Shown here in pieces: positions 1 to 50,334 of a stretch of 50,334 bases of DNA; the first letter of the stretch is position 1; every line of letters begins with the position of its first letter. The stretch comes from an uncultured Pelagibacteraceae bacterium. Lineage in GTDB: Bacteria > Pseudomonadota > Alphaproteobacteria > Pelagibacterales > Pelagibacteraceae. The notes under the pieces were generated by a model. That model saw nothing but the letters and a program-made list of their open reading frames with translations. It was not told where the DNA came from and searched no databases. A program made the translations under genes and the position numbers. The stretch is from NCBI GenBank assembly GCA_902524545.1, contig CABZDW010000009.1, positions 1-50,334 of the forward strand, read 5' to 3'.

Positions 1-1573
1 TTAAATTTAAGATTATCTTGTCCCATTAAGAAAACTAAATCAAATTTATTTTCATTTAGATTCTTTATTAACTCGTTTTTTTTGCCGATTATATCAAGAT
101 CTAAACATCCAACTGTAGCTGCATCAGAAGGTAAAAAATTTAAAGGACTCCAGTCATCAGTAAATTTATTATTGCTTAATAAAAAATTTTTTAGAGAACT
201 AAATAAAAATTCTGCTGATTTAGATTTTAAAAAAGACTCTCCAAATATGATCATTGGTTTTTGAGCCTCAATAATATATTTTGAAAGTTCATGTTTATTT
301 TCAAAAATATTTTGAACTGTTTGGGTTTTTCCATCAAGGCTTTGATAAGGATAGGTTAGATCACCTATATCACTTAAAGAGACAATTTTGACTTTATTTT
401 TTAGGTAAGCTTTTCGAATTCTTGCATTTAACATGGTAGCTTCAAACCTTGGATTTGTTCCAATTAATAGAATTAAATCCGACTCCTCAATACCATTAAT
501 AGTTGAATTGAATAAATAATTTTCTCTTTTAGAACTATCAACAAATAAATCAGATGATCTAGACTCATAATTCTTCGTATCAATAGTTCTCTCTAAAAAT
601 TCTTTAAATATGTAGCTGGCCTCCATGTTTATCAAATCGCCCACAAATCCAGCTATTTTATCTTTATCAGTATTTTGTATTTTTGATTTTATAATTTTAA
701 AAACTTCATCCCATGAGGCTTTTCGAATTTATTGTTATATTTGATATATGGTATGTCAAGTCTTTGACTTAATAAACCGTCGCAAGCATATCTTGTTTTG
801 TCTGATATCCATTCCTCATTTATATCTTCGTTGATTATTGGTAATACTCTTTTTACTTCCCAGTCATATGTGTCTACTCTTATGTTAGATCCAACAGCAT
901 CCATTACATCTATAGTTTCTGTTTTTTTTAACTCCCAAGGTCTTGCTTCAAATACATACGGTTTTGAGGTAAGAGCTCCTACAGGACAAAGATCTATTAC
1001 ATTTCCTGACAATTCTGACTGTATTGATTTTTCTAGATATGTTGTGATTTGCATATCTTCACCTCTACCTATTGCTCCAAGTTCTGGCACACCAGCAATT
1101 TCTGTTGCAAATCTAATACATCTGGTGCAATGGATGCATCTGGTCATTTGGGTCTTAATTAGTGGACCCATATTTTTATCAGGCACTGCTCTTTTATTTT
1201 CTTTAAATCGAGATTTATCAATTCCATAAAACATAGATTGATCTTGAAGATCGCATTCACCACCTTGATCACAAACAGGACAATCTAAAGGATGGTTGGC
1301 TAATAAAAATTCCATTACACCCTTCCTAGATTTCTCTATATTAGGTGTGTTTGTTTTTATTACCATTCCCTCAGCAGCAGGCATCGCACAAGAAGCTATA
1401 GGTTTTGGAGATTTTTCCATTTCAACAAGACACATTCTGCAATTTCCTGCTATTGATAGTTTTTCATGATAGCAAAATCTTGGTATTTCTACTCCAGCTT
1501 TTTCACAAGCTTGTAAAACAGTTAAGCCCTCCTCGACTTCAACTTCTACATCATTTACTTTTAGTTTAAGCAT
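1..1573 (-). CDS. nuoG: NADH-quinone oxidoreductase subunit G, frameshifted and cut by window edge
   Basis: Large Fe-S subunit of the peripheral arm of respiratory complex I, relaying electrons from NuoF toward quinone. The intact upstream part (689-1573) shows the [2Fe-2S] ligands C34, C45, C48 and C62, the H94/C98/C101/C107 cluster motif, and C146, C149, C152 and C196 of a ferredoxin-like [4Fe-4S] site. That frame stops at 689. From about 722 down to base 1, however, a second minus frame is open throughout and reads as the molybdopterin-type domain (starting ASWDEVF), so the gene is one unit broken near 720-723. One missing A in the coding-strand run GAAAAG would explain the shift. The 3' end lies outside the window. 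The start overlaps nuoF by 8 bp. Either a sequence/assembly error or a real lesion is possible; the former seems likelier because both halves look conserved. Confidence 0.93.
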
Positions 1574-2894
1574 TATTATCTAATAAGTGTTGATCCACTA
1601 GGTAAGGAATATTTTGAGTTTCTTTTACGATTGGATCGAAATTATTTCTTTTTTTAATTTCGTCTTTAAAATGTCTTAATAGACCTTGAACAGGCCAAGA
1701 TGATCCCTCACCAAATGCACAGATTGTGTGACCCTCAATTTGTTTTGTTACATCACCCAGCATGTCAATTTCATCTTTTGAAGCCTCTCCTTTAGCCATT
1801 CTCTCAAGCATTCTCCACATCCATCCTGAACCTTCTCTACAAGGTGTACATTGACCACAGCTTTCATGTTTATAGAAACGAGCAATTCTCGCCATACATT
1901 TAATAATGTCTTGATCTTTATTTATTACAACTACTCCAGCTGTACCTAGCCCACTTTTTTCAGCAGCTAAAGAGTCAAAATCCATAGTCAATGTTTCACA
2001 TTTTTCTTTTGGAATAAGTGGCATTGAGGATCCACCAGGTATAACGGCTTGTAAATTATCCCAACCACCTATGACACCTCCTGCATGAACCTCGATTAAT
2101 TCTTTTAAAGATATATTCATTTCCTCCTCAACATTACATGGATTATTTACATTTCCAGATATACAAAATATTTTAGTGCCAGTGTTTTTCTCTCGTCCTA
2201 AGGATGCAAACCATTTACCACCTCTTCTCAAAATTGTTGGTACAACAGCAATAGTCTCAACATTATTAATTATTGTTGGACATCCATACAAACCAATCAA
2301 TGCTGGAAAAGGTGGTTTTAATCTTGGTTGACCTTTATTACCCTCAATACTTTCAAGTAATGCTGTCTCCTCTCCACAAATATAAGCTCCTGCACCATAG
2401 TGTATATAGATATCTAAGTCCCATCCTGTTCCAGCGGCATTCTTTCCAATTAATTTTTTTTCATAAGCTTCATCAATTGCAGCTTGAAGTTTTTGTCCAT
2501 CAACAAAATACTCACCTCTTATATAAATATAACAAACATGTGCTTGAATTGCATATGAAGCTATTAGACAACCCTCAATTAATTTGTGTGGTTCAAACCT
2601 TAATATATCTCTATCTTTACAAGTACCTGGTTCTGACTCATCACCATTAATAACTAGGTAGTGAGGTCTAGAGCCAACTTCTTTAGGCGCAAATGACCAT
2701 TTAAGACCAGTAGGAAAACCTGCTCCGCCTCTTCCTCTAAGTTGTGAATTTTTAATTTCATTTATTATCCAATCTCTACCTTTTTCAGTAATTTCTTTTG
2801 TATTTACCCAATCACCTCTTTTTTGAGAAGAAGTTAAATCTGAACCCAAATCATTATATAAATTTTGAAAAATTCTATCTTGATCTTTAAGCAT
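1566..2894 (-). CDS. nuoF: NADH-quinone oxidoreductase subunit F
   Basis: NADH-binding, FMN-carrying subunit of complex I; it takes a hydride from NADH and passes electrons to the Fe-S chain. The protein is 442 aa, the usual family length. Visible signatures are the glycine-rich [14 protein letters not shown] stretch (about residues 53-66), the [19 protein letters not shown] nucleotide-binding segment, and near the C terminus [12 protein letters not shown], with a further Cys in [13 protein letters not shown] for the N3 [4Fe-4S] cluster. The gene overlaps nuoE by 8 bp upstream and nuoG by 8 bp downstream, so it is translated as part of the nuo operon. Nothing is unusual in it. Confidence 0.97.
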
Positions 2895-3495
2895 TTTTTA
2901 ATTCCATTAGTGTTTTTCTTCCATTTTCAGGTTCATTATTAATTCTCCCCCTATATGAACCCGGTTTAGGAGACTCGTCATTTAAAATTTTATTTAAAAT
3001 TTCTAAAGTTTTTTCTTTATCTAAATCTTCATAATAATCATCATTAATTTGCATCATTGGAGCAGTAACGCAAGCACCTAAGCATTCTACTTCCATCCAT
3101 GAACAGTTTTTATCTGGTGACAGTTCAGACTCGTTTTCTGAAATTTTTTCCTTACAAGCCTCAACTAATTTACTAGCTCCTCTAATCATACATGGTGTTG
3201 TAGTGCAAACTTGTATAAAATATTTTCCAACAGGTGATAAGTTGAACATACTATAAAAAGTTGCTACCTCATAAACCTTAATGTAAGGCATATTTAAAAA
3301 TTTAGCAATATACTTCATCGCCGCTAAAGGAATCCAATTATTATTTTGCTTTTGAGCTAAATATAATAATGCCATTACCGCACTTTGTTGTTTGCCATTT
3401 GGATATCTTGAAATAATTTTATTTGCAGCATCTAAAGAGGATGAATTAAATTTAAAATCTTCTGGTTGATCTTTTGCTGGTCTTTTTAAACTCAT
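2887..3495 (-). CDS. nuoE: NADH-quinone oxidoreductase subunit E
   Basis: Thioredoxin-fold [2Fe-2S] subunit (N1a cluster) of the NADH dehydrogenase module of complex I, the partner of NuoF. In the 202-aa product the four cluster ligands appear as C97 and C102 (CTTTPC) and C138 and C142 (CLGAC), in the family's standard order. The N-terminal helical part carries the usual [18 protein letters not shown] segment. The start overlaps nuoD by 4 bp and the end overlaps nuoF by 8 bp, consistent with translational coupling. The C-terminal 30 residues are polar and probably unstructured, as in other alphaproteobacterial NuoE proteins. Confidence 0.96.
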
Positions 3496-4667
3496 CTGTC
3501 AACCTCACCAAAAACTATATCCAGAGAACCAAGCACTGCAGGAACATCAGCTAGCATATGTCCTTTAATTAAGTAGTCCATTGATTGTAAATGTGAAAAT
3601 CCTGGAGCTCTAATTTTGCATTTATAAGGTTTACTTGATCCATCAGATATTAAATAAACGCCAAATTCCCCTTTAGGTGCTTCAACCGCTGTGTAAATTT
3701 CATCTTTTGGTACACGATACCCCTCTGTAAATAATTTAAAGTGATGTATTAAAGCTTCCATTGATTGTTTAATTTCCTTTTTAGATGGTGGGGTTATCTT
3801 TCCATCAAAAGTTTTAACTGGACCTTTTTCCATTTTTGATAAACATTGTTTAATAATTTTTACACTCTCTTTCATTTCCTCTATCCTACATAAATATCTA
3901 TCATAACAGTCTCCATTTTTTCCTATTGGTATTTTAAATTCAAGTTGATCATAACAATCGTATGGTTGTGATTTCCTTAAATCCCATGGAACACCAGAGC
4001 CTCTAATCATAACACCACTAAAAGAATAATCGAGGGCATCTTCTTTCGTAACTATACCAATGTCCACATTTCTTTGTTTGAATATTCTATTATCAGTTAG
4101 TAAGTTTTCTAAATCATTTATTATTTTTGGAAAAGTTTCACAAAACTTTGCAATATCTGTTTCTAAACCTGCTGGTAAATCTTGATGTACACCGCCTGCT
4201 CTAAAATAATTTGCATGCAATCTTGATCCAGATGCTCTCTCATAAAAAGTCATTAAAGTCTCTCTTTCTTCAAAACCCCATAATGATGGAGTTAAAGCTC
4301 CAACATCCAATGCTTGTGTTGTAACATTTAAAATATGACTTAAAATTCTTCCAATTTCACAAAACAACACTCTTATAAATTGGGCTCTAATTGGAACATC
4401 AATGTCTAAAATTTTTTCAACTGCCAAAGCGAAAGCATGTTCCTGGTTCATTGGGGCTACATAATCTAGTCGATCGAAATACGGGACTGCTTGCATATAG
4501 GTTTTATTTTCTATTAATTTTTCAGTACCACGGTGTAATAAGCCAATATGTGGATCTGCTTTTTCAACAACTTCACCATCTAATTCTAATATAAGTCTAA
4601 GAACCCCGTGAGCTGCTGGATGTTGAGGTCCAAAATTTAAATTTAGGTTTTTAATTTTTTTTGTCAT
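3492..4667 (-). CDS. nuoD: NADH-quinone oxidoreductase subunit D
   Basis: The 49-kDa-type subunit of complex I, which helps form the quinone-binding cavity together with NuoB. Its 391 aa is normal for a stand-alone NuoD (not fused to NuoC). The N-terminal [15 protein letters not shown] motif, the [15 protein letters not shown] segment, and the C-terminal IVFGEVDR end are all characteristic. The start codon lies 17 bp inside the end of nuoC and the stop overlaps nuoE by 4 bp, so nuoC-D-E form a tightly coupled block. No key segment is missing. Family knowledge says that it was derived from a NiFe-hydrogenase large subunit that has lost its metal ligands. Confidence 0.97.
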
Positions 4668-5256
4668 TACTATCTGTTAATTCTTTAATGTATTTTGTAC
4701 CCTCCCACGGACTTTCATAGTCAAAGTTTCTATAATTTTGTTCTAGTTTCACTGGTTCGTTAACTACTCTTTTTTGATCTTCACTGTACCTAACTTCAGT
4801 ATGACCAGTTAAAGGAAAATCTTTTCTTAATGGATGACCCTCAAAACCATAATCCGTTAAAATTCTTCTTAAGTCTGGATGATCTTTGAAACTCACTCCA
4901 TACATATCAAAAACTTCTCTTTCCATCCAATTAGCTGATGGAAAAATTGAAGTTAATGATGAAATAACCTCATTTTCACTTATGTCGTAGCTTAAAATCA
5001 TTCTTTGATTAAACTCGTGACTTAGAAATAAATATACAATTTTAAATCTTTTGGACATTTCAGGATAATCAACTACTGTAATATCTATAAGTTGTCTAAA
5101 TTTTGTATCTTTATTAGTTTTAACGAATAGAACAACATCAATTAAATCCTCACTATCTATCTTAAGGTAGATTTGATTATGTTTAATTTCAGAAGTATTT
5201 ATTTTAGTTCCAAGTTCTGAATTAATTTTTTTTTCTAAATCACTTAAATTATTCAT
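4651..5256 (-). CDS. nuoC: NADH-quinone oxidoreductase subunit C
   Basis: The 30-kDa-type subunit of the complex I peripheral arm, a structural partner of NuoD and NuoB. The 201-aa product has the diagnostic C-terminal block: [20 protein letters not shown], followed by [17 protein letters not shown]. The N-terminal 80 residues are weakly conserved, as is normal for the family. The gene is separated from nuoB by one base and overlaps nuoD by 17 bp, which fits expression as one polycistronic unit. The C and D subunits are separate here, not fused as in Escherichia coli. Confidence 0.96.
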
Positions 5257-5257
5257 A

Positions 5258-5773
5258 TTATCTAGTTAAAGATCCTTTGTTTCTTATTTTTTTTTGTAAT
5301 TGCATAATTCCATATAATAAAGCCTCAGCAGAAGGTGGACATCCAGGTACATAGATATCAACTGGAACAATACGATCACAACCTCTCACAACCGAATAAG
5401 AATAATGATAGTAGCCACCGCCATTAGCACAACTACCCATAGATATAACATATCTAGGCTCGGGCATTTGATCATAAACTTTTCTTAGAGCTGGTGCCAT
5501 TTTATTAGTTAAAGTACCAGCAACAATCATTACATCAGATTGTCTTGGTGAACCACGTGGTGCAGCACCAAATCTTTCTAAATCATATCTAGGCATAGCA
5601 GTTTGCATCATCTCAACTGCACAACAAGCAAGGCCAAAAGTCATCCAGTGTAATGATCCTGATCTTGACCAATTTATTAAGTTATCTAACGATGTAGTAA
5701 TAAATCCGTTCTTACTGAAATCCTCAGCTAGTTGTTTAAACTCTACAGGAACTTGATCTATCTTATTATTCAT
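5258..5773 (-). CDS. nuoB: NADH-quinone oxidoreductase subunit B
   Basis: PSST-type subunit carrying the terminal N2 [4Fe-4S] cluster that reduces quinone. All four ligands are visible: the tandem pair C50-C51 in [11 protein letters not shown]115 in [11 protein letters not shown], and C145 in [15 protein letters not shown]. The length (171 aa) is typical. It sits 10 bp downstream of nuoA and one base upstream of nuoC in the order A-B-C-D-E-F-G. The conserved [19 protein letters not shown] segment follows the first cysteine pair. Nothing suggests an alternative hydrogenase-type function. Confidence 0.97.
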
Positions 5774-5783
5774 TTAAAAAATT

Positions 5784-6152
5784 TTATTCCCAGTCTAAAG
5801 CACCTTTTTTCCATTCATAAATAAATCCAATAGTAAGTATGAATAAGAAAATCATCATTGAGGTAAAACCTAAAATTCCAATATTCCCTAACGAAATTGC
5901 CCACGGAAATAAAAATGCTATTTCAAGATCAAAAATTATAAAAAGTATTGCTACTAAATAAAATCGAACATCAAATTCCATTCTGGAATCTTGAAATGGC
6001 TCAAATCCACACTCATATGCCGATAACTTTTCGGGATCTGGATTTTTTGGAGATAAGATAAAATTGATTACAATAAACGCACAGCTCAATCCTAATGCTA
6101 TAATTAGGAACAATATTATAGGTAAATAATCTTTTAAAAATTCCGCAGTCAT
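5784..6152 (-). CDS. nuoA: NADH-quinone oxidoreductase subunit A
   Basis: Small membrane subunit at the junction between the membrane and peripheral arms of complex I. The 122-aa protein has three hydrophobic segments (about residues 11-32, 64-86 and 93-113). Between the first two it has the conserved loop [12 protein letters not shown], whose cysteine is a hallmark of NuoA, and [12 protein letters not shown] follows in the second helix. It is the first gene of the visible nuo operon, and the tRNA-Asp and tRNA-Val genes lie just upstream on the same strand. The 106-bp gap to tRNA-Asp could hold the nuo promoter, or the operon could be partly fed by read-through from the tRNAs. Confidence 0.96.
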
Positions 6153-6258
6153 GGTGGAATATATATCATTTTTTATAGCTAGATGAAGTGGTGTTAGGTC
6201 ACATTATTCAAAATATACAGCATATTTGATAATGATTATCACTTGTAATCTTGTAAAG

Positions 6259-6335
6259 TGGCGGGAGTGAAGGGACTCGAACCCTCGACCTATCGCGTGA
6301 CAGGCGATCGCTCTAACCAACTGAGCTACACCCCC
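6259..6335 (-). tRNA. tRNA-Asp (GTC)
   Basis: The minus strand folds into a cloverleaf: acceptor GGGGGUG pairs with CACUCCC (one G-U), the D-arm begins UAGCUCAGUUGG, the anticodon loop reads CUGUCAC with anticodon GUC, and the T-loop region is GGUUCGAGUCC. A CCA end is encoded, preceded by discriminator G. It is 77 nt with CCA. It lies 14 bp from tRNA-Val, so the two are probably processed from one transcript. Confidence 0.97.
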
Positions 6336-6349
6336 ACTTTTGATTCTTT

Positions 6350-6425
6350 TGGTGGGCAGTAAAGGACTCGAACCTTTGACCCCCTCGGTGTAAACGAGAT
6401 GCTCTACCAACTGAGCTAACCGCCC
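6350..6425 (-). tRNA. tRNA-Val (TAC)
   Basis: The minus strand forms a cloverleaf of 76 nt with acceptor GGGCGGU pairing with ACUGCCC. The D-arm is UAGCUCAGUUGGUAGAGC, the anticodon loop is UUUACAC (anticodon UAC), and the T-loop is GGUUCGAGUCC. The discriminator is A and CCA is encoded. It precedes tRNA-Asp on the same strand, then nuoA. Confidence 0.97.
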
Positions 6426-6652
6426 TTAGATAAATTTAACCAAAAAACCAATATTTGTATATCTCATTTTTATTTTCTATCAACTATTAGATTTTCAATA
6501 AAAACAAGAACAATTCATCTTTCTTTAAACGAACTTTACTTGTAGTGGGTAAAAAAAATTAAGATACTTATCTTTAATTATATAATTATTATTACTAGTT
6601 AAACAATAATCATTTAGTGAAATAAAAGTTAAAATATATATACTAAATTGAG

Positions 6653-7621
6653 ATGCTTACTACTTTATTAGATAAAATTTATAATTATCTACATGATAAT
6701 TTAGATAGTAAAAATAAGTTATTAGTTATCAAAATTATAAATATATTTTTATTTCCTTTAATTTTGATTTTAAAATTATCGTCTTTTTTATTCAATAACC
6801 CAATTTCAAGATATATTTATTTTGAGTCTTTAAAAAAAAAACTTCTAATTTTAAACACTGATAAAGAAAAATATATTCTTAATTCCGATGATAAAGTTCT
6901 ATCTAAATTTTTATATATCAATGGCACATATGATTTTTCAAAATTTGAGACTGCTATAAAAATTTGTTATCCAGACTCAACTACGAGTCCAATAGATTTA
7001 CTTGTAAATATTGGAGCAAATATTGGCTCAATATGTATTCCTGCAGTAAATCGGAATTATGCTAATAAATCTATTGCGGTTGAACCTGATCCACAAAACT
7101 ATAGAAATTTAGTGTCAAATATCTATATTAACAATCTTCAAGATAAAATTTTACATTATTGCAACGCTATTTCTAATGTAAATGAAAAAGAACTCGAGCT
7201 TGAGTTGTCCGAATACAATTTTGCAGACCATAGGATCTCTGTGAGTAATACCGAAGGAGTTTTTTCAGAGTCTAAAAGAAGGAAAATAAAAGTTGTTACA
7301 AAAACATTAGATTCATTTGTAAATTTTTTCGATAAAAAAAAAAACTTAATTTATATGGACGTTCAGGGATACGAAGGTATTGTTCTTCAAGGTGGTTCCA
7401 AAATTATCGAAAAAAAAATACCTATTGTTCTAGAGGTGTGGCCATACGGTTTAACTAGAGCCAACTCTTTTCAAATTTTAATAAATATAATAAAAAAATA
7501 CTCTTATTTTTACGTTTTATCTGAAAAAAATCCAAAAAAAAGACCTTCAACTGAAATTGAGAAAATCATAAATAATTTAGGTCCTAACTCTACAAAATAT
7601 ATCGATATACTGATAATGTAA
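6653..7621 (+). CDS. FkbM-family methyltransferase
   Basis: Putative SAM-dependent methyltransferase of the FkbM family, which O-methylates sugars or secondary metabolites, often in surface-polysaccharide loci. Of the 322 aa, the first 110 are lysine- and isoleucine-rich with a hydrophobic stretch (about 24-45). The catalytic domain follows, with the SAM-binding VNIGANIGS motif (about 118-126), the acidic EPDPQNYRNL motif (about 141-150) and the family end-block TLDSF, then IYMDVQGYEGIVLQGG. It stands alone on the plus strand between two minus-strand units and next to tRNA genes. The sequence is very AT-rich with long A runs even by local standards. The substrate is unknown. Local transfer into a tRNA-adjacent site is possible, but no integrase or repeat supports it. 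Confidence 0.85.
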   Translation: MLTTLLDKIYNYLHDNLDSKNKLLVIKIINIFLFPLILILKLSSFLFNNPISRYIYFESLKKKLLILNTDKEKYILNSDDKVLSKFLYINGTYDFSKFETAIKICYPDSTTSPIDLLVNIGANIGSICIPAVNRNYANKSIAVEPDPQNYRNLVSNIYINNLQDKILHYCNAISNVNEKELELELSEYNFADHRISVSNTEGVFSESKRRKIKVVTKTLDSFVNFFDKKKNLIYMDVQGYEGIVLQGGSKIIEKKIPIVLEVWPYGLTRANSFQILINIIKKYSYFYVLSEKNPKKRPSTEIEKIINNLGPNSTKYIDILIM

Positions 7622-7668
7622 TTAGATAAATTATAGAACATAAATTTTTCTAATTTTTTTTTATTTGT

Positions 7669-8841
7669 CTAGCAGAGATAATCAAGAGCTTTGAGTATAC
7701 CACCTTTTTTATATGGTATCTTTGATTTCATCAAACCCATTTCAACACCAGCTAAAGTTCCAGCTAACATCAATTCATTAAAATCTCCCAAATGTCCAAT
7801 TCTAAAAATTTTACCAGCAACTTTAGCTAAACCTGTTCCTAAAGACATGTTGTAATGATCTAAAATTATTTTTCTCAAAGAGTCTGCATCATGTCCATCT
7901 GGAACTATCACAGCTGTTAAAGAGTCAGAATATTCGTCTGGGTTTTTACAAAGTATCTCTAGACCCCAAGCATTAACTGCAACTCTAGTAGCCTCAGCAA
8001 ATCTTTTATGTCTTATAAAGACATTTTCTAAACCCTCTTCTGTTAACATATTAATTGCCTCATCTAATCCATAAAATAAATTTGTGGCTGGTGTATATGG
8101 GAAATAACCTTTTTTATTATTCTCTAACATTGGTCCCCAATCCCAGTAAGATTTTGGTAATTCTGATGTTTTATAAGCTTTTAATGCTTTCGAACTTATT
8201 GCATTAAAGGATAATCCTGGTGGCAACAATAAACCTTTTTGTGACCCTCCAACTGTTACGTCTACTTTCCATTCCTCATGTCTATAATCAATTGATCCAA
8301 GTGATGATATAGTATCAACAAATAATAATGCTGGATGTTTAGCATTGTCCATGGCTTTTCTAATTTCACCAATTCTACTTGTAACACCAGTGGAAGTTTC
8401 ATTGTGAACAGCGCACACTGCTTTTATCTTATTTTCTTTGTCTCCTTTTAATTTTTGTTCAACAATATTTGGATCAACACCTGTTCTCCAATCACCTTTT
8501 ACAAAATCAACATCAATTTTAAATTTTTGGGCAATATCCCACCAAAGAGTTGAAAAGTGACCTGTCTCGAACATTAAAATTTTATCACCTGCACTCAAAG
8601 TATTTACAATTGCTGCTTCCCAAGCACCTGTACCAGAGGCTGGAAAAATAATTACAGGTTCAGAAGTTTTGAAAATTAATTTAATTCTATCTAAAACTCT
8701 TAAGCCTAATTCCGCAAAATCAGGTCCTCTATGATCTATTGTTGGATAGTCCATGGCTCTTAAAACTCTATCAGGTACATTTGTAGGTCCTGGTATTTGA
8801 AGAAAGTGACGACCAGGTCTTATATTATTTGAAATTGCCAT
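7669..8841 (-). CDS. Serine--glyoxylate / alanine--glyoxylate aminotransferase family protein
   Basis: PLP-dependent class V aminotransferase that most likely transfers the amino group of serine or alanine to glyoxylate, giving glycine plus hydroxypyruvate or pyruvate. The 390-aa product starts with the family N terminus HFLQIPGPTNVPDRVLRAM. It has HRGPDFAEL, an ASGTGAWEAA phosphate-binding segment, and the Schiff-base lysine K202 in GGSQKGLLLPPG. FRIGHLGDFNE is at the C-terminal end. These features match SgaA-like enzymes, although the exact substrate pair cannot be read from sequence. It is divergent from the MR/MLE gene with a 45-bp gap, so the two share a promoter region. Glyoxylate and hydroxy-acid chemistry would also suit the flavin dehydrogenase two genes away. 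Confidence 0.85.
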   Translation of the reverse strand: MAISNNIRPGRHFLQIPGPTNVPDRVLRAMDYPTIDHRGPDFAELGLRVLDRIKLIFKTSEPVIIFPASGTGAWEAAIVNTLSAGDKILMFETGHFSTLWWDIAQKFKIDVDFVKGDWRTGVDPNIVEQKLKGDKENKIKAVCAVHNETSTGVTSRIGEIRKAMDNAKHPALLFVDTISSLGSIDYRHEEWKVDVTVGGSQKGLLLPPGLSFNAISSKALKAYKTSELPKSYWDWGPMLENNKKGYFPYTPATNLFYGLDEAINMLTEEGLENVFIRHKRFAEATRVAVNAWGLEILCKNPDEYSDSLTAVIVPDGHDADSLRKIILDHYNMSLGTGLAKVAGKIFRIGHLGDFNELMLAGTLAGVEMGLMKSKIPYKKGGILKALDYLC

Positions 8842-8886
8842 TCTGCTGTATATGCTAAAGAAATTATATAATCAAACTTATTATGT

Positions 8887-10041
8887 ATGACAAAAAGTAG
8901 TAATTTAATCGATAGCTTAGAGGTTTATGTTTTAAATAATCCTAAAGAAGTTAAGCCTCATTGGGTCAGTCATTTTATAGTACCAACAGCCAATGAATTA
9001 TTAATCAAAATTAAAAATAAAGATGGTAATTCAGGATTTGGTTTGGCTACTAGTTACACTGATATAAAACCTATAATTAAACCTTTCTCAAATGGATTAC
9101 AAGATTTGATAATTGGTGAGGATCCCTTTTGTCCAGAAAAATTATATGAGAAAATTTTTAAACTAACAGACACGCGTCTAAGCAATGAAAAAGGTTGGAG
9201 CAGAGAATCTTTAATCAGAATTTCTGCAGCTTTAGATATTGCTTGCTGGGATCTGATAGGTAAAGCCTCTAAAGTTCCCTTATATAAATTATTTGGGGGA
9301 TACAGAAATAAGATCCCTGTATATGTTACATGTGCTTATTACAGAGATGGTAAAGACGAAAATGAACTTAGGGAAGAATTACAAAAATTAATTAAAATTG
9401 GACATCAGAGTTTTAAAGTTAAAGTGGGTGGATTAAGTATTAAAGAAGACGCAAAAAGATTAGAAATAATTCGTCAAGAAATTGGTAATGATAAAGACTT
9501 AATGATTGATGTTAACAGAGCATGGGACCTAAAGACAGCTATTGAGGGAGTAAAGGAATTTGAGAGATTTAATCCAACTTGGATAGAAGAGCCAGTAAGA
9601 TGGGAAGATGATAGAAGAAATTTAAAACTTTTATCACAACAAACAAAAATTCCCTTATCTGGTGGAGAAAGTGAAATTACAATTTATGGATGTAGATCTA
9701 TGGTGGAAGAAAATGCAATCCAAATTTTACAATTTGATTGTACAATGTTTGGAGGTTTCACTAATGGTAAAAAACTATCTGCTTTATGTGAGTTAAATCA
9801 TTTAGATATTGCCCCACACCATGATTGTTATATTCACGCTCCTTTAGTTGCATCATCACCATCAGGGAGAATTGTTGAGTCATTCGATGATGAAAGAGAT
9901 CCACTTCAAGCAGAATTGTTTAATAATCCACATAAAATGAGTAATGGATGGATATATTTAAATGAAAATCCTGGTTTAGGATTAAAAATTTCTGAAACCG
10001 CGTTAAAAAAGTTCGGTAAATTAGTTTACAAAAACAAATAA
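8887..10041 (+). CDS. Mandelate racemase/muconate lactonizing enzyme family (enolase superfamily)
   Basis: Enolase-superfamily enzyme that abstracts a proton alpha to a carboxylate, with Mg2+ help. Across 384 aa the barrel catalytic set is complete: the KxK pair K177/K179 in SFKVKVGG, the metal ligands D208 (MIDVNRAW), E234 (WIEEPV) and E261 (GGESE), and His at 311/312 (APHHDCYIH). The capping-domain residues 1-130 precede it. The substrate is probably a sugar acid or another hydroxy acid, but superfamily membership does not decide between racemase, dehydratase and cycloisomerase. The dehydrogenase gene follows after 17 bp and is probably co-transcribed. Confidence 0.85.
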   Translation: MTKSSNLIDSLEVYVLNNPKEVKPHWVSHFIVPTANELLIKIKNKDGNSGFGLATSYTDIKPIIKPFSNGLQDLIIGEDPFCPEKLYEKIFKLTDTRLSNEKGWSRESLIRISAALDIACWDLIGKASKVPLYKLFGGYRNKIPVYVTCAYYRDGKDENELREELQKLIKIGHQSFKVKVGGLSIKEDAKRLEIIRQEIGNDKDLMIDVNRAWDLKTAIEGVKEFERFNPTWIEEPVRWEDDRRNLKLLSQQTKIPLSGGESEITIYGCRSMVEENAIQILQFDCTMFGGFTNGKKLSALCELNHLDIAPHHDCYIHAPLVASSPSGRIVESFDDERDPLQAELFNNPHKMSNGWIYLNENPGLGLKISETALKKFGKLVYKNK

Positions 10042-10058
10042 ACCTCTAATTTTAATTT

Positions 10059-12962
10059 ATGCGGTTTAATCAAGAACAATTACAAAAAATTGGTAAAGAA
10101 ATAAGTAACAAAGTTGAAGGTAAAACTTTGTTTGATGAATTTTCACGAGGAAGATACAGCACTGATGCATCCGTTTACCAGATTAAACCTCTTGGGGTGG
10201 TTCTGCCAAAGGATACTAATGATGTTCTAAATATAATGGACTATTCTCAAAAAAATTCTATTCCTTTATTGGCTAGAGGCGGTGGTAGTTCACAATGTGG
10301 TCAGACTGTAGGTGAAAGTTTAGTCCTGGATTATTCAAAGCACCAAAATAAAATTTTAGAACTTAATGTTGAAGAAAAATATGTATGGGTTCAGCCTGGT
10401 GTTGTATTGGATCATTTAAATTCGTATTTAAAACCCTATGGTTTGTGGTTTCCAGTAGATGTATCTACAAGTAGCAGAGCAACTATTGGAGGTATGTCAG
10501 CAAATAATTCGTGTGGATCAAGATCTTTGTATTATGGAAACATGGTTCATAATGTGTTGGCAATTGAAGCTATTTTAGATGATGGTTCTTTACATACATT
10601 TAATGAAATTAATAAAAATTATCTTACAACAACTAATAACCAAGATCGCTTTTATAAAATTATTGATAAGTTTTTACACTTAAGACAAAAAGTAAACAAA
10701 GATATTAATAATAATTGGCCAACTACTCAAAGAAGAGTTGGTGGATACAATATCGACTTGATTAATCCAAAGGGATTTAATTCATCTCATCTTTTAGTTG
10801 GTTCAGAGGGAACGTTATCTCTTTTTAATAAAATAAAATTAAAATTATCTGATATTCCTAAAAATAAAATATTAGGTGTGTGTTATTTTGATAATTTTCA
10901 CCAAGCAATGGAGTTAACAAAAGAGATTGTAAAATTAAAACCTACTTGTGTTGAATTAATGGATCAAAATTTATTAAATCTAGCAAAAGAAATTCCAATT
11001 TACGCAGGTGGAATTAAGAAATACATTAAGGGTAATCCAGCAGCTGTTTTAATGGTTGAATTTATAGATGCTGACAAAAGTGTTTATGAAAAAAAGATAA
11101 AGGATCTTGAATATTTAGTTTTAAATCAAAATAAGAAAAATCAATTTTCATATTTTACTGACCTATCTGAACAAAAAGAAGTTTTTGAAATTAGAAAAGC
11201 TGGATTAAATATCTTAATGTCAATGAAGGGTGATAAAAAGCCAGTAGCATTTATTGAGGATTGTGCGGTATCCTTAGATCACTTAGCAGAATACACATCA
11301 AGATTAAATGAAATATTCAAAAAATATAATACTAGTGGAATGTTTTATGCTCATGCATCGGTAGGAACACTTCACGTGAGACCAGTTTTGAACATGAAGT
11401 CTGATCAGGACATTAAAAATATGAGATCTATTTCTGAAGAGGCTTTTGAAATGGTAAAGGATTATAAAGGTTCTCATTCTGGTGAACATGGGGATGGCAT
11501 AGTTAGATCAGAATTCCACGAAATGATGTTTGGAAAAAGTATTACTAATGCATTTGAGGAAATTAAAGATACTTTTGATAATAAAAATTTATTAAATCCG
11601 GGTAAAATTGTTAGGCCTTTTAAATCAAATGATAGATCATTGATGAGGTACAAATCAGATTATCAAACAGAGAATATAAGCACACATTATGATTGGTCCA
11701 ATTGGGGTCAATTTTCTGATGCTATTGAAATGTGTAATAATAATGGTGCATGTAGAAAATTAGACTCAGGTGTAATGTGTCCCTCATATAGAGTTACAAA
11801 AGAAGAAAAAGATTTAGTTAGAGGAAGAGCAAATACTCTTAGACTAGCACTGTCTAATCAGTTGCCTGAGGGATCTTTTGCATCAAAAGAGATGTATGAA
11901 ACAATGGAGCTCTGTGTAAGTTGTAAAGCTTGTCAAAGAGAGTGTCCAATGTCTGTTGATATGGCTAAAATGAAAAGTGAATTTTTATCACATTACTACA
12001 AAAAATTTAGCATGAGAATAAAAGATAGAATTATCTCAGATATGCCAAAACTAATTTGGTTATATAAAATTGTGAATCCAATAATCAATAAGATTAAGAA
12101 TTATCCACTTGTATCTAATATTATTAGAAAATTTGGTTTTGCAACTGAAAGAAGTCTACCTGAGGTTCAAAATCAAAAAGCTTTAAAAGATATTTATCAA
12201 AATCAAGAAATTTCAGAAAATAAGGTTATTTTGTTCGCTGATACATTCAATATTAATTTTGAAAATGAAAATTTAGTCTACACAATTAAAGTGTTAAACA
12301 AATTTGGTTATCAAGCGATAATTCCAAGTTTTGGTGATGATAAATTAAAAAGACCTCTTTGTTGTGGCAGAACGTATATTTCTTATGGTCAATTAGATAA
12401 GGCTGCTGAGGAACTAAATAGGTTTAATAATTATATAATTAGAAATAATTATTTCGATTTACCGATTGTGGGAATTGAACCATCATGTTTGTTGACTTTT
12501 AGTGACGAGTATCAATCACTGAAAGGTGTAGAGAATAGGGATAAAATAAATAATAAATTCTATCTACTTGAAGAATTTATTTTAGAACAAATTAAAAAAG
12601 ATAAAGATATTCAATCAAATAAATTTAATCAAAATGTTTTAATTCATGGACATTGTCATCAAAAATCTCAAGATAGAATGAAAGGACTTAAAAATCTTTT
12701 ATCTGAATTAAATATTAACAATGAAATGATTGACTCGAGCTGTTGTGGAATGGCAGGGTCTTTTGGATATGATAGTAAAACTTATGAAACTTCAAAAAAA
12801 ATGGCTAATCTTTCTTTAATACCTGCGATTAATGGTAGTAATGAAAATGATTTTATAGTTGCAAATGGTACTAGTTGTAGACATCAAATTTCTGATTTAT
12901 CAGATAAAAAAGGTAAGCATGTTTCAGAATTATTATTTAAGATTTTTGAAACAGTAAACTAA
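10059..12962 (+). CDS. FAD-linked 2-hydroxyacid dehydrogenase fused to Fe-S/CCG subunit (GlcD-GlcF-like)
   Basis: Large (967 aa) flavoprotein that probably oxidises a D-2-hydroxy acid (D-lactate, glycolate or similar) and passes electrons to the respiratory chain. The N-terminal half is a PCMH-type FAD domain (LARGGGSSQCGQT at about 70-82, then STSSRATIGGMSANNSCGSR) plus an FAD-oxidase C domain ending in HSGEHGDGIVRSE. The C-terminal half carries two ferredoxin-like cysteine groups (C...CRKLDSGVMCPSY, then CVSCKACQRECP) and two CCG-type domains (PLCCGRTYIS, HGHCHQKS, SSCCGMAGSFGYD). This combines what glycolate oxidase splits between GlcD and GlcF, like YdiJ-type proteins. The substrate is unproven. 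The convergent CaiB gene overlaps its end by 4 bp. Confidence 0.88.
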   Translation: MRFNQEQLQKIGKEISNKVEGKTLFDEFSRGRYSTDASVYQIKPLGVVLPKDTNDVLNIMDYSQKNSIPLLARGGGSSQCGQTVGESLVLDYSKHQNKILELNVEEKYVWVQPGVVLDHLNSYLKPYGLWFPVDVSTSSRATIGGMSANNSCGSRSLYYGNMVHNVLAIEAILDDGSLHTFNEINKNYLTTTNNQDRFYKIIDKFLHLRQKVNKDINNNWPTTQRRVGGYNIDLINPKGFNSSHLLVGSEGTLSLFNKIKLKLSDIPKNKILGVCYFDNFHQAMELTKEIVKLKPTCVELMDQNLLNLAKEIPIYAGGIKKYIKGNPAAVLMVEFIDADKSVYEKKIKDLEYLVLNQNKKNQFSYFTDLSEQKEVFEIRKAGLNILMSMKGDKKPVAFIEDCAVSLDHLAEYTSRLNEIFKKYNTSGMFYAHASVGTLHVRPVLNMKSDQDIKNMRSISEEAFEMVKDYKGSHSGEHGDGIVRSEFHEMMFGKSITNAFEEIKDTFDNKNLLNPGKIVRPFKSNDRSLMRYKSDYQTENISTHYDWSNWGQFSDAIEMCNNNGACRKLDSGVMCPSYRVTKEEKDLVRGRANTLRLALSNQLPEGSFASKEMYETMELCVSCKACQRECPMSVDMAKMKSEFLSHYYKKFSMRIKDRIISDMPKLIWLYKIVNPIINKIKNYPLVSNIIRKFGFATERSLPEVQNQKALKDIYQNQEISENKVILFADTFNINFENENLVYTIKVLNKFGYQAIIPSFGDDKLKRPLCCGRTYISYGQLDKAAEELNRFNNYIIRNNYFDLPIVGIEPSCLLTFSDEYQSLKGVENRDKINNKFYLLEEFILEQIKKDKDIQSNKFNQNVLIHGHCHQKSQDRMKGLKNLLSELNINNEMIDSSCCGMAGSFGYDSKTYETSKKMANLSLIPAINGSNENDFIVANGTSCRHQISDLSDKKGKHVSELLFKIFETVN

Positions 12963-14152
12963 AGTATTATTTTCCTATTATAAAATTCATCTATCTGTTC
13001 ATCTTTATAACCAAAATTTTTCATTATTGCTCTTGTATGCTCACCTAGATCTGGAGCACCTTTAGATTTTTCAGTTTTGCTTTTTGAAAATTTGATTGGC
13101 ATTCCAATAGCTTTACTTGTGCCAGCCTTTTTATTATTTACCTCAATAATCATCTCTCTTTCGATGGTTTGTGGGTCTTTAAACATGTCTGTTATCGAAT
13201 TAATAGGTCCACAAGGTAAACCATTTTCATCAAAAATTTTTAACCATTCCTCGGATCCTTTTTTTATCAACTCATCATTTAATATTTCTACAAGCTCGTT
13301 TAAATTCTTTTTTCTGCTTGCATTAGATGAAAACTTTTCGTTATCATTTAAATCTTCACGATTAATTGCTTTTAATAACATTAACCATGTATTTTGATTT
13401 GAGGCACCCACAGTTATCCATTTATCCTTTGTTTTAAACGCCTGATAAGGAGCAGTTAGAGGATGAGCAGATCCAAGTGGACCAGGAGATATACCAGTTG
13501 CACCAGCAATAGCTGATTGCCAATAAGTGTGTACAATTCCTGCCTCATATAAAGATGTATCTACTTTTTGACCTTCACCTGTTTTATCTCTATGAATTAA
13601 AGCTGCTAAAATACCACTTGCTGCAAGCAATCCAGCAGTAATATCTGTGAGAGGTGCGCCGACTTTCATCGGTGGTTTATTTTTGTCCTCCCCTGTTATA
13701 CTCATTAAGCCACTCATTCCTTGGGCAACTAAATCAAATCCACCTTTATCTGCATAAGGTCCTGTTCTACCATAACCAGAAATTTCGCATAAAATAATTT
13801 TAGGATTAATTTTAGATATTACATCATAACCAATACCTAATTTTTCCAATGTTCCTTTTCTAAAATTCTCTAAAACTACATCAGAATTTTTGACCATAGT
13901 CTTAAAAATTTCAATACCTTCCTTATCTTTTAAATTTAAGGCAATACCTTTTTTGTTTCTGTTCATCATCAGATAAGCAGCTGATACACCATTTACATCA
14001 GGTGGAAGAAAATTTCTTGTGTCATCACCTCCTGGTGTCTTCTCAATTTTTATAACCTCCGCACCAAGATCAGCTAATAAAAGACCACATGTTGGGCCAG
14101 CCATAATTTGGGCCATCTCTAAAACCCGAACGCCTTTTAATGATGATGCCAT
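12959..14152 (-). CDS. CaiB/BaiF family CoA-transferase (family III)
   Basis: Family III CoA-transferase that moves CoA between carboxylic acids through an aspartyl anhydride intermediate. The 397-aa product shows the family start LKGVRVLEMAQIMAGPTCGLLLADLGAEVIKIE, the MNRNKKGIALNLK motif, and the candidate catalytic Asp in QKVDTSLYEAG (about residue 199). Late motifs include GLPCGPINSI and LGEHTRAIM. It is the last gene of a minus-strand unit with enoyl-CoA hydratase and a TRAP transporter. A simple reading is that the imported carboxylate is activated here and then hydrated. The acid itself cannot be named from sequence. Confidence 0.9.
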   Translation of the reverse strand: MASSLKGVRVLEMAQIMAGPTCGLLLADLGAEVIKIEKTPGGDDTRNFLPPDVNGVSAAYLMMNRNKKGIALNLKDKEGIEIFKTMVKNSDVVLENFRKGTLEKLGIGYDVISKINPKIILCEISGYGRTGPYADKGGFDLVAQGMSGLMSITGEDKNKPPMKVGAPLTDITAGLLAASGILAALIHRDKTGEGQKVDTSLYEAGIVHTYWQSAIAGATGISPGPLGSAHPLTAPYQAFKTKDKWITVGASNQNTWLMLLKAINREDLNDNEKFSSNASRKKNLNELVEILNDELIKKGSEEWLKIFDENGLPCGPINSITDMFKDPQTIEREMIIEVNNKKAGTSKAIGMPIKFSKSKTEKSKGAPDLGEHTRAIMKNFGYKDEQIDEFYNRKIIL

Positions 14153-14159
14153 TTAGTAT

Positions 14160-14942
14160 TTATTTATTTTTAAATTTTGGCTTTATTTTTTTTAAGAAAG
14201 ACTGATAACCAATTTTGAAGTCTTTAGTATCATAACATTTGTAACCTAAATTATTTATTTTTTCAGTTACTTTACCTTCTTTTAAAATATTTCTCGCGAA
14301 TTGCTTGTGCCATCTAGTAACTTTGGGTGCTCCCTCACATATAAGTTCAGCCGATTTATATGCTTCTTTTTTAACATCCTCATCATTTACAACTCTATTA
14401 ATTAATCTTTTTTCTAATGCTTCCTCAGCGCTAAAAACCCTCCCCTCGAACAAAATTTCCATAGCTGTTGAATAAGTAGTTGCATTTAAAAGTACTTCTA
14501 GTTCTTTTGCAGCCATAGTTAAACCAAGTCTTTTAATTGGAATTCCAAACCTAGAGCTTTTCCCACAAATTCTAATATCACAGCATGCAGCAATTTCTAA
14601 ACCACCACCTACACAAATTCCTTCAATCATTGCTATAGTAGGTATTGGACAATTAAAAATTGCACCTAAAGTTCCATGTAAAAACTTTCCATAAGATTTA
14701 GCGAGTTTAGATGAGGATCTTTCCTTTTTAAATTCACCTATATCATTTCCAGGTGAAAATGATTTGCCACCCTCACCTCGAATAATGATGCATCTCAAAT
14801 TTTTTTCTTTTGATATCTTTTTAAAAATCTTACCCAATTTAATCCACATGGGTTTAGTCATAGCATTTAACTTTTCAGGTCTGTTAATAATTACCTCTGA
14901 TAAATGGTCACTTATTTTATTTAGTTTGATCAAATCACTCAT
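14160..14942 (-). CDS. Enoyl-CoA hydratase/isomerase family protein
   Basis: Crotonase-fold enzyme of 260 aa acting on a CoA thioester, by hydration, isomerisation or a related reaction. The N-terminal INRPEKLNAMTKPMW, the oxyanion-hole segment SFSPGNDIGEF, and the core EGICVGGGLEIAACCDIRICGKSSRFG are all family signatures. The usual pair of catalytic glutamates is not obvious at the standard positions, since EGICVGGGLEIAA contains the first but the second region reads FGIPIKRLGLT. The exact reaction is therefore open. It follows dctM directly (stop and start adjacent) and precedes the CoA-transferase by 7 bp, so it is almost surely in the same operon. Confidence 0.87.
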   Translation of the reverse strand: MSDLIKLNKISDHLSEVIINRPEKLNAMTKPMWIKLGKIFKKISKEKNLRCIIIRGEGGKSFSPGNDIGEFKKERSSSKLAKSYGKFLHGTLGAIFNCPIPTIAMIEGICVGGGLEIAACCDIRICGKSSRFGIPIKRLGLTMAAKELEVLLNATTYSTAMEILFEGRVFSAEEALEKRLINRVVNDEDVKKEAYKSAELICEGAPKVTRWHKQFARNILKEGKVTEKINNLGYKCYDTKDFKIGYQSFLKKIKPKFKNK

Positions 14943-16226
14943 CTAAGTCCTATAAAAATATTCAACTAGTGTCATTGGTATAGCTGGAACATAAGTTACT
15001 AAAAGTAATAATATTAATAACACACATATAAAAGATATATTAGATCTTGTAACATCCCAAATATCTGCCTTGGCAACAGAGCAAGCTGTGACTAATACAC
15101 TTGCTACTGGCGGCGTTTGTTGTCCAATTGCTAAATTTAAAGTTACAATTATTCCAAAGTGAACAGGGTCAATACCTACAGCATTAACTAGTGGCATAAC
15201 TATTGGGACTGTTAAAATGATTGCTGCTACCGAATGCAAAAAGAAACCAATTATTAATAAAAATACATTTAATATTCCTAGAACAGCATATTTATTATTT
15301 GTAAAATCAATAATTGACTCAGCTACTTTCTGAGGAATTTGTTCAATTGTTAAAAATTCACCTAATAAAACTGAAGCTGCTACCAATAACATCACTGACG
15401 CTGTTTGTATCGCACCCTCACAAGCTGACTCGTATAATCTTTTAAAATCTATTTCTTTATATATAAAACCAATTACTAACGATGCTACCACTGCTAAGCC
15501 AGCTCCTTCTGTAGCAGTTACAACTCCACCAAAAATCCCTCCTAAGATAATCACTGGTAATAAAAATGCTAATGCTGCATCTTTTGCAGTCTTTTTGACA
15601 TTCGGAATGTTAAATGTTTCCTCTACAGGAAAGTTTTTTCTTCTTGCTGTTACGTAAGCAGCTAACATTAAAAAAAATCCACCAATTACTCCTGGAATAA
15701 TTCCAGCTACAAATAATTGAACAACTGAACTTTGTGACATAACTGCGTAAACAATCATTGGTATTGATGGTGGTATGATAATTGCGAGAGATGCTGAGGA
15801 CGAAGTGACAGCGGCAGCAAACGCTCCTGGATATCCTTTTTTCTTCATTGCTGGAATTAAAATTGAGCCCAATGCAGCAACATCTGCTACAGCTGATCCA
15901 GAAATTTCAGCAAAAAACATGGAGGTTGCAATATTAATCATACTCAAGCCCCCTTTAATAAATCCAACAAGAGCAGAGGCAAAGGCTATTAGTCTTCTTG
16001 AAATACCTGCGCTATTCATAATGGATCCAGCTAGAATGAATAATGGAATTGCGATCAATGGAAACTTCATTGATCCATCAAACATTACGATTGCAGTATC
16101 AATTAAAAAACTTGTCCCCGTTTTCATAACCATTGCAATAATGGTTGTCACCGCAAGACCAATTGCAATAGGAACATTTATGGACAACAGAAGTAATAAA
16201 ACCATAAACATTGTCAGAATTATCAT
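14943..16226 (-). CDS. dctM: TRAP transporter large membrane subunit (DctM family)
   Basis: Large integral membrane subunit of a tripartite ATP-independent periplasmic transporter, which drives Na+- or H+-coupled import of an organic anion delivered by the binding protein. The 427-aa product is hydrophobic throughout, with about a dozen membrane segments. Family motifs such as AEISGSAVADVAALGSILIPAMKK and IIPPSIPMIVYAVMS are present, and the C-terminal half has NLAIGQQTPPVASVLV. Its start abuts the stop of dctQ (1-bp overlap at 16226) and the hydratase follows at once. Regulation is probably shared across the unit from a promoter upstream of dctP. Confidence 0.93.
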   Translation of the reverse strand: MIILTMFMVLLLLLSINVPIAIGLAVTTIIAMVMKTGTSFLIDTAIVMFDGSMKFPLIAIPLFILAGSIMNSAGISRRLIAFASALVGFIKGGLSMINIATSMFFAEISGSAVADVAALGSILIPAMKKKGYPGAFAAAVTSSSASLAIIIPPSIPMIVYAVMSQSSVVQLFVAGIIPGVIGGFFLMLAAYVTARRKNFPVEETFNIPNVKKTAKDAALAFLLPVIILGGIFGGVVTATEGAGLAVVASLVIGFIYKEIDFKRLYESACEGAIQTASVMLLVAASVLLGEFLTIEQIPQKVAESIIDFTNNKYAVLGILNVFLLIIGFFLHSVAAIILTVPIVMPLVNAVGIDPVHFGIIVTLNLAIGQQTPPVASVLVTACSVAKADIWDVTRSNISFICVLLILLLLVTYVPAIPMTLVEYFYRT

Positions 16227-16735
16227 TAAATATCTCCTGTTTGTTCTTCACCTGTATTTTGTAAAACTAAATTTTTATAATCTTCTGGAATTCTAAGTGT
16301 TTCAGATAAAATAAAGAGACATGAGGCAATCGGAATAACGGACTGCACAAATGGCTGGGGAACCCATTCCAATGTTACTAACGTTTCGCCTGTTATCAAA
16401 GTTAAAACTAAGTAACCGTAATATGCTAATAATATCAAAAAACCGTAAACTACAATCTTGGAAACTACAAAGAAAAACTTTCTAAGAGCTAATGGAAAAG
16501 CTTTAAAAATACTAGGGACACTTATATGGGAACCTTTTAATGCAGCATAGGCTGAACCATAATAAGTAATCCATGCAAGTTGGACTGCAGCAACTTCATC
16601 GTACCAGACTAAAGCACTTCCAGCAAAACGAAAAGTAACTCCCAGTAAAACCGTTACTGCTAATGCCACCATCATTATAAATAGTATTAGTTTGAGTATT
16701 TTTTCGTACGAATTAATAAAATTTTGTAGCTTCAT
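16226..16735 (-). CDS. dctQ: TRAP transporter small membrane subunit (DctQ family)
   Basis: Small four-helix membrane subunit of the TRAP transporter, partner of DctM. The 169-aa product has hydrophobic segments at about 13-35, 47-65, 88-112 and 127-146. It carries the family WYDEVAAVQLAWITYYGSA region and the basic GSHISVP motif. It lies 51 bp downstream of dctP, and that gap contains a perfect 10-bp hairpin (16743-16767). It overlaps dctM by one base. Identification rests on topology, motif and position, since DctQ proteins diverge strongly. Confidence 0.9.
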   Translation of the reverse strand: MKLQNFINSYEKILKLILFIMMVALAVTVLLGVTFRFAGSALVWYDEVAAVQLAWITYYGSAYAALKGSHISVPSIFKAFPLALRKFFFVVSKIVVYGFLILLAYYGYLVLTLITGETLVTLEWVPQPFVQSVIPIASCLFILSETLRIPEDYKNLVLQNTGEEQTGDI

Positions 16736-16742
16736 ATTATAT

Positions 16743-16767
16743 TCAGGCCCTCTGGATGAGGGCCTGA
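16743..16767 (-). terminator. Intercistronic hairpin between dctP and dctQ
   Basis: TCAGGCCCTC (16743-16752) and GAGGGCCTGA (16758-16767) form a perfect 10-bp stem with a 5-base loop. It begins about 20 bp past the dctP stop on the transcribed strand and ends 8 bp before the dctQ start. It has no long U tract, so partial attenuation or 3'-end protection of the dctP message is more likely than full termination. The second TRAP operon has an equivalent hairpin at 31816-31842. Confidence 0.75.
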
Positions 16768-16786
16768 TTAGATTAACTAAATTATA

Positions 16787-17761
16787 TTACTTTGCTAAAG
16801 ACGATACTTTTTTAACTAAAGCACCACCAGTTGGAACTTCTGATCCAAATTGATCATAGATCCCCTTACTAGCTGCAATAAAAGCACCTTTGTCCGCTTC
16901 ATTAACTTGGACACCAGCGTCTTTAATTACTTTCAATAAAGATTTTTCAAGTTTAGCAGCTTCTTTGTATACAAATTTCTGTGTATCTTTAGCAGCCTTT
17001 TCTAAAATATCTTGAACATCTGCAGGAAGTTTATTCCAGTGATCCTTATGAACCGTTACATAAGCAGGAGTGTAAACGTGACCTGTGATTGATAAGTATT
17101 TTTGAACTTCTTGAAATTTAGCACTAGCTATTTGAGCATATGGATTTTCTTGTCCATCCATTGTACCAGTTTTTAAAGCAGTGAAAACTTCAGAAAATGA
17201 CATTGGAGTTGGGTTTGCACCATATGATTGGAACATTTTAACTCTCCATTTTGATTTAGGAGTTCTTAATTTAATTCCCTTTAAATCACCTGGAGTATTA
17301 ATTGGTCTAGTATTATTTGTTATATGTCTAAAACCATTTTCCCATACAGCAATAACTTTATATCCTGTCTTATCTTCAAGATTTTTAAACATTCCTGGTA
17401 AAACATTTTTTTCAACTTTAGCCATGTGCTTTCTGTCTTTAATAATAAAAGGCATATCGAAAACACCAAACTCATCATGAATTGAAGCCATTACTGATGA
17501 AGGTAACCACATATTAACTGTACCTAACTTTAGTTTTTGCATTCCTTGTTTATCTTTTCCAAGTTGCGAAGAACCAAAAACAGTTACTTTACCTTTGTTT
17601 CCTAATCTTTTATTTGCAAGTTTAGCAAATTCGTCAACAGAAGCAGAAAATAAAGACCCTGGTTTACCGACGTGTCCAAATTTTACTTCTACTGAATTTG
17701 CAGCAAAACTTAAAAATAAAGATGAGAACAATACAACGATTATTTTACTTAATTTATTCAT
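16787..17761 (-). CDS. dctP: TRAP transporter periplasmic substrate-binding protein (DctP family)
   Basis: Periplasmic solute receptor that delivers a carboxylate to the DctQM membrane pair. The 324-aa product has a signal peptide (about 1-22, basic start then hydrophobic, cleaved near FAANSVE). The mature receptor has VEVKFGHVGKPGS, the carboxylate-binding arginine region LKGIKLRTPKSKWR, and the domain-2 motif TGTMDGQENPYAQI. The start ATG is preceded by AGAGGG about 7 bases upstream, a good ribosome-binding site for this genome. The downstream CoA genes suggest an organic acid that is activated after uptake, but the ligand is unknown. Confidence 0.93.
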   Translation of the reverse strand: MNKLSKIIVVLFSSLFLSFAANSVEVKFGHVGKPGSLFSASVDEFAKLANKRLGNKGKVTVFGSSQLGKDKQGMQKLKLGTVNMWLPSSVMASIHDEFGVFDMPFIIKDRKHMAKVEKNVLPGMFKNLEDKTGYKVIAVWENGFRHITNNTRPINTPGDLKGIKLRTPKSKWRVKMFQSYGANPTPMSFSEVFTALKTGTMDGQENPYAQIASAKFQEVQKYLSITGHVYTPAYVTVHKDHWNKLPADVQDILEKAAKDTQKFVYKEAAKLEKSLLKVIKDAGVQVNEADKGAFIAASKGIYDQFGSEVPTGGALVKKVSSLAK

Positions 17762-17889
17762 ATTATTTCCCTCTAGTTATTATTTATTTAAAATAGGTTA
17801 CCTAAAATATGAATATAGTTCTAGTGAATAAATTAGCTTAGATAAAAAAAGATAATTATAATTAAAGAAAAATTAGAAGAAATCTATAC

Positions 17890-20268
17890 TTATTGAATAC
17901 TAGCTTGCGATTTATCATCTTTTTTAGACAAATCAACCTCAACCCACTCAGTCTTTTTTAATTCTTTAGTTAAAGCAATTTTTAGAACTTCATCAGCAAA
18001 CTCGACTGGAGTAATTTTAATAGCGTCTATGATCTTTTTTGGTATATCAACAAGATCTTTTTCATTTTCCTTCGGTATTAATACTTCTTTTATACCAGCT
18101 CTATGTGCCGCTAATAATTTTTCCTTTAAACCACCAATTTGTAATACCTGGCCAGTTAAAGTAACTTCACCAGTCATTGCAACATCTTTTCTCACAGGAA
18201 TATTGGTAATTGATGAAACTATTGAAGTCACCATACCTATCCCAGCCGAGGGGCCATCTTTCGGTGTTGCCCCTTCAGGAACATGAATATGAAAATCTTT
18301 TTTTTCAAATAATGGAGGAATAATCCCATACTCCAAACATTTTGATCTTACAAAAGATTTTGCTGCCTTAACTGATTCCTGCATAACATCACCAAGTTTA
18401 CCAGTGATTTGCATTCGACCTTTACCAGGCATTGTGACTGTCTCTATTTTTAAAATCTCTCCACCATATTCTGTCCAAGCTAGTCCTGTAACTACACCTA
18501 CTCTACTTTCAGATTCTAATTCACTAGATTTGAATTTAGGTACACCTAAAAAATCTGGTAAATTTTTTGTATCGATATCTATTTCTTTTTTTTCTCCTGA
18601 GACAACTCTTTTGACTACTTTTCTCGCAATCTTAGAAATTTCCCTTTCAAGATTTCTTACGCCAGACTCCCTAGTGTAACTTCTTATTACTTCTTTAATA
18701 ATATCATCACTTAAATTCATCTCTTTTTCTTTTACACCGTTATCTTTGATCTGTTTTGGAAGAAGATACTTGTTAGCAATGTTGATTTTTTCATCCTCTG
18801 TATAACCTGCTAACCTTATTACCTCCATTCTATCTAGCAATGGGGGCAGAATATTTAGTGTATTAGCTGTTGTCACAAACATTACATCAGATAAATCATA
18901 ATCAACTTCAAGATAGTGATCATTAAATGTAGTGTTTTGTTCCGGATCCAAAGCTTCTAATAAAGCTGATGAAGGATCACCTCTATAGTCGTTGCCAACT
19001 TTATCAATTTCATCTAACAAAATAAGTGGATTTTTTGTTCCTGCTTTTTTCATCATTTGAATAATTTTACCTGGTAGTGAACCAATGTAAGTTCTTCTGT
19101 GACCTCTTATTTCTGCTTCATCTCTCATGCCGCCGACTGACATTCTCACAAATTCTCTGTTCGTTGCTTTGGCAATTGATTTACCTAAAGATGTTTTTCC
19201 TACACCTGGAGGACCAACTAAACAAAGAATTGGACCTTTTATTTTTTCCATTCTTTTTTGGACTGCCAAAAACTCTATAATTCTTTCTTTAACTTTTTCT
19301 AAACCAAAATGATCCTTGTCAAGAACTTCTAGGGCTTTTTTTAAATCTATTGCTACATCACTTTTTTTATGCCATGGAAGATCTATCATCCAGTCTAAAT
19401 AATTTCTAACAACAGTTGCTTCAGCTGACATTGGACTCATATTTTTTAATTTCTTTAACTCCTGAAGACACTTCTTTTCAATATCTTTTGGCATTTTGGA
19501 TTTAAGAATTGCTTTGTTTAAACTGGTATTCTCGTCTTTGCCGTCCTCTATCTCGCCTAACTCTTTTTGGATAGCCTTTAACTGTTCATTTAAGTAATAC
19601 TCTCTTTGAGTTTTTTCCATTTGAGTTTTAACTCTGCCTCTTATTCTTTTTTCAACTCCAATAATACTTGCTTCATTTTCCATTATTTTTATAATTGCAT
19701 TCAATCTTTTCTTTACATCAATAGTTTCAAAAATTTGTTGTTTCTCTGAAATTGTCGCTGTGATGTGAGAAGCAATATTATCTGCTATCTGAGAAGGATC
19801 CTTTAATTTTTTGATTGTATTAATAGTTTCGCTAGATACCTTTTTATTTATAGACGTCAACTTTTCCATTCGTCTAATGGCTGTTACAGCTAATGGATAT
19901 AAATCCTCTTCACCTTCAATTACATCGTTATAAGCTGTAAAATCACAAGAAATAAATTTTTCGTTATCTTTAAAATCAATTATTTTTACCCTTCTAAAAC
20001 CTTCCACTAAAACTTTTACAGTTCCATCTGGAAGTTTCAATAATTGTAAAATAGTTCCCTCACATCCATACGTAAATATATCTGTTTTTTTAGGATCATC
20101 GATTTCTGAGTTTTTTTGAGTTACTAAGATTATTTTTTTTTCTTTTTTCATCACTTCGTTTAAAGCAGAAATCGATTTATCTCTGCCAACAAACAGAGGA
20201 ATTACCATGCTTGGAAAAACAACGATATCTCTTAATGGCAATAACGGTAGGGAAGTTTTTATGTCCAT
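17890..20268 (-). CDS. lon: Lon ATP-dependent protease
   Basis: Cytoplasmic AAA+ serine protease that degrades misfolded and regulatory proteins. The 792-aa product is normal length. An N-terminal substrate-recognition domain (starting [22 protein letters not shown]) runs to about 200. It is followed by a coiled linker, Walker A GPPGVGKT (about 351-358) and Walker B ILLDEID. The protease domain has the catalytic Ser in PKDGPSAG (about 673) and Lys in [14 protein letters not shown] (about 716). It follows clpX by about 60 bp on the same strand, giving the order tig-clpP-clpX-lon common in Proteobacteria. The C-terminal tail is lysine- and aspartate-rich and likely disordered. Confidence 0.97.
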
Positions 20269-20328
20269 AATTCCAATATGGATATTAAATTTTTTTTTGC
20301 AATACCTTTTTACTAGTTATTAGGGTTA

Positions 20329-21597
20329 TTAAGCCGCTGTTGTCTTGGTTGTTTTAGATTTACTATCTTTTTTAGAGTGGACAATAATGGGCTGCGATAG
20401 ACCTTTAGCTGCAGATGAATCTACTATTACTTCCTCAATATTTTCTTGACTCGGTAAATCATACATTGTTTTAAGGAGTATATTTTCTAAAATGGATCTT
20501 AAACCTCTAGCTCCTGTCTTTTTGCTGATTGCCTTAATTGCAATTTCTTTTAATGCAGATTCTTTAAATATTAACTTTGCACCGTCCAACTTAAATAATT
20601 CTTGATATTGTTTTGTTAAAGAATTTTTTGGTTCTTGTAAAATCTTGATTAAAGATTTTTCATCTAAATCCTCAAGAGTCGCGATCATAGGTAGCCTTCC
20701 TATAAACTCAGGTATTAATCCATATTTAAGTAAATCCTCTGGCTCTAAATTTTTCATCCATTCACCAGTTTTTTTGTCTTGTATATTTTTTACATCTGCG
20801 CCAAATCCAATTGATGTTCCCTTATCTCTTTGAGAAATAATCTTATCTAATCCTGCAAAAGCTCCCCCACAAATAAATAAAATATTTGTTGTATCTACTT
20901 GTAAGAATTCTTGTTGAGGATGTTTTCTGCCACCTTGAGGAGGTACGCTTGCAATAGTCCCCTCCATTATTTTCAACAAAGCTTGTTGAACACCTTCACC
21001 CGAAACATCTCTTGTAATTGATGGATTTTCAGATTTCCTACTTATTTTATCAACCTCATCAATGTATACAATTCCTCTTTGAGCTTTTTCGACATTATAG
21101 TCTGCTGCTTGTAGCAATTTTAAAATAATATTTTCTACATCCTCTCCTACATAACCTGCTTCAGTTAAAGTTGTTGCATCAGCCATTGTAAATGGAACAT
21201 CTAAAATTCTTGCCAGCGTTTGTGCTAATAATGTTTTTCCACATCCAGTTGGACCAACTAAAAGAATGTTGGACTTTGCGAGCTCTACATTTTTACTTGT
21301 TTTATTTTCATAATTTAGTCTTTTGTAATGATTGTGAACAGCTACTGACAAAACTTTTTTTGCGTGAGATTGTCCGATTACATAATCATCTAGTACTGTA
21401 CAAATTTCTTTTGGTGATGGTAAACCATCTTGGTGTTTTACAAATGTATCTTTGCTTTCTTCTTTTATGATATCCATACAAAGTTCTACACACTCGTCAC
21501 AGATGAAAACTGTTGGACCAGCAATTAATTTTCGAACTTCATGTTGGCTTTTGCCACAGAAAGAGCAGTAAAGAATATTTTTATTGTTTGTGTTCAT
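20329..21597 (-). CDS. clpX: ATP-dependent Clp protease ATP-binding subunit ClpX
   Basis: AAA+ unfoldase that recognises tagged substrates and threads them into ClpP. The 422-aa product starts with the zinc-binding domain (C11, C14, C33, C36). The AAA+ core has Walker A GPTGCGKT (115-122), Walker [11 protein letters not shown], the pore and RKH-type loops, and the ClpP-docking region around [10 protein letters not shown]. The C terminus ends in a lysine-, serine- and threonine-rich tail. It lies between clpP (87 bp upstream) and lon, all on the minus strand. All key motifs are intact. Confidence 0.98.
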
Positions 21598-21684
21598 AAA
21601 ATTTAAAACGAATCGATTTAATTATCTTATTATACATAACTCCTATTAATCAAGTTTTGGGTTTTGTAACCTATATGTAGTGTC

Positions 21685-22296
21685 CTACGATCTTTTTTCT
21701 ACTACTGAGTCTATTAGTCCGAAAGATTTGGCTGAGTCTGCAGTCATAAAATTATCTCTTTCTAAAGCGGTTTTAATTTCATCTACAGATTTGCCAGTAT
21801 GAATAGAATAAATTTCATTCAATCTTTTTTTTAAAGATAAAACTTCATTTGCATGAATTTCAATATCAGTGGCCTGTCCTTGAAAGCCTGCTGAAGGTTG
21901 GTGAACCATAATTCTCGAATTTGGAAGTGAAAATCTTTTTCCTTTTGTTCCTGCAGATAATAAAAAAGATCCCATCGAGGCTGCTTGTCCAATACATAAA
22001 GTTGAAATATCAGGTTTTACATATTGCATGGTATCGTAAATACCCAGTCCTGCAGTAACCAGTCCACCTGGACTATTAATATACAAAAAAATTTCTTTTT
22101 TAGGATCTTCTGCCTCTAAAAATAATAACTGAGCAGTAACAAGTGTAGCAACATTATCATTAATTTGACCCGTCAAAAAAATAATTCTTTCTTTTAATAA
22201 CCGCGAATAAATATCATAAGCCCTCTCACCTTTATTTGATTGCTCAACAACCATTGGGATTAAGCTACTCATATGTTCTGACAGTTTATTATTCAT
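21685..22296 (-). CDS. clpP: ATP-dependent Clp protease proteolytic subunit ClpP
   Basis: Serine peptidase that assembles as a tetradecameric chamber with ClpX. The 203-aa product has the catalytic triad Ser107 ([11 protein letters not shown]), His132 (VHQPSAG) and Asp181 (ERDNFMTAD), plus the handle-region [21 protein letters not shown]. The N terminus is short, as expected for a form whose propeptide is only a few residues. It lies 33 bp downstream of tig and 87 bp upstream of clpX, so co-expression of folding and degradation functions is likely. Confidence 0.98.
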
Positions 22297-22329
22297 AAAG
22301 TTGATTCGTAATACTTATACAACTTGAGA

Positions 22330-23754
22330 TTACTTTTTGCTAACTTTTTTTGTTTTTTTAGGAAGAGACTTCGTTTTTGGAGTGGTTTTTTTTACTTCTT
22401 TTTTTTTAGTTTCTACTTTTTTCTTAGAATATTTTTCGACCTCACTTTCCAGATTTAGATCTTGATTCTGAGATTGTTTTAATATTTTTTCAGCCTCATC
22501 TTTTGAAACTTCCTTTTTGTTTGGTTTTGCCTTTTGTTTAACAAGACTTAGAATTTTTTCTTCGTATACCGTGCCTCTCAAGCTCGCAAGCGCTGATTGA
22601 TTTTTTTGATAAAAATCCATTACCATTTTTTCTTGACCAGGCATCATTCTTATTTGTTTTTGGACTTCAGCCTGTAATTCTTGCTCTGTTACTTTAATTT
22701 GATTCTTTTCACCAAATTCGTTTAATATTAATCCAACTTTAATTCTTTTTTTGGCTATTTCCTCAAAGTTTTTTTTACTATTTTTTGTGTCATCATCTGA
22801 CATTCCTTGCGAGAGAGCTTTAACTTCTTCATCAACCAAATTTTGTGGAATTTCATCAACTTTGAATTTTTCTAATTCTTTAAGAATTTGGTTTTTTGAT
22901 AATCTATCTAAGGAATTCTTATATTCATCATTAATTTGTTTTGATATTAAAGATTTTAAATCTTTTAAATCTTTTGCTCCCAAGTTTTTGGCAAATTGGT
23001 CATCGATTTTTACTTCCTCTGAAATTTTTACTGACAATATTTTACAGTTAAATTTAGCTTTTTTATTTACTAACTCTTTTTCGGGAAAATTTTCAGGAAG
23101 AATAGCTTCAACAATTATTTGATCATCTTTTTTTACACCTACTAATTGTTTGTCAAAACCTTTCAAGAATAAATCTTTTCCTAATGTTAATTGAGTATTT
23201 TTTCCTTCCCCTCCTTTGAATGATTTTTTATCAACTGTAGCTGTATAATCAAAGGATACTAAGTCACCTTCTTTTGCTTTTGCTTCAGGTGAAGTATCTT
23301 TGAAGCTTGGTGTATTTTTGGCAATCTCTTTTATTCTTTTTTCAGTTTCGCTCTCGTCGATTTTTACAGCGTATTCATCAAACTTTATATTTTCTATAGA
23401 TTTCAATTCAACTTTAGGAAACTCAGTAACAGATATGACGTATTCCAAATCTTTATCCTCACCGTAAGTTTTGAGATCCAACTTTGGTTGTCCCGCTGGT
23501 TTTATTTTGTTTTCTTCTAAAGCTTTTGTGGTTGAGTCTTTTAAAACTTTGTCTAAAACTTCACTAAAGACTGCTTTGCCAAATTGTCTTTTTAAAACCT
23601 CAACAGGAACTTTTCCTGGTCTAAAACCTTTTAGATTTACAGTGCCTTTAATTTCCTCATATTTCTCATCCATATAAGAGTTCATAGTCTTTTTATCGAT
23701 GAAAACCTTTATATCTTTATTAAGACCCTTTTTATTTTCTACAGTAACTTTCAT
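22330..23754 (-). CDS. tig: Trigger factor
   Basis: Ribosome-bound chaperone and peptidyl-prolyl isomerase that meets nascent chains at the exit tunnel. Its 474 aa have the N-terminal ribosome-binding domain with the signature GFRPGKVPVEVLKRQFG (about 44-60), the FKBP-type domain (GDLVSFDYTATVDKKSFKGGEG, about 165-245), and the long helical C domain. About 40 extra lysine-rich residues follow at the C terminus (from about 430), rich in KK and TK repeats, longer than the usual 430-450 aa form. It starts only 10 bp from the 3' end of tRNA-Leu, leaving no room for a normal independent leader or a visible Shine-Dalgarno site. Confidence 0.96.
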   Translation of the reverse strand: MKVTVENKKGLNKDIKVFIDKKTMNSYMDEKYEEIKGTVNLKGFRPGKVPVEVLKRQFGKAVFSEVLDKVLKDSTTKALEENKIKPAGQPKLDLKTYGEDKDLEYVISVTEFPKVELKSIENIKFDEYAVKIDESETEKRIKEIAKNTPSFKDTSPEAKAKEGDLVSFDYTATVDKKSFKGGEGKNTQLTLGKDLFLKGFDKQLVGVKKDDQIIVEAILPENFPEKELVNKKAKFNCKILSVKISEEVKIDDQFAKNLGAKDLKDLKSLISKQINDEYKNSLDRLSKNQILKELEKFKVDEIPQNLVDEEVKALSQGMSDDDTKNSKKNFEEIAKKRIKVGLILNEFGEKNQIKVTEQELQAEVQKQIRMMPGQEKMVMDFYQKNQSALASLRGTVYEEKILSLVKQKAKPNKKEVSKDEAEKILKQSQNQDLNLESEVEKYSKKKVETKKKEVKKTTPKTKSLPKKTKKVSKK

Positions 23755-23764
23755 AATATATTTA

Positions 23765-23849
23765 TGGTAGGGCGAAAAGGACTCGAACCTTCACAGATTG
23801 CTCTATCGGTTCCTAAGACCGACGCGTCTACCAATTCCGCCATCGCCCC
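23765..23849 (-). tRNA. tRNA-Leu (TAG)
   Basis: The minus strand gives an 85-nt class II tRNA with a long variable arm. The acceptor GGGGCGA pairs with UCGCCCU, the D-arm region is UGGCGGAAUUGGUAGACGC (typical of Leu), the anticodon loop is CUUAGGA with anticodon UAG, and the T-loop is GGUUCGAGUCC. The discriminator is A and CCA is encoded. It is 10 bp upstream of tig on the same strand. Confidence 0.96.
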
Positions 23850-23938
23850 ACAAGTTCAAGTGGTTTTATATATGATTGAAACTATTTGTCCAACGACTAT
23901 TATTGTAAATTATATTATTTTTACTCTATAATATTATT

Positions 23939-24190
23939 ATGATTGTTTCTCCATGTATAAGTATTTGTAAAACTGATCCAAAAACTGGCTATTGCTACGG
24001 GTGTGGAAGAAACAATGAAGAAAAAAAAATCTGGAAAATTGAGTTAACAACTGACGAATGGAAAAAAGAAAATCTTGAAATTATTCAAAAAAGATTAACT
24101 GGTTGGCAATTAGAAAGTTTTAAAGAGTCCTATACTTATAAAATTGAAAATGGTATCTCTCTTTTTAAAAAAAAGTTATTAGATGAGTAA
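23939..24190 (+). CDS. DUF1289 family protein
   Basis: Small cytoplasmic protein (83 aa) with the cysteine arrangement that defines DUF1289: CISICKTDPKTGYCYGCGR at residues 6-24, i.e. four closely spaced cysteines likely to bind zinc or an Fe-S cluster. The WQLESFKES-like C-terminal half is polar and helical. Family function is unknown. The gene follows the tRNA-Leu/tig unit divergently and overlaps the next small membrane ORF by 8 bp, so three small genes (23939-24765) look like one operon. Confidence 0.85.
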   Translation: MIVSPCISICKTDPKTGYCYGCGRNNEEKKIWKIELTTDEWKKENLEIIQKRLTGWQLESFKESYTYKIENGISLFKKKLLDE

Positions 24191-24356
24191 AACTACAATC
24201 GTAATTATTGTATATGTTCTGGGTCTTATTTTTGGGGCTCTTTTTCTAGATTTGTGGAGTGCTGACACCAATATTATCAAAGGACTAGTGGGACTTGGTT
24301 GGACAGCTTTACTTTTAATTGGTTTATTTTTAGCTGAAAAAAATGAAAGAAATTAA
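24183..24356 (+). CDS. Small hypothetical membrane protein (57 aa)
   Basis: A 57-codon ORF starting at ATG 24183 inside the end of the DUF1289 gene and ending 14 bp inside the next ORF. The product starts MSKTTIVIIVYVLGLIFGAL, giving one hydrophobic segment (about 5-22). A second follows (about 36-51), then a short charged tail ending in EKNERN, so a two-helix inner-membrane hairpin is predicted. The tight overlaps on both sides and the membrane-like composition support translation. I do not recognise the family and no function can be assigned. Confidence 0.6.
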   Translation: MSKTTIVIIVYVLGLIFGALFLDLWSADTNIIKGLVGLGWTALLLIGLFLAEKNERN

Positions 24357-24765
24357 ATTTTTAATTTCTCTAATATTAATAATTTTACCTTTCCAACAAC
24401 TTAAATCAGAAATAATAGTTATGAGTAAATGTGATGATAAACAAGACGAATTTTTAAAAAATGAGTACATCTTAAATCTAAACGAATTAATCATGACTAG
24501 AAATTATGTTTATAAGGAAAAAACATATCAAAAATATCGGCTAACTGATTTAAGCATTAAAAAATCTAATTCATATGTGCGAAATATTTATGAAGAAAAC
24601 GGTAAAATACTTACACATAAACATGGATATCCTCAATTTTACACTCAAATTCTTTTTGAAAAAGACAAACAAGAAATTTTCATGAAAACCGTTCTAAATG
24701 ATGAAGAAGGAATATCAAAAATTTCTACTTGTAGAAAAATTGAAAAATTTAAAAAAGAAAGTTAA
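24343..24765 (+). CDS. Hypothetical secreted protein (140 aa)
   Basis: A 140-aa product with an N-terminal signal peptide (about 1-22: short basic start, then a run of Leu and Ile, probable cleavage after LKS). The rest is polar, with two cysteines (C30 and C131) that could form a disulfide in the periplasm. Residues 60-115 have an alternating polar/hydrophobic pattern that suggests beta strands. No recognised motif is seen. It overlaps the preceding small membrane ORF by 14 bp and converges with a small basic ORF on the minus strand (4-bp overlap). Confidence 0.65.
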   Translation: MKEIKFLISLILIILPFQQLKSEIIVMSKCDDKQDEFLKNEYILNLNELIMTRNYVYKEKTYQKYRLTDLSIKKSNSYVRNIYEENGKILTHKHGYPQFYTQILFEKDKQEIFMKTVLNDEEGISKISTCRKIEKFKKES

Positions 24766-24887
24766 CTTTTTTTATTCTTTTTAGAAAAATTTTTTTTTCT
24801 ATTTCCAACTCTATTATTAGTAATGTTGCTTCTATGTTTGGCGTAAGCTTGCTTTTGGGCTTGTTTCATTGCTCGCTTTGATGACAT
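24762..24887 (-). CDS. Small basic hypothetical protein (41 aa)
   Basis: An ATG-started ORF of 41 codons filling the gap between the convergent secreted protein gene and the histidine phosphatase gene upstream on the same strand. The product is strongly basic (MSSKRAMKQAQKQAYAKHRS then NRVGNRKKNFSKKNKKS), with no hydrophobic segment, so a nucleic-acid-binding or ribosome-associated role is conceivable. The upstream ribosome site is weak. A long run of Lys/Asn codons can arise by chance in AT-rich DNA, so coding status is uncertain. Confidence 0.45.
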   Translation of the reverse strand: MSSKRAMKQAQKQAYAKHRSNITNNRVGNRKKNFSKKNKKS

Positions 24888-24891
24888 AATC

Positions 24892-25449
24892 TTAAAAATT
24901 AATTTCTACGTTACCTATTTTATTAAAATTTTTATCTGAAATCACTATTTCACCCGATGAGCTAGCATAATTTAAAGCTTCAGATATTACTACATAATGT
25001 GTCACAAAAATTAAATTTCCGTTACCTTCAAATTTTTTGACATATTTTTTTAAATCTAACATTTGTTTATTTCTATTTTTAGCAAACTTTGAACTAAAAA
25101 AGGAATTTAAGAAGTTTTTTGTTTCAAAATTTGCAAAAGCTAATTCAGCAGTCTCTTTGCAACGACACCATTCACTTGAAAAAACTTTTAAAATTGGAAT
25201 ATCATTTTCTTTAAAAAAATTTCCAATTTTTTTGGCTTGGTCTCTTCCTTCCTTGCTCAAATTTCTTTGGGTATCACAGTTATTAATATCGAAATTTTCA
25301 GGATCTCCACCACCTGGTGCATAAGCGTGTCTAATAAATATAAGTTTGCCACCTTTTTTTAGTTCTAAAGATAATTCTTGATTTAAATCTGCTTTAATCG
25401 TTGAAGGGAAAGTTATAAAAATAATATAAAAAAAAATTATAAGTTTCAT
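24892..25449 (-). CDS. Histidine phosphatase family protein, exported
   Basis: Phosphoglycerate-mutase-like phosphatase of 185 aa with a predicted signal peptide (1-20), so it probably acts in the periplasm. The catalytic histidine is in LIFIRHAYAPGGGDP (about residue 41). It is followed by NLSKEGRDQAKKIGNFF, an SSEWCRCKETAELAF block with the second arginine, and the second His in LIFVTHYVV (about 151). The substrate is unknown. Its start codon lies only 2 bp from the divergent start of the DNA glycosylase gene, so at least one of the two genes must have little or no 5' leader or a promoter inside its neighbour. Confidence 0.83.
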   Translation of the reverse strand: MKLIIFFYIIFITFPSTIKADLNQELSLELKKGGKLIFIRHAYAPGGGDPENFDINNCDTQRNLSKEGRDQAKKIGNFFKENDIPILKVFSSEWCRCKETAELAFANFETKNFLNSFFSSKFAKNRNKQMLDLKKYVKKFEGNGNLIFVTHYVVISEALNYASSSGEIVISDKNFNKIGNVEINF

Positions 25450-25451
25450 TA

Positions 25452-26132
25452 ATGAATATTAAATTAAAAAAAATAAATAATACAATTATTAAATGTAAAA
25501 AATGTCCAAGACTTATTAGTTTTATCAAAAAAATTTCAATACAAAAAAGAAAACAAAATCAGAAAGAAAAGTACTGGGGTAAACCAGTCCCGGGCTTTGG
25601 GGATAATAAAGCAAAATTGATGATTCTAGGTCTTGCTCCTGCTGCTCATGGTGGAACAAGAACTGGTAGAGCGTTCACAGGAGATAAATCGGGGAATTTT
25701 TTATTTAAAAGTTTATTTTTGACAGGAATTTCAAATCAAGATTTTTCAGAAAAAGCAAATGATAATTTAAAATTAAATAACACTTATATAACTAATATTC
25801 TTAAATGTGTTCCTCCAGGGGATAAACCAGAAAATAAAGAATTAAATCGCTGTTCAAATTATTTTGAAAATGAAATTGAAAATTTAAAAAATCTTAAAGT
25901 GATCATAAGTCTAGGAAAAGTTGCATTTGATAATTGTTTAAAAATTTATAAAAAAAAGTTTATACTTCAAAGAAAATTTGAATTTAAACACGGAAACAAA
26001 TATTTATTGCCAGATAATAAAATTTTGATTGCTTGTTATCACCCAAGTCCAAGAAATGTAAATACAAAATTAGTAACGACCACTATGATTAACCAACTAC
26101 TTATTAAAGCAAGGAAAATCGCTAAATTTTAA
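25452..26132 (+). CDS. Uracil-DNA glycosylase, family 5 (UDGb)-like, Fe-S
   Basis: Base-excision-repair glycosylase (226 aa) of the uracil-DNA glycosylase superfamily. Motif A reads GLAPAAHGGTRTGRAFTGD (60-78), which resembles UDGb (family 5) rather than family 4. The C-terminal motif is CYHPSPRNVNT. Four cysteines, C15 and C18 (KCKKCPR) plus C119 and C134, are placed as in Fe-S-containing members. The DNA-facing early part is lysine-rich. The enzyme probably removes uracil or deaminated purines from DNA. It converges with ybgC with an 11-bp overlap. Confidence 0.85.
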   Translation: MNIKLKKINNTIIKCKKCPRLISFIKKISIQKRKQNQKEKYWGKPVPGFGDNKAKLMILGLAPAAHGGTRTGRAFTGDKSGNFLFKSLFLTGISNQDFSEKANDNLKLNNTYITNILKCVPPGDKPENKELNRCSNYFENEIENLKNLKVIISLGKVAFDNCLKIYKKKFILQRKFEFKHGNKYLLPDNKILIACYHPSPRNVNTKLVTTTMINQLLIKARKIAKF

Positions 26133-26544
26133 TAGTATCACAAAAATAGGGTTTAAATTTTAAGTAAATTTCGTTAGGTATTTTTACTGGTTTACCTAAA
26201 TGATTAACAAAAACTAAATGAATTTGTGCCTCAACTATATTGTCATCACCTTTGGTGATTATTTGATTCATAAAAAAAGATGTTTTGGTGATAGATTTAA
26301 CAAAAGATCTTATAGTTAGTTCATCTTCAAGACTTGCAGGTTTTTTATATTCAATGTTACAGGCTTTTACTATGATTATTGAACCAAAATCCTTTTTCAC
26401 TTTTTGGTTACTGTACCCAATTGAATGGAGAGCTTCTGTTCTAGCTCTTTCTAAAAACTTTAAATAATTAGCATAATATACGACTCCACCAGCATCAGTA
26501 TCTTCATAATAAACTTTTAAAGTATGAAAAAAATTTTCATGCAT
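26122..26544 (-). CDS. ybgC: YbgC-type acyl-CoA thioesterase
   Basis: Hot-dog-fold thioesterase of 140 aa that hydrolyses acyl-CoA or acyl-ACP. The family motif YEDTDAGGVVYYANYLKFLERARTE (about 13-37) contains the catalytic Asp17 and the conserved Tyr/Asn. YbgC usually sits with tolQRAB-pal, but here none of those genes is nearby, so a Tol-Pal link is not supported by context. The last 11 bp overlap the convergent glycosylase gene. Related 4-hydroxybenzoyl-CoA thioesterases share the motif, so the symbol is family-level. Confidence 0.85.
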   Translation of the reverse strand: MHENFFHTLKVYYEDTDAGGVVYYANYLKFLERARTEALHSIGYSNQKVKKDFGSIIIVKACNIEYKKPASLEDELTIRSFVKSITKTSFFMNQIITKGDDNIVEAQIHLVFVNHLGKPVKIPNEIYLKFKPYFCDTIKI

Positions 26545-26601
26545 AATATAATTATATCAAAAAAGTAAACTATTTAATAGAAACTAAGGTATAAGTATTC
26601 A

Positions 26602-26742
26602 ATGAATATATTTGTAATTTGGTTAGTGATGGTTACCGCTTGGAACTTTGGCTATCCACAAGCAAGTCCTTTAGAAGATGTTATCGTAGCTGTTATTCTA
26701 TCTTTATTTAATATTTATCTAAAAAAATATCTTAAATTCTAA
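26602..26742 (+). CDS. Small hypothetical membrane protein (46 aa)
   Basis: A 46-codon ORF between ybgC and the DUF3047 gene. It starts MNIFVIWLVMVTAWNFGYPQ and ends in a second hydrophobic part (DVIVAVILSLFNIYL) with a basic KKYLKF tail. Two membrane-spanning segments with a short PQASPLED loop are predicted. The frame ends one base before the convergent DUF3047 stop, leaving no spacer. Non-random composition (Trp, Pro and a balanced topology) supports coding. I do not recognise the family. Confidence 0.6.
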   Translation: MNIFVIWLVMVTAWNFGYPQASPLEDVIVAVILSLFNIYLKKYLKF

Positions 26743-27393
26743 TTATTTAGATGAAAAATATATATTTTGAAAATAAGCTATAGATTTCATCTTTGAATTA
26801 TCGGTATCAGACATAAGTGCAATTCCATCAAGCTCATTAACATCCAGATCGTGTAACCTTTTAAAGTCCTCCTTAACATTGGCTTTAACTGTTACCCATT
26901 CATTTAAATTATCTTTTGTGCTAGTTAAAACATTATCTATCGATTTTTTTGTATATGGGCTTGGAAAATTTGCCCCAACTTCATTATTACTTGAGAAAAC
27001 ATAATTGATAGCTCTATTTGATAGTGGTGTAGCTCCGGTTTTTTTAATCACAAAAACTCTCGCAGCAAAATCATGCCCTTTTTTTGTATTTTCCCTAATT
27101 CCTGACAGATCTTTCTCAATTTTCCAAGTAATATTTATAAATGGGGTCTTATTTAAGTTTATCTTGATCTCTTTTCCAAGGCCAGAGGCGGCATTATCAG
27201 CAACCGATTTCAAATAATTTCCATTATCATTTGTTCCAACGGTATAAAGTGTTTTATTGTCAGCCCCTCTTACCTTTCTCACTTGAAGTTCTGCGAGCTC
27301 TTTTTTAGTAAAATTAAAGACTTGTAATTTATCTGCTGAAGACGAGTTAATAGATAATATTGTGATGATTAAAATATTTAATAAAATTTTCAT
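26743..27393 (-). CDS. DUF3047 family protein, secreted
   Basis: Predicted periplasmic protein of unknown role. I chose the start at 27393 (second Met of the frame, which is open to 27420) because the protein then begins MKILLNILIITILSINSSSA, a proper signal peptide, and GAAGGA lies about 12 bases upstream on the coding strand. The mature part has the DUF3047 layout: ITWKIEKDLSG, then a RVFVIKKTGATP segment, a NYVFSSNN segment, and near the end LDGIALMSDTDNSKMKSIAYFQNIYFS. Family members have a lectin-like beta-sandwich appearance, but function is unknown. Confidence 0.75.
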   Translation of the reverse strand: MKILLNILIITILSINSSSADKLQVFNFTKKELAELQVRKVRGADNKTLYTVGTNDNGNYLKSVADNAASGLGKEIKINLNKTPFINITWKIEKDLSGIRENTKKGHDFAARVFVIKKTGATPLSNRAINYVFSSNNEVGANFPSPYTKKSIDNVLTSTKDNLNEWVTVKANVKEDFKRLHDLDVNELDGIALMSDTDNSKMKSIAYFQNIYFSSK

Positions 27394-27475
27394 AAAAGTT
27401 AAAAAAAATCCTTCATACATTATTTAGACAAAATTTAAACATTCAAAATTCAACATTCAGTTCTATATAATTGAT

Positions 27476-27613
27476 ATGAAAACAATATCCACTTTTATAC
27501 TATTAATTTACTGGTCTATAATGATTTTTGCACCAGTTATGTCTAAGGATGTCAAGTTTAGTAGAGCTAAAATTAATAATATCAAAATAGTTGAGCAAAA
27601 ACCCCGAAGTTAG
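27476..27613 (+). CDS. Small hypothetical exported or membrane peptide (45 aa)
   Basis: A 45-codon ORF in the gap between the divergent DUF3047 gene and the SDR gene. The product begins MKTISTFILLIYWSIMIFAP, a signal-peptide-like or single-helix anchor. A basic tail follows, containing KFSRAKINNIKIVEQKPRS. It converges with the SDR gene with a 4-bp stop overlap, as seen for other small ORFs here. No family is recognised and the ribosome site is weak, so this remains a plausible but unproven gene. Confidence 0.5.
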   Translation: MKTISTFILLIYWSIMIFAPVMSKDVKFSRAKINNIKIVEQKPRS

Positions 27614-28362
27614 TAAGTAGAACGACCACCACTAATATCAAAGACTGCTGCTGTTGAAAAAGTGTTTTCCTCAGAAGAAAGCCAACAAATTAATGAGGTA
27701 AACTCTTCAACCTCCAAAAATCTTCCTCTAGGCACTTTTGATAGCATTTTTTGAACATGTTCTTTGGTCATTTGATCTAAAATTCTAGTTTTTGCTCCTG
27801 CTGGAGTTACTGCATTTACAGCTATATTCTTATCTGCAAGCTCTTTACCTAATGATTTTGTTAAACCTATTGCGCCTGCTTTTCCAACGCTATAAGCACT
27901 GGCATTGGCATTTCCATCTTTTCCAGCTACTGAGGCCACATTAACAATTCTACCATAATTGTTCTTAATCATATTTGGCACTATCGACCTGCAACAATTA
28001 AAAGTTCCCATTAAATTAATCTCTACGACTTTTTTCCAAACTTCTATGTCGTACTCCCATAATGTAGCTGTAGGGCCTGTTATTCCTGCATTATTTATTA
28101 AAATATCAATGTTTGAGCCTTTTGTGATTTCCTTAACAATTTTATCAACTTCCACATAGTTAGATACATCTACAACATGGGAACTTAAATTAGGACTGTC
28201 TAAATCTTTAATAGCTATCTCGGTAGCCTTGGGGTCGTTATCCCAAATTATCACTTTTGCACCAGATTTTAAAAGCCGCTTAACTATATCAAAACCAAAT
28301 CCCTGAGCTCCGCCAGTTACAATTGCAGTCCTGCTTTTAAAATCATAATTAATTTTTTCCAT
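27610..28362 (-). CDS. Short-chain dehydrogenase/reductase (FabG-like SDR)
   Basis: NAD(P)-dependent oxidoreductase of 250 aa with the classical SDR pattern: cofactor motif TGGAQGFGFDIV (near residues 15-26), NNAGITG, the serine in NVASVAGKDG, and the catalytic pair YSVGK. The C-terminal substrate loop ends in FDISGGRSTY, the standard FabG-type ending. It starts 4 bp after the NCS1 permease stop and is the last gene of the dctP-dctQ-dctM-permease-SDR unit, so it probably acts on an imported hydroxy or keto compound rather than in fatty-acid synthesis. Confidence 0.88.
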   Translation of the reverse strand: MEKINYDFKSRTAIVTGGAQGFGFDIVKRLLKSGAKVIIWDNDPKATEIAIKDLDSPNLSSHVVDVSNYVEVDKIVKEITKGSNIDILINNAGITGPTATLWEYDIEVWKKVVEINLMGTFNCCRSIVPNMIKNNYGRIVNVASVAGKDGNANASAYSVGKAGAIGLTKSLGKELADKNIAVNAVTPAGAKTRILDQMTKEHVQKMLSKVPRGRFLEVEEFTSLICWLSSEENTFSTAAVFDISGGRSTY

Positions 28363-28366
28363 TGTT

Positions 28367-29824
28367 TTATTCTTTGGCTAATAAATAATAAGTAAAACCA
28401 GCTATAAAAGCCCCTATGACCCAAGAAAATGATTGTAGAAACATTAAATTAGTATTCCAAATAGTAGAGGCTGAAAAAATAAAACCCAAAATTACAGAGT
28501 ATACTGCTTTTATATGCCAGCCCCCACTATAGTAATAAATTCCGTTATTCTCTAAAGAATATATATCTTTATTATTAATTTTACTTTTTTGAATAAAATA
28601 AAAGTCAGAAATCATAATTCCAAAAAGTGGTCCAAAAAAAGCTCCAAAAGTATCAATGAAAGATAAAACTCCAACTTGGCTTAAAAAAGTTAACCAAAAT
28701 ATTCCAATTATGAAACCTAGAATTGAAATTATTGTACCTGCACTCCTTATAGATAGAGAGAAAGGTAAAAAATTTACTAAGGTAAACTGTGATGGAATAA
28801 AATTAACTATTAAATTGGTCGAAGCAGAAGCAATAATTATAAAAATTAAAGCTAGAAAAATTAGTAATAAATTATCTAATTTTCCAAGAATATCTGTTGG
28901 ATTTGTTAATATTCTATTTAAATTTTCTGGATCTTGTTTCAAAAAAGCATCCATGCCAGAAACAATAAATAGCGCAAAGAAAGAAAAAATTAATAAATTT
29001 AAAATTAAGCTAAAGTTTCCTTTTTTAAGCTGACTTTCATCTTTAACATATCTAGAAAAATCACCAAAACTCAAAATTACGACTGAGAAATAAGCAAACA
29101 CCGTGCTAGTGACTGTTATTAAGGGCCCAAAATTATTTTTATCAAGAAAATTTTTAGTATTTAAAATATTTAAAAAAGCTTGGGAAGTAAACTTAACATC
29201 GCTTAGCAATACTGATAAAAAAAACAATAACATCCCAAAATAAACAGCAATAGCCGAAAAAATAATAATTCTTTTATTCACATTCATTCCTGCACTAAAT
29301 AAGAATCCTTGCAAAATTATTGCAATAATAATTGAAGTCCAATCAATTAAATTCATTCCTAGAAAGAATATTAAAAATATTTCTTTATCAAGGATTGCGG
29401 GTTCTGTTGAAAAAATTGCTATTCTTGTTAAATAACTAAATGCTTTTGATAAAAAATATGTTTGAATACCAAATAAAAAAACACCAACAAAGAATCTAAT
29501 CAATCCCAAGTATTTTGCACCTGTAACTCCAAATGATGATCTAAGTAAAACAACAAATGGTAATCCATTTTTTTGAGATAGTTTTCCTATCAAATTTGAA
29601 AAAAAATAAACTAATAATGTTCCAAGAATTGTGCCAAAAAATACAACGAAAGTATTAAGATCATAAATTACATAAAGAGAAGTAATTAACGAAAAACCTA
29701 TAACACTTTGTATATTTACTCCCCAAAAGCAAAATAATGTTTTCCAATCCCAATTTTTATCAATAGGATTTACTGAAACTAAATCCCAATTAGTAAGACT
29801 TTTTTTTAAATTTTGAGGACTCAC
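28367..29824 (-). CDS. NCS1 family nucleobase/cation symporter-like permease
   Basis: Inner-membrane permease of 485 aa with about 12 hydrophobic segments. The NCS1 signatures are the N-terminal NWDLVSVNPIDKNWDW...FWGVNIQSVIGFSL region and the GLPFVVLLRSSFGVTGAKYLG motif (about 95-115). FGIQTYFLSKAF follows. Known substrates of the family are purines, pyrimidines, allantoin, hydantoin and thiamine; which one applies here cannot be told. It sits between dctM (25 bp) and the SDR (4 bp). Two unrelated uptake systems in one operon is unusual. Confidence 0.83.
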   Translation of the reverse strand: MSPQNLKKSLTNWDLVSVNPIDKNWDWKTLFCFWGVNIQSVIGFSLITSLYVIYDLNTFVVFFGTILGTLLVYFFSNLIGKLSQKNGLPFVVLLRSSFGVTGAKYLGLIRFFVGVFLFGIQTYFLSKAFSYLTRIAIFSTEPAILDKEIFLIFFLGMNLIDWTSIIIAIILQGFLFSAGMNVNKRIIIFSAIAVYFGMLLFFLSVLLSDVKFTSQAFLNILNTKNFLDKNNFGPLITVTSTVFAYFSVVILSFGDFSRYVKDESQLKKGNFSLILNLLIFSFFALFIVSGMDAFLKQDPENLNRILTNPTDILGKLDNLLLIFLALIFIIIASASTNLIVNFIPSQFTLVNFLPFSLSIRSAGTIISILGFIIGIFWLTFLSQVGVLSFIDTFGAFFGPLFGIMISDFYFIQKSKINNKDIYSLENNGIYYYSGGWHIKAVYSVILGFIFSASTIWNTNLMFLQSFSWVIGAFIAGFTYYLLAKE

Positions 29825-29849
29825 TCAGACAATATAAATCTTTAACTTT

Positions 29850-31184
29850 CTACTGTCCATATAAGAGAGTTGGTAACCATAAAGCAATTTTTGGAAATAT
29901 AATTATTAAAATTAACCCAAAAACCTGTAAGACCATAAACTGCATCATTCCATAGTAAATATCTTTTAAATCCCATTCTGGTACTACTCCCTTTAAAAAA
30001 TATGCAGATAATGCGACTGGAGGTGAAAGCCAAGCGGTTTGTAAATTTACTGCTACTAAGATAGCAAACCAAGTTAAATTGAAACCTAATGCCTCAATTA
30101 ATGGCAATATTATTGGAACAATAATCATTACTATAGGTACCCACTCTAAAGGCCATCCTAACAAAAATATCATTACCATAACCATTGCTAGAATTAGATA
30201 TTTATTCATTTCAAGACCTAATAAGAATTCAGTTAATAAGGTTGGCGTTCCTAGTCTTGCAAAAACAGCACCAAAAAAATTTGAAGCTGCTACTAAAACC
30301 ATTATCAACGCAGTTATCTCTAATGTTTTAACTAATGCTTCTTGTAATTTTGGAAGAGTTAATTTTTTATATGCTAATGAAAGGAGTAAAGCACCCATAG
30401 CTCCGCAACCCGCAGCTTCTGTAGGAGTTGCAAAACCAAATAAAATACTTCCTAATGCTGCAAATACTAAAGCTGCAGGTGGAACTAAACCCAAGAAAAA
30501 TTCAATCCACACATCCCTCATGCTTGCAGCTCTCATATCTTCAGGTATCACTGGTCCTAATTTTGGATTAATCATACATCTGATTGTTGTGTAGCCAGCG
30601 TATAAACTTGCAAGTAAAATTCCTGGTATGATTGCGGCAGCAAATAAATCTATTACTGGAATTTCCATTATAGGCCCCATAACAACTAACATAATACTTG
30701 GTGGAATTAATATTCCTAAAGTCCCTCCAGCTGTGATAGTTCCAGCTGCAAGTCTAACATCATAACCAGATCTATTCATAGATTTTGCAGCCATAATTCC
30801 AAGTATTGTTACAGAAGCACCAACGATACCTGTTGCAGCGGCAAATATAACAGAAACAAATAAAACTGCGTAATATAAAGATCCTTTAACTTTTGCTAAC
30901 ATCATTTGGAACGCTGAAAATAATCTTTCCATTAATCCAGCTTGTTCCATCATAATTCCCATAAAGACAAAGAGTGGGACGGCGGCAAGTGTCTGCTCCG
31001 TCATTACCATAGAAAACTGGAGAGTCATTAAATAAAAAACTAGTTTTCCAAATCCTAAATAACCAAATACGAAACCTAAGAAAATTAATGTAAATGAAAT
31101 CGGGAAACCTACAAATATTGCAAATAGCATTACTCCAACAAGAATAAAACCTAAAATTGCTGGGTCTATAAGCTCAGCTATCAT
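29850..31184 (-). CDS. dctM: TRAP transporter large membrane subunit (DctM family), second system
   Basis: Large membrane subunit (444 aa) of the second TRAP importer. It is hydrophobic throughout, with the family segments VPLFVFMGIMMEQAGLMERLF, FAAATGIVGASVTILGIMAAKSM and GGTLGILIPPSIMLVVMGP. NLQTAWLSPPVALSAYFLKGV lies near the end. The C-terminal SPPVA motif and overall length fit the TakP/mannitol-chloroaromatic branch. It overlaps dctQ by 4 bp and is followed by the NCS1 gene after 25 bp. It probably couples substrate uptake to Na+. Confidence 0.93.
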   Translation of the reverse strand: MIAELIDPAILGFILVGVMLFAIFVGFPISFTLIFLGFVFGYLGFGKLVFYLMTLQFSMVMTEQTLAAVPLFVFMGIMMEQAGLMERLFSAFQMMLAKVKGSLYYAVLFVSVIFAAATGIVGASVTILGIMAAKSMNRSGYDVRLAAGTITAGGTLGILIPPSIMLVVMGPIMEIPVIDLFAAAIIPGILLASLYAGYTTIRCMINPKLGPVIPEDMRAASMRDVWIEFFLGLVPPAALVFAALGSILFGFATPTEAAGCGAMGALLLSLAYKKLTLPKLQEALVKTLEITALIMVLVAASNFFGAVFARLGTPTLLTEFLLGLEMNKYLILAMVMVMIFLLGWPLEWVPIVMIIVPIILPLIEALGFNLTWFAILVAVNLQTAWLSPPVALSAYFLKGVVPEWDLKDIYYGMMQFMVLQVFGLILIIIFPKIALWLPTLLYGQ

Positions 31185-31795
31185 TTAGTTTCTCCAGGCC
31201 ATTCCCCCTTTTTTGCAGCCCAATAACTTTTAAGTAACTCAGAAACTCCTTGAACTAGTAAAAATATTATACCTATAAGTAAGCAAGTTTTGATTGGCCA
31301 CATGTAAGGCATCCATGTGGTGTCCATACCTCTTTCACCTCTTTGAATTGACTCTCCAACAAATCCAATAGTCATATAAAGAAAAACAATTAAACCTGGA
31401 AAATAAAACAATAAATATAACCAAAAATCTATTAAACCTTGATTTTTAGTTTTAAAATTTCTGTATAAAAAATCTGCTCTTATATGCACTCCTCTAGAAA
31501 GAGCATAACCAGCACCCAACATGAAAAGTGCTCCATATAAAAAACGACTTATGTCATAAGCCCAAATAGTTGGTGCTAAAAATAATTTTCTTGCAAAAAC
31601 TTCATAAGTCATTGCAAAAATTAGTGGCATCAATATCCAACAAACAATATTCCCAATCCGTTTACTGAATTTATCAATACTGGTGATAGATTTAGACATC
31701 CATAATGGCATGTCGTCAGGCATTTTTCCCGAACCACCTCGCCTTTCGGCAATCATTTCATCTGATATATCTAGTTTACCTGGTTCTTCTGCCAT
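31181..31795 (-). CDS. dctQ: TRAP transporter small membrane subunit (DctQ family), second system
   Basis: Small membrane subunit of 204 aa, longer than the first DctQ because of a polar 35-residue N-terminal extension (MAEEPGKLDISDEMIAERRG...). Four hydrophobic segments follow (about 45-66, 82-100, 124-146 and 175-196), with the YDISRFLYGALFMLGAGYALSRGVHIRADF core typical of DctQ. It starts 70 bp after the dctP stop, across a perfect 11-bp hairpin, and overlaps dctM by 4 bp. Confidence 0.9.
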   Translation of the reverse strand: MAEEPGKLDISDEMIAERRGGSGKMPDDMPLWMSKSITSIDKFSKRIGNIVCWILMPLIFAMTYEVFARKLFLAPTIWAYDISRFLYGALFMLGAGYALSRGVHIRADFLYRNFKTKNQGLIDFWLYLLFYFPGLIVFLYMTIGFVGESIQRGERGMDTTWMPYMWPIKTCLLIGIIFLLVQGVSELLKSYWAAKKGEWPGETK

Positions 31796-31815
31796 AAAAT
31801 TCTAGTGTAAAAAAC

Positions 31816-31842
31816 TAGAGCGGACTGTAAAAGTCCGCTCTA
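31816..31842 (-). terminator. Intercistronic hairpin between second dctP and dctQ
   Basis: TAGAGCGGACT (31816-31826) and AGTCCGCTCTA (31832-31842) form a perfect 11-bp stem with a 5-base GTAAA loop. It lies just past the dctP stop on the transcribed strand, with about 20 bp before dctQ. A short T/A stretch follows on the minus strand. Its position matches the 16743-16767 hairpin of the other TRAP operon, although the stem sequence differs, which points to a selected structural role. Confidence 0.75.
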
Positions 31843-31865
31843 ATTAAATCAAGATTAATTACTGA

Positions 31866-32960
31866 TTACTTTAATGTTGCTGCGTGGGCCATTCCTAGCT
31901 TCGCATTAGACATTTGAGCACCACTCCAGAAAGGAACAGCAACGTCAGCGAAGTTTTTCATTGATGTATAAACTTCATTGAAGAATTTATTCTTCGCAGC
32001 GTTTTTATTCAATGTAGCTTTTGCAGCTGCCATATATTCTGTAAAGTAGTCTGATGGAGTGTCTTCTAATTTTACTCCATGTTTAGTAGTAAGTTCTTGT
32101 AATGCTTTTCCATTTTCATAGATTCTGTAACTTAAAGATTTAGCTAATGAAGCATTAGCTGCAACTTCAAGGGACTTCTTCTCATGAGCACTCATAGCAT
32201 TATAAGTTTTTCCAGTAATGTAAAAGTCAGCATTTACTACTACTTGGTGTAAACCTTGTAGATAATAGTGCTTTAATACTTTTTGGAAACCAAATGTTAA
32301 GTCTGGTTTAGGACAACACCATTCAGCGGCATCAATAGTACCTGCTTCAAGAGCTGGTAAGATATCTCCACCACCCATTGCCACAGACGCTATACCAATG
32401 TCTTTGTAAGTTTGTCCTGGAATTCCTGGAGGAGTTCTGAATTTATATTTTCTAAAGTCAGCCATATCTTTGATTGGTTTTGGAAACCAACCTAAAGCTT
32501 CTGGGCCTACTGGTTGAAGCATAAATCCTTTGATATCTCTTCCCATTTCTTTCCAAAGTTGGTCGTACAATTCTTTACCACCACCATATTGAAACCATGA
32601 TAGAAACGCTAAGTTGTCGATACCAACACCACCACCAGCTACTGGCGAACCAAATAACATAGCAGCAGGGTGATCACCTGACCAATAGTGAGTCCATGCG
32701 AATCCACAATCAATCAAACCTTTATCAACAGCATCTAGAGTTTCTTTAACTCCAACAACTGCACCAGCTGGTAAAATTTCAAATTTTAACGAGCCAGATG
32801 TAAGTGTTGTTACTGTATCAGTAAAGTCCTTTAACATCTTAACTTCATCAGCCTTTGTGTTAAGGACGGTCTGACATTTTAGTGTTTTTGCGGCATTAGC
32901 ACTAGAAGTAAATCCAAGTACTAAAACAGTCGCAAATAACATTGAAATGATTTTTTTCAT
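31866..32960 (-). CDS. TRAP substrate-binding protein, TakP (2-keto acid)-like
   Basis: Periplasmic receptor of 364 aa with a signal peptide (1-23, ending SSANAA). The mature part resembles the TakP branch of DctP proteins: DCGFAWTHYWSGDHPAAMLFG, LSWFQYGGGKELYDQLW, MADFRKYKFRTPPGIPGQT, and LEAGTIDAAEWCCPKPDLTFG with the adjacent Trp/Cys residues. Known members bind 2-oxo acids or mannitol-like ligands as dimers. The ATG is preceded by GAGGA at a good distance. It is divergent from the GMC oxidoreductase (132-bp gap), suggesting shared control. The ligand is unknown; a sulfonate is one option given the genes 7 kb away. Confidence 0.87.
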   Translation of the reverse strand: MKKIISMLFATVLVLGFTSSANAAKTLKCQTVLNTKADEVKMLKDFTDTVTTLTSGSLKFEILPAGAVVGVKETLDAVDKGLIDCGFAWTHYWSGDHPAAMLFGSPVAGGGVGIDNLAFLSWFQYGGGKELYDQLWKEMGRDIKGFMLQPVGPEALGWFPKPIKDMADFRKYKFRTPPGIPGQTYKDIGIASVAMGGGDILPALEAGTIDAAEWCCPKPDLTFGFQKVLKHYYLQGLHQVVVNADFYITGKTYNAMSAHEKKSLEVAANASLAKSLSYRIYENGKALQELTTKHGVKLEDTPSDYFTEYMAAAKATLNKNAAKNKFFNEVYTSMKNFADVAVPFWSGAQMSNAKLGMAHAATLK

Positions 32961-33092
32961 TATTATTCCTCTTGTTAGTTAAATTTAACCAAATCATTCA
33001 ATCAGAAAAACAAAGTTGATACAAGTGACAATTGATTAATATCAGTGTAAAGATGGTTAAATAGGATTAACAAAAAAACTATTCAACTATAG

Positions 33093-34688
33093 ATGGAAAA
33101 TTTTGATTTTATAATTATTGGTGCTGGGTCTGCTGGATGTGTTCTAGCTAATAGACTATCGGAGAATCCAAAGAATAAAGTTTTATTAATAGAGGCTGGT
33201 GGTAAAGATAATTATCCATGGATACATATTCCAGTTGGTTATTTTAAAACGATGCATAACCCCTCAGTAGATTGGTGTTACAGAACTGAACCAGATGAGA
33301 CAATGAATAATCGGTCAATCCGTTATCCAAGAGGCAAAACTCTAGGTGGTAGCTCCGCTATTAATGGTTTGTTGTATATAAGAGGACAAAGTAGAGATTA
33401 CGATGTTTGGCGTCAATCAGGTAATACTGGTTGGGGCTGGGATGATGTTCTTCCCTATTTTATTAAAGCAGAAAACCAAGAGCGCGGAAAAGACGATTAT
33501 CACGGAGTTGGTGGTCCTTTATCTGTTTCTGACCAAAGAATTCAATTACCATTATTAAATGAATTTCAAAGTGCAGCTGAAGAGTTTGGTATTCCTAAAA
33601 CAAAAGATTTTAATACTGGTGACAATCACGGATGTGGGTATTTTCAAGTAACTGAGAAGGATGGTTTTAGATGTAGTACTGCGGTTGGTTACCTTAATCC
33701 AATTAAAAAAAGAAATAATCTAAAAATTATAACAAATGCACATGTTAAAAAAATAAACTTTGAAAATAAAACTGCTAAAAATGTTGAATATTGGATAGAA
33801 AATAGTCTTAAAAAAGTTTCTGCTAACAAAGAAATTATACTTTCATCAGGATCTATTGGATCACCACAGATTTTACAAACATCTGGAATAGGTAATTCCA
33901 AAAATTTAAAAGATTTAGGGATCGATATTGTGCATGATCTAAAAGGGGTTGGTGAAAATTTACAAGATCACCTAATGTTTAGACCAATTTATAAAGTTCA
34001 TGGACTAAAGTCATTAAACAAAAAGATAAATAGTTTGTTCGGAAATTTAATGATTGGTCTAGAATATGTTTTTAATAGAAGTGGACCAATGACAATGGGT
34101 GCTAGTCAAATGTGTATGTTTGCTAAAAGTGACCCATCTTTAGAATTACCTGACCTACAGTGGCACGTTCAACCTATGAGTATGGATACTTTAGGTGCCA
34201 CAAAAAATCATGATTTTCATGCATTCACACCAACTGTTTCAAATATAAGACCAACTAGTAGGGGTCACGTTAAGATTACAAACAAAGACTCAAGAATTTA
34301 TGCAAAAGTAAAACTTAATTATCTTTCAACTGATCATGATCGTATGATTGCAGCAAAAGGTTTAAAACTGACAAGGAAAATTGTAATGGAATCTGAAACT
34401 TTTAAAAAATACAAACCAGAGGAATATAGACCTGGAATTAGTATAAATGATGATGAAGAACTCGTAAAAGCAGGATCAGATTACGCACAAACAATTTTTC
34501 ATCCTGTTGGTACATGCAAAATGGGACAAGACGATATGGCAGTTGTTGATGAAACTCTTAAAGTAAGAGGTTTAAATAAATTAAGAGTAATTGATGCATC
34601 AATAATGCCTAACATTACTTCTGGTAACACTAATGCACCAACAATAATGATTGCAGAAAAAGGTGCTGATATGATACTCAGAGGTTGA
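33093..34688 (+). CDS. GMC family oxidoreductase (choline/alcohol dehydrogenase-like)
   Basis: FAD-dependent alcohol dehydrogenase of the glucose-methanol-choline family, 531 aa. The N-terminal FIIIGAGSAGCVLANRL (about 5-21) binds FAD. GMC signature 1 is RGKTLGGSSAINGLLYIRG (about 80-98), signature 2 is SSGSIGSPQILQTSGIG (about 250-266), and the catalytic His470 is in FHPVGTCKMG, with Asn in the second position (SGNTNAPT). The substrate is an alcohol such as choline, isethionate or another hydroxy compound. The isethionate dehydrogenase IseJ belongs to this family, but nothing in the sequence decides it. It ends in TGATG, overlapping terC. Confidence 0.9.
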   Translation: MENFDFIIIGAGSAGCVLANRLSENPKNKVLLIEAGGKDNYPWIHIPVGYFKTMHNPSVDWCYRTEPDETMNNRSIRYPRGKTLGGSSAINGLLYIRGQSRDYDVWRQSGNTGWGWDDVLPYFIKAENQERGKDDYHGVGGPLSVSDQRIQLPLLNEFQSAAEEFGIPKTKDFNTGDNHGCGYFQVTEKDGFRCSTAVGYLNPIKKRNNLKIITNAHVKKINFENKTAKNVEYWIENSLKKVSANKEIILSSGSIGSPQILQTSGIGNSKNLKDLGIDIVHDLKGVGENLQDHLMFRPIYKVHGLKSLNKKINSLFGNLMIGLEYVFNRSGPMTMGASQMCMFAKSDPSLELPDLQWHVQPMSMDTLGATKNHDFHAFTPTVSNIRPTSRGHVKITNKDSRIYAKVKLNYLSTDHDRMIAAKGLKLTRKIVMESETFKKYKPEEYRPGISINDDEELVKAGSDYAQTIFHPVGTCKMGQDDMAVVDETLKVRGLNKLRVIDASIMPNITSGNTNAPTIMIAEKGADMILRG

Positions 34689-35281
34689 TGTTCACTGATC
34701 TCATCACTCCAGAACAAATTGCAATCTTAACACAAATCATTCTAATTGATCTAGTTTTAGCAGGGGATAATGCAATTATAATTGGAATGGTTGCATCAAA
34801 GTTCCCTTTAGAACAGAGAAAAAAAATTATCTTTTGGGGGATAGGTGGAGCTGTTGTTTTAAGGATTATATTAACTCTTTTGACTGCATATTTATTGCAA
34901 ATTACAGGTTTAAGATTTATTGGAGGTCTGCTTTTATTATATATAGTCTATAAACTTTATGTAGATGTCGTAAAAGGCTTTGAGAACGAAAGTGATATTA
35001 AAGTTGATAATTCAAGTTTTTTAAAAGCTATTTGGACAATTCTTTTAGCTGATTTTACCATGAGTTTAGATAATGTTTTAGGAGTAGCTGGAGCAGCTGG
35101 AGATCATTATTACCTACTAATCTTTGGTCTTGTTTTATCAATTATATTAATGGCAACTGCAGCGACTTTAATTTCAAATTGGATTAAAAAATATAAATGG
35201 ATAGCTTGGGCAGGTTTAATAGCTATTTTAATCGTAGCAATTGAATTGATTTATACAGATATTAAAATATTATTTCTATGA
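34688..35281 (+). CDS. TerC family integral membrane protein
   Basis: Inner-membrane protein of the TerC/Alx group (198 aa), possibly a metal-ion (Mn2+) exporter. The ATG at 34688 overlaps the GMC stop (TGATG); a TTG three bases earlier is less likely. About seven hydrophobic segments are seen. The two acidic family motifs are present: LAGDNAIIIGMVASKFPLEQRKK (about 22-45) and ADFTMSLDNVLGVAGAAGDH (about 118-138), whose Asp and Asn residues are thought to bind metal. The stop overlaps the next SDR start. Why it sits in this operon is unclear. Confidence 0.9.
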   Translation: MFTDLITPEQIAILTQIILIDLVLAGDNAIIIGMVASKFPLEQRKKIIFWGIGGAVVLRIILTLLTAYLLQITGLRFIGGLLLLYIVYKLYVDVVKGFENESDIKVDNSSFLKAIWTILLADFTMSLDNVLGVAGAAGDHYYLLIFGLVLSIILMATAATLISNWIKKYKWIAWAGLIAILIVAIELIYTDIKILFL

Positions 35282-36048
35282 TGTACTTAAAAAACTATAA
35301 TTTAAAAAATAAAACTGCAGTCGTAACAGGAGCCGGTAAAGGAATTGGTAGAGCGTGTGCTATTGCTCTAGCTGAGGCTGGCGCAAACTTGATTATAATA
35401 AGTAGAACTAAAAAGGATTTAGACGAGGTTTCAAAAAAGATTAAAAAAATTAAGAGCAAATGTAAATCTTATGTTTGTGATATTACAAATTACAGTGAGA
35501 TTAAAGATATCATAAACAGACAATCGAAAATAGATATTCTAATCAATAACGCGGGTAATAATATTCCAGAACACTTTACAAAAGTTAAAACTAAAAATAT
35601 GGAATATATGGTGAAGATAAATACAATGGCAACTTTCAATTTAGCTCAATTGTGTGCGCTTAAAATGATCAAGTCTAAAAATAGAAAGAAAGTAACTGGT
35701 GTTATTGTTAATATGTCATCCCAAATGGGTCACGTTGGAGGTCCTATAAGAAGTGTTTACAACATGACAAAATTTGGTTTAGAAGGTTTAACAAAAGGAA
35801 TGTCGATTGACCTTGCTAAATATAACATCAGAGTAAATACCGTCTGTCCAACATTTGTTGTAACTCCTATGACAAGCAAGTTTTTAAAAAGTAAAAAATT
35901 TAAAAAAGAGGTTCTAGGAAATATTCCTTTAGGCAAATTTGCTGAACTTTCAGATGTGGCAAGTGCAGCTGTGTTTCTTGCTTCTGATGCAGCATCAATG
36001 ATTACTGGAACTTCTTTATTAGTTGATGGCGGATGGACTGCAAAATAA
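35278..36048 (+). CDS. Short-chain dehydrogenase/reductase (SDR)
   Basis: NAD(P)-dependent oxidoreductase of 256 aa. The cofactor motif TGAGKGIGRACAIAL is at about 17-31, followed by NNAGNNIPE, the serine in NMSSQMGHVGG, the catalytic YNMTK and the C-terminal VDGGWTAK end. The residues around NNAGN and the proton-relay NTMATFN are those of a functional classical SDR. Two Met codons in a row (35278 and 35281) leave the start open by one codon. It overlaps terC by 4 bp and the peptidase by 16 bp, in a tightly packed unit. The substrate is unknown. Confidence 0.87.
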   Translation: MMYLKNYNLKNKTAVVTGAGKGIGRACAIALAEAGANLIIISRTKKDLDEVSKKIKKIKSKCKSYVCDITNYSEIKDIINRQSKIDILINNAGNNIPEHFTKVKTKNMEYMVKINTMATFNLAQLCALKMIKSKNRKKVTGVIVNMSSQMGHVGGPIRSVYNMTKFGLEGLTKGMSIDLAKYNIRVNTVCPTFVVTPMTSKFLKSKKFKKEVLGNIPLGKFAELSDVASAAVFLASDAASMITGTSLLVDGGWTAK

Positions 36049-36836
36049 CACCAAGATTATTTTTTTTAATAATTTTTTTTATATCAACACATTTAAATGC
36101 TATTGAGTTTAAAGGAAAATTTTTACAAGGGCATTATATAATAGGAATAACTAATCCCTCTTCTAAAATAATTATAGATAAAAAGGAAGTGAAAGTTTCA
36201 AAGGATGGATATTTTGCTTTTGGTATAGATAGAGATAGAAAATTTGATGTAACTATTACAAAAATTACTAATGGAAAAAGTGAAAAGATTAGAAAAAAAG
36301 TTCTAAAAAGAAAATATAATATTCAAAGAATAGATGGATTAGAGGAAAGTAAAGTTACACCGCCTGAATCGGTTTATAAAAGAATAAAAGAGGAAAATAA
36401 TAAAATTGGTAAAGCTAGAGCAATTAATTCTGATTTACCTTTTTTTAAAAATCAGTTCATTATGCCTGTGAAGGGAATTATAAGTGGAGTATATGGAAGC
36501 CAGAGAATTCTTAATGGAAAACCTAAGTGGCCTCACTATGGGATTGATATAGCTGCCAAAAAAGGAACAATGATTATGTCATCTGCAACTGGAGTTGTGA
36601 CAATGGCGGAAGATGATCTTTATTATACAGGTGGTACAGTTATTATGGATCATGGACACGGAATTTCTACAATTTATTCTCATTTAGAGAGCGTGATGGT
36701 TTCTGTCGGCGATACAATTAATCAAGGAGATGTTATAGGTACAGTTGGTTCAACAGGAAGATCTACAGGTCCTCACTTAGATTTTAGAGTAAATTGGTTC
36801 CAAACTAGACTAGATCCAATGTCTTTATTAAATTAA
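36033..36836 (+). CDS. M23 family metallopeptidase (LytM domain), exported
   Basis: Predicted cell-wall endopeptidase or divisome-associated LytM factor of 267 aa. It has a signal peptide (about 1-23), an Ig-like N-terminal beta region, then the LytM domain (about 145-260). Metal-site positions are H168 and D172 (HYGID), H217 (SHLES) and H248 (GPHLD). The usual HxH is HxD here, Asp250 standing where the second His often sits. Some proteobacterial M23 proteins carry this variant, so activity may be retained or altered. It starts 16 bp inside the SDR gene. Confidence 0.85.
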   Translation: MDCKITPRLFFLIIFFISTHLNAIEFKGKFLQGHYIIGITNPSSKIIIDKKEVKVSKDGYFAFGIDRDRKFDVTITKITNGKSEKIRKKVLKRKYNIQRIDGLEESKVTPPESVYKRIKEENNKIGKARAINSDLPFFKNQFIMPVKGIISGVYGSQRILNGKPKWPHYGIDIAAKKGTMIMSSATGVVTMAEDDLYYTGGTVIMDHGHGISTIYSHLESVMVSVGDTINQGDVIGTVGSTGRSTGPHLDFRVNWFQTRLDPMSLLN

Positions 36837-36842
36837 ATATTA

Positions 36843-36998
36843 ATGTCTGTTAAAACTAAATTCAAAAATTTTGTATCAAAAAGTAGATGGGGTAAATACA
36901 TTTTAGTTGGAGGTTTTACTTTTTTTCTAATTAAAGGAATGGTGTGGCTAATAGTTTTTTTAATCGCTGGTTTTAGTTTGATAAATTTTGGATCATAA
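36843..36998 (+). CDS. Small hypothetical membrane protein (51 aa)
   Basis: A 51-codon ORF 6 bp after the M23 peptidase stop. The product starts with a basic part (MSVKTKFKNFVSKSRWGKYI), then LVGGFTFFLIKGMVWLIVFLIAGFSL, which gives one long or two short membrane segments, and ends NFGS. The balanced basic-then-hydrophobic pattern and close spacing within a plus-strand run support coding. The family is not recognised and the function is unknown. Confidence 0.65.
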   Translation: MSVKTKFKNFVSKSRWGKYILVGGFTFFLIKGMVWLIVFLIAGFSLINFGS

Positions 36999-37012
36999 AA
37001 TATAGTTCAAAT

Positions 37013-37441
37013 ATGGATTCAGAAAATCAAAATAATTTTGAATTTAAAGTTGCTGGTTTAACCATGGAAAAAATATCTGTTTATTATGGATTTTTTTTAA
37101 TTTTGTGGGGATTAATTGTAAGCTTTATTAGTGGGAGTGGATCATTTACATCATATATTCCATCTATTTTAGGAGTTCCAATTTTAATTTTTTCTTATCT
37201 ATCAATCAAATTTATTTCAAAGAAAAAAATGTTTATGCATATTGTAGTTTTGTTTGGATTAATAATTTTTTTAGGTGGTCTTGATTTTATAAGATCATTA
37301 GTAATTGGAAATGCTTTTGAAAATGTTTATGCAGATTTATCAAAAATGATGATGTTAATTACTGGTTTATTATTTACTTACCAGTGCATTAAATCATTTA
37401 TATATGCAAGAAAAATGAGAGAATTAGGAAATACAGAATGA
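37013..37441 (+). CDS. Hypothetical integral membrane protein (142 aa)
   Basis: A 142-aa protein with four predicted membrane segments (about 23-42, 50-66, 73-92 and 110-130) after a polar N terminus (MDSENQNNFEFKVAGLTMEK). A GGLDFIRSL loop precedes the last helix. The ORF is followed with a 4-bp overlap by the hydratase-like gene, so the two are probably co-translated. No catalytic motif or known family is evident. Confidence 0.75.
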   Translation: MDSENQNNFEFKVAGLTMEKISVYYGFFLILWGLIVSFISGSGSFTSYIPSILGVPILIFSYLSIKFISKKKMFMHIVVLFGLIIFLGGLDFIRSLVIGNAFENVYADLSKMMMLITGLLFTYQCIKSFIYARKMRELGNTE

Positions 37442-38208
37442 TTTCTCAATCAGAAAAAATAGCTAACAAATTAGTAAATGCTTTTCTCAAAAATAAAATA
37501 ATCGCGCCCTTACCAAAGAAATTTACCAAAAAACTAACTGAGGCCAACAAATTTAGAATGCTTTGTGAAAGTAAAGTAAAAAAACCAGTTATAGGTTTTA
37601 AGGCTGGTGGAACTGGAATACCAGTAATGAAAAAATTAAAAGAGAAAGAACCATTTTATGCATCAGTTTATAAAGATAATTTTTTAAAAAGTGGTAAGGG
37701 TGTAAAGATTAGTAGAGCTACTTTTGGAATTGAATTAGAGGTTTGCTATTTAATTAAAAAATCTTTTTTTAATTCTAAATCATCAGTCACAATGAAAAAT
37801 ATCACAAAATTTATATCTCATATGGCTCCTTGTATTGAGATTGTGGGTTATAGGCAGAGGAAAAAAGGAATTACCTCATTTGGAGATTTAAGTAGTGATT
37901 TTGGAGCTAATGTTAAATTTTTGATCGGTCAAAAGAAAAAATATAAGAAAATCAATATCGGAAATTTAAAGACGAATATTTTTAACAAAAAAACTAAACA
38001 AAATATAAATGGTAATACCAGTGCAGTTTTTATTAATCCATTGAACTCACTAAGATTTGTTTTAAATAAAATTAAAAAAGATAAGTTAACTTTGAATAAA
38101 AATTTTTATGTATTTACAGGATCTACTGTAGGGGTTGTTCCAATAGGTAAAGGCCTTTATACAGGAAAAATAGATAAATTAGGATCTGTAAAAACTATAA
38201 TTAGATAA
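37438..38208 (+). CDS. 2-keto-4-pentenoate hydratase/fumarylacetoacetase-fold protein
   Basis: A 256-aa protein of the 2-keto-4-pentenoate hydratase / oxaloacetate decarboxylase fold. Recognisable are PVIGFKAGGTG (compare GYKVGLT in the family), the EPFYASVYKDNFL segment, the metal-site GIELEVCYLI with two glutamates, and APCIEIVGYRQRK. The C-terminal FTGSTVGVVPIGKGLYTG lines up with the TGS...PVKAGD-like end. Members cleave or hydrate keto acids in aromatic or sugar breakdown. The sequence is divergent and lysine-rich, so the reaction is not known. It overlaps the previous membrane gene by 4 bp. Confidence 0.75.
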   Translation: MISQSEKIANKLVNAFLKNKIIAPLPKKFTKKLTEANKFRMLCESKVKKPVIGFKAGGTGIPVMKKLKEKEPFYASVYKDNFLKSGKGVKISRATFGIELEVCYLIKKSFFNSKSSVTMKNITKFISHMAPCIEIVGYRQRKKGITSFGDLSSDFGANVKFLIGQKKKYKKINIGNLKTNIFNKKTKQNINGNTSAVFINPLNSLRFVLNKIKKDKLTLNKNFYVFTGSTVGVVPIGKGLYTGKIDKLGSVKTIIR

Positions 38209-38211
38209 CAA

Positions 38212-38334
38212 GTGAAAACATTTATACTTTTAGTTTTGGTGGTTGTTGTTGTATGGGTATTGTTCAGACCTATTACTCAAAAAGAAATTGATAGATATAA
38301 TAATAAAGACAATAGAACTAACTTAGATTTATAA
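38212..38334 (+). CDS. Small hypothetical membrane protein (40 aa), GTG start
   Basis: A GTG-started ORF of 40 codons 3 bp after the hydratase-like stop. The product begins VKTFILLVLVVVVVWVLF, a clear single membrane anchor. A short charged tail follows, containing RPITQKEIDRYNNKDNR. It closes the plus-strand run; a promoter-like sequence for the next transcript begins 10 bp later. No family is recognised; the anchor-plus-tail shape and tight spacing are the only support. Confidence 0.5.
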   Translation: MKTFILLVLVVVVVWVLFRPITQKEIDRYNNKDNRTNLDL

Positions 38335-38343
38335 CAAAATCGA

Positions 38344-38372
38344 TTGCTTAACATTTATTTTTAAAGTAGATT
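38344..38372 (+). promoter_or_regulatory. Putative sigma70-type promoter
   Basis: TTGCTT (38344-38349) and TAGATT (38367-38372) are separated by exactly 17 bases. They match the bacterial housekeeping -35 and -10 consensus at 4 of 6 positions each. Transcription would start near 38380, just before the structured leader. Promoter-like boxes are common by chance in AT-rich DNA, so the call rests mainly on its fit with the GC-richer stretch that follows. Confidence 0.4.
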
Positions 38373-38455
38373 CTTTAAGCCATATCTCATGGTGAAAAAG
38401 AGGCCGATATCGCATCGGTTAAAAGCGAGTTTTGGAAAACTAACTAGGAGAGTGT

Positions 38456-38647
38456 ATGAAAAGAATGCACAGAATACTGAGTTTGTTCAGCCGAGGCTCA
38501 AGAAATGCAAGGCTAAACCAACTTATGTTTCGTAATGCAAAAACCGTAAGTGCTAACGATTACGGCACGAGTGGTTATTTAGTTAAGACAGGAAAAAATA
38601 GTGGAAAAGTCTTGGGACACATAAGAAGTCGGTCTAAAGTTATCTAA
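38456..38647 (+). CDS. Possible 63-aa basic protein
   Basis: A 63-codon ORF with the best Shine-Dalgarno site noticed in the window: AGGAG at 38446-38450, 5 bases before the ATG. The product is strongly basic (MKRMHRILSLFSRGSRNARL at the start, GHIRSRSKVI at the end) without a clear family. Against coding, 22 of 63 codons end in G or C, with rare codons such as CGA, CGG and ACG; neighbouring genes almost avoid these. The same stretch also carries perfect hairpins. It may be a real basic protein of foreign composition, or a chance frame in a structured RNA. Confidence 0.4.
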   Translation: MKRMHRILSLFSRGSRNARLNQLMFRNAKTVSANDYGTSGYLVKTGKNSGKVLGHIRSRSKVI

Positions 38648-38661
38648 GTTCACTGGGGTAT

Positions 38662-38686
38662 GGGGCACCTGGCAACAGAACGCCCC
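38662..38686 (+). repeat. 25-bp hairpin element, copy 1
   Basis: GGGGC and GCCCC arms enclose a 15-base loop containing CTGGCAACAGAAC. It is identical over 25 bases to copy 2 (39012-39036), and 21 of 25 bases match copy 3. It lies 14 bp past the stop of the 63-aa ORF and is followed by CTTT, so it can act as a terminator of the plus-strand transcript. Confidence 0.85.
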
Positions 38687-38795
38687 CTTTAAATTTAAAA
38701 ATCTAATAATTTATTACAATCACGTCTCATGTGACAATCATTAAATTTTAAAAATTTAAAATAATATTATTAATCTACAAAACAAAAGGACAATT

Positions 38796-39002
38796 ATGAA
38801 AAAAACTATATTATCAATCATGTTTGTAATGTTTGTAAGTTCAGCATTTGCTGGATCTTGCCCAATGATGACAAATAACATTGATGCAAAAATCGCCGAA
38901 GCACAAAAACTTCGTGACGCTGGAATGAAAGCTCACACTGATGGTGATCATGCAAAATCAGAGGAATTACTTAATAAAGCTCTAGAATTATTTAAAAGCT
39001 AA
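38796..39002 (+). CDS. Small exported protein (68 aa)
   Basis: A 68-aa product with a textbook signal peptide (MKKTILSIMFVMFVSSAFAG, cleavage near AFA-G). A short mature part follows, starting SCPMMTNNIDAKI and continuing as an amphipathic, TPR-like helical stretch (AQKLRDAGMKAHTDGDHAKS). AAGGA sits at a good distance upstream of the ATG. Histidines and the N-terminal Cys/Met cluster could bind metal, but this is guesswork. It is bracketed by two identical hairpin elements (copies 1 and 2), of which copy 2 starts 9 bp after the stop and probably terminates it. Confidence 0.75.
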   Translation: MKKTILSIMFVMFVSSAFAGSCPMMTNNIDAKIAEAQKLRDAGMKAHTDGDHAKSEELLNKALELFKS

Positions 39003-39011
39003 TTTTATTTA

Positions 39012-39036
39012 GGGGCACCTGGCAACAGAACGCCCC
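39012..39036 (+). repeat. 25-bp hairpin element, copy 2
   Basis: Identical over 25 bases to copy 1 (38662-38686), with the same GGGGC/GCCCC arms and loop. It lies between the convergent small secreted protein gene (ends 39002) and the porin-like gene (ends 39056), and so could serve as a bidirectional terminator. Confidence 0.85.
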
Positions 39037-39055
39037 TTCCTAAAATTTTTATTAT

Positions 39056-39667
39056 TTAAAACTTATATCTTAACGATATAGATTTGATTTTATTATCAAA
39101 CATATCGGGATTATATCTGCCACCTGCTGGTGTTGTTCCACTTCCTCCCTTTACTATACCGAATTCAGATTGTTTAAAAACTATTTCATAGTTTCCCATT
39201 CCATAACCTAAAATTATTTGGTGAGCAAAGTCTGTATTATCATTATCCTTGTCAAATGGATCACCACTAAATCTAGAGTTTGTGTCTACATTTGTATGAC
39301 CCAAGCCTAATCCAAGACCGGCTAATATATATCCATTAGAACTAAATTCAGATGTGTACATAATATTTTCCATTATTGAAAAAGTTGTAACATCAACACT
39401 TATTCTACGTTCTAATTTTTGAGTAACTTCTCCATAATAAGAAAACTCTGTTTCTAAAGCAAGGTTGCCTGATCTAGTTCCAAATCCATACGAGATAACC
39501 GAGCCTTCGTCATCTGAGTCTGCATCACCGTATGTGAACCCACCAATATCATGCGGATTGTCAGCAACGTTTTTAGTTAAACCCAGTGAACCATATCTAT
39601 AACTTTCACTATGCGCGTTTAAAGCAAAAATTAAACTTAAAAGGCTTATTGTTAAAATTTTTTTCAC
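39056..39667 (-). CDS. Outer-membrane beta-barrel protein (small porin-like)
   Basis: Exported beta-barrel protein. I place the start at the GTG at 39667, because AAGGA lies 7 bases upstream and the product then begins VKKILTISLLSLIFALNAHS, a clean signal peptide. The open frame extends 14 codons further to 39709. The mature protein of about 180 residues has alternating hydrophobic strands (for example SYRYGSLGLTKNV, GNLALETEFSYYGEV, GYILAGLGLGLGHTNV, NYEIVFKQSEFGI) and ends KSISLRYKF, with the C-terminal Phe typical of barrel insertion signals. It resembles small OmpA/opacity-like eight-strand barrels. The ligand or role is unknown. Confidence 0.8.
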   Translation of the reverse strand: MKKILTISLLSLIFALNAHSESYRYGSLGLTKNVADNPHDIGGFTYGDADSDDEGSVISYGFGTRSGNLALETEFSYYGEVTQKLERRISVDVTTFSIMENIMYTSEFSSNGYILAGLGLGLGHTNVDTNSRFSGDPFDKDNDNTDFAHQIILGYGMGNYEIVFKQSEFGIVKGGSGTTPAGGRYNPDMFDNKIKSISLRYKF

Positions 39668-39776
39668 AAGAAAATCCTTACACGGAAAATACACAGGAAT
39701 CATTCCCAATTTTCTAAAGTTTCTAGATAAGATTATATCAATTTTGTTGCTAGATAAGGTTTATAGAAGAAAGGTC

Positions 39777-39801
39777 TGGGAACGTGACAACAGAACGCCC
39801 C
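39777..39801 (+). repeat. 25-bp hairpin element, copy 3 (diverged)
   Basis: Matches copies 1 and 2 at 21 of 25 positions. The 14-base core CAACAGAACGCCCC is identical, while the 5' arm reads TGGGAACGTGA. A GGG/CCC stem remains. It abuts the 3' end of sodB (stop at 39804), so relative to sodB it is on the opposite strand from copies 1 and 2 relative to their genes. Confidence 0.75.
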
Positions 39802-39803
39802 CA

Positions 39804-40397
39804 TTAATCTAGTTGAGATTCAACAAATTCCCAATTAATCAATTTCTCGTAAAAGTTCTCTAAGTACTCAGGTCTTTTATTTTTGTAATCTACATAATAA
39901 GAATGTTCCCACACATCACATGCCAAAATAGGTTTCATATTTTGAATTAATGTATTCTCAGCATTAGGTGTTTTACTTATCACTAATTTACCACTGTTGA
40001 TTGATAACCAACACCACCCAGATCCGAATTGGGTAATACCTGCCTGTATAAATTGTTTTTTAAACTCATCAGTGCTACCAAAATCTACTTCAACTCTTTT
40101 TTTTAACTTTTCCGGCATTAAACCTCCACCTTTTGGTTTCATGCACTTCCAAAACATAATGTGGTTCCAGTGTTGACTGGCATTATTAAATATTCCAGCT
40201 TTAGCTTTATCTTTTGAGGAGTTAATAATAATTTCCTCTAAAGACATTTTGGACATTTCGGTATCTTTTATTAGATTATTTAAATTTGTTATGTATGTTT
40301 GGTGATGTTTTCCATGATGTAGATCAAGAGTTTCTTCAGACATTATTGGAGATAAAGCAGTTTTAGAGTAGTCTAATTTAGGCAGTTCAAATGACAT
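39804..40397 (-). CDS. sodB: Superoxide dismutase (Fe type)
   Basis: Cytoplasmic enzyme that converts superoxide to oxygen and hydrogen peroxide. The 197-aa product carries the metal ligands His27 (LDLHHGKHHQTY), His79 (NNASQHWNHIMFW), and Asp and His in CDVWEHSYYVDY (about residue 160). The Gln at 75 and the QFGSGWCWL segment are characteristic of iron rather than manganese enzymes; cambialistic use cannot be excluded. It ends one base from a hairpin element (copy 3). Its start region is an AT-rich gap of about 130 bp shared with the 3' end of xsc. Confidence 0.96.
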   Translation of the reverse strand: MSFELPKLDYSKTALSPIMSEETLDLHHGKHHQTYITNLNNLIKDTEMSKMSLEEIIINSSKDKAKAGIFNNASQHWNHIMFWKCMKPKGGGLMPEKLKKRVEVDFGSTDEFKKQFIQAGITQFGSGWCWLSINSGKLVISKTPNAENTLIQNMKPILACDVWEHSYYVDYKNKRPEYLENFYEKLINWEFVESQLD

Positions 40398-40480
40398 ATA
40401 TAAACATATAATTTATAATTATCTTTTATAAATGATTATAATGACGCAAATATTTATAATGTGGAGAAAAGTTACAAATT

Positions 40481-40497
40481 ATGCCTAATGGAGGCAT
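40481..40497 (-). terminator. Possible terminator hairpin downstream of xsc
   Basis: ATGCCT and AGGCAT flank a 5-base loop (40481-40497), a perfect 6-bp stem about 32 bp past the xsc stop. The minus strand continues AATTTG, a weak U tract, so termination efficiency may be modest. It also lies upstream of sodB. Confidence 0.4.
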
Positions 40498-40529
40498 CTA
40501 GCAAATTAACCTCAATCCTAAAATTTAAC

Positions 40530-42314
40530 TTAAGAAGTTAAAGAGGGTTGTTTTTTCATATCCTCTTTTTTTATACCAGCAACTCTTACTGGTTTTTTCA
40601 TCGCATCTCTTCTAAATGGTTCGCCTAATTCTTGATTTAATATTACTTCAATAAAAGTCGTAATTCCCTTTTTTTGATCTTCACAAGATTGTTTTATTGC
40701 AACGGTTGTTTCATCCATTGTTTTTACTGTTACGCCTTTTAGTCCACATGCATCCGCTACTTTCGCATAACTTAACTCGGGGTCTAACTCAGTTCCAATA
40801 AAGTTGTTATCAAACCAAAGTGTGGTATTTCTTTTTTCTGCTCCCCATTGGTAATTTCTGAAAATCACCATAGTAATTGCAGGCCACTCTTCTCTAGCAC
40901 AAGAGCTCATCTCATTCATACTAATTCCGAATGCACCATCTCCTGCAAAGCCTATTACTGGTGTATTAGGGCATCCAATTTTAGCACCTAAGATTGACGG
41001 AAAACCATAACCGCAGGGACCAAATAAACCTGGTGCTAAATATTTTCTTGGTTTTTCAAAAGTAGGATAAGCATTACCAATTGCACAATTATTTCCAATA
41101 TCACTAGAGATAATTACATCCTCTGGCATTCCAGCTTGTATCGCTCTCCATGCTTGTCTTGGGGACATCCTGTCTTTATCTCTTTCTCTAGCTTCTTTAT
41201 TCCAAACAGTGCCTTCATCATCATCTTCATGATCTAAACTTGATAATTTTTGTAACCAAGCAGATTTCGTTTGATGAATTAAATCCTTTCTTTTTTGTCT
41301 ATCTGTATCTCCTGCATTTGAGTCAAGCTTTTCAAAAATTTGTTGCGCAACTAATTTTGCGTCACCACTAATTCCTACCGTAACTTTCTTAGTCAAACCA
41401 ATTCTATCTGGATTAATATCAACTTGAATAATATTTGCATTCTTTGGCCAATAATCAATTCCATAACCAGGTAAAGTGGAAAAAGGATTCAATCTAGTAC
41501 CTAAAGCAAGGACTACATCTGCTTTGGAAATTAATTCCATTGCTGCTTTTGATCCATTATATCCCAATGGTCCAACTGCCAAAGGGTGACTTCCAGGAAA
41601 ACTATCGTTATGCTGATAACCAGAACAAACTGGTGAGTCTAATTTCTCTGCAAGCTTTTTAGTTTCTTCAATGGCGCCACCGATAACAACTCCTGCTCCT
41701 GATAAAATAACTGGAAATTTGGCTTTTGATAAAAGATCAGCAGCTTTTGCAATAGCATCTGCACCTCCAGCTTGTCTTTCTAATCTTACAATTGGTGGAA
41801 GTTCAATATCGATAACCTGTGTCCAATAATCTCTTGGAACGTTTATTTGAGCTGGTGCGGAACCTCTTATTGCTTTTTCAATTACCCTGTTAAGAACTTC
41901 GGCCATTCTTGACGGATCTCTTACTTCCTCTTGGTAACAAACCATATCTTTAAATAGATTCATTTGCTCAACTTCTTGAAAACCACCTTGACCCATAGTT
42001 TTATTTGCGGCTTGTGGTGTAACCAGTAATAACGGAGTGTGGTTCCAGTAAGCAGTTTTAATTGGTGTTACCAAACCAGTAATACCAGGTCCATTTTGTG
42101 CAATGACCATAGACATTTTTCCAGTAGATCTCGTGTAGCCATCTGCAATTAATCCACCGTTGGTTTCATGTGCAACATCCCAAAAAGTTATTCCTGCATC
42201 TGGGAAAATGTCTGAGATTGGCATAAACGCTGAACCAATAATTCCAAAAGCATGTTCAATACCATGCATTTGTAAAACTTTAACAAAAGCTTCCTCTGTT
42301 GTCATTTTAGTCAT
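40530..42314 (-). CDS. xsc: Sulfoacetaldehyde acetyltransferase
   Basis: Thiamine-diphosphate enzyme that converts sulfoacetaldehyde and phosphate into acetyl phosphate and sulfite, the desulfonation step for taurine and isethionate. The 594 aa match the Xsc pattern: HGIEHAFGIIGSAFMPISDIFPDAGI at the N terminus, VAHETNGGLIADGYTR, AQNGPGITGLVTPIKTAYWNHTPLLLVTPQAA, and TMGQGGFQEVEQMNLF. The TPP-binding region is GDGAFGISMNEMSS, followed by FRNYQWGAEKRNTTLWFDNNF. General acetolactate synthase-like enzymes share the fold, but these segments are Xsc-specific. It is divergent from suyA with a 108-bp gap, so both desulfonation routes may share a regulatory region. Confidence 0.93.
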   Translation of the reverse strand: MTKMTTEEAFVKVLQMHGIEHAFGIIGSAFMPISDIFPDAGITFWDVAHETNGGLIADGYTRSTGKMSMVIAQNGPGITGLVTPIKTAYWNHTPLLLVTPQAANKTMGQGGFQEVEQMNLFKDMVCYQEEVRDPSRMAEVLNRVIEKAIRGSAPAQINVPRDYWTQVIDIELPPIVRLERQAGGADAIAKAADLLSKAKFPVILSGAGVVIGGAIEETKKLAEKLDSPVCSGYQHNDSFPGSHPLAVGPLGYNGSKAAMELISKADVVLALGTRLNPFSTLPGYGIDYWPKNANIIQVDINPDRIGLTKKVTVGISGDAKLVAQQIFEKLDSNAGDTDRQKRKDLIHQTKSAWLQKLSSLDHEDDDEGTVWNKEARERDKDRMSPRQAWRAIQAGMPEDVIISSDIGNNCAIGNAYPTFEKPRKYLAPGLFGPCGYGFPSILGAKIGCPNTPVIGFAGDGAFGISMNEMSSCAREEWPAITMVIFRNYQWGAEKRNTTLWFDNNFIGTELDPELSYAKVADACGLKGVTVKTMDETTVAIKQSCEDQKKGITTFIEVILNQELGEPFRRDAMKKPVRVAGIKKEDMKKQPSLTS

Positions 42315-42423
42315 GGTTTAACCTTTCTTAATCAGCGTTTTTAATAATATATAAATTTTATTGTTAATTTTTGCGATTAATATATAAGATTTTGAAAATT
42401 TCAAATAAACAATTCGACACGAT

Positions 42424-42708
42424 ATGGCTACTGAAATTATAATCCACGACCAAAAAGACAATGTAGGTGTTGTAGTAATTGAAAAAATTACCCCAAAACA
42501 AGAGTGTAACTGCTGGATTATGGAGAATGATAGTTCAACAAGTATTCAATCAAAGGATGAAATTCATTTAGGACACAAAATAGCAATGAATGATCTAAAT
42601 GAGGGTGATACGATTCTTAAATATGGACATGATATTGGCAAAGTGGTCAAACCGATCAAAAAAGGTGAACACGTCCACGTTCATAATGTAAAAACAAAAA
42701 AGTGGTAA
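42424..42708 (+). CDS. suyA: (2R)-sulfolactate sulfo-lyase subunit alpha
   Basis: Small SAF-domain subunit (94 aa) of sulfolactate sulfo-lyase, which splits 3-sulfolactate into pyruvate and sulfite. It resembles the UxaA/altronate dehydratase N-terminal part: IIHDQKDNVGVVVIEKITP, LGHKIAMNDLNEGDTILKYGHDIGKV, and the closing GEHVHVHNVKTKKW, which holds two histidines and a basic end. Family identity alone could also fit altronate dehydratase, but the length, the gene directly after it (3 bp) and the surrounding sulfite genes point to SuyA. It reads away from xsc. Confidence 0.9.
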   Translation: MATEIIIHDQKDNVGVVVIEKITPKQECNCWIMENDSSTSIQSKDEIHLGHKIAMNDLNEGDTILKYGHDIGKVVKPIKKGEHVHVHNVKTKKW

Positions 42709-42711
42709 TTA

Positions 42712-43878
42712 ATGGAAATTCCAAAAAGTTTTTTAGGATATAAAAGAGAAAATGGAAGATCTGGAACAAGAAATCACGTAATAATTCTTCCAGTTGATGA
42801 TATCTCAAATGCTTGTGCAGAAGCAGTTTCTAACAATATAAAAGGTACAATCGCTTTACCTCACTCTTACGGACGACTGCAATTTGGGGCAGATTTAGAA
42901 TTACATTTTAGAACGATGATTGGAACTGGAAGTAACCCAAATGTTGCAGCAGTAATTGTAATTGGCATAGAGCCAAAGTGGACAAAAAAAATTGTTGATG
43001 GAATTGCTAAAACTGGCAAACCAGTCGAAGGTTTTCATATTGAACGAACTGGAGATATTGGAACAGTTATGAAAGCTTCTAAGAAAGCTCAAGAATTTGT
43101 AATGTGGGCTTCTGAAAAACAAAGGGAAGAGTGTCCAATAAGTGATTTATGGATTTCAGTAAAATGTGGCGAGTCTGATACTACATCAGGTCTTGCATCT
43201 AATCCAACAGTTGGAAACTTAATGGATAAACTGGAACCACTGGGTGTGCATTTGTGTTTTGGAGAGACATCAGAACTTACAGGAGCAGAAAAAGTTTGTG
43301 CAACAAGAGGAGCTACAAAAGAAGCATCAAATAAATTTATGAAAACTTGGGGTGCATATAATGATTTTATTTTAAAAGAGGCGACAGATGACCTTTCTGA
43401 AAGTCAACCAACGGCAGGTAACATTGCTGGGGGTTTAACAACTATAGAGGAAAAAGCTTTTGGAAACTTTCAAAAAATTGGAAATTGTAAATTTATAGAT
43501 GTCCTAGAACCAGCTGAAGAGCCTAAAAAAGGTAAAGGGTTATATTTTATGGATACTTCATCAGCAGCAGCCGAATGTGTAACATTACAAGCCGCAGCGG
43601 GGTTTAACATTCATTTATTTCCAACTGGTCAAGGCAATATTGTAGGAAACCCAATAGAACCTGTTGTTAAGTTAACAGCAAATCCGTTAACTGCAAAAAG
43701 TATGAGTGAACACGTAGATTGCGATGTTTCAAAAATTCTTTCAAGAGAAATGAATTTATCAGAGGCAGGAGATAAACTTATTGAGACAACTTTAAGAGTT
43801 GCTAATGGAAGATTAACCTGTGCTGAAGCTTTAGGTCATAAAGAGTTTGTTATGACCAAACTTTATAGAAGTGCATAA
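42712..43878 (+). CDS. suyB: (2R)-sulfolactate sulfo-lyase subunit beta
   Basis: Large subunit (388 aa) of sulfolactate sulfo-lyase, related to the C-terminal part of altronate/galactarate dehydratases. Visible family blocks are [38 protein letters not shown], the cysteine-containing [25 protein letters not shown], and the late [23 protein letters not shown]. The Cys in KCGESD and nearby acidic residues likely bind iron. It starts 3 bp after suyA and is followed 14 bp later by a YeiH-type exporter, the order known from sulfolactate-degrading bacteria (suyAB with a putative sulfite exporter). Confidence 0.92.
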
Positions 43879-43892
43879 TTATTTTATTTAAG

Positions 43893-44966
43893 ATGGTATA
43901 TAAAAAATACTTGGTTGTAGTGCCAGGTATAATCCTTGCATTTATTCTTTATTCTCTTTCTCAAGGTTTTAATAATATTATTGGAATTGAGCTTTTAGGA
44001 TATAGCAAAAGTCCAATATCCACAGCGATGATAGCAATTTTATTGGGAATTTTTTTTGGTAATTTTTTCATAATCAGAGACAGTTTTCAAAAGGGTTTAG
44101 ATTTTAGTAGAGACTACGTATTAAAACTTGGAATTATTTGTTTAGGAATACAATTAAAGCCTTTTGAATTTTTAGATTTCGGAAAAATTGCAATTCCATT
44201 AATATTAATTTGTATAGTAAGTGTTTTAATCACTATTAAGTTATTAGTAAAAAAACTTAAAATACCAACTAGAATGGCTTATCTAATATCAATAGGAAGT
44301 ACCGTTTGTGGAACTACTGCAATAATGGCTACAGCACCAGTGATTAAAGCTAGTAAAAATGAGATTTCGTATGCTATCGCGAATATTACTCTATTTGGAA
44401 TATTATCAATGTTGTTATACCCCTACTTTGCAAACTTTTATTTTGATGGAAACTCATTATTTGCAGGTCTTTTTTTAGGAACTGCTATACATGAGACCTC
44501 TCAAGTTGCTGCAGCTGGACTTATCTATGATCAACAATTTAACAGCCCTGAAACATTAAATATTGCAACTGTGACAAAGCTTATAAGAAATACTTTTTTG
44601 ATAATAATGATACCACTGTTTGCTATTCTTTATAATAGAGGCCAGGCTGAAGGGAAAGGTTATTCCTTTTTGAGTATATTTCCCTATTTTGTTTTAGGTT
44701 TTATAGGAATGATAATATTAAGAAATATCGGAGATAACATTTTCTTGGGTGATAGCGGTAAAAATTGGATTGAGACAATAAATTTTATTAAAGCTGGTTC
44801 TAAAATTTTTTTAAGTATGGCAATGGCTGCCATAGGTTTGTCAACAAACTTAAAAGATATTAAGAATATGGGTCATGTACCATTTGTTGTGGGATTTGCT
44901 GCAATGTTTACCGTAGGAATTGTTAGTGTTATTACAATTGAAATGTACATAAAATTTTTTACTTAA
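43893..44966 (+). CDS. YeiH/UPF0324 family putative sulfite/sulfate exporter
   Basis: Inner-membrane protein of 357 aa with about ten hydrophobic segments. It matches the YeiH (UPF0324, PSE) family: KSPISTAMIAILLGIFFGN near residues 44-62, LGIICLGIQLKPFEF, the GSTVCGTTAIMATAPVIKA motif, FLGTAIHETSQVAAAGLIYD, and AAIGLSTNLKDIKNMG. Homologues next to suyAB (SuyZ) are proposed to export sulfite made by sulfonate cleavage, and the 14-bp spacing from suyB fits that role here. The ion transported has not been shown by sequence. It converges with the TauE gene by an 8-bp overlap. Confidence 0.85.
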   Translation: MVYKKYLVVVPGIILAFILYSLSQGFNNIIGIELLGYSKSPISTAMIAILLGIFFGNFFIIRDSFQKGLDFSRDYVLKLGIICLGIQLKPFEFLDFGKIAIPLILICIVSVLITIKLLVKKLKIPTRMAYLISIGSTVCGTTAIMATAPVIKASKNEISYAIANITLFGILSMLLYPYFANFYFDGNSLFAGLFLGTAIHETSQVAAAGLIYDQQFNSPETLNIATVTKLIRNTFLIIMIPLFAILYNRGQAEGKGYSFLSIFPYFVLGFIGMIILRNIGDNIFLGDSGKNWIETINFIKAGSKIFLSMAMAAIGLSTNLKDIKNMGHVPFVVGFAAMFTVGIVSVITIEMYIKFFT

Positions 44967-46053
44967 CTTGTTTTACTATTTTATTGAAATATTTTTCTCT
45001 AAACTTTGAAATTGACCTTCTAATAAATGCGGCAGCAATCCCCAAAAAAACAGCAAACAAAATAGAAAACAATCCATAAAAGAATGGCATATCTTCCGAA
45101 AACCCTTTAATAAATTTTGAAAAAAAGTTTAAATCTGTTGATTCAGCAGATATTGTTCTCTTCTGTAACTCTTCAGCAAAAAAAGTATCATAAGCTATCA
45201 CTATCCCAACAATTAATAATAAAATTGCTAATAAAGCTTTTAATCCAGAGCTATCAATCTGTTCACCGAGTTTTTGACCTACTTGAACTCCAACTATTGA
45301 TCCTACAACCAACATTAGGACTAACATAAGATCTATTGAACCATAGTTAATTGAGTGAAGAAATGTTACTATAACACTAACAAAAATTGTTACAAACAAA
45401 GAGGTTCCTGGTACTAATTTTGTTGGCATTTTAATAATGTAAATCATCGCGGGCACTAGAATAAACGCACCACCAATTCCCATTATAGCTGCGATAAAGC
45501 CAACAATTAATCCAATTATGATTGGTGTAAATATACTTTCATATAATTTAGATTTTGGAAATCTCATTCTAAATGGAAGACCATGGATCCAATAATGCAC
45601 GTGTAATTTTTTCTTCTCTACAATATTTTTTTTGGCTTTATCAATTTCACCTAAACTCTCTACTAACATCAATGTTCCGATTATTGCAAGAATGTACATG
45701 TAGGCTAAAGAAATAACTGTATCTATTTTGCCAATATCTTGAAAATAAGTGAAAGTAAAAATACCCAAAATAGTTCCTATTGTTCCACCAATTACAATTA
45801 TTAATCCCATTTTATAATCTAAGGTATTTTTTAGCCAATGAGTGGTAGATCCAGACACTGAGGTTGCCAAAATATTATTAGCTTCATTAGCAACTGCATA
45901 AGCTGGGGGGACACCCATAAAAATTAAAAAAGGTGTCATTAAAAAACCACCTCCTACTCCAAACAAACCTGAAAGAACACCAACAATGGCGCTTAACAAA
46001 AGTATTTCAACAGGATTAATAAATACTTGAGCTATAGGTAAAAAAACGTCCAT
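44959..46053 (-). CDS. TauE/SafE family sulfite exporter-like protein
   Basis: Integral membrane protein of 364 aa in the TauE/SafE (DUF81) family, whose members export sulfite, sulfoacetate or related anions. Two duplicated halves begin with VGVLSGLFGVGGGFLMTPFLIFMG (about 21-44) and LIVGFIAAIMGIGGAFILVPAMIYI (about 178-202), the repeated glycine-rich signature. An IHGLPFRMRFPKSKLYESI loop sits between them. The location between the Suy and Apr genes suggests sulfite handling. Together with the YeiH-type gene this gives two putative exporters within 2.2 kb. Confidence 0.88.
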   Translation of the reverse strand: MDVFLPIAQVFINPVEILLLSAIVGVLSGLFGVGGGFLMTPFLIFMGVPPAYAVANEANNILATSVSGSTTHWLKNTLDYKMGLIIVIGGTIGTILGIFTFTYFQDIGKIDTVISLAYMYILAIIGTLMLVESLGEIDKAKKNIVEKKKLHVHYWIHGLPFRMRFPKSKLYESIFTPIIIGLIVGFIAAIMGIGGAFILVPAMIYIIKMPTKLVPGTSLFVTIFVSVIVTFLHSINYGSIDLMLVLMLVVGSIVGVQVGQKLGEQIDSSGLKALLAILLLIVGIVIAYDTFFAEELQKRTISAESTDLNFFSKFIKGFSEDMPFFYGLFSILFAVFLGIAAAFIRRSISKFREKYFNKIVKQVK

Positions 46054-46079
46054 TTAATATAAAAAACTTAAAAATATAC

Positions 46080-46214
46080 TTATTTAAAAGTAATAAAAGT
46101 TCCTACTATAATAACACCCCAACATGCAGCTATAGCTGAAAAAATTCCTGTTTTAATAAAAGTAGTCTTTTTACTGACTAATTTATTTAGAATTTTAAAA
46201 ATTGAAAGATGCAT
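46080..46214 (-). CDS. Small hypothetical membrane protein (44 aa)
   Basis: A 44-codon ORF between the 116-aa gene and the TauE gene on the same strand. The product begins with a basic stretch (MHLSIFKILNKLVSKKTTF) and continues with one membrane segment (GIFSAIAACWGVIIVGTFITF), a typical small inner-membrane anchor. It is 26 bp upstream of tauE and could be co-transcribed with it. No ribosome site stands out. Coding is plausible because the hydrophobic run contains Cys and Trp and is not a simple A/T-driven pattern. Confidence 0.45.
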   Translation of the reverse strand: MHLSIFKILNKLVSKKTTFIKTGIFSAIAACWGVIIVGTFITFK

Positions 46215-46257
46215 CTAATCACTGAATACACCCAGTAAAAAAATTGTCAAACTTTAA

Positions 46258-46608
46258 TTAATAAATTGTTGCTCCAAAAATCTTGATCTCACCGTCTTCA
46301 ACCCCTATGACCAATCTTCCTAAAAACTCACCAGGTATTTCCTTATTAGTCTGCTTTATAAGAACTGTTATATGCTCTCCTCGTCTTAATGTTCCAAAAG
46401 GTTTATAAGTTTCGTTTAAATTTGTGATAATCTTATTATTTGCCCATTGTTTGCCGAGCTCAACTTCGTTAGCTCCAAATAGCATTTGAGTTGAAAAGTC
46501 TTTAGTAAAACCTCCATAATCCTTCATATTAGAAGCTCTTACTAAATTTTCCCAGAAAGGTTTAGCAATCATGAAAATCTCTTCATCTGACTTTGATAAA
46601 AGATCCAT
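46258..46608 (-). CDS. Hypothetical protein downstream of aprA (116 aa)
   Basis: A cytoplasmic 116-aa protein that I do not recognise. It begins MDLLSKSDEEIFMIAKPFWE, has an ASNMKDYGGFTKDFSTQML stretch, and ends in beta-rich sequence (RRGEHITVLIKQTNKE, then FLGRLVIGVEDGEIKIFGATIY). The layout resembles small SnoaL/NTF2-like or steroid-isomerase-like domains, but no diagnostic motif is seen. It follows aprA by 18 bp on the same strand, so it is probably the last gene of the aprM-B-A unit and may assist sulfite oxidation or act on a related sulfur compound. Confidence 0.8.
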   Translation of the reverse strand: MDLLSKSDEEIFMIAKPFWENLVRASNMKDYGGFTKDFSTQMLFGANEVELGKQWANNKIITNLNETYKPFGTLRRGEHITVLIKQTNKEIPGEFLGRLVIGVEDGEIKIFGATIY

Positions 46609-46626
46609 AAATTTAATTAAAACTTA

Positions 46627-48486
46627 TTATGAGGCCTTCTTCTTCTCTTTTTCGTCCACAATATGGTAAACTGGAACTTTTTCTAAAGTGAATTTACCAG
46701 TTTTAGGATCTCTTCTTGAAACTGTTAAACAATGCCAGTTTTCATCATCTAATTTCATATGATCACCTCTGTAATAATATCCAGGCCAACGCGTCTCTTC
46801 TCTATACAAAGTATGTTCAGTTACACATTGAGAAGTTAATGCTCTATGTTTTAATTCCCAGGCTCTCATTAACTGATGATAATCTTCAGCACCAACATGC
46901 TCTAAATCTTCTTGTAGCCAGGCTAAAAGTTCTAAACCCTTTTTAAGTAAATTTCCATTTGTCATATAATTTGCGGTAATACCCCCAACATATTCATCCA
47001 TAATTTTTTGAAGTCTTTGTAAACCTTGTATTGGAGAAATATAACTTGGAGAGACTGTTCCTCCAGTAATCTCATTTTGTGCTATTGTGTAATTATCTAG
47101 CGGTTTATAAACTTCCTTCTTAAAATTATCACACTGTTGATCTGAAACCTTAATTCCTTCAGCTTTTTGATCCTCAATATATTTTACTGCAGCTTTTGCT
47201 GCCAATCTTCCTTCAGTAAATGAACCAGATGAAAATTTATGAGCACTTCCTCCAACAGTATCTCCTGCTCCAAACAAACCGTCTATAGTCAGCATTCGAT
47301 TGTAGCCCCAGAAATATTCAGGAGGAGAAAGATCTTCAGGTCCACTAACCCACGCTCCAGAGCAAGTTGCATGCGAACCCATTACATATGGCTCCGAAGT
47401 TGTTAATTCTGGATTTGTATACTTTGGATCAATATTTTGTGATGCCCAAACTACTGCTTGACCAACAGTCATTCCTAAAAAGTTTTCCCAACCTACAGTT
47501 TCTAAATGAGGATCTTGAAAAGCCTCAGTCGTAACCATTTGAATTGGTCCATTACCTGAAGCTACCTCTTGGATAAACGCGTGATTTCTCAAGCATGTTG
47601 GTGTCGGATGATGATCAATATAATTTCCAACTAATTCTTTAGTTTGGTCATACCATTTCTTTTCATAATTCTCCCCATTTGCATTTTGAGTATAAGTTTT
47701 TAAATGTAAAAAATATGCTCCAACAGGTCCGTATCCATCTTTAAATCTACATAAAACAATTCTATTTTCCATTTGTGTCATTTTAGCACCAGCTGCTATA
47801 GGTAATGCGTAGGCAGAACCGTTGCTCCACGGAGCGTACCAGGTTCTTCCCATTCCCTCTCCAACAGCTCTCGGTTTAAAAATATGAGATGCTCCTCCAG
47901 CTGCGACAATAACTGTCTTTGATCTAAATACATGAAAATCACCTGTTCTCATGTTAAACCCAACAGCTCCACCAATTCTATTTTCTTTAGACTCGTCCAT
48001 TAATAAATGAGTAACAATTATTCTATTATAAATTTTATCTGCTGACTTTTTTGCAGCTTCTGCAACAATAGGTTTGTAGCTTTCACCGTGGATCATAATT
48101 TGCCACTTACCTTCTCTTAGGTATCTACCAGTTTTTTCATTTTTCATCATTGGGAGACCCCACTCATCAAACATATGGACAGTTGAGTCTACGTGTCTTG
48201 CCATGTCGTAACCTAAATCTTCTCGGACCAATCCCATTAAATCGTTACGAGCGTATCTTACATGATCCTCCGGTTGGTTTTCGTCCCATTGCATACCCAT
48301 ATAACAGTTAATTGCGTACAGACCTTGTGCGACTGCTCCACTACGATCAATATTTGCTTTTTCAACACAAATTATTTTTAAATCTCTTCCCCAATGTCTA
48401 GCTTCAAAAGTGGCTCCAGTTCCAGCCATTCCACCACCAACAACTAATACATCACATTCTTCAAAATGTGTTTTATGTTTAGCCAT
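46627..48486 (-). CDS. aprA: Adenylylsulfate reductase subunit alpha
   Basis: FAD-containing large subunit of APS reductase (619 aa). In aerobic sulfite-forming bacteria it runs in reverse, turning sulfite and AMP into APS and releasing two electrons. The N-terminal FAD motif is DVLVVGGGMAGTGATFEARHWG (about 12-33). The next blocks include RSGAVAQGLYAINCYMG and DLMGLVREDLGYDMARHVDSTVHMFDEWGLP, and VIVAAGGASHIFKPRA binds FAD. The C-terminal part has CVTEHTLYREETRWPGYYYRGD. The start overlaps the aprB stop by one base. Whether it makes or uses APS in this organism is inferred from the sulfonate context, not read from sequence. Confidence 0.95.
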   Translation of the reverse strand: MAKHKTHFEECDVLVVGGGMAGTGATFEARHWGRDLKIICVEKANIDRSGAVAQGLYAINCYMGMQWDENQPEDHVRYARNDLMGLVREDLGYDMARHVDSTVHMFDEWGLPMMKNEKTGRYLREGKWQIMIHGESYKPIVAEAAKKSADKIYNRIIVTHLLMDESKENRIGGAVGFNMRTGDFHVFRSKTVIVAAGGASHIFKPRAVGEGMGRTWYAPWSNGSAYALPIAAGAKMTQMENRIVLCRFKDGYGPVGAYFLHLKTYTQNANGENYEKKWYDQTKELVGNYIDHHPTPTCLRNHAFIQEVASGNGPIQMVTTEAFQDPHLETVGWENFLGMTVGQAVVWASQNIDPKYTNPELTTSEPYVMGSHATCSGAWVSGPEDLSPPEYFWGYNRMLTIDGLFGAGDTVGGSAHKFSSGSFTEGRLAAKAAVKYIEDQKAEGIKVSDQQCDNFKKEVYKPLDNYTIAQNEITGGTVSPSYISPIQGLQRLQKIMDEYVGGITANYMTNGNLLKKGLELLAWLQEDLEHVGAEDYHQLMRAWELKHRALTSQCVTEHTLYREETRWPGYYYRGDHMKLDDENWHCLTVSRRDPKTGKFTLEKVPVYHIVDEKEKKKAS

Positions 48487-48956
48487 TAATAATAAACTCC
48501 TTTTTTAAAAGAGTCTTTTGGAACAGTTGGTAGTTCTTGATCTGTATTTAATCCTTCTGGTTCGGAATAAAGTCTTTGAGAGTTTATCTCACCTTGATTA
48601 GGTTTATCACCTTCAGCAAGTTTAGGAATAAATTTTCCCCACGGTTTAGTAGTTATTGGAGAAACAAAGTTTTTTTCTGTTCCATTTCTAAATTTAATTT
48701 TCCATGAGATAGTTCCTTTTTCTTCCTCTCTCCTTACTCTCACGCTGTGACCCATTGGAGCAAAGTCAGCATAACCACGAACATCTATTGCATGATTAGG
48801 ACATGCCTTAACACACGAATAACATTCCCAACAAAAATTTGGTTCAATATTTTTTGCGCGTCTAATATTTTCATCAATGTGCATAATATCCGAAGGGCAA
48901 ATATCTACGCAATGACCACAGCCATCACATCTTGTCATATAAACAAAAGTTGACAT
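48486..48956 (-). CDS. aprB: Adenylylsulfate reductase subunit beta
   Basis: Iron-sulfur subunit (156 aa) that pairs with AprA and carries two [4Fe-4S] clusters. The eight ligands are visible as C10, C13, C16, C20 (RCDGCGHCVDIC) and C42, C45, C48, C52 (CWECYSCVKAC). The region after residue 60 (GYADFAPMGHSVRVRREEEKG) is the usual AprB tail that wraps AprA, ending VPKDSFKKGVYY. It overlaps aprA by one base and follows aprM by 32 bp. Gene order aprM-aprB-aprA on one strand. Confidence 0.96.
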   Translation of the reverse strand: MSTFVYMTRCDGCGHCVDICPSDIMHIDENIRRAKNIEPNFCWECYSCVKACPNHAIDVRGYADFAPMGHSVRVRREEEKGTISWKIKFRNGTEKNFVSPITTKPWGKFIPKLAEGDKPNQGEINSQRLYSEPEGLNTDQELPTVPKDSFKKGVYY

Positions 48957-48988
48957 AATTTTATTTTCTCCTATTTTTTTTTATCATA

Positions 48989-49783
48989 TTAATAGTGTTT
49001 TGGCTCTTCTCTTTTTATACCTAGGCCAAATTGCTCAGGTGCATCTGCTGGGGGTGGTAGATTATCTCTAGAACCATCTGCTTCTGCTAAATTTTTTTGA
49101 ATTGCAGCACCTGGTTTATAAAACATATGAGCAAATTTAGACCAGTAAACTCCTCCAAATAATGCAAGATTCGCTAGCACAAATAATGTTAGAAACAAAA
49201 ATGATAAGCCTAACTGACCATTGTATTGCGTATAAGACCAAGCTAAACCAAATGTTGCACAAGCTAATAAGGCGAGAACAAATAAGTCTGCTTTAATAAT
49301 TCTATACCAAGGATGAGCTTCAGCCGATACATCAACTCTCAAAAAAAACCAAAACCAGTAACCACCTAAACATGTAAGGATTGCTCCTAAGTGCCAGAGT
49401 AAAGACCAAAATTCTGAATTTGATTTGCCTACACCTGTATAACCAAAAACTAACACGGATGATGACACCCAAAATAAAATTGTACCATACATACCCAAAA
49501 CATGAGCTAATCTTCTTTTACCGAAACCTAATTCTGAAGTAGTACCAATATCAACAACAGTTGTTTTTGCGATGATTGAAGTCTTCTCACCGATTCCTAA
49601 TTTTTTAGTCGCAGCTAATTTTGCTTTTTTTGCATTATTAAAAAAATAAATTAGATTTTTATGGTGTATCATTTGGATAATAGTCCCCGCAGCAATTAAA
49701 ATTACCATTGCAAAAATAAATCCCTGCATAGCTAAAGGAGAAATAGTTTCCGCTAATATAGAAAATGGGTTAGTTTGTAACAT
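48989..49783 (-). CDS. aprM: AprM-like membrane protein of adenylylsulfate reductase
   Basis: Integral membrane protein (264 aa) next to aprBA, with about six hydrophobic segments (17-37, 88-113, 122-146, 162-182, 192-214 and a weaker one). A long polar stretch at 40-80 and a C-terminal cytoplasmic tail (about 225-264) complete it. Its position before aprBA matches the AprM anchors of sulfur oxidisers, proposed to pass electrons from sulfite oxidation into the quinone pool. Histidines in HVLGMYG, WHLGAIL and KFAHMFYK could ligate haem, but that is inference. The family lacks strong motifs, so position is the main support. Confidence 0.82.
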   Translation of the reverse strand: MLQTNPFSILAETISPLAMQGFIFAMVILIAAGTIIQMIHHKNLIYFFNNAKKAKLAATKKLGIGEKTSIIAKTTVVDIGTTSELGFGKRRLAHVLGMYGTILFWVSSSVLVFGYTGVGKSNSEFWSLLWHLGAILTCLGGYWFWFFLRVDVSAEAHPWYRIIKADLFVLALLACATFGLAWSYTQYNGQLGLSFLFLTLFVLANLALFGGVYWSKFAHMFYKPGAAIQKNLAEADGSRDNLPPPADAPEQFGLGIKREEPKHY

Positions 49784-49882
49784 TTCCGCCTGATGTTAAT
49801 TTTTTTTTAAAGATTAAATTTTTAATCTACTTAAAAAAAGAGATCAACCTCAAACTAAAGGCAATTTGTCTTTATAAAATCC

Positions 49883-50281
49883 CTATTTTTTTCTTTTATA
49901 GTGTTGTTTACTTGGAATAACTGATCTTACTCCACCTTGGGGATTCTCTACATCCCCTGATCTTCTTGGTATTAAATGAAAATGGCAGTGTAAAATTGAT
50001 TGACCTGAAACTTTACCAATATTAGTTCCTAAATTAAAACCCTCAACTTGTGGATCCTTCCTTACAATGTCCTTTTTAATGATTTTTATAAGATCATTGC
50101 AAGCAACAAGTTCATCATTTGTTAGATCAAAAAAATTCTTCATATGTCTCTTGGGTATTATTAAGCAATGATATTTTGAAACTGGATAAGTATCGTAACT
50201 TACATAAGCTAAACGATTTTGGATTATAAAACCACTTTCTTTAGAGTCACAAAATAGACATGGATTATTCGGGTCGTTCAT
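49883..50281 (-). CDS. HIT family protein
   Basis: Small nucleotide hydrolase or transferase (132 aa) of the histidine triad superfamily. The triad motif HCHFHLIPRR has H98, H100 and H102. A CLFCDSKES pair of cysteines (C8, C11) near the N terminus may bind zinc. A YDTYPVSKYHCLIIPKRHMKNFFDLTNDE segment precedes the active site. HIT proteins act on dinucleoside polyphosphates, AMP-linked compounds or ADP-ribose-type substrates. Adjacency to aprMBA (100 bp upstream, same strand) is interesting because AMP and APS are its chemistry, but a functional link is unproven. Confidence 0.88.
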   Translation of the reverse strand: MNDPNNPCLFCDSKESGFIIQNRLAYVSYDTYPVSKYHCLIIPKRHMKNFFDLTNDELVACNDLIKIIKKDIVRKDPQVEGFNLGTNIGKVSGQSILHCHFHLIPRRSGDVENPQGGVRSVIPSKQHYKRKK

Positions 50282-50334
50282 AAATCAAAATTTATATAGG
50301 TTAGATTTATTTATAGCTAAATTATAATATTTAG

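Follow-up and report, generated by a model that had tools for sequence, protein, structure and literature searches.

Few cells in the ocean are as abundant as SAR11 bacteria (Pelagibacterales), which are known users of riboswitches. The type 1 glutamine riboswitch (RF01739, glnA leader) is, like the leader presented here, short and, at some loci, placed directly before ORFs of the type that we call p63 (see below), but our leader shows no match to it even at an E value of 10, and the helices differ. In cyanobacteria, the glutamine riboswitch controls the glutamine synthetase inactivating factor and other small proteins, according to the portions of the source covered here (PMC6316151). The Downstream-peptide motif, or glutamine riboswitch type 2 (RF01704), is followed by short ORFs that belong to no known family and is reported from cyanobacteria and marine samples, as far as the consulted sections of PMC2864571 describe it; our leader gives no match to its covariance model. 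Within SAR11, those parts of Meyer et al. (2009; PMC2704228) on P. ubique and of Stav et al. (2019; PMC6429828) on HIMB5 that were considered deal with motifs other than the tandem-pseudoknot leader, the nearest being the RS05825 candidate of the latter work.

The locus studied here lies in a stretch of 50,334 nucleotides (hereafter the window; contig CABZDW010000009.1, assembly GCA_902524545.1), which is a SAR11 contig from a genome of 1.06 Mb. It carries a leader RNA with two pseudoknots directly before the gene of a 63-aa basic protein, p63. We propose, with a probability of about 0.55, that the two form a cis-regulatory unit, in which the leader would be a ligand switch, most likely for glutamine or nitrogen, and p63 would act on nitrogen assimilation.

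Architecture of the leader and the p63 gene

An earlier note, made from the letters of the window, had singled out positions 38344–38690 as a GC-rich, hairpin-rich island, and both its sequence and its coordinates match the contig. The GC content is indeed higher, modestly so (0.398, compared to a window value of 0.316 and to 0.271 in 36000–38343), with equally GC-rich stretches of 347 nt making up 2.3% of all those in the window, and the ORF that it contains has more GC-ending codons than the 256-aa ORF upstream (GC3 of 0.344 vs 0.175). The island is, however, not the single distinct block that had been described, as leader (0.423), ORF (0.380), and 3′ element (0.605) each contribute to the GC contrast separately. 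The promoter-like start was not recovered, since in a consensus scan of 36800–40200 the interval from 37100 to 38786 is free of sigma-70-like sites on the plus strand, and the supposed terminator at 38655–38686 is absent from the list of an intrinsic-terminator scan and reproduces the 3′ end of tmRNA. Instead of a transcript of about 300 nt, the structured RNA amounts to only ~51 nt. An independent 300-nt structured RNA was rejected: the fold of the whole stretch has a z-score of -1.63, with 6 of 100 shuffles at least that stable, and the ORF is conserved as a protein. All three perfect hairpins that had been reported exist as exact inverted repeats (38404–38418, 38428–38441, and 38544–38565), but the last one is not conserved; it falls inside the ORF, and the corresponding stretch in the related loci L009 and L010 has a different sequence. 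The real signal had been overlooked, namely that two hairpin loops each pair just 3′ of their own stem, giving two pseudoknots.

The leader RNA (38378–38428, plus strand) is a block of ~51 nt that comparison of upstream sequences shows to be kept across families. It scores 66.6 bits with our model of the leader (R1), of which the window leader is itself a row. Pseudoknot 1 (38379–38403, plus strand) has its stem at 38379–38383/38389–38393 and its loop pairing between 38385–38388 (UCUC) and 38400–38403 (GAGG), and the latter covaries (UA/UG/CG and AU/UA). Pseudoknot 2 (38404–38428, plus strand) follows immediately, with its stem at 38404–38408/38414–38418 and its loop pairing between 38410–38413 (UCGC) and 38425–38428 (GCGA), and covaries both in the stem (CG/UA, GC/CG) and in the loop (CG/UA, UA/CG, AU/GC). 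Each of them is an H-type pseudoknot with a five-pair stem, in which the last four bases of the loop pair with four bases past the stem, an A-rich linker standing between. Further downstream, an A/U-rich hairpin (38428–38441, plus strand) separates pseudoknot 2 from the ribosome site; judging from the aligned copies, it is outside the leader core, because it appears in same-genus copies and is absent from those of the other family. The AGGAG ribosome-binding site claimed for the basic ORF is in place at 38446–38450 (plus strand), and lies ~9–20 nt 3′ of pseudoknot 2 in 25 leaders.

A search of all 4227 Rfam families gave no match for the leader (RT-18, at 14.6 bits and an E value of 8.3, is at chance level) and no score above the gathering cut-off anywhere in 38344–38690. 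The earlier view that no standard RNA class is present holds for the leader; the 3′ end of the island matches the 3′ end of tmRNA. We consider it almost certain that the leader is a functional cis-acting RNA. It might nevertheless be a passive structure that protects the 5′ end, spaces the ribosome, or responds to temperature with no specific ligand, a reading in line with the masking of the ribosome site not being conserved: among the 25 leaders there is no conserved masking helix, and the switching step is not visible. We find this rather improbable, given that loops and linkers are as conserved as stems (22 of 54 columns are invariant in 29 rows, the CCAT/ATGG stem letters being imposed by the pattern with which leaders were collected) and that the leader is swapped with a glutamine riboswitch elsewhere, which suggests sensing.

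The ORF at 38456–38647 (plus strand) is a protein-coding gene. Its product p63 is a 63-aa basic protein of unknown function with a pI of 12, as basic as had been claimed, and it has the core NGNGTSGYxxKxGxNxGKxLGH. Compared to its relative L009, dN is 0.23 and dS is 2.1, the latter near saturation. In a single-cell Pelagibacteraceae genome p63 is 97% identical to that of the window, and the 256-aa and 68-aa proteins are identical. Among 61 genomes, homologues were found at 68–70% identity in four of the same genus and at 45–52% in two of another family, together with one weaker case. A profile of six sequences extended the family to 216 of 297 Pelagibacterales genomes, many of the matches being weak and confined to the core, and to 344 of 382 candidate stretches in viral contigs, the best 80 of which were kept. 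The only family assigned is phrog_32989 of PHROGs, of unknown function, with E values of 4.6e-5 for the window protein and down to 2.2e-13 for viral forms; Pfam and NCBIfam gave nothing significant for p63 or its relatives, nor did a PDB sequence search with p63. The predicted structure is of low confidence (pLDDT 70, pTM 0.41), with a helix at residues 2–26 and then three strands. For one viral form (L289), the named relatives are hypothetical proteins at 38–50% identity in nine phage records, eight of which are from pelagiphages (e.g., HTVC019P or HTVC168P), while the window p63 itself found no match among named phage records. In two viral loci, L325 (874–1150, 1210–1398) and L356 (2598–2879, 3001–3129), a p63-type ORF is located just 3′ of a virus-encoded permuted tmRNA gene.

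Covariation and distribution of the leader

Leaders were collected with a loose pattern that imposed CCAT/ATGG in stem 1 and some of the partner letters of pseudoknot 1. It was matched by 26 distinct cores, of which 25 (all except L010) formed alignment A3, the source of model R1, so that A3 rows match the model by construction. For the covariation tests, the three rows whose pattern imposed the pairing of pseudoknot 2 (L389–L391) were removed, leaving the 22 distinct rows of A4, obtained via protein homology. A larger set of 29 rows (A6) adds L010, L271, and L276, which had been dropped earlier, and four leaders of p63 homologues located with R1 (L432, L433, L438, and L439). The divergent leaders of genus g8 (L372–L374, 14–24 bits) were kept out of the pair counts. 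In A4, 99.5% of 395 cells pair, compared to 90.1% after shuffling; 51 cells are changed on both sides, compared to 19.4; and the covariation score is 0.359, compared to 0.175, none of 500 shuffles being as high on any of the three, with at most 42.8% of cells paired in the slid controls. The values for A6 are similar, with 99.4% of 520 cells paired, 74 cells changed on both sides, and a covariation score of 0.383 (0.182 shuffled), again with 0 of 500 shuffles in each case and slid controls at or below 46.3%; helix 1 gains a double change in this set. Two other measures do not separate the fold from the shuffles. The number of pairs changed on both sides is seven in A4 (reached by 29 of 500 shuffles) and eight in A6 (reached by 9 of 500), and the number of further pair types is below the shuffled mean in both sets. 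Overall, covariation among homologous leaders came out in favor of the fold on three of five measures. Outside both alignments, pseudoknot 2 shows further double changes, GCC/GGC in L431 and CGCAU/AUGCG together with GUAC/GUAC in L447 and L448.

Across the 297 Pelagibacterales genomes, R1 gave 40 strong matches, one per genome, at 51.7–76.5 bits, the next one scoring 30.4 bits. For 38 of the 40, a p63 match lies directly downstream, which in the case of G238 has an internal stop. Fourteen of the matches are model rows that had been found through p63 in the first place; of the remaining 26, 24 adjoin p63. Below the strong matches, 27 places scored 22–30 bits, and none of the seven that were read is followed by a p63-type ORF. 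Even so, a score below 51.7 bits does not exclude a true relative, because a weak match at 24.1 bits in G513 precedes a p63 homologue (L373). In L372 and in this leader, both of genus g8, pseudoknot 1 persists with new loop pairs (AGUC/GACU and UGUC/GACA) and pseudoknot 2 differs.

The association extends to viruses. R1 matches were found at 8 of the 80 viral p63 loci (the best 80 of 344). Two RNA-pattern scans of viral contigs produced 22 stretches, of which 18 contain both pseudoknots as judged by eye; 17 of these are followed by a p63-type ORF and the other one is cut by the end of the contig, although 8 of the 18 contigs were already known via protein homology. Leader and gene are closely associated, and of the three readings offered by the earlier note (an undescribed regulatory RNA, a dual-function RNA, or a structured leader that governs a small basic protein) it is the third that gains support. 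What that note had set as evidence against a new RNA, i.e., a known Rfam class, a known protein family, or lack of both transcription and conservation, is not what we found: the leader is unmatched in Rfam and conserved across families, and the family of the protein, phrog_32989, has no known function.

The leader also precedes other genes. The two remaining strong matches belong to genus g5, and in the one that was read (G324) the downstream ORF encodes a basic protein of 48 aa with no family match. In a 289-genome sample of the class, there were five R1 matches: that of the window, one in genus g5, and three in family f10, from another order. The f10 leaders are followed by an ORF of a third kind, 39–41 aa long in the two that were read through. 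These tiny ORFs, i.e., the 48-aa one at ~1290 of L431 and those of 39–41 aa in L447, L448, and L449, have no significant family match. Such cases, in genus g5 and in three genomes of another order, weaken the tie of the leader to the function of one particular protein.

They also bear on a different reading, namely that the leader is a protein-binding operator, to whose pseudoknots p63 (or some other small protein) would attach so as to repress its own translation. Some phage proteins do repress their own translation via pseudoknot operators, p63 combines small size with a very basic character (pI 12), its family is common in viral contigs, and two look-alike modules would suit repeated protein binding. 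The same leader standing before dissimilar tiny ORFs (L431 in g5 and L447–L449 in f10) argues against self-regulation by p63, as does the presence of a metabolite riboswitch before p63 homologues in other lineages, and we regard the operator as unlikely, at around one chance in four.

Repeat M and the 3′ end of tmRNA

The 3′ element of the island, GGGGTATGGGGCACCTGGCAACAGAACGCCCC, is a copy of a repeat (M) located at 38655–38686 (plus strand), which is also the 3′ hairpin of the p63 gene. Rfam alignments of real tmRNA genes show that its right part is identical to the 3′ end of this gene in SAR11. Two more copies follow in the window on the plus strand, one at 39012–39036, after the gene of a 68-aa secreted peptide (38796–39002), and a degenerate one at 39778–39801, in the interval between an outer-membrane-protein gene and sodB. 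A tmRNA gene at this locus was considered and rejected: only the 3′ end matches, at 26.7 bits compared to a cut-off of 50, and ARAGORN finds none. The real tmRNA gene is on another contig (L005; L230), and elsewhere in the source genome three M copies stand in a row from the real tmRNA gene.

The repeat is widespread, with at least one copy of the exact sequence CAACAGAACGCCC in 241 of 300 genomes of the genus (0 for the reversed control), both at the tmRNA gene (L230, 7265–8542) and elsewhere (e.g., between pnp and fabI). Runs of M delimit units that are ~120–3000 bases long and carry from zero to five ORFs of at least 40 aa. As in ssrA islands, direct repeats of the ssrA 3′ end bound these units; the cargo, identified by eye from the sequence, includes secreted peptides, nucleases, and an acetyltransferase. 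The 68-aa peptide gene has M or degenerate M on its 3′ side in 9 of 10 contexts, a proportion biased by the fact that the contexts came mostly from loci fetched for M, and M also on its 5′ side in 5 of 10. A less biased view comes from the p63 copies of the genus, chosen by protein score (the best 30 plus four) regardless of M. Leaving aside a broken copy (L273), 14 of the 29 intact ones end in M and 15 in a hairpin of their own. Their right flanks fall into 13 clusters among the 14 copies with M and three among the 15 without, the left flanks into five and three, respectively. Because the right flanks are hypervariable beside it, M looks like an exchange point, a putative mobile-cassette junction of SAR11.

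One could then ask if the whole island is a tmRNA-derived or mobile-element remnant in which RNA structure is incidental. The match of its 3′ end to tmRNA (E value of 3.5e-6) and the 13 different right flanks among the 14 same-genus copies with M would fit. However, the 15 copies without M retain leader and ORF and carry their own GGGGCA...UGCCCC hairpin, and other families and viral contigs have leader and ORF with no adjoining M. For leader and ORF this explanation is largely refuted and we take it to be very improbable; it holds only for the 3′ repeat. Within the unit of leader and p63 that we propose, M would be a separate element, a tmRNA-derived junction for the exchange of neighboring DNA.

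The enzymatic side of such an exchange was sought near M, where no tyrosine recombinase (PF00589) was seen, these genes being, in the genomes that have both, on other contigs than M (the genomes are fragmented) or, in G012, which is a single contig, at a distance of 339 kb. A scan of IMG/VR for phage attachment sites with M returned, by eye, only virus-encoded tmRNA genes and unrelated chance matches. We also observed a class of M half sites of the form ...CTAAT...CCGGGCAAC (L230, 7265–7440; L238, ~5880; also L161, L163, and L245), those of L230 and L238 being preceded by repeats like ACAACGAAGT, which resemble the arm-type sites of tyrosine integrases. In genus g1, 25 of 37 genomes have a single modest-scoring tyrosine recombinase, mostly of ~325 aa (e.g., G000:C12:20749-21267), and in the sister family 18 of 24 genomes have two strong ones. 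A one-recombinase Xer system is possible in genus g1.

A candidate nitrogen switch and its place among known systems

The clue to a ligand comes from the RNAs that occupy the position of the leader in other p63 loci. RF01739 was detected in 2 of the 297 Pelagibacterales genomes, both from the sister genus g7 and both directly upstream of a p63 homologue, and in a further two genomes of g7, G395 and G384, it is the tandem pseudoknot that stands before p63. In viruses, RF01739 is directly upstream of the ORF in 9 of the 53 p63 loci scanned with Rfam. All nine are among the first 13 loci scanned, which were picked after their upstream sequences looked riboswitch-like; 40 further ones, taken in order except for L356, contained no RF01739, so that 9 of 53 is the fair count. 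A regex search recovers six of the nine loci and therefore undercounts. The eight viral p63 loci with R1, all of them scanned with Rfam, have no RF01739, nor do the five named phage p63 regions that were scanned. Still, p63 homologues with neither leader are the most common kind, at 63 of the 80 viral loci (53 of the 80 having been scanned with Rfam) and in 176 of the 216 Pelagibacterales genomes, many of these being weak paralogues.

Because RF01739 stands in the same place before relatives of p63, we infer by association that the leader may sense glutamine or a tightly linked nitrogen signal. We would give even odds to its being a ligand-binding switch. Glutamine is our best guess for the ligand, although a tentative one. 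As a pocket for a metabolite, a pseudoknot of 25 nt is small. In the mechanism that we envisage, the tandem H-type pseudoknot leader would control the gene directly downstream, that of the 63-aa basic protein, and it would probably do so at the level of translation, since it ends ~9–20 nt before the ribosome site. A small-molecule ligand, for which glutamine or a nitrogen signal closely tied to it is the likeliest candidate, would make the two look-alike pseudoknots form or tighten, and p63 would act on nitrogen assimilation, e.g., as an inhibitor of glutamine synthetase like the cyanobacterial inactivating factors. Taken to its most specific form, the leader could represent a third class of glutamine riboswitch, with two near-identical mini pseudoknots, perhaps cooperative, controlling a glutamine-synthetase-directed inhibitor common to SAR11 and marine viruses, which we put forward as a speculative idea, rather doubtful as it stands. 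An RNA that is supported by covariation, absent from Rfam, present also in marine viral contigs, and located where relatives have a glutamine riboswitch offers a direct hypothesis on the ligand, both for the RNA and for a widespread orphan protein family. If true, the regulation of nitrogen assimilation in streamlined marine bacteria would gain a new sensor, with the suggestion that viruses act on the same step.

The tandem-pseudoknot leader is apparently undescribed, being absent from Rfam and from the literature searched, a search with subscription journals and supplements outside its scope. Its architecture is shared by the STAXI motif (Weinberg et al., 2010), a pseudoknot tandemly repeated two or three times in the parts of that report considered here (PMC2864571), but the leader has no Rfam match to it, and the neighbors of STAXI given there are DNA-handling genes and not tiny ORFs. 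RS05825 of HIMB5 is also a leader just before the ribosome site, with a protein of unknown function downstream; in the consulted description it consists of three hairpins, P2 having an asymmetric internal loop, and lacks a pseudoknot, and it is by this description only that it is set apart from our leader (PMC6429828). As for repeat M, the ssrA islands of Dehalococcoides and the tRNA-repeat cassettes of Actinomarinales and Methylopumilus, as presented in the sections covered of PMC3146451, PMC7771536, and PMC10872708, are likewise gene units bounded by direct repeats of a tmRNA or tRNA 3′ end. The SAR11 repeat differs from them in that it also occurs behind ordinary genes at a distance from the tmRNA gene, in many cases with one copy per small gene.
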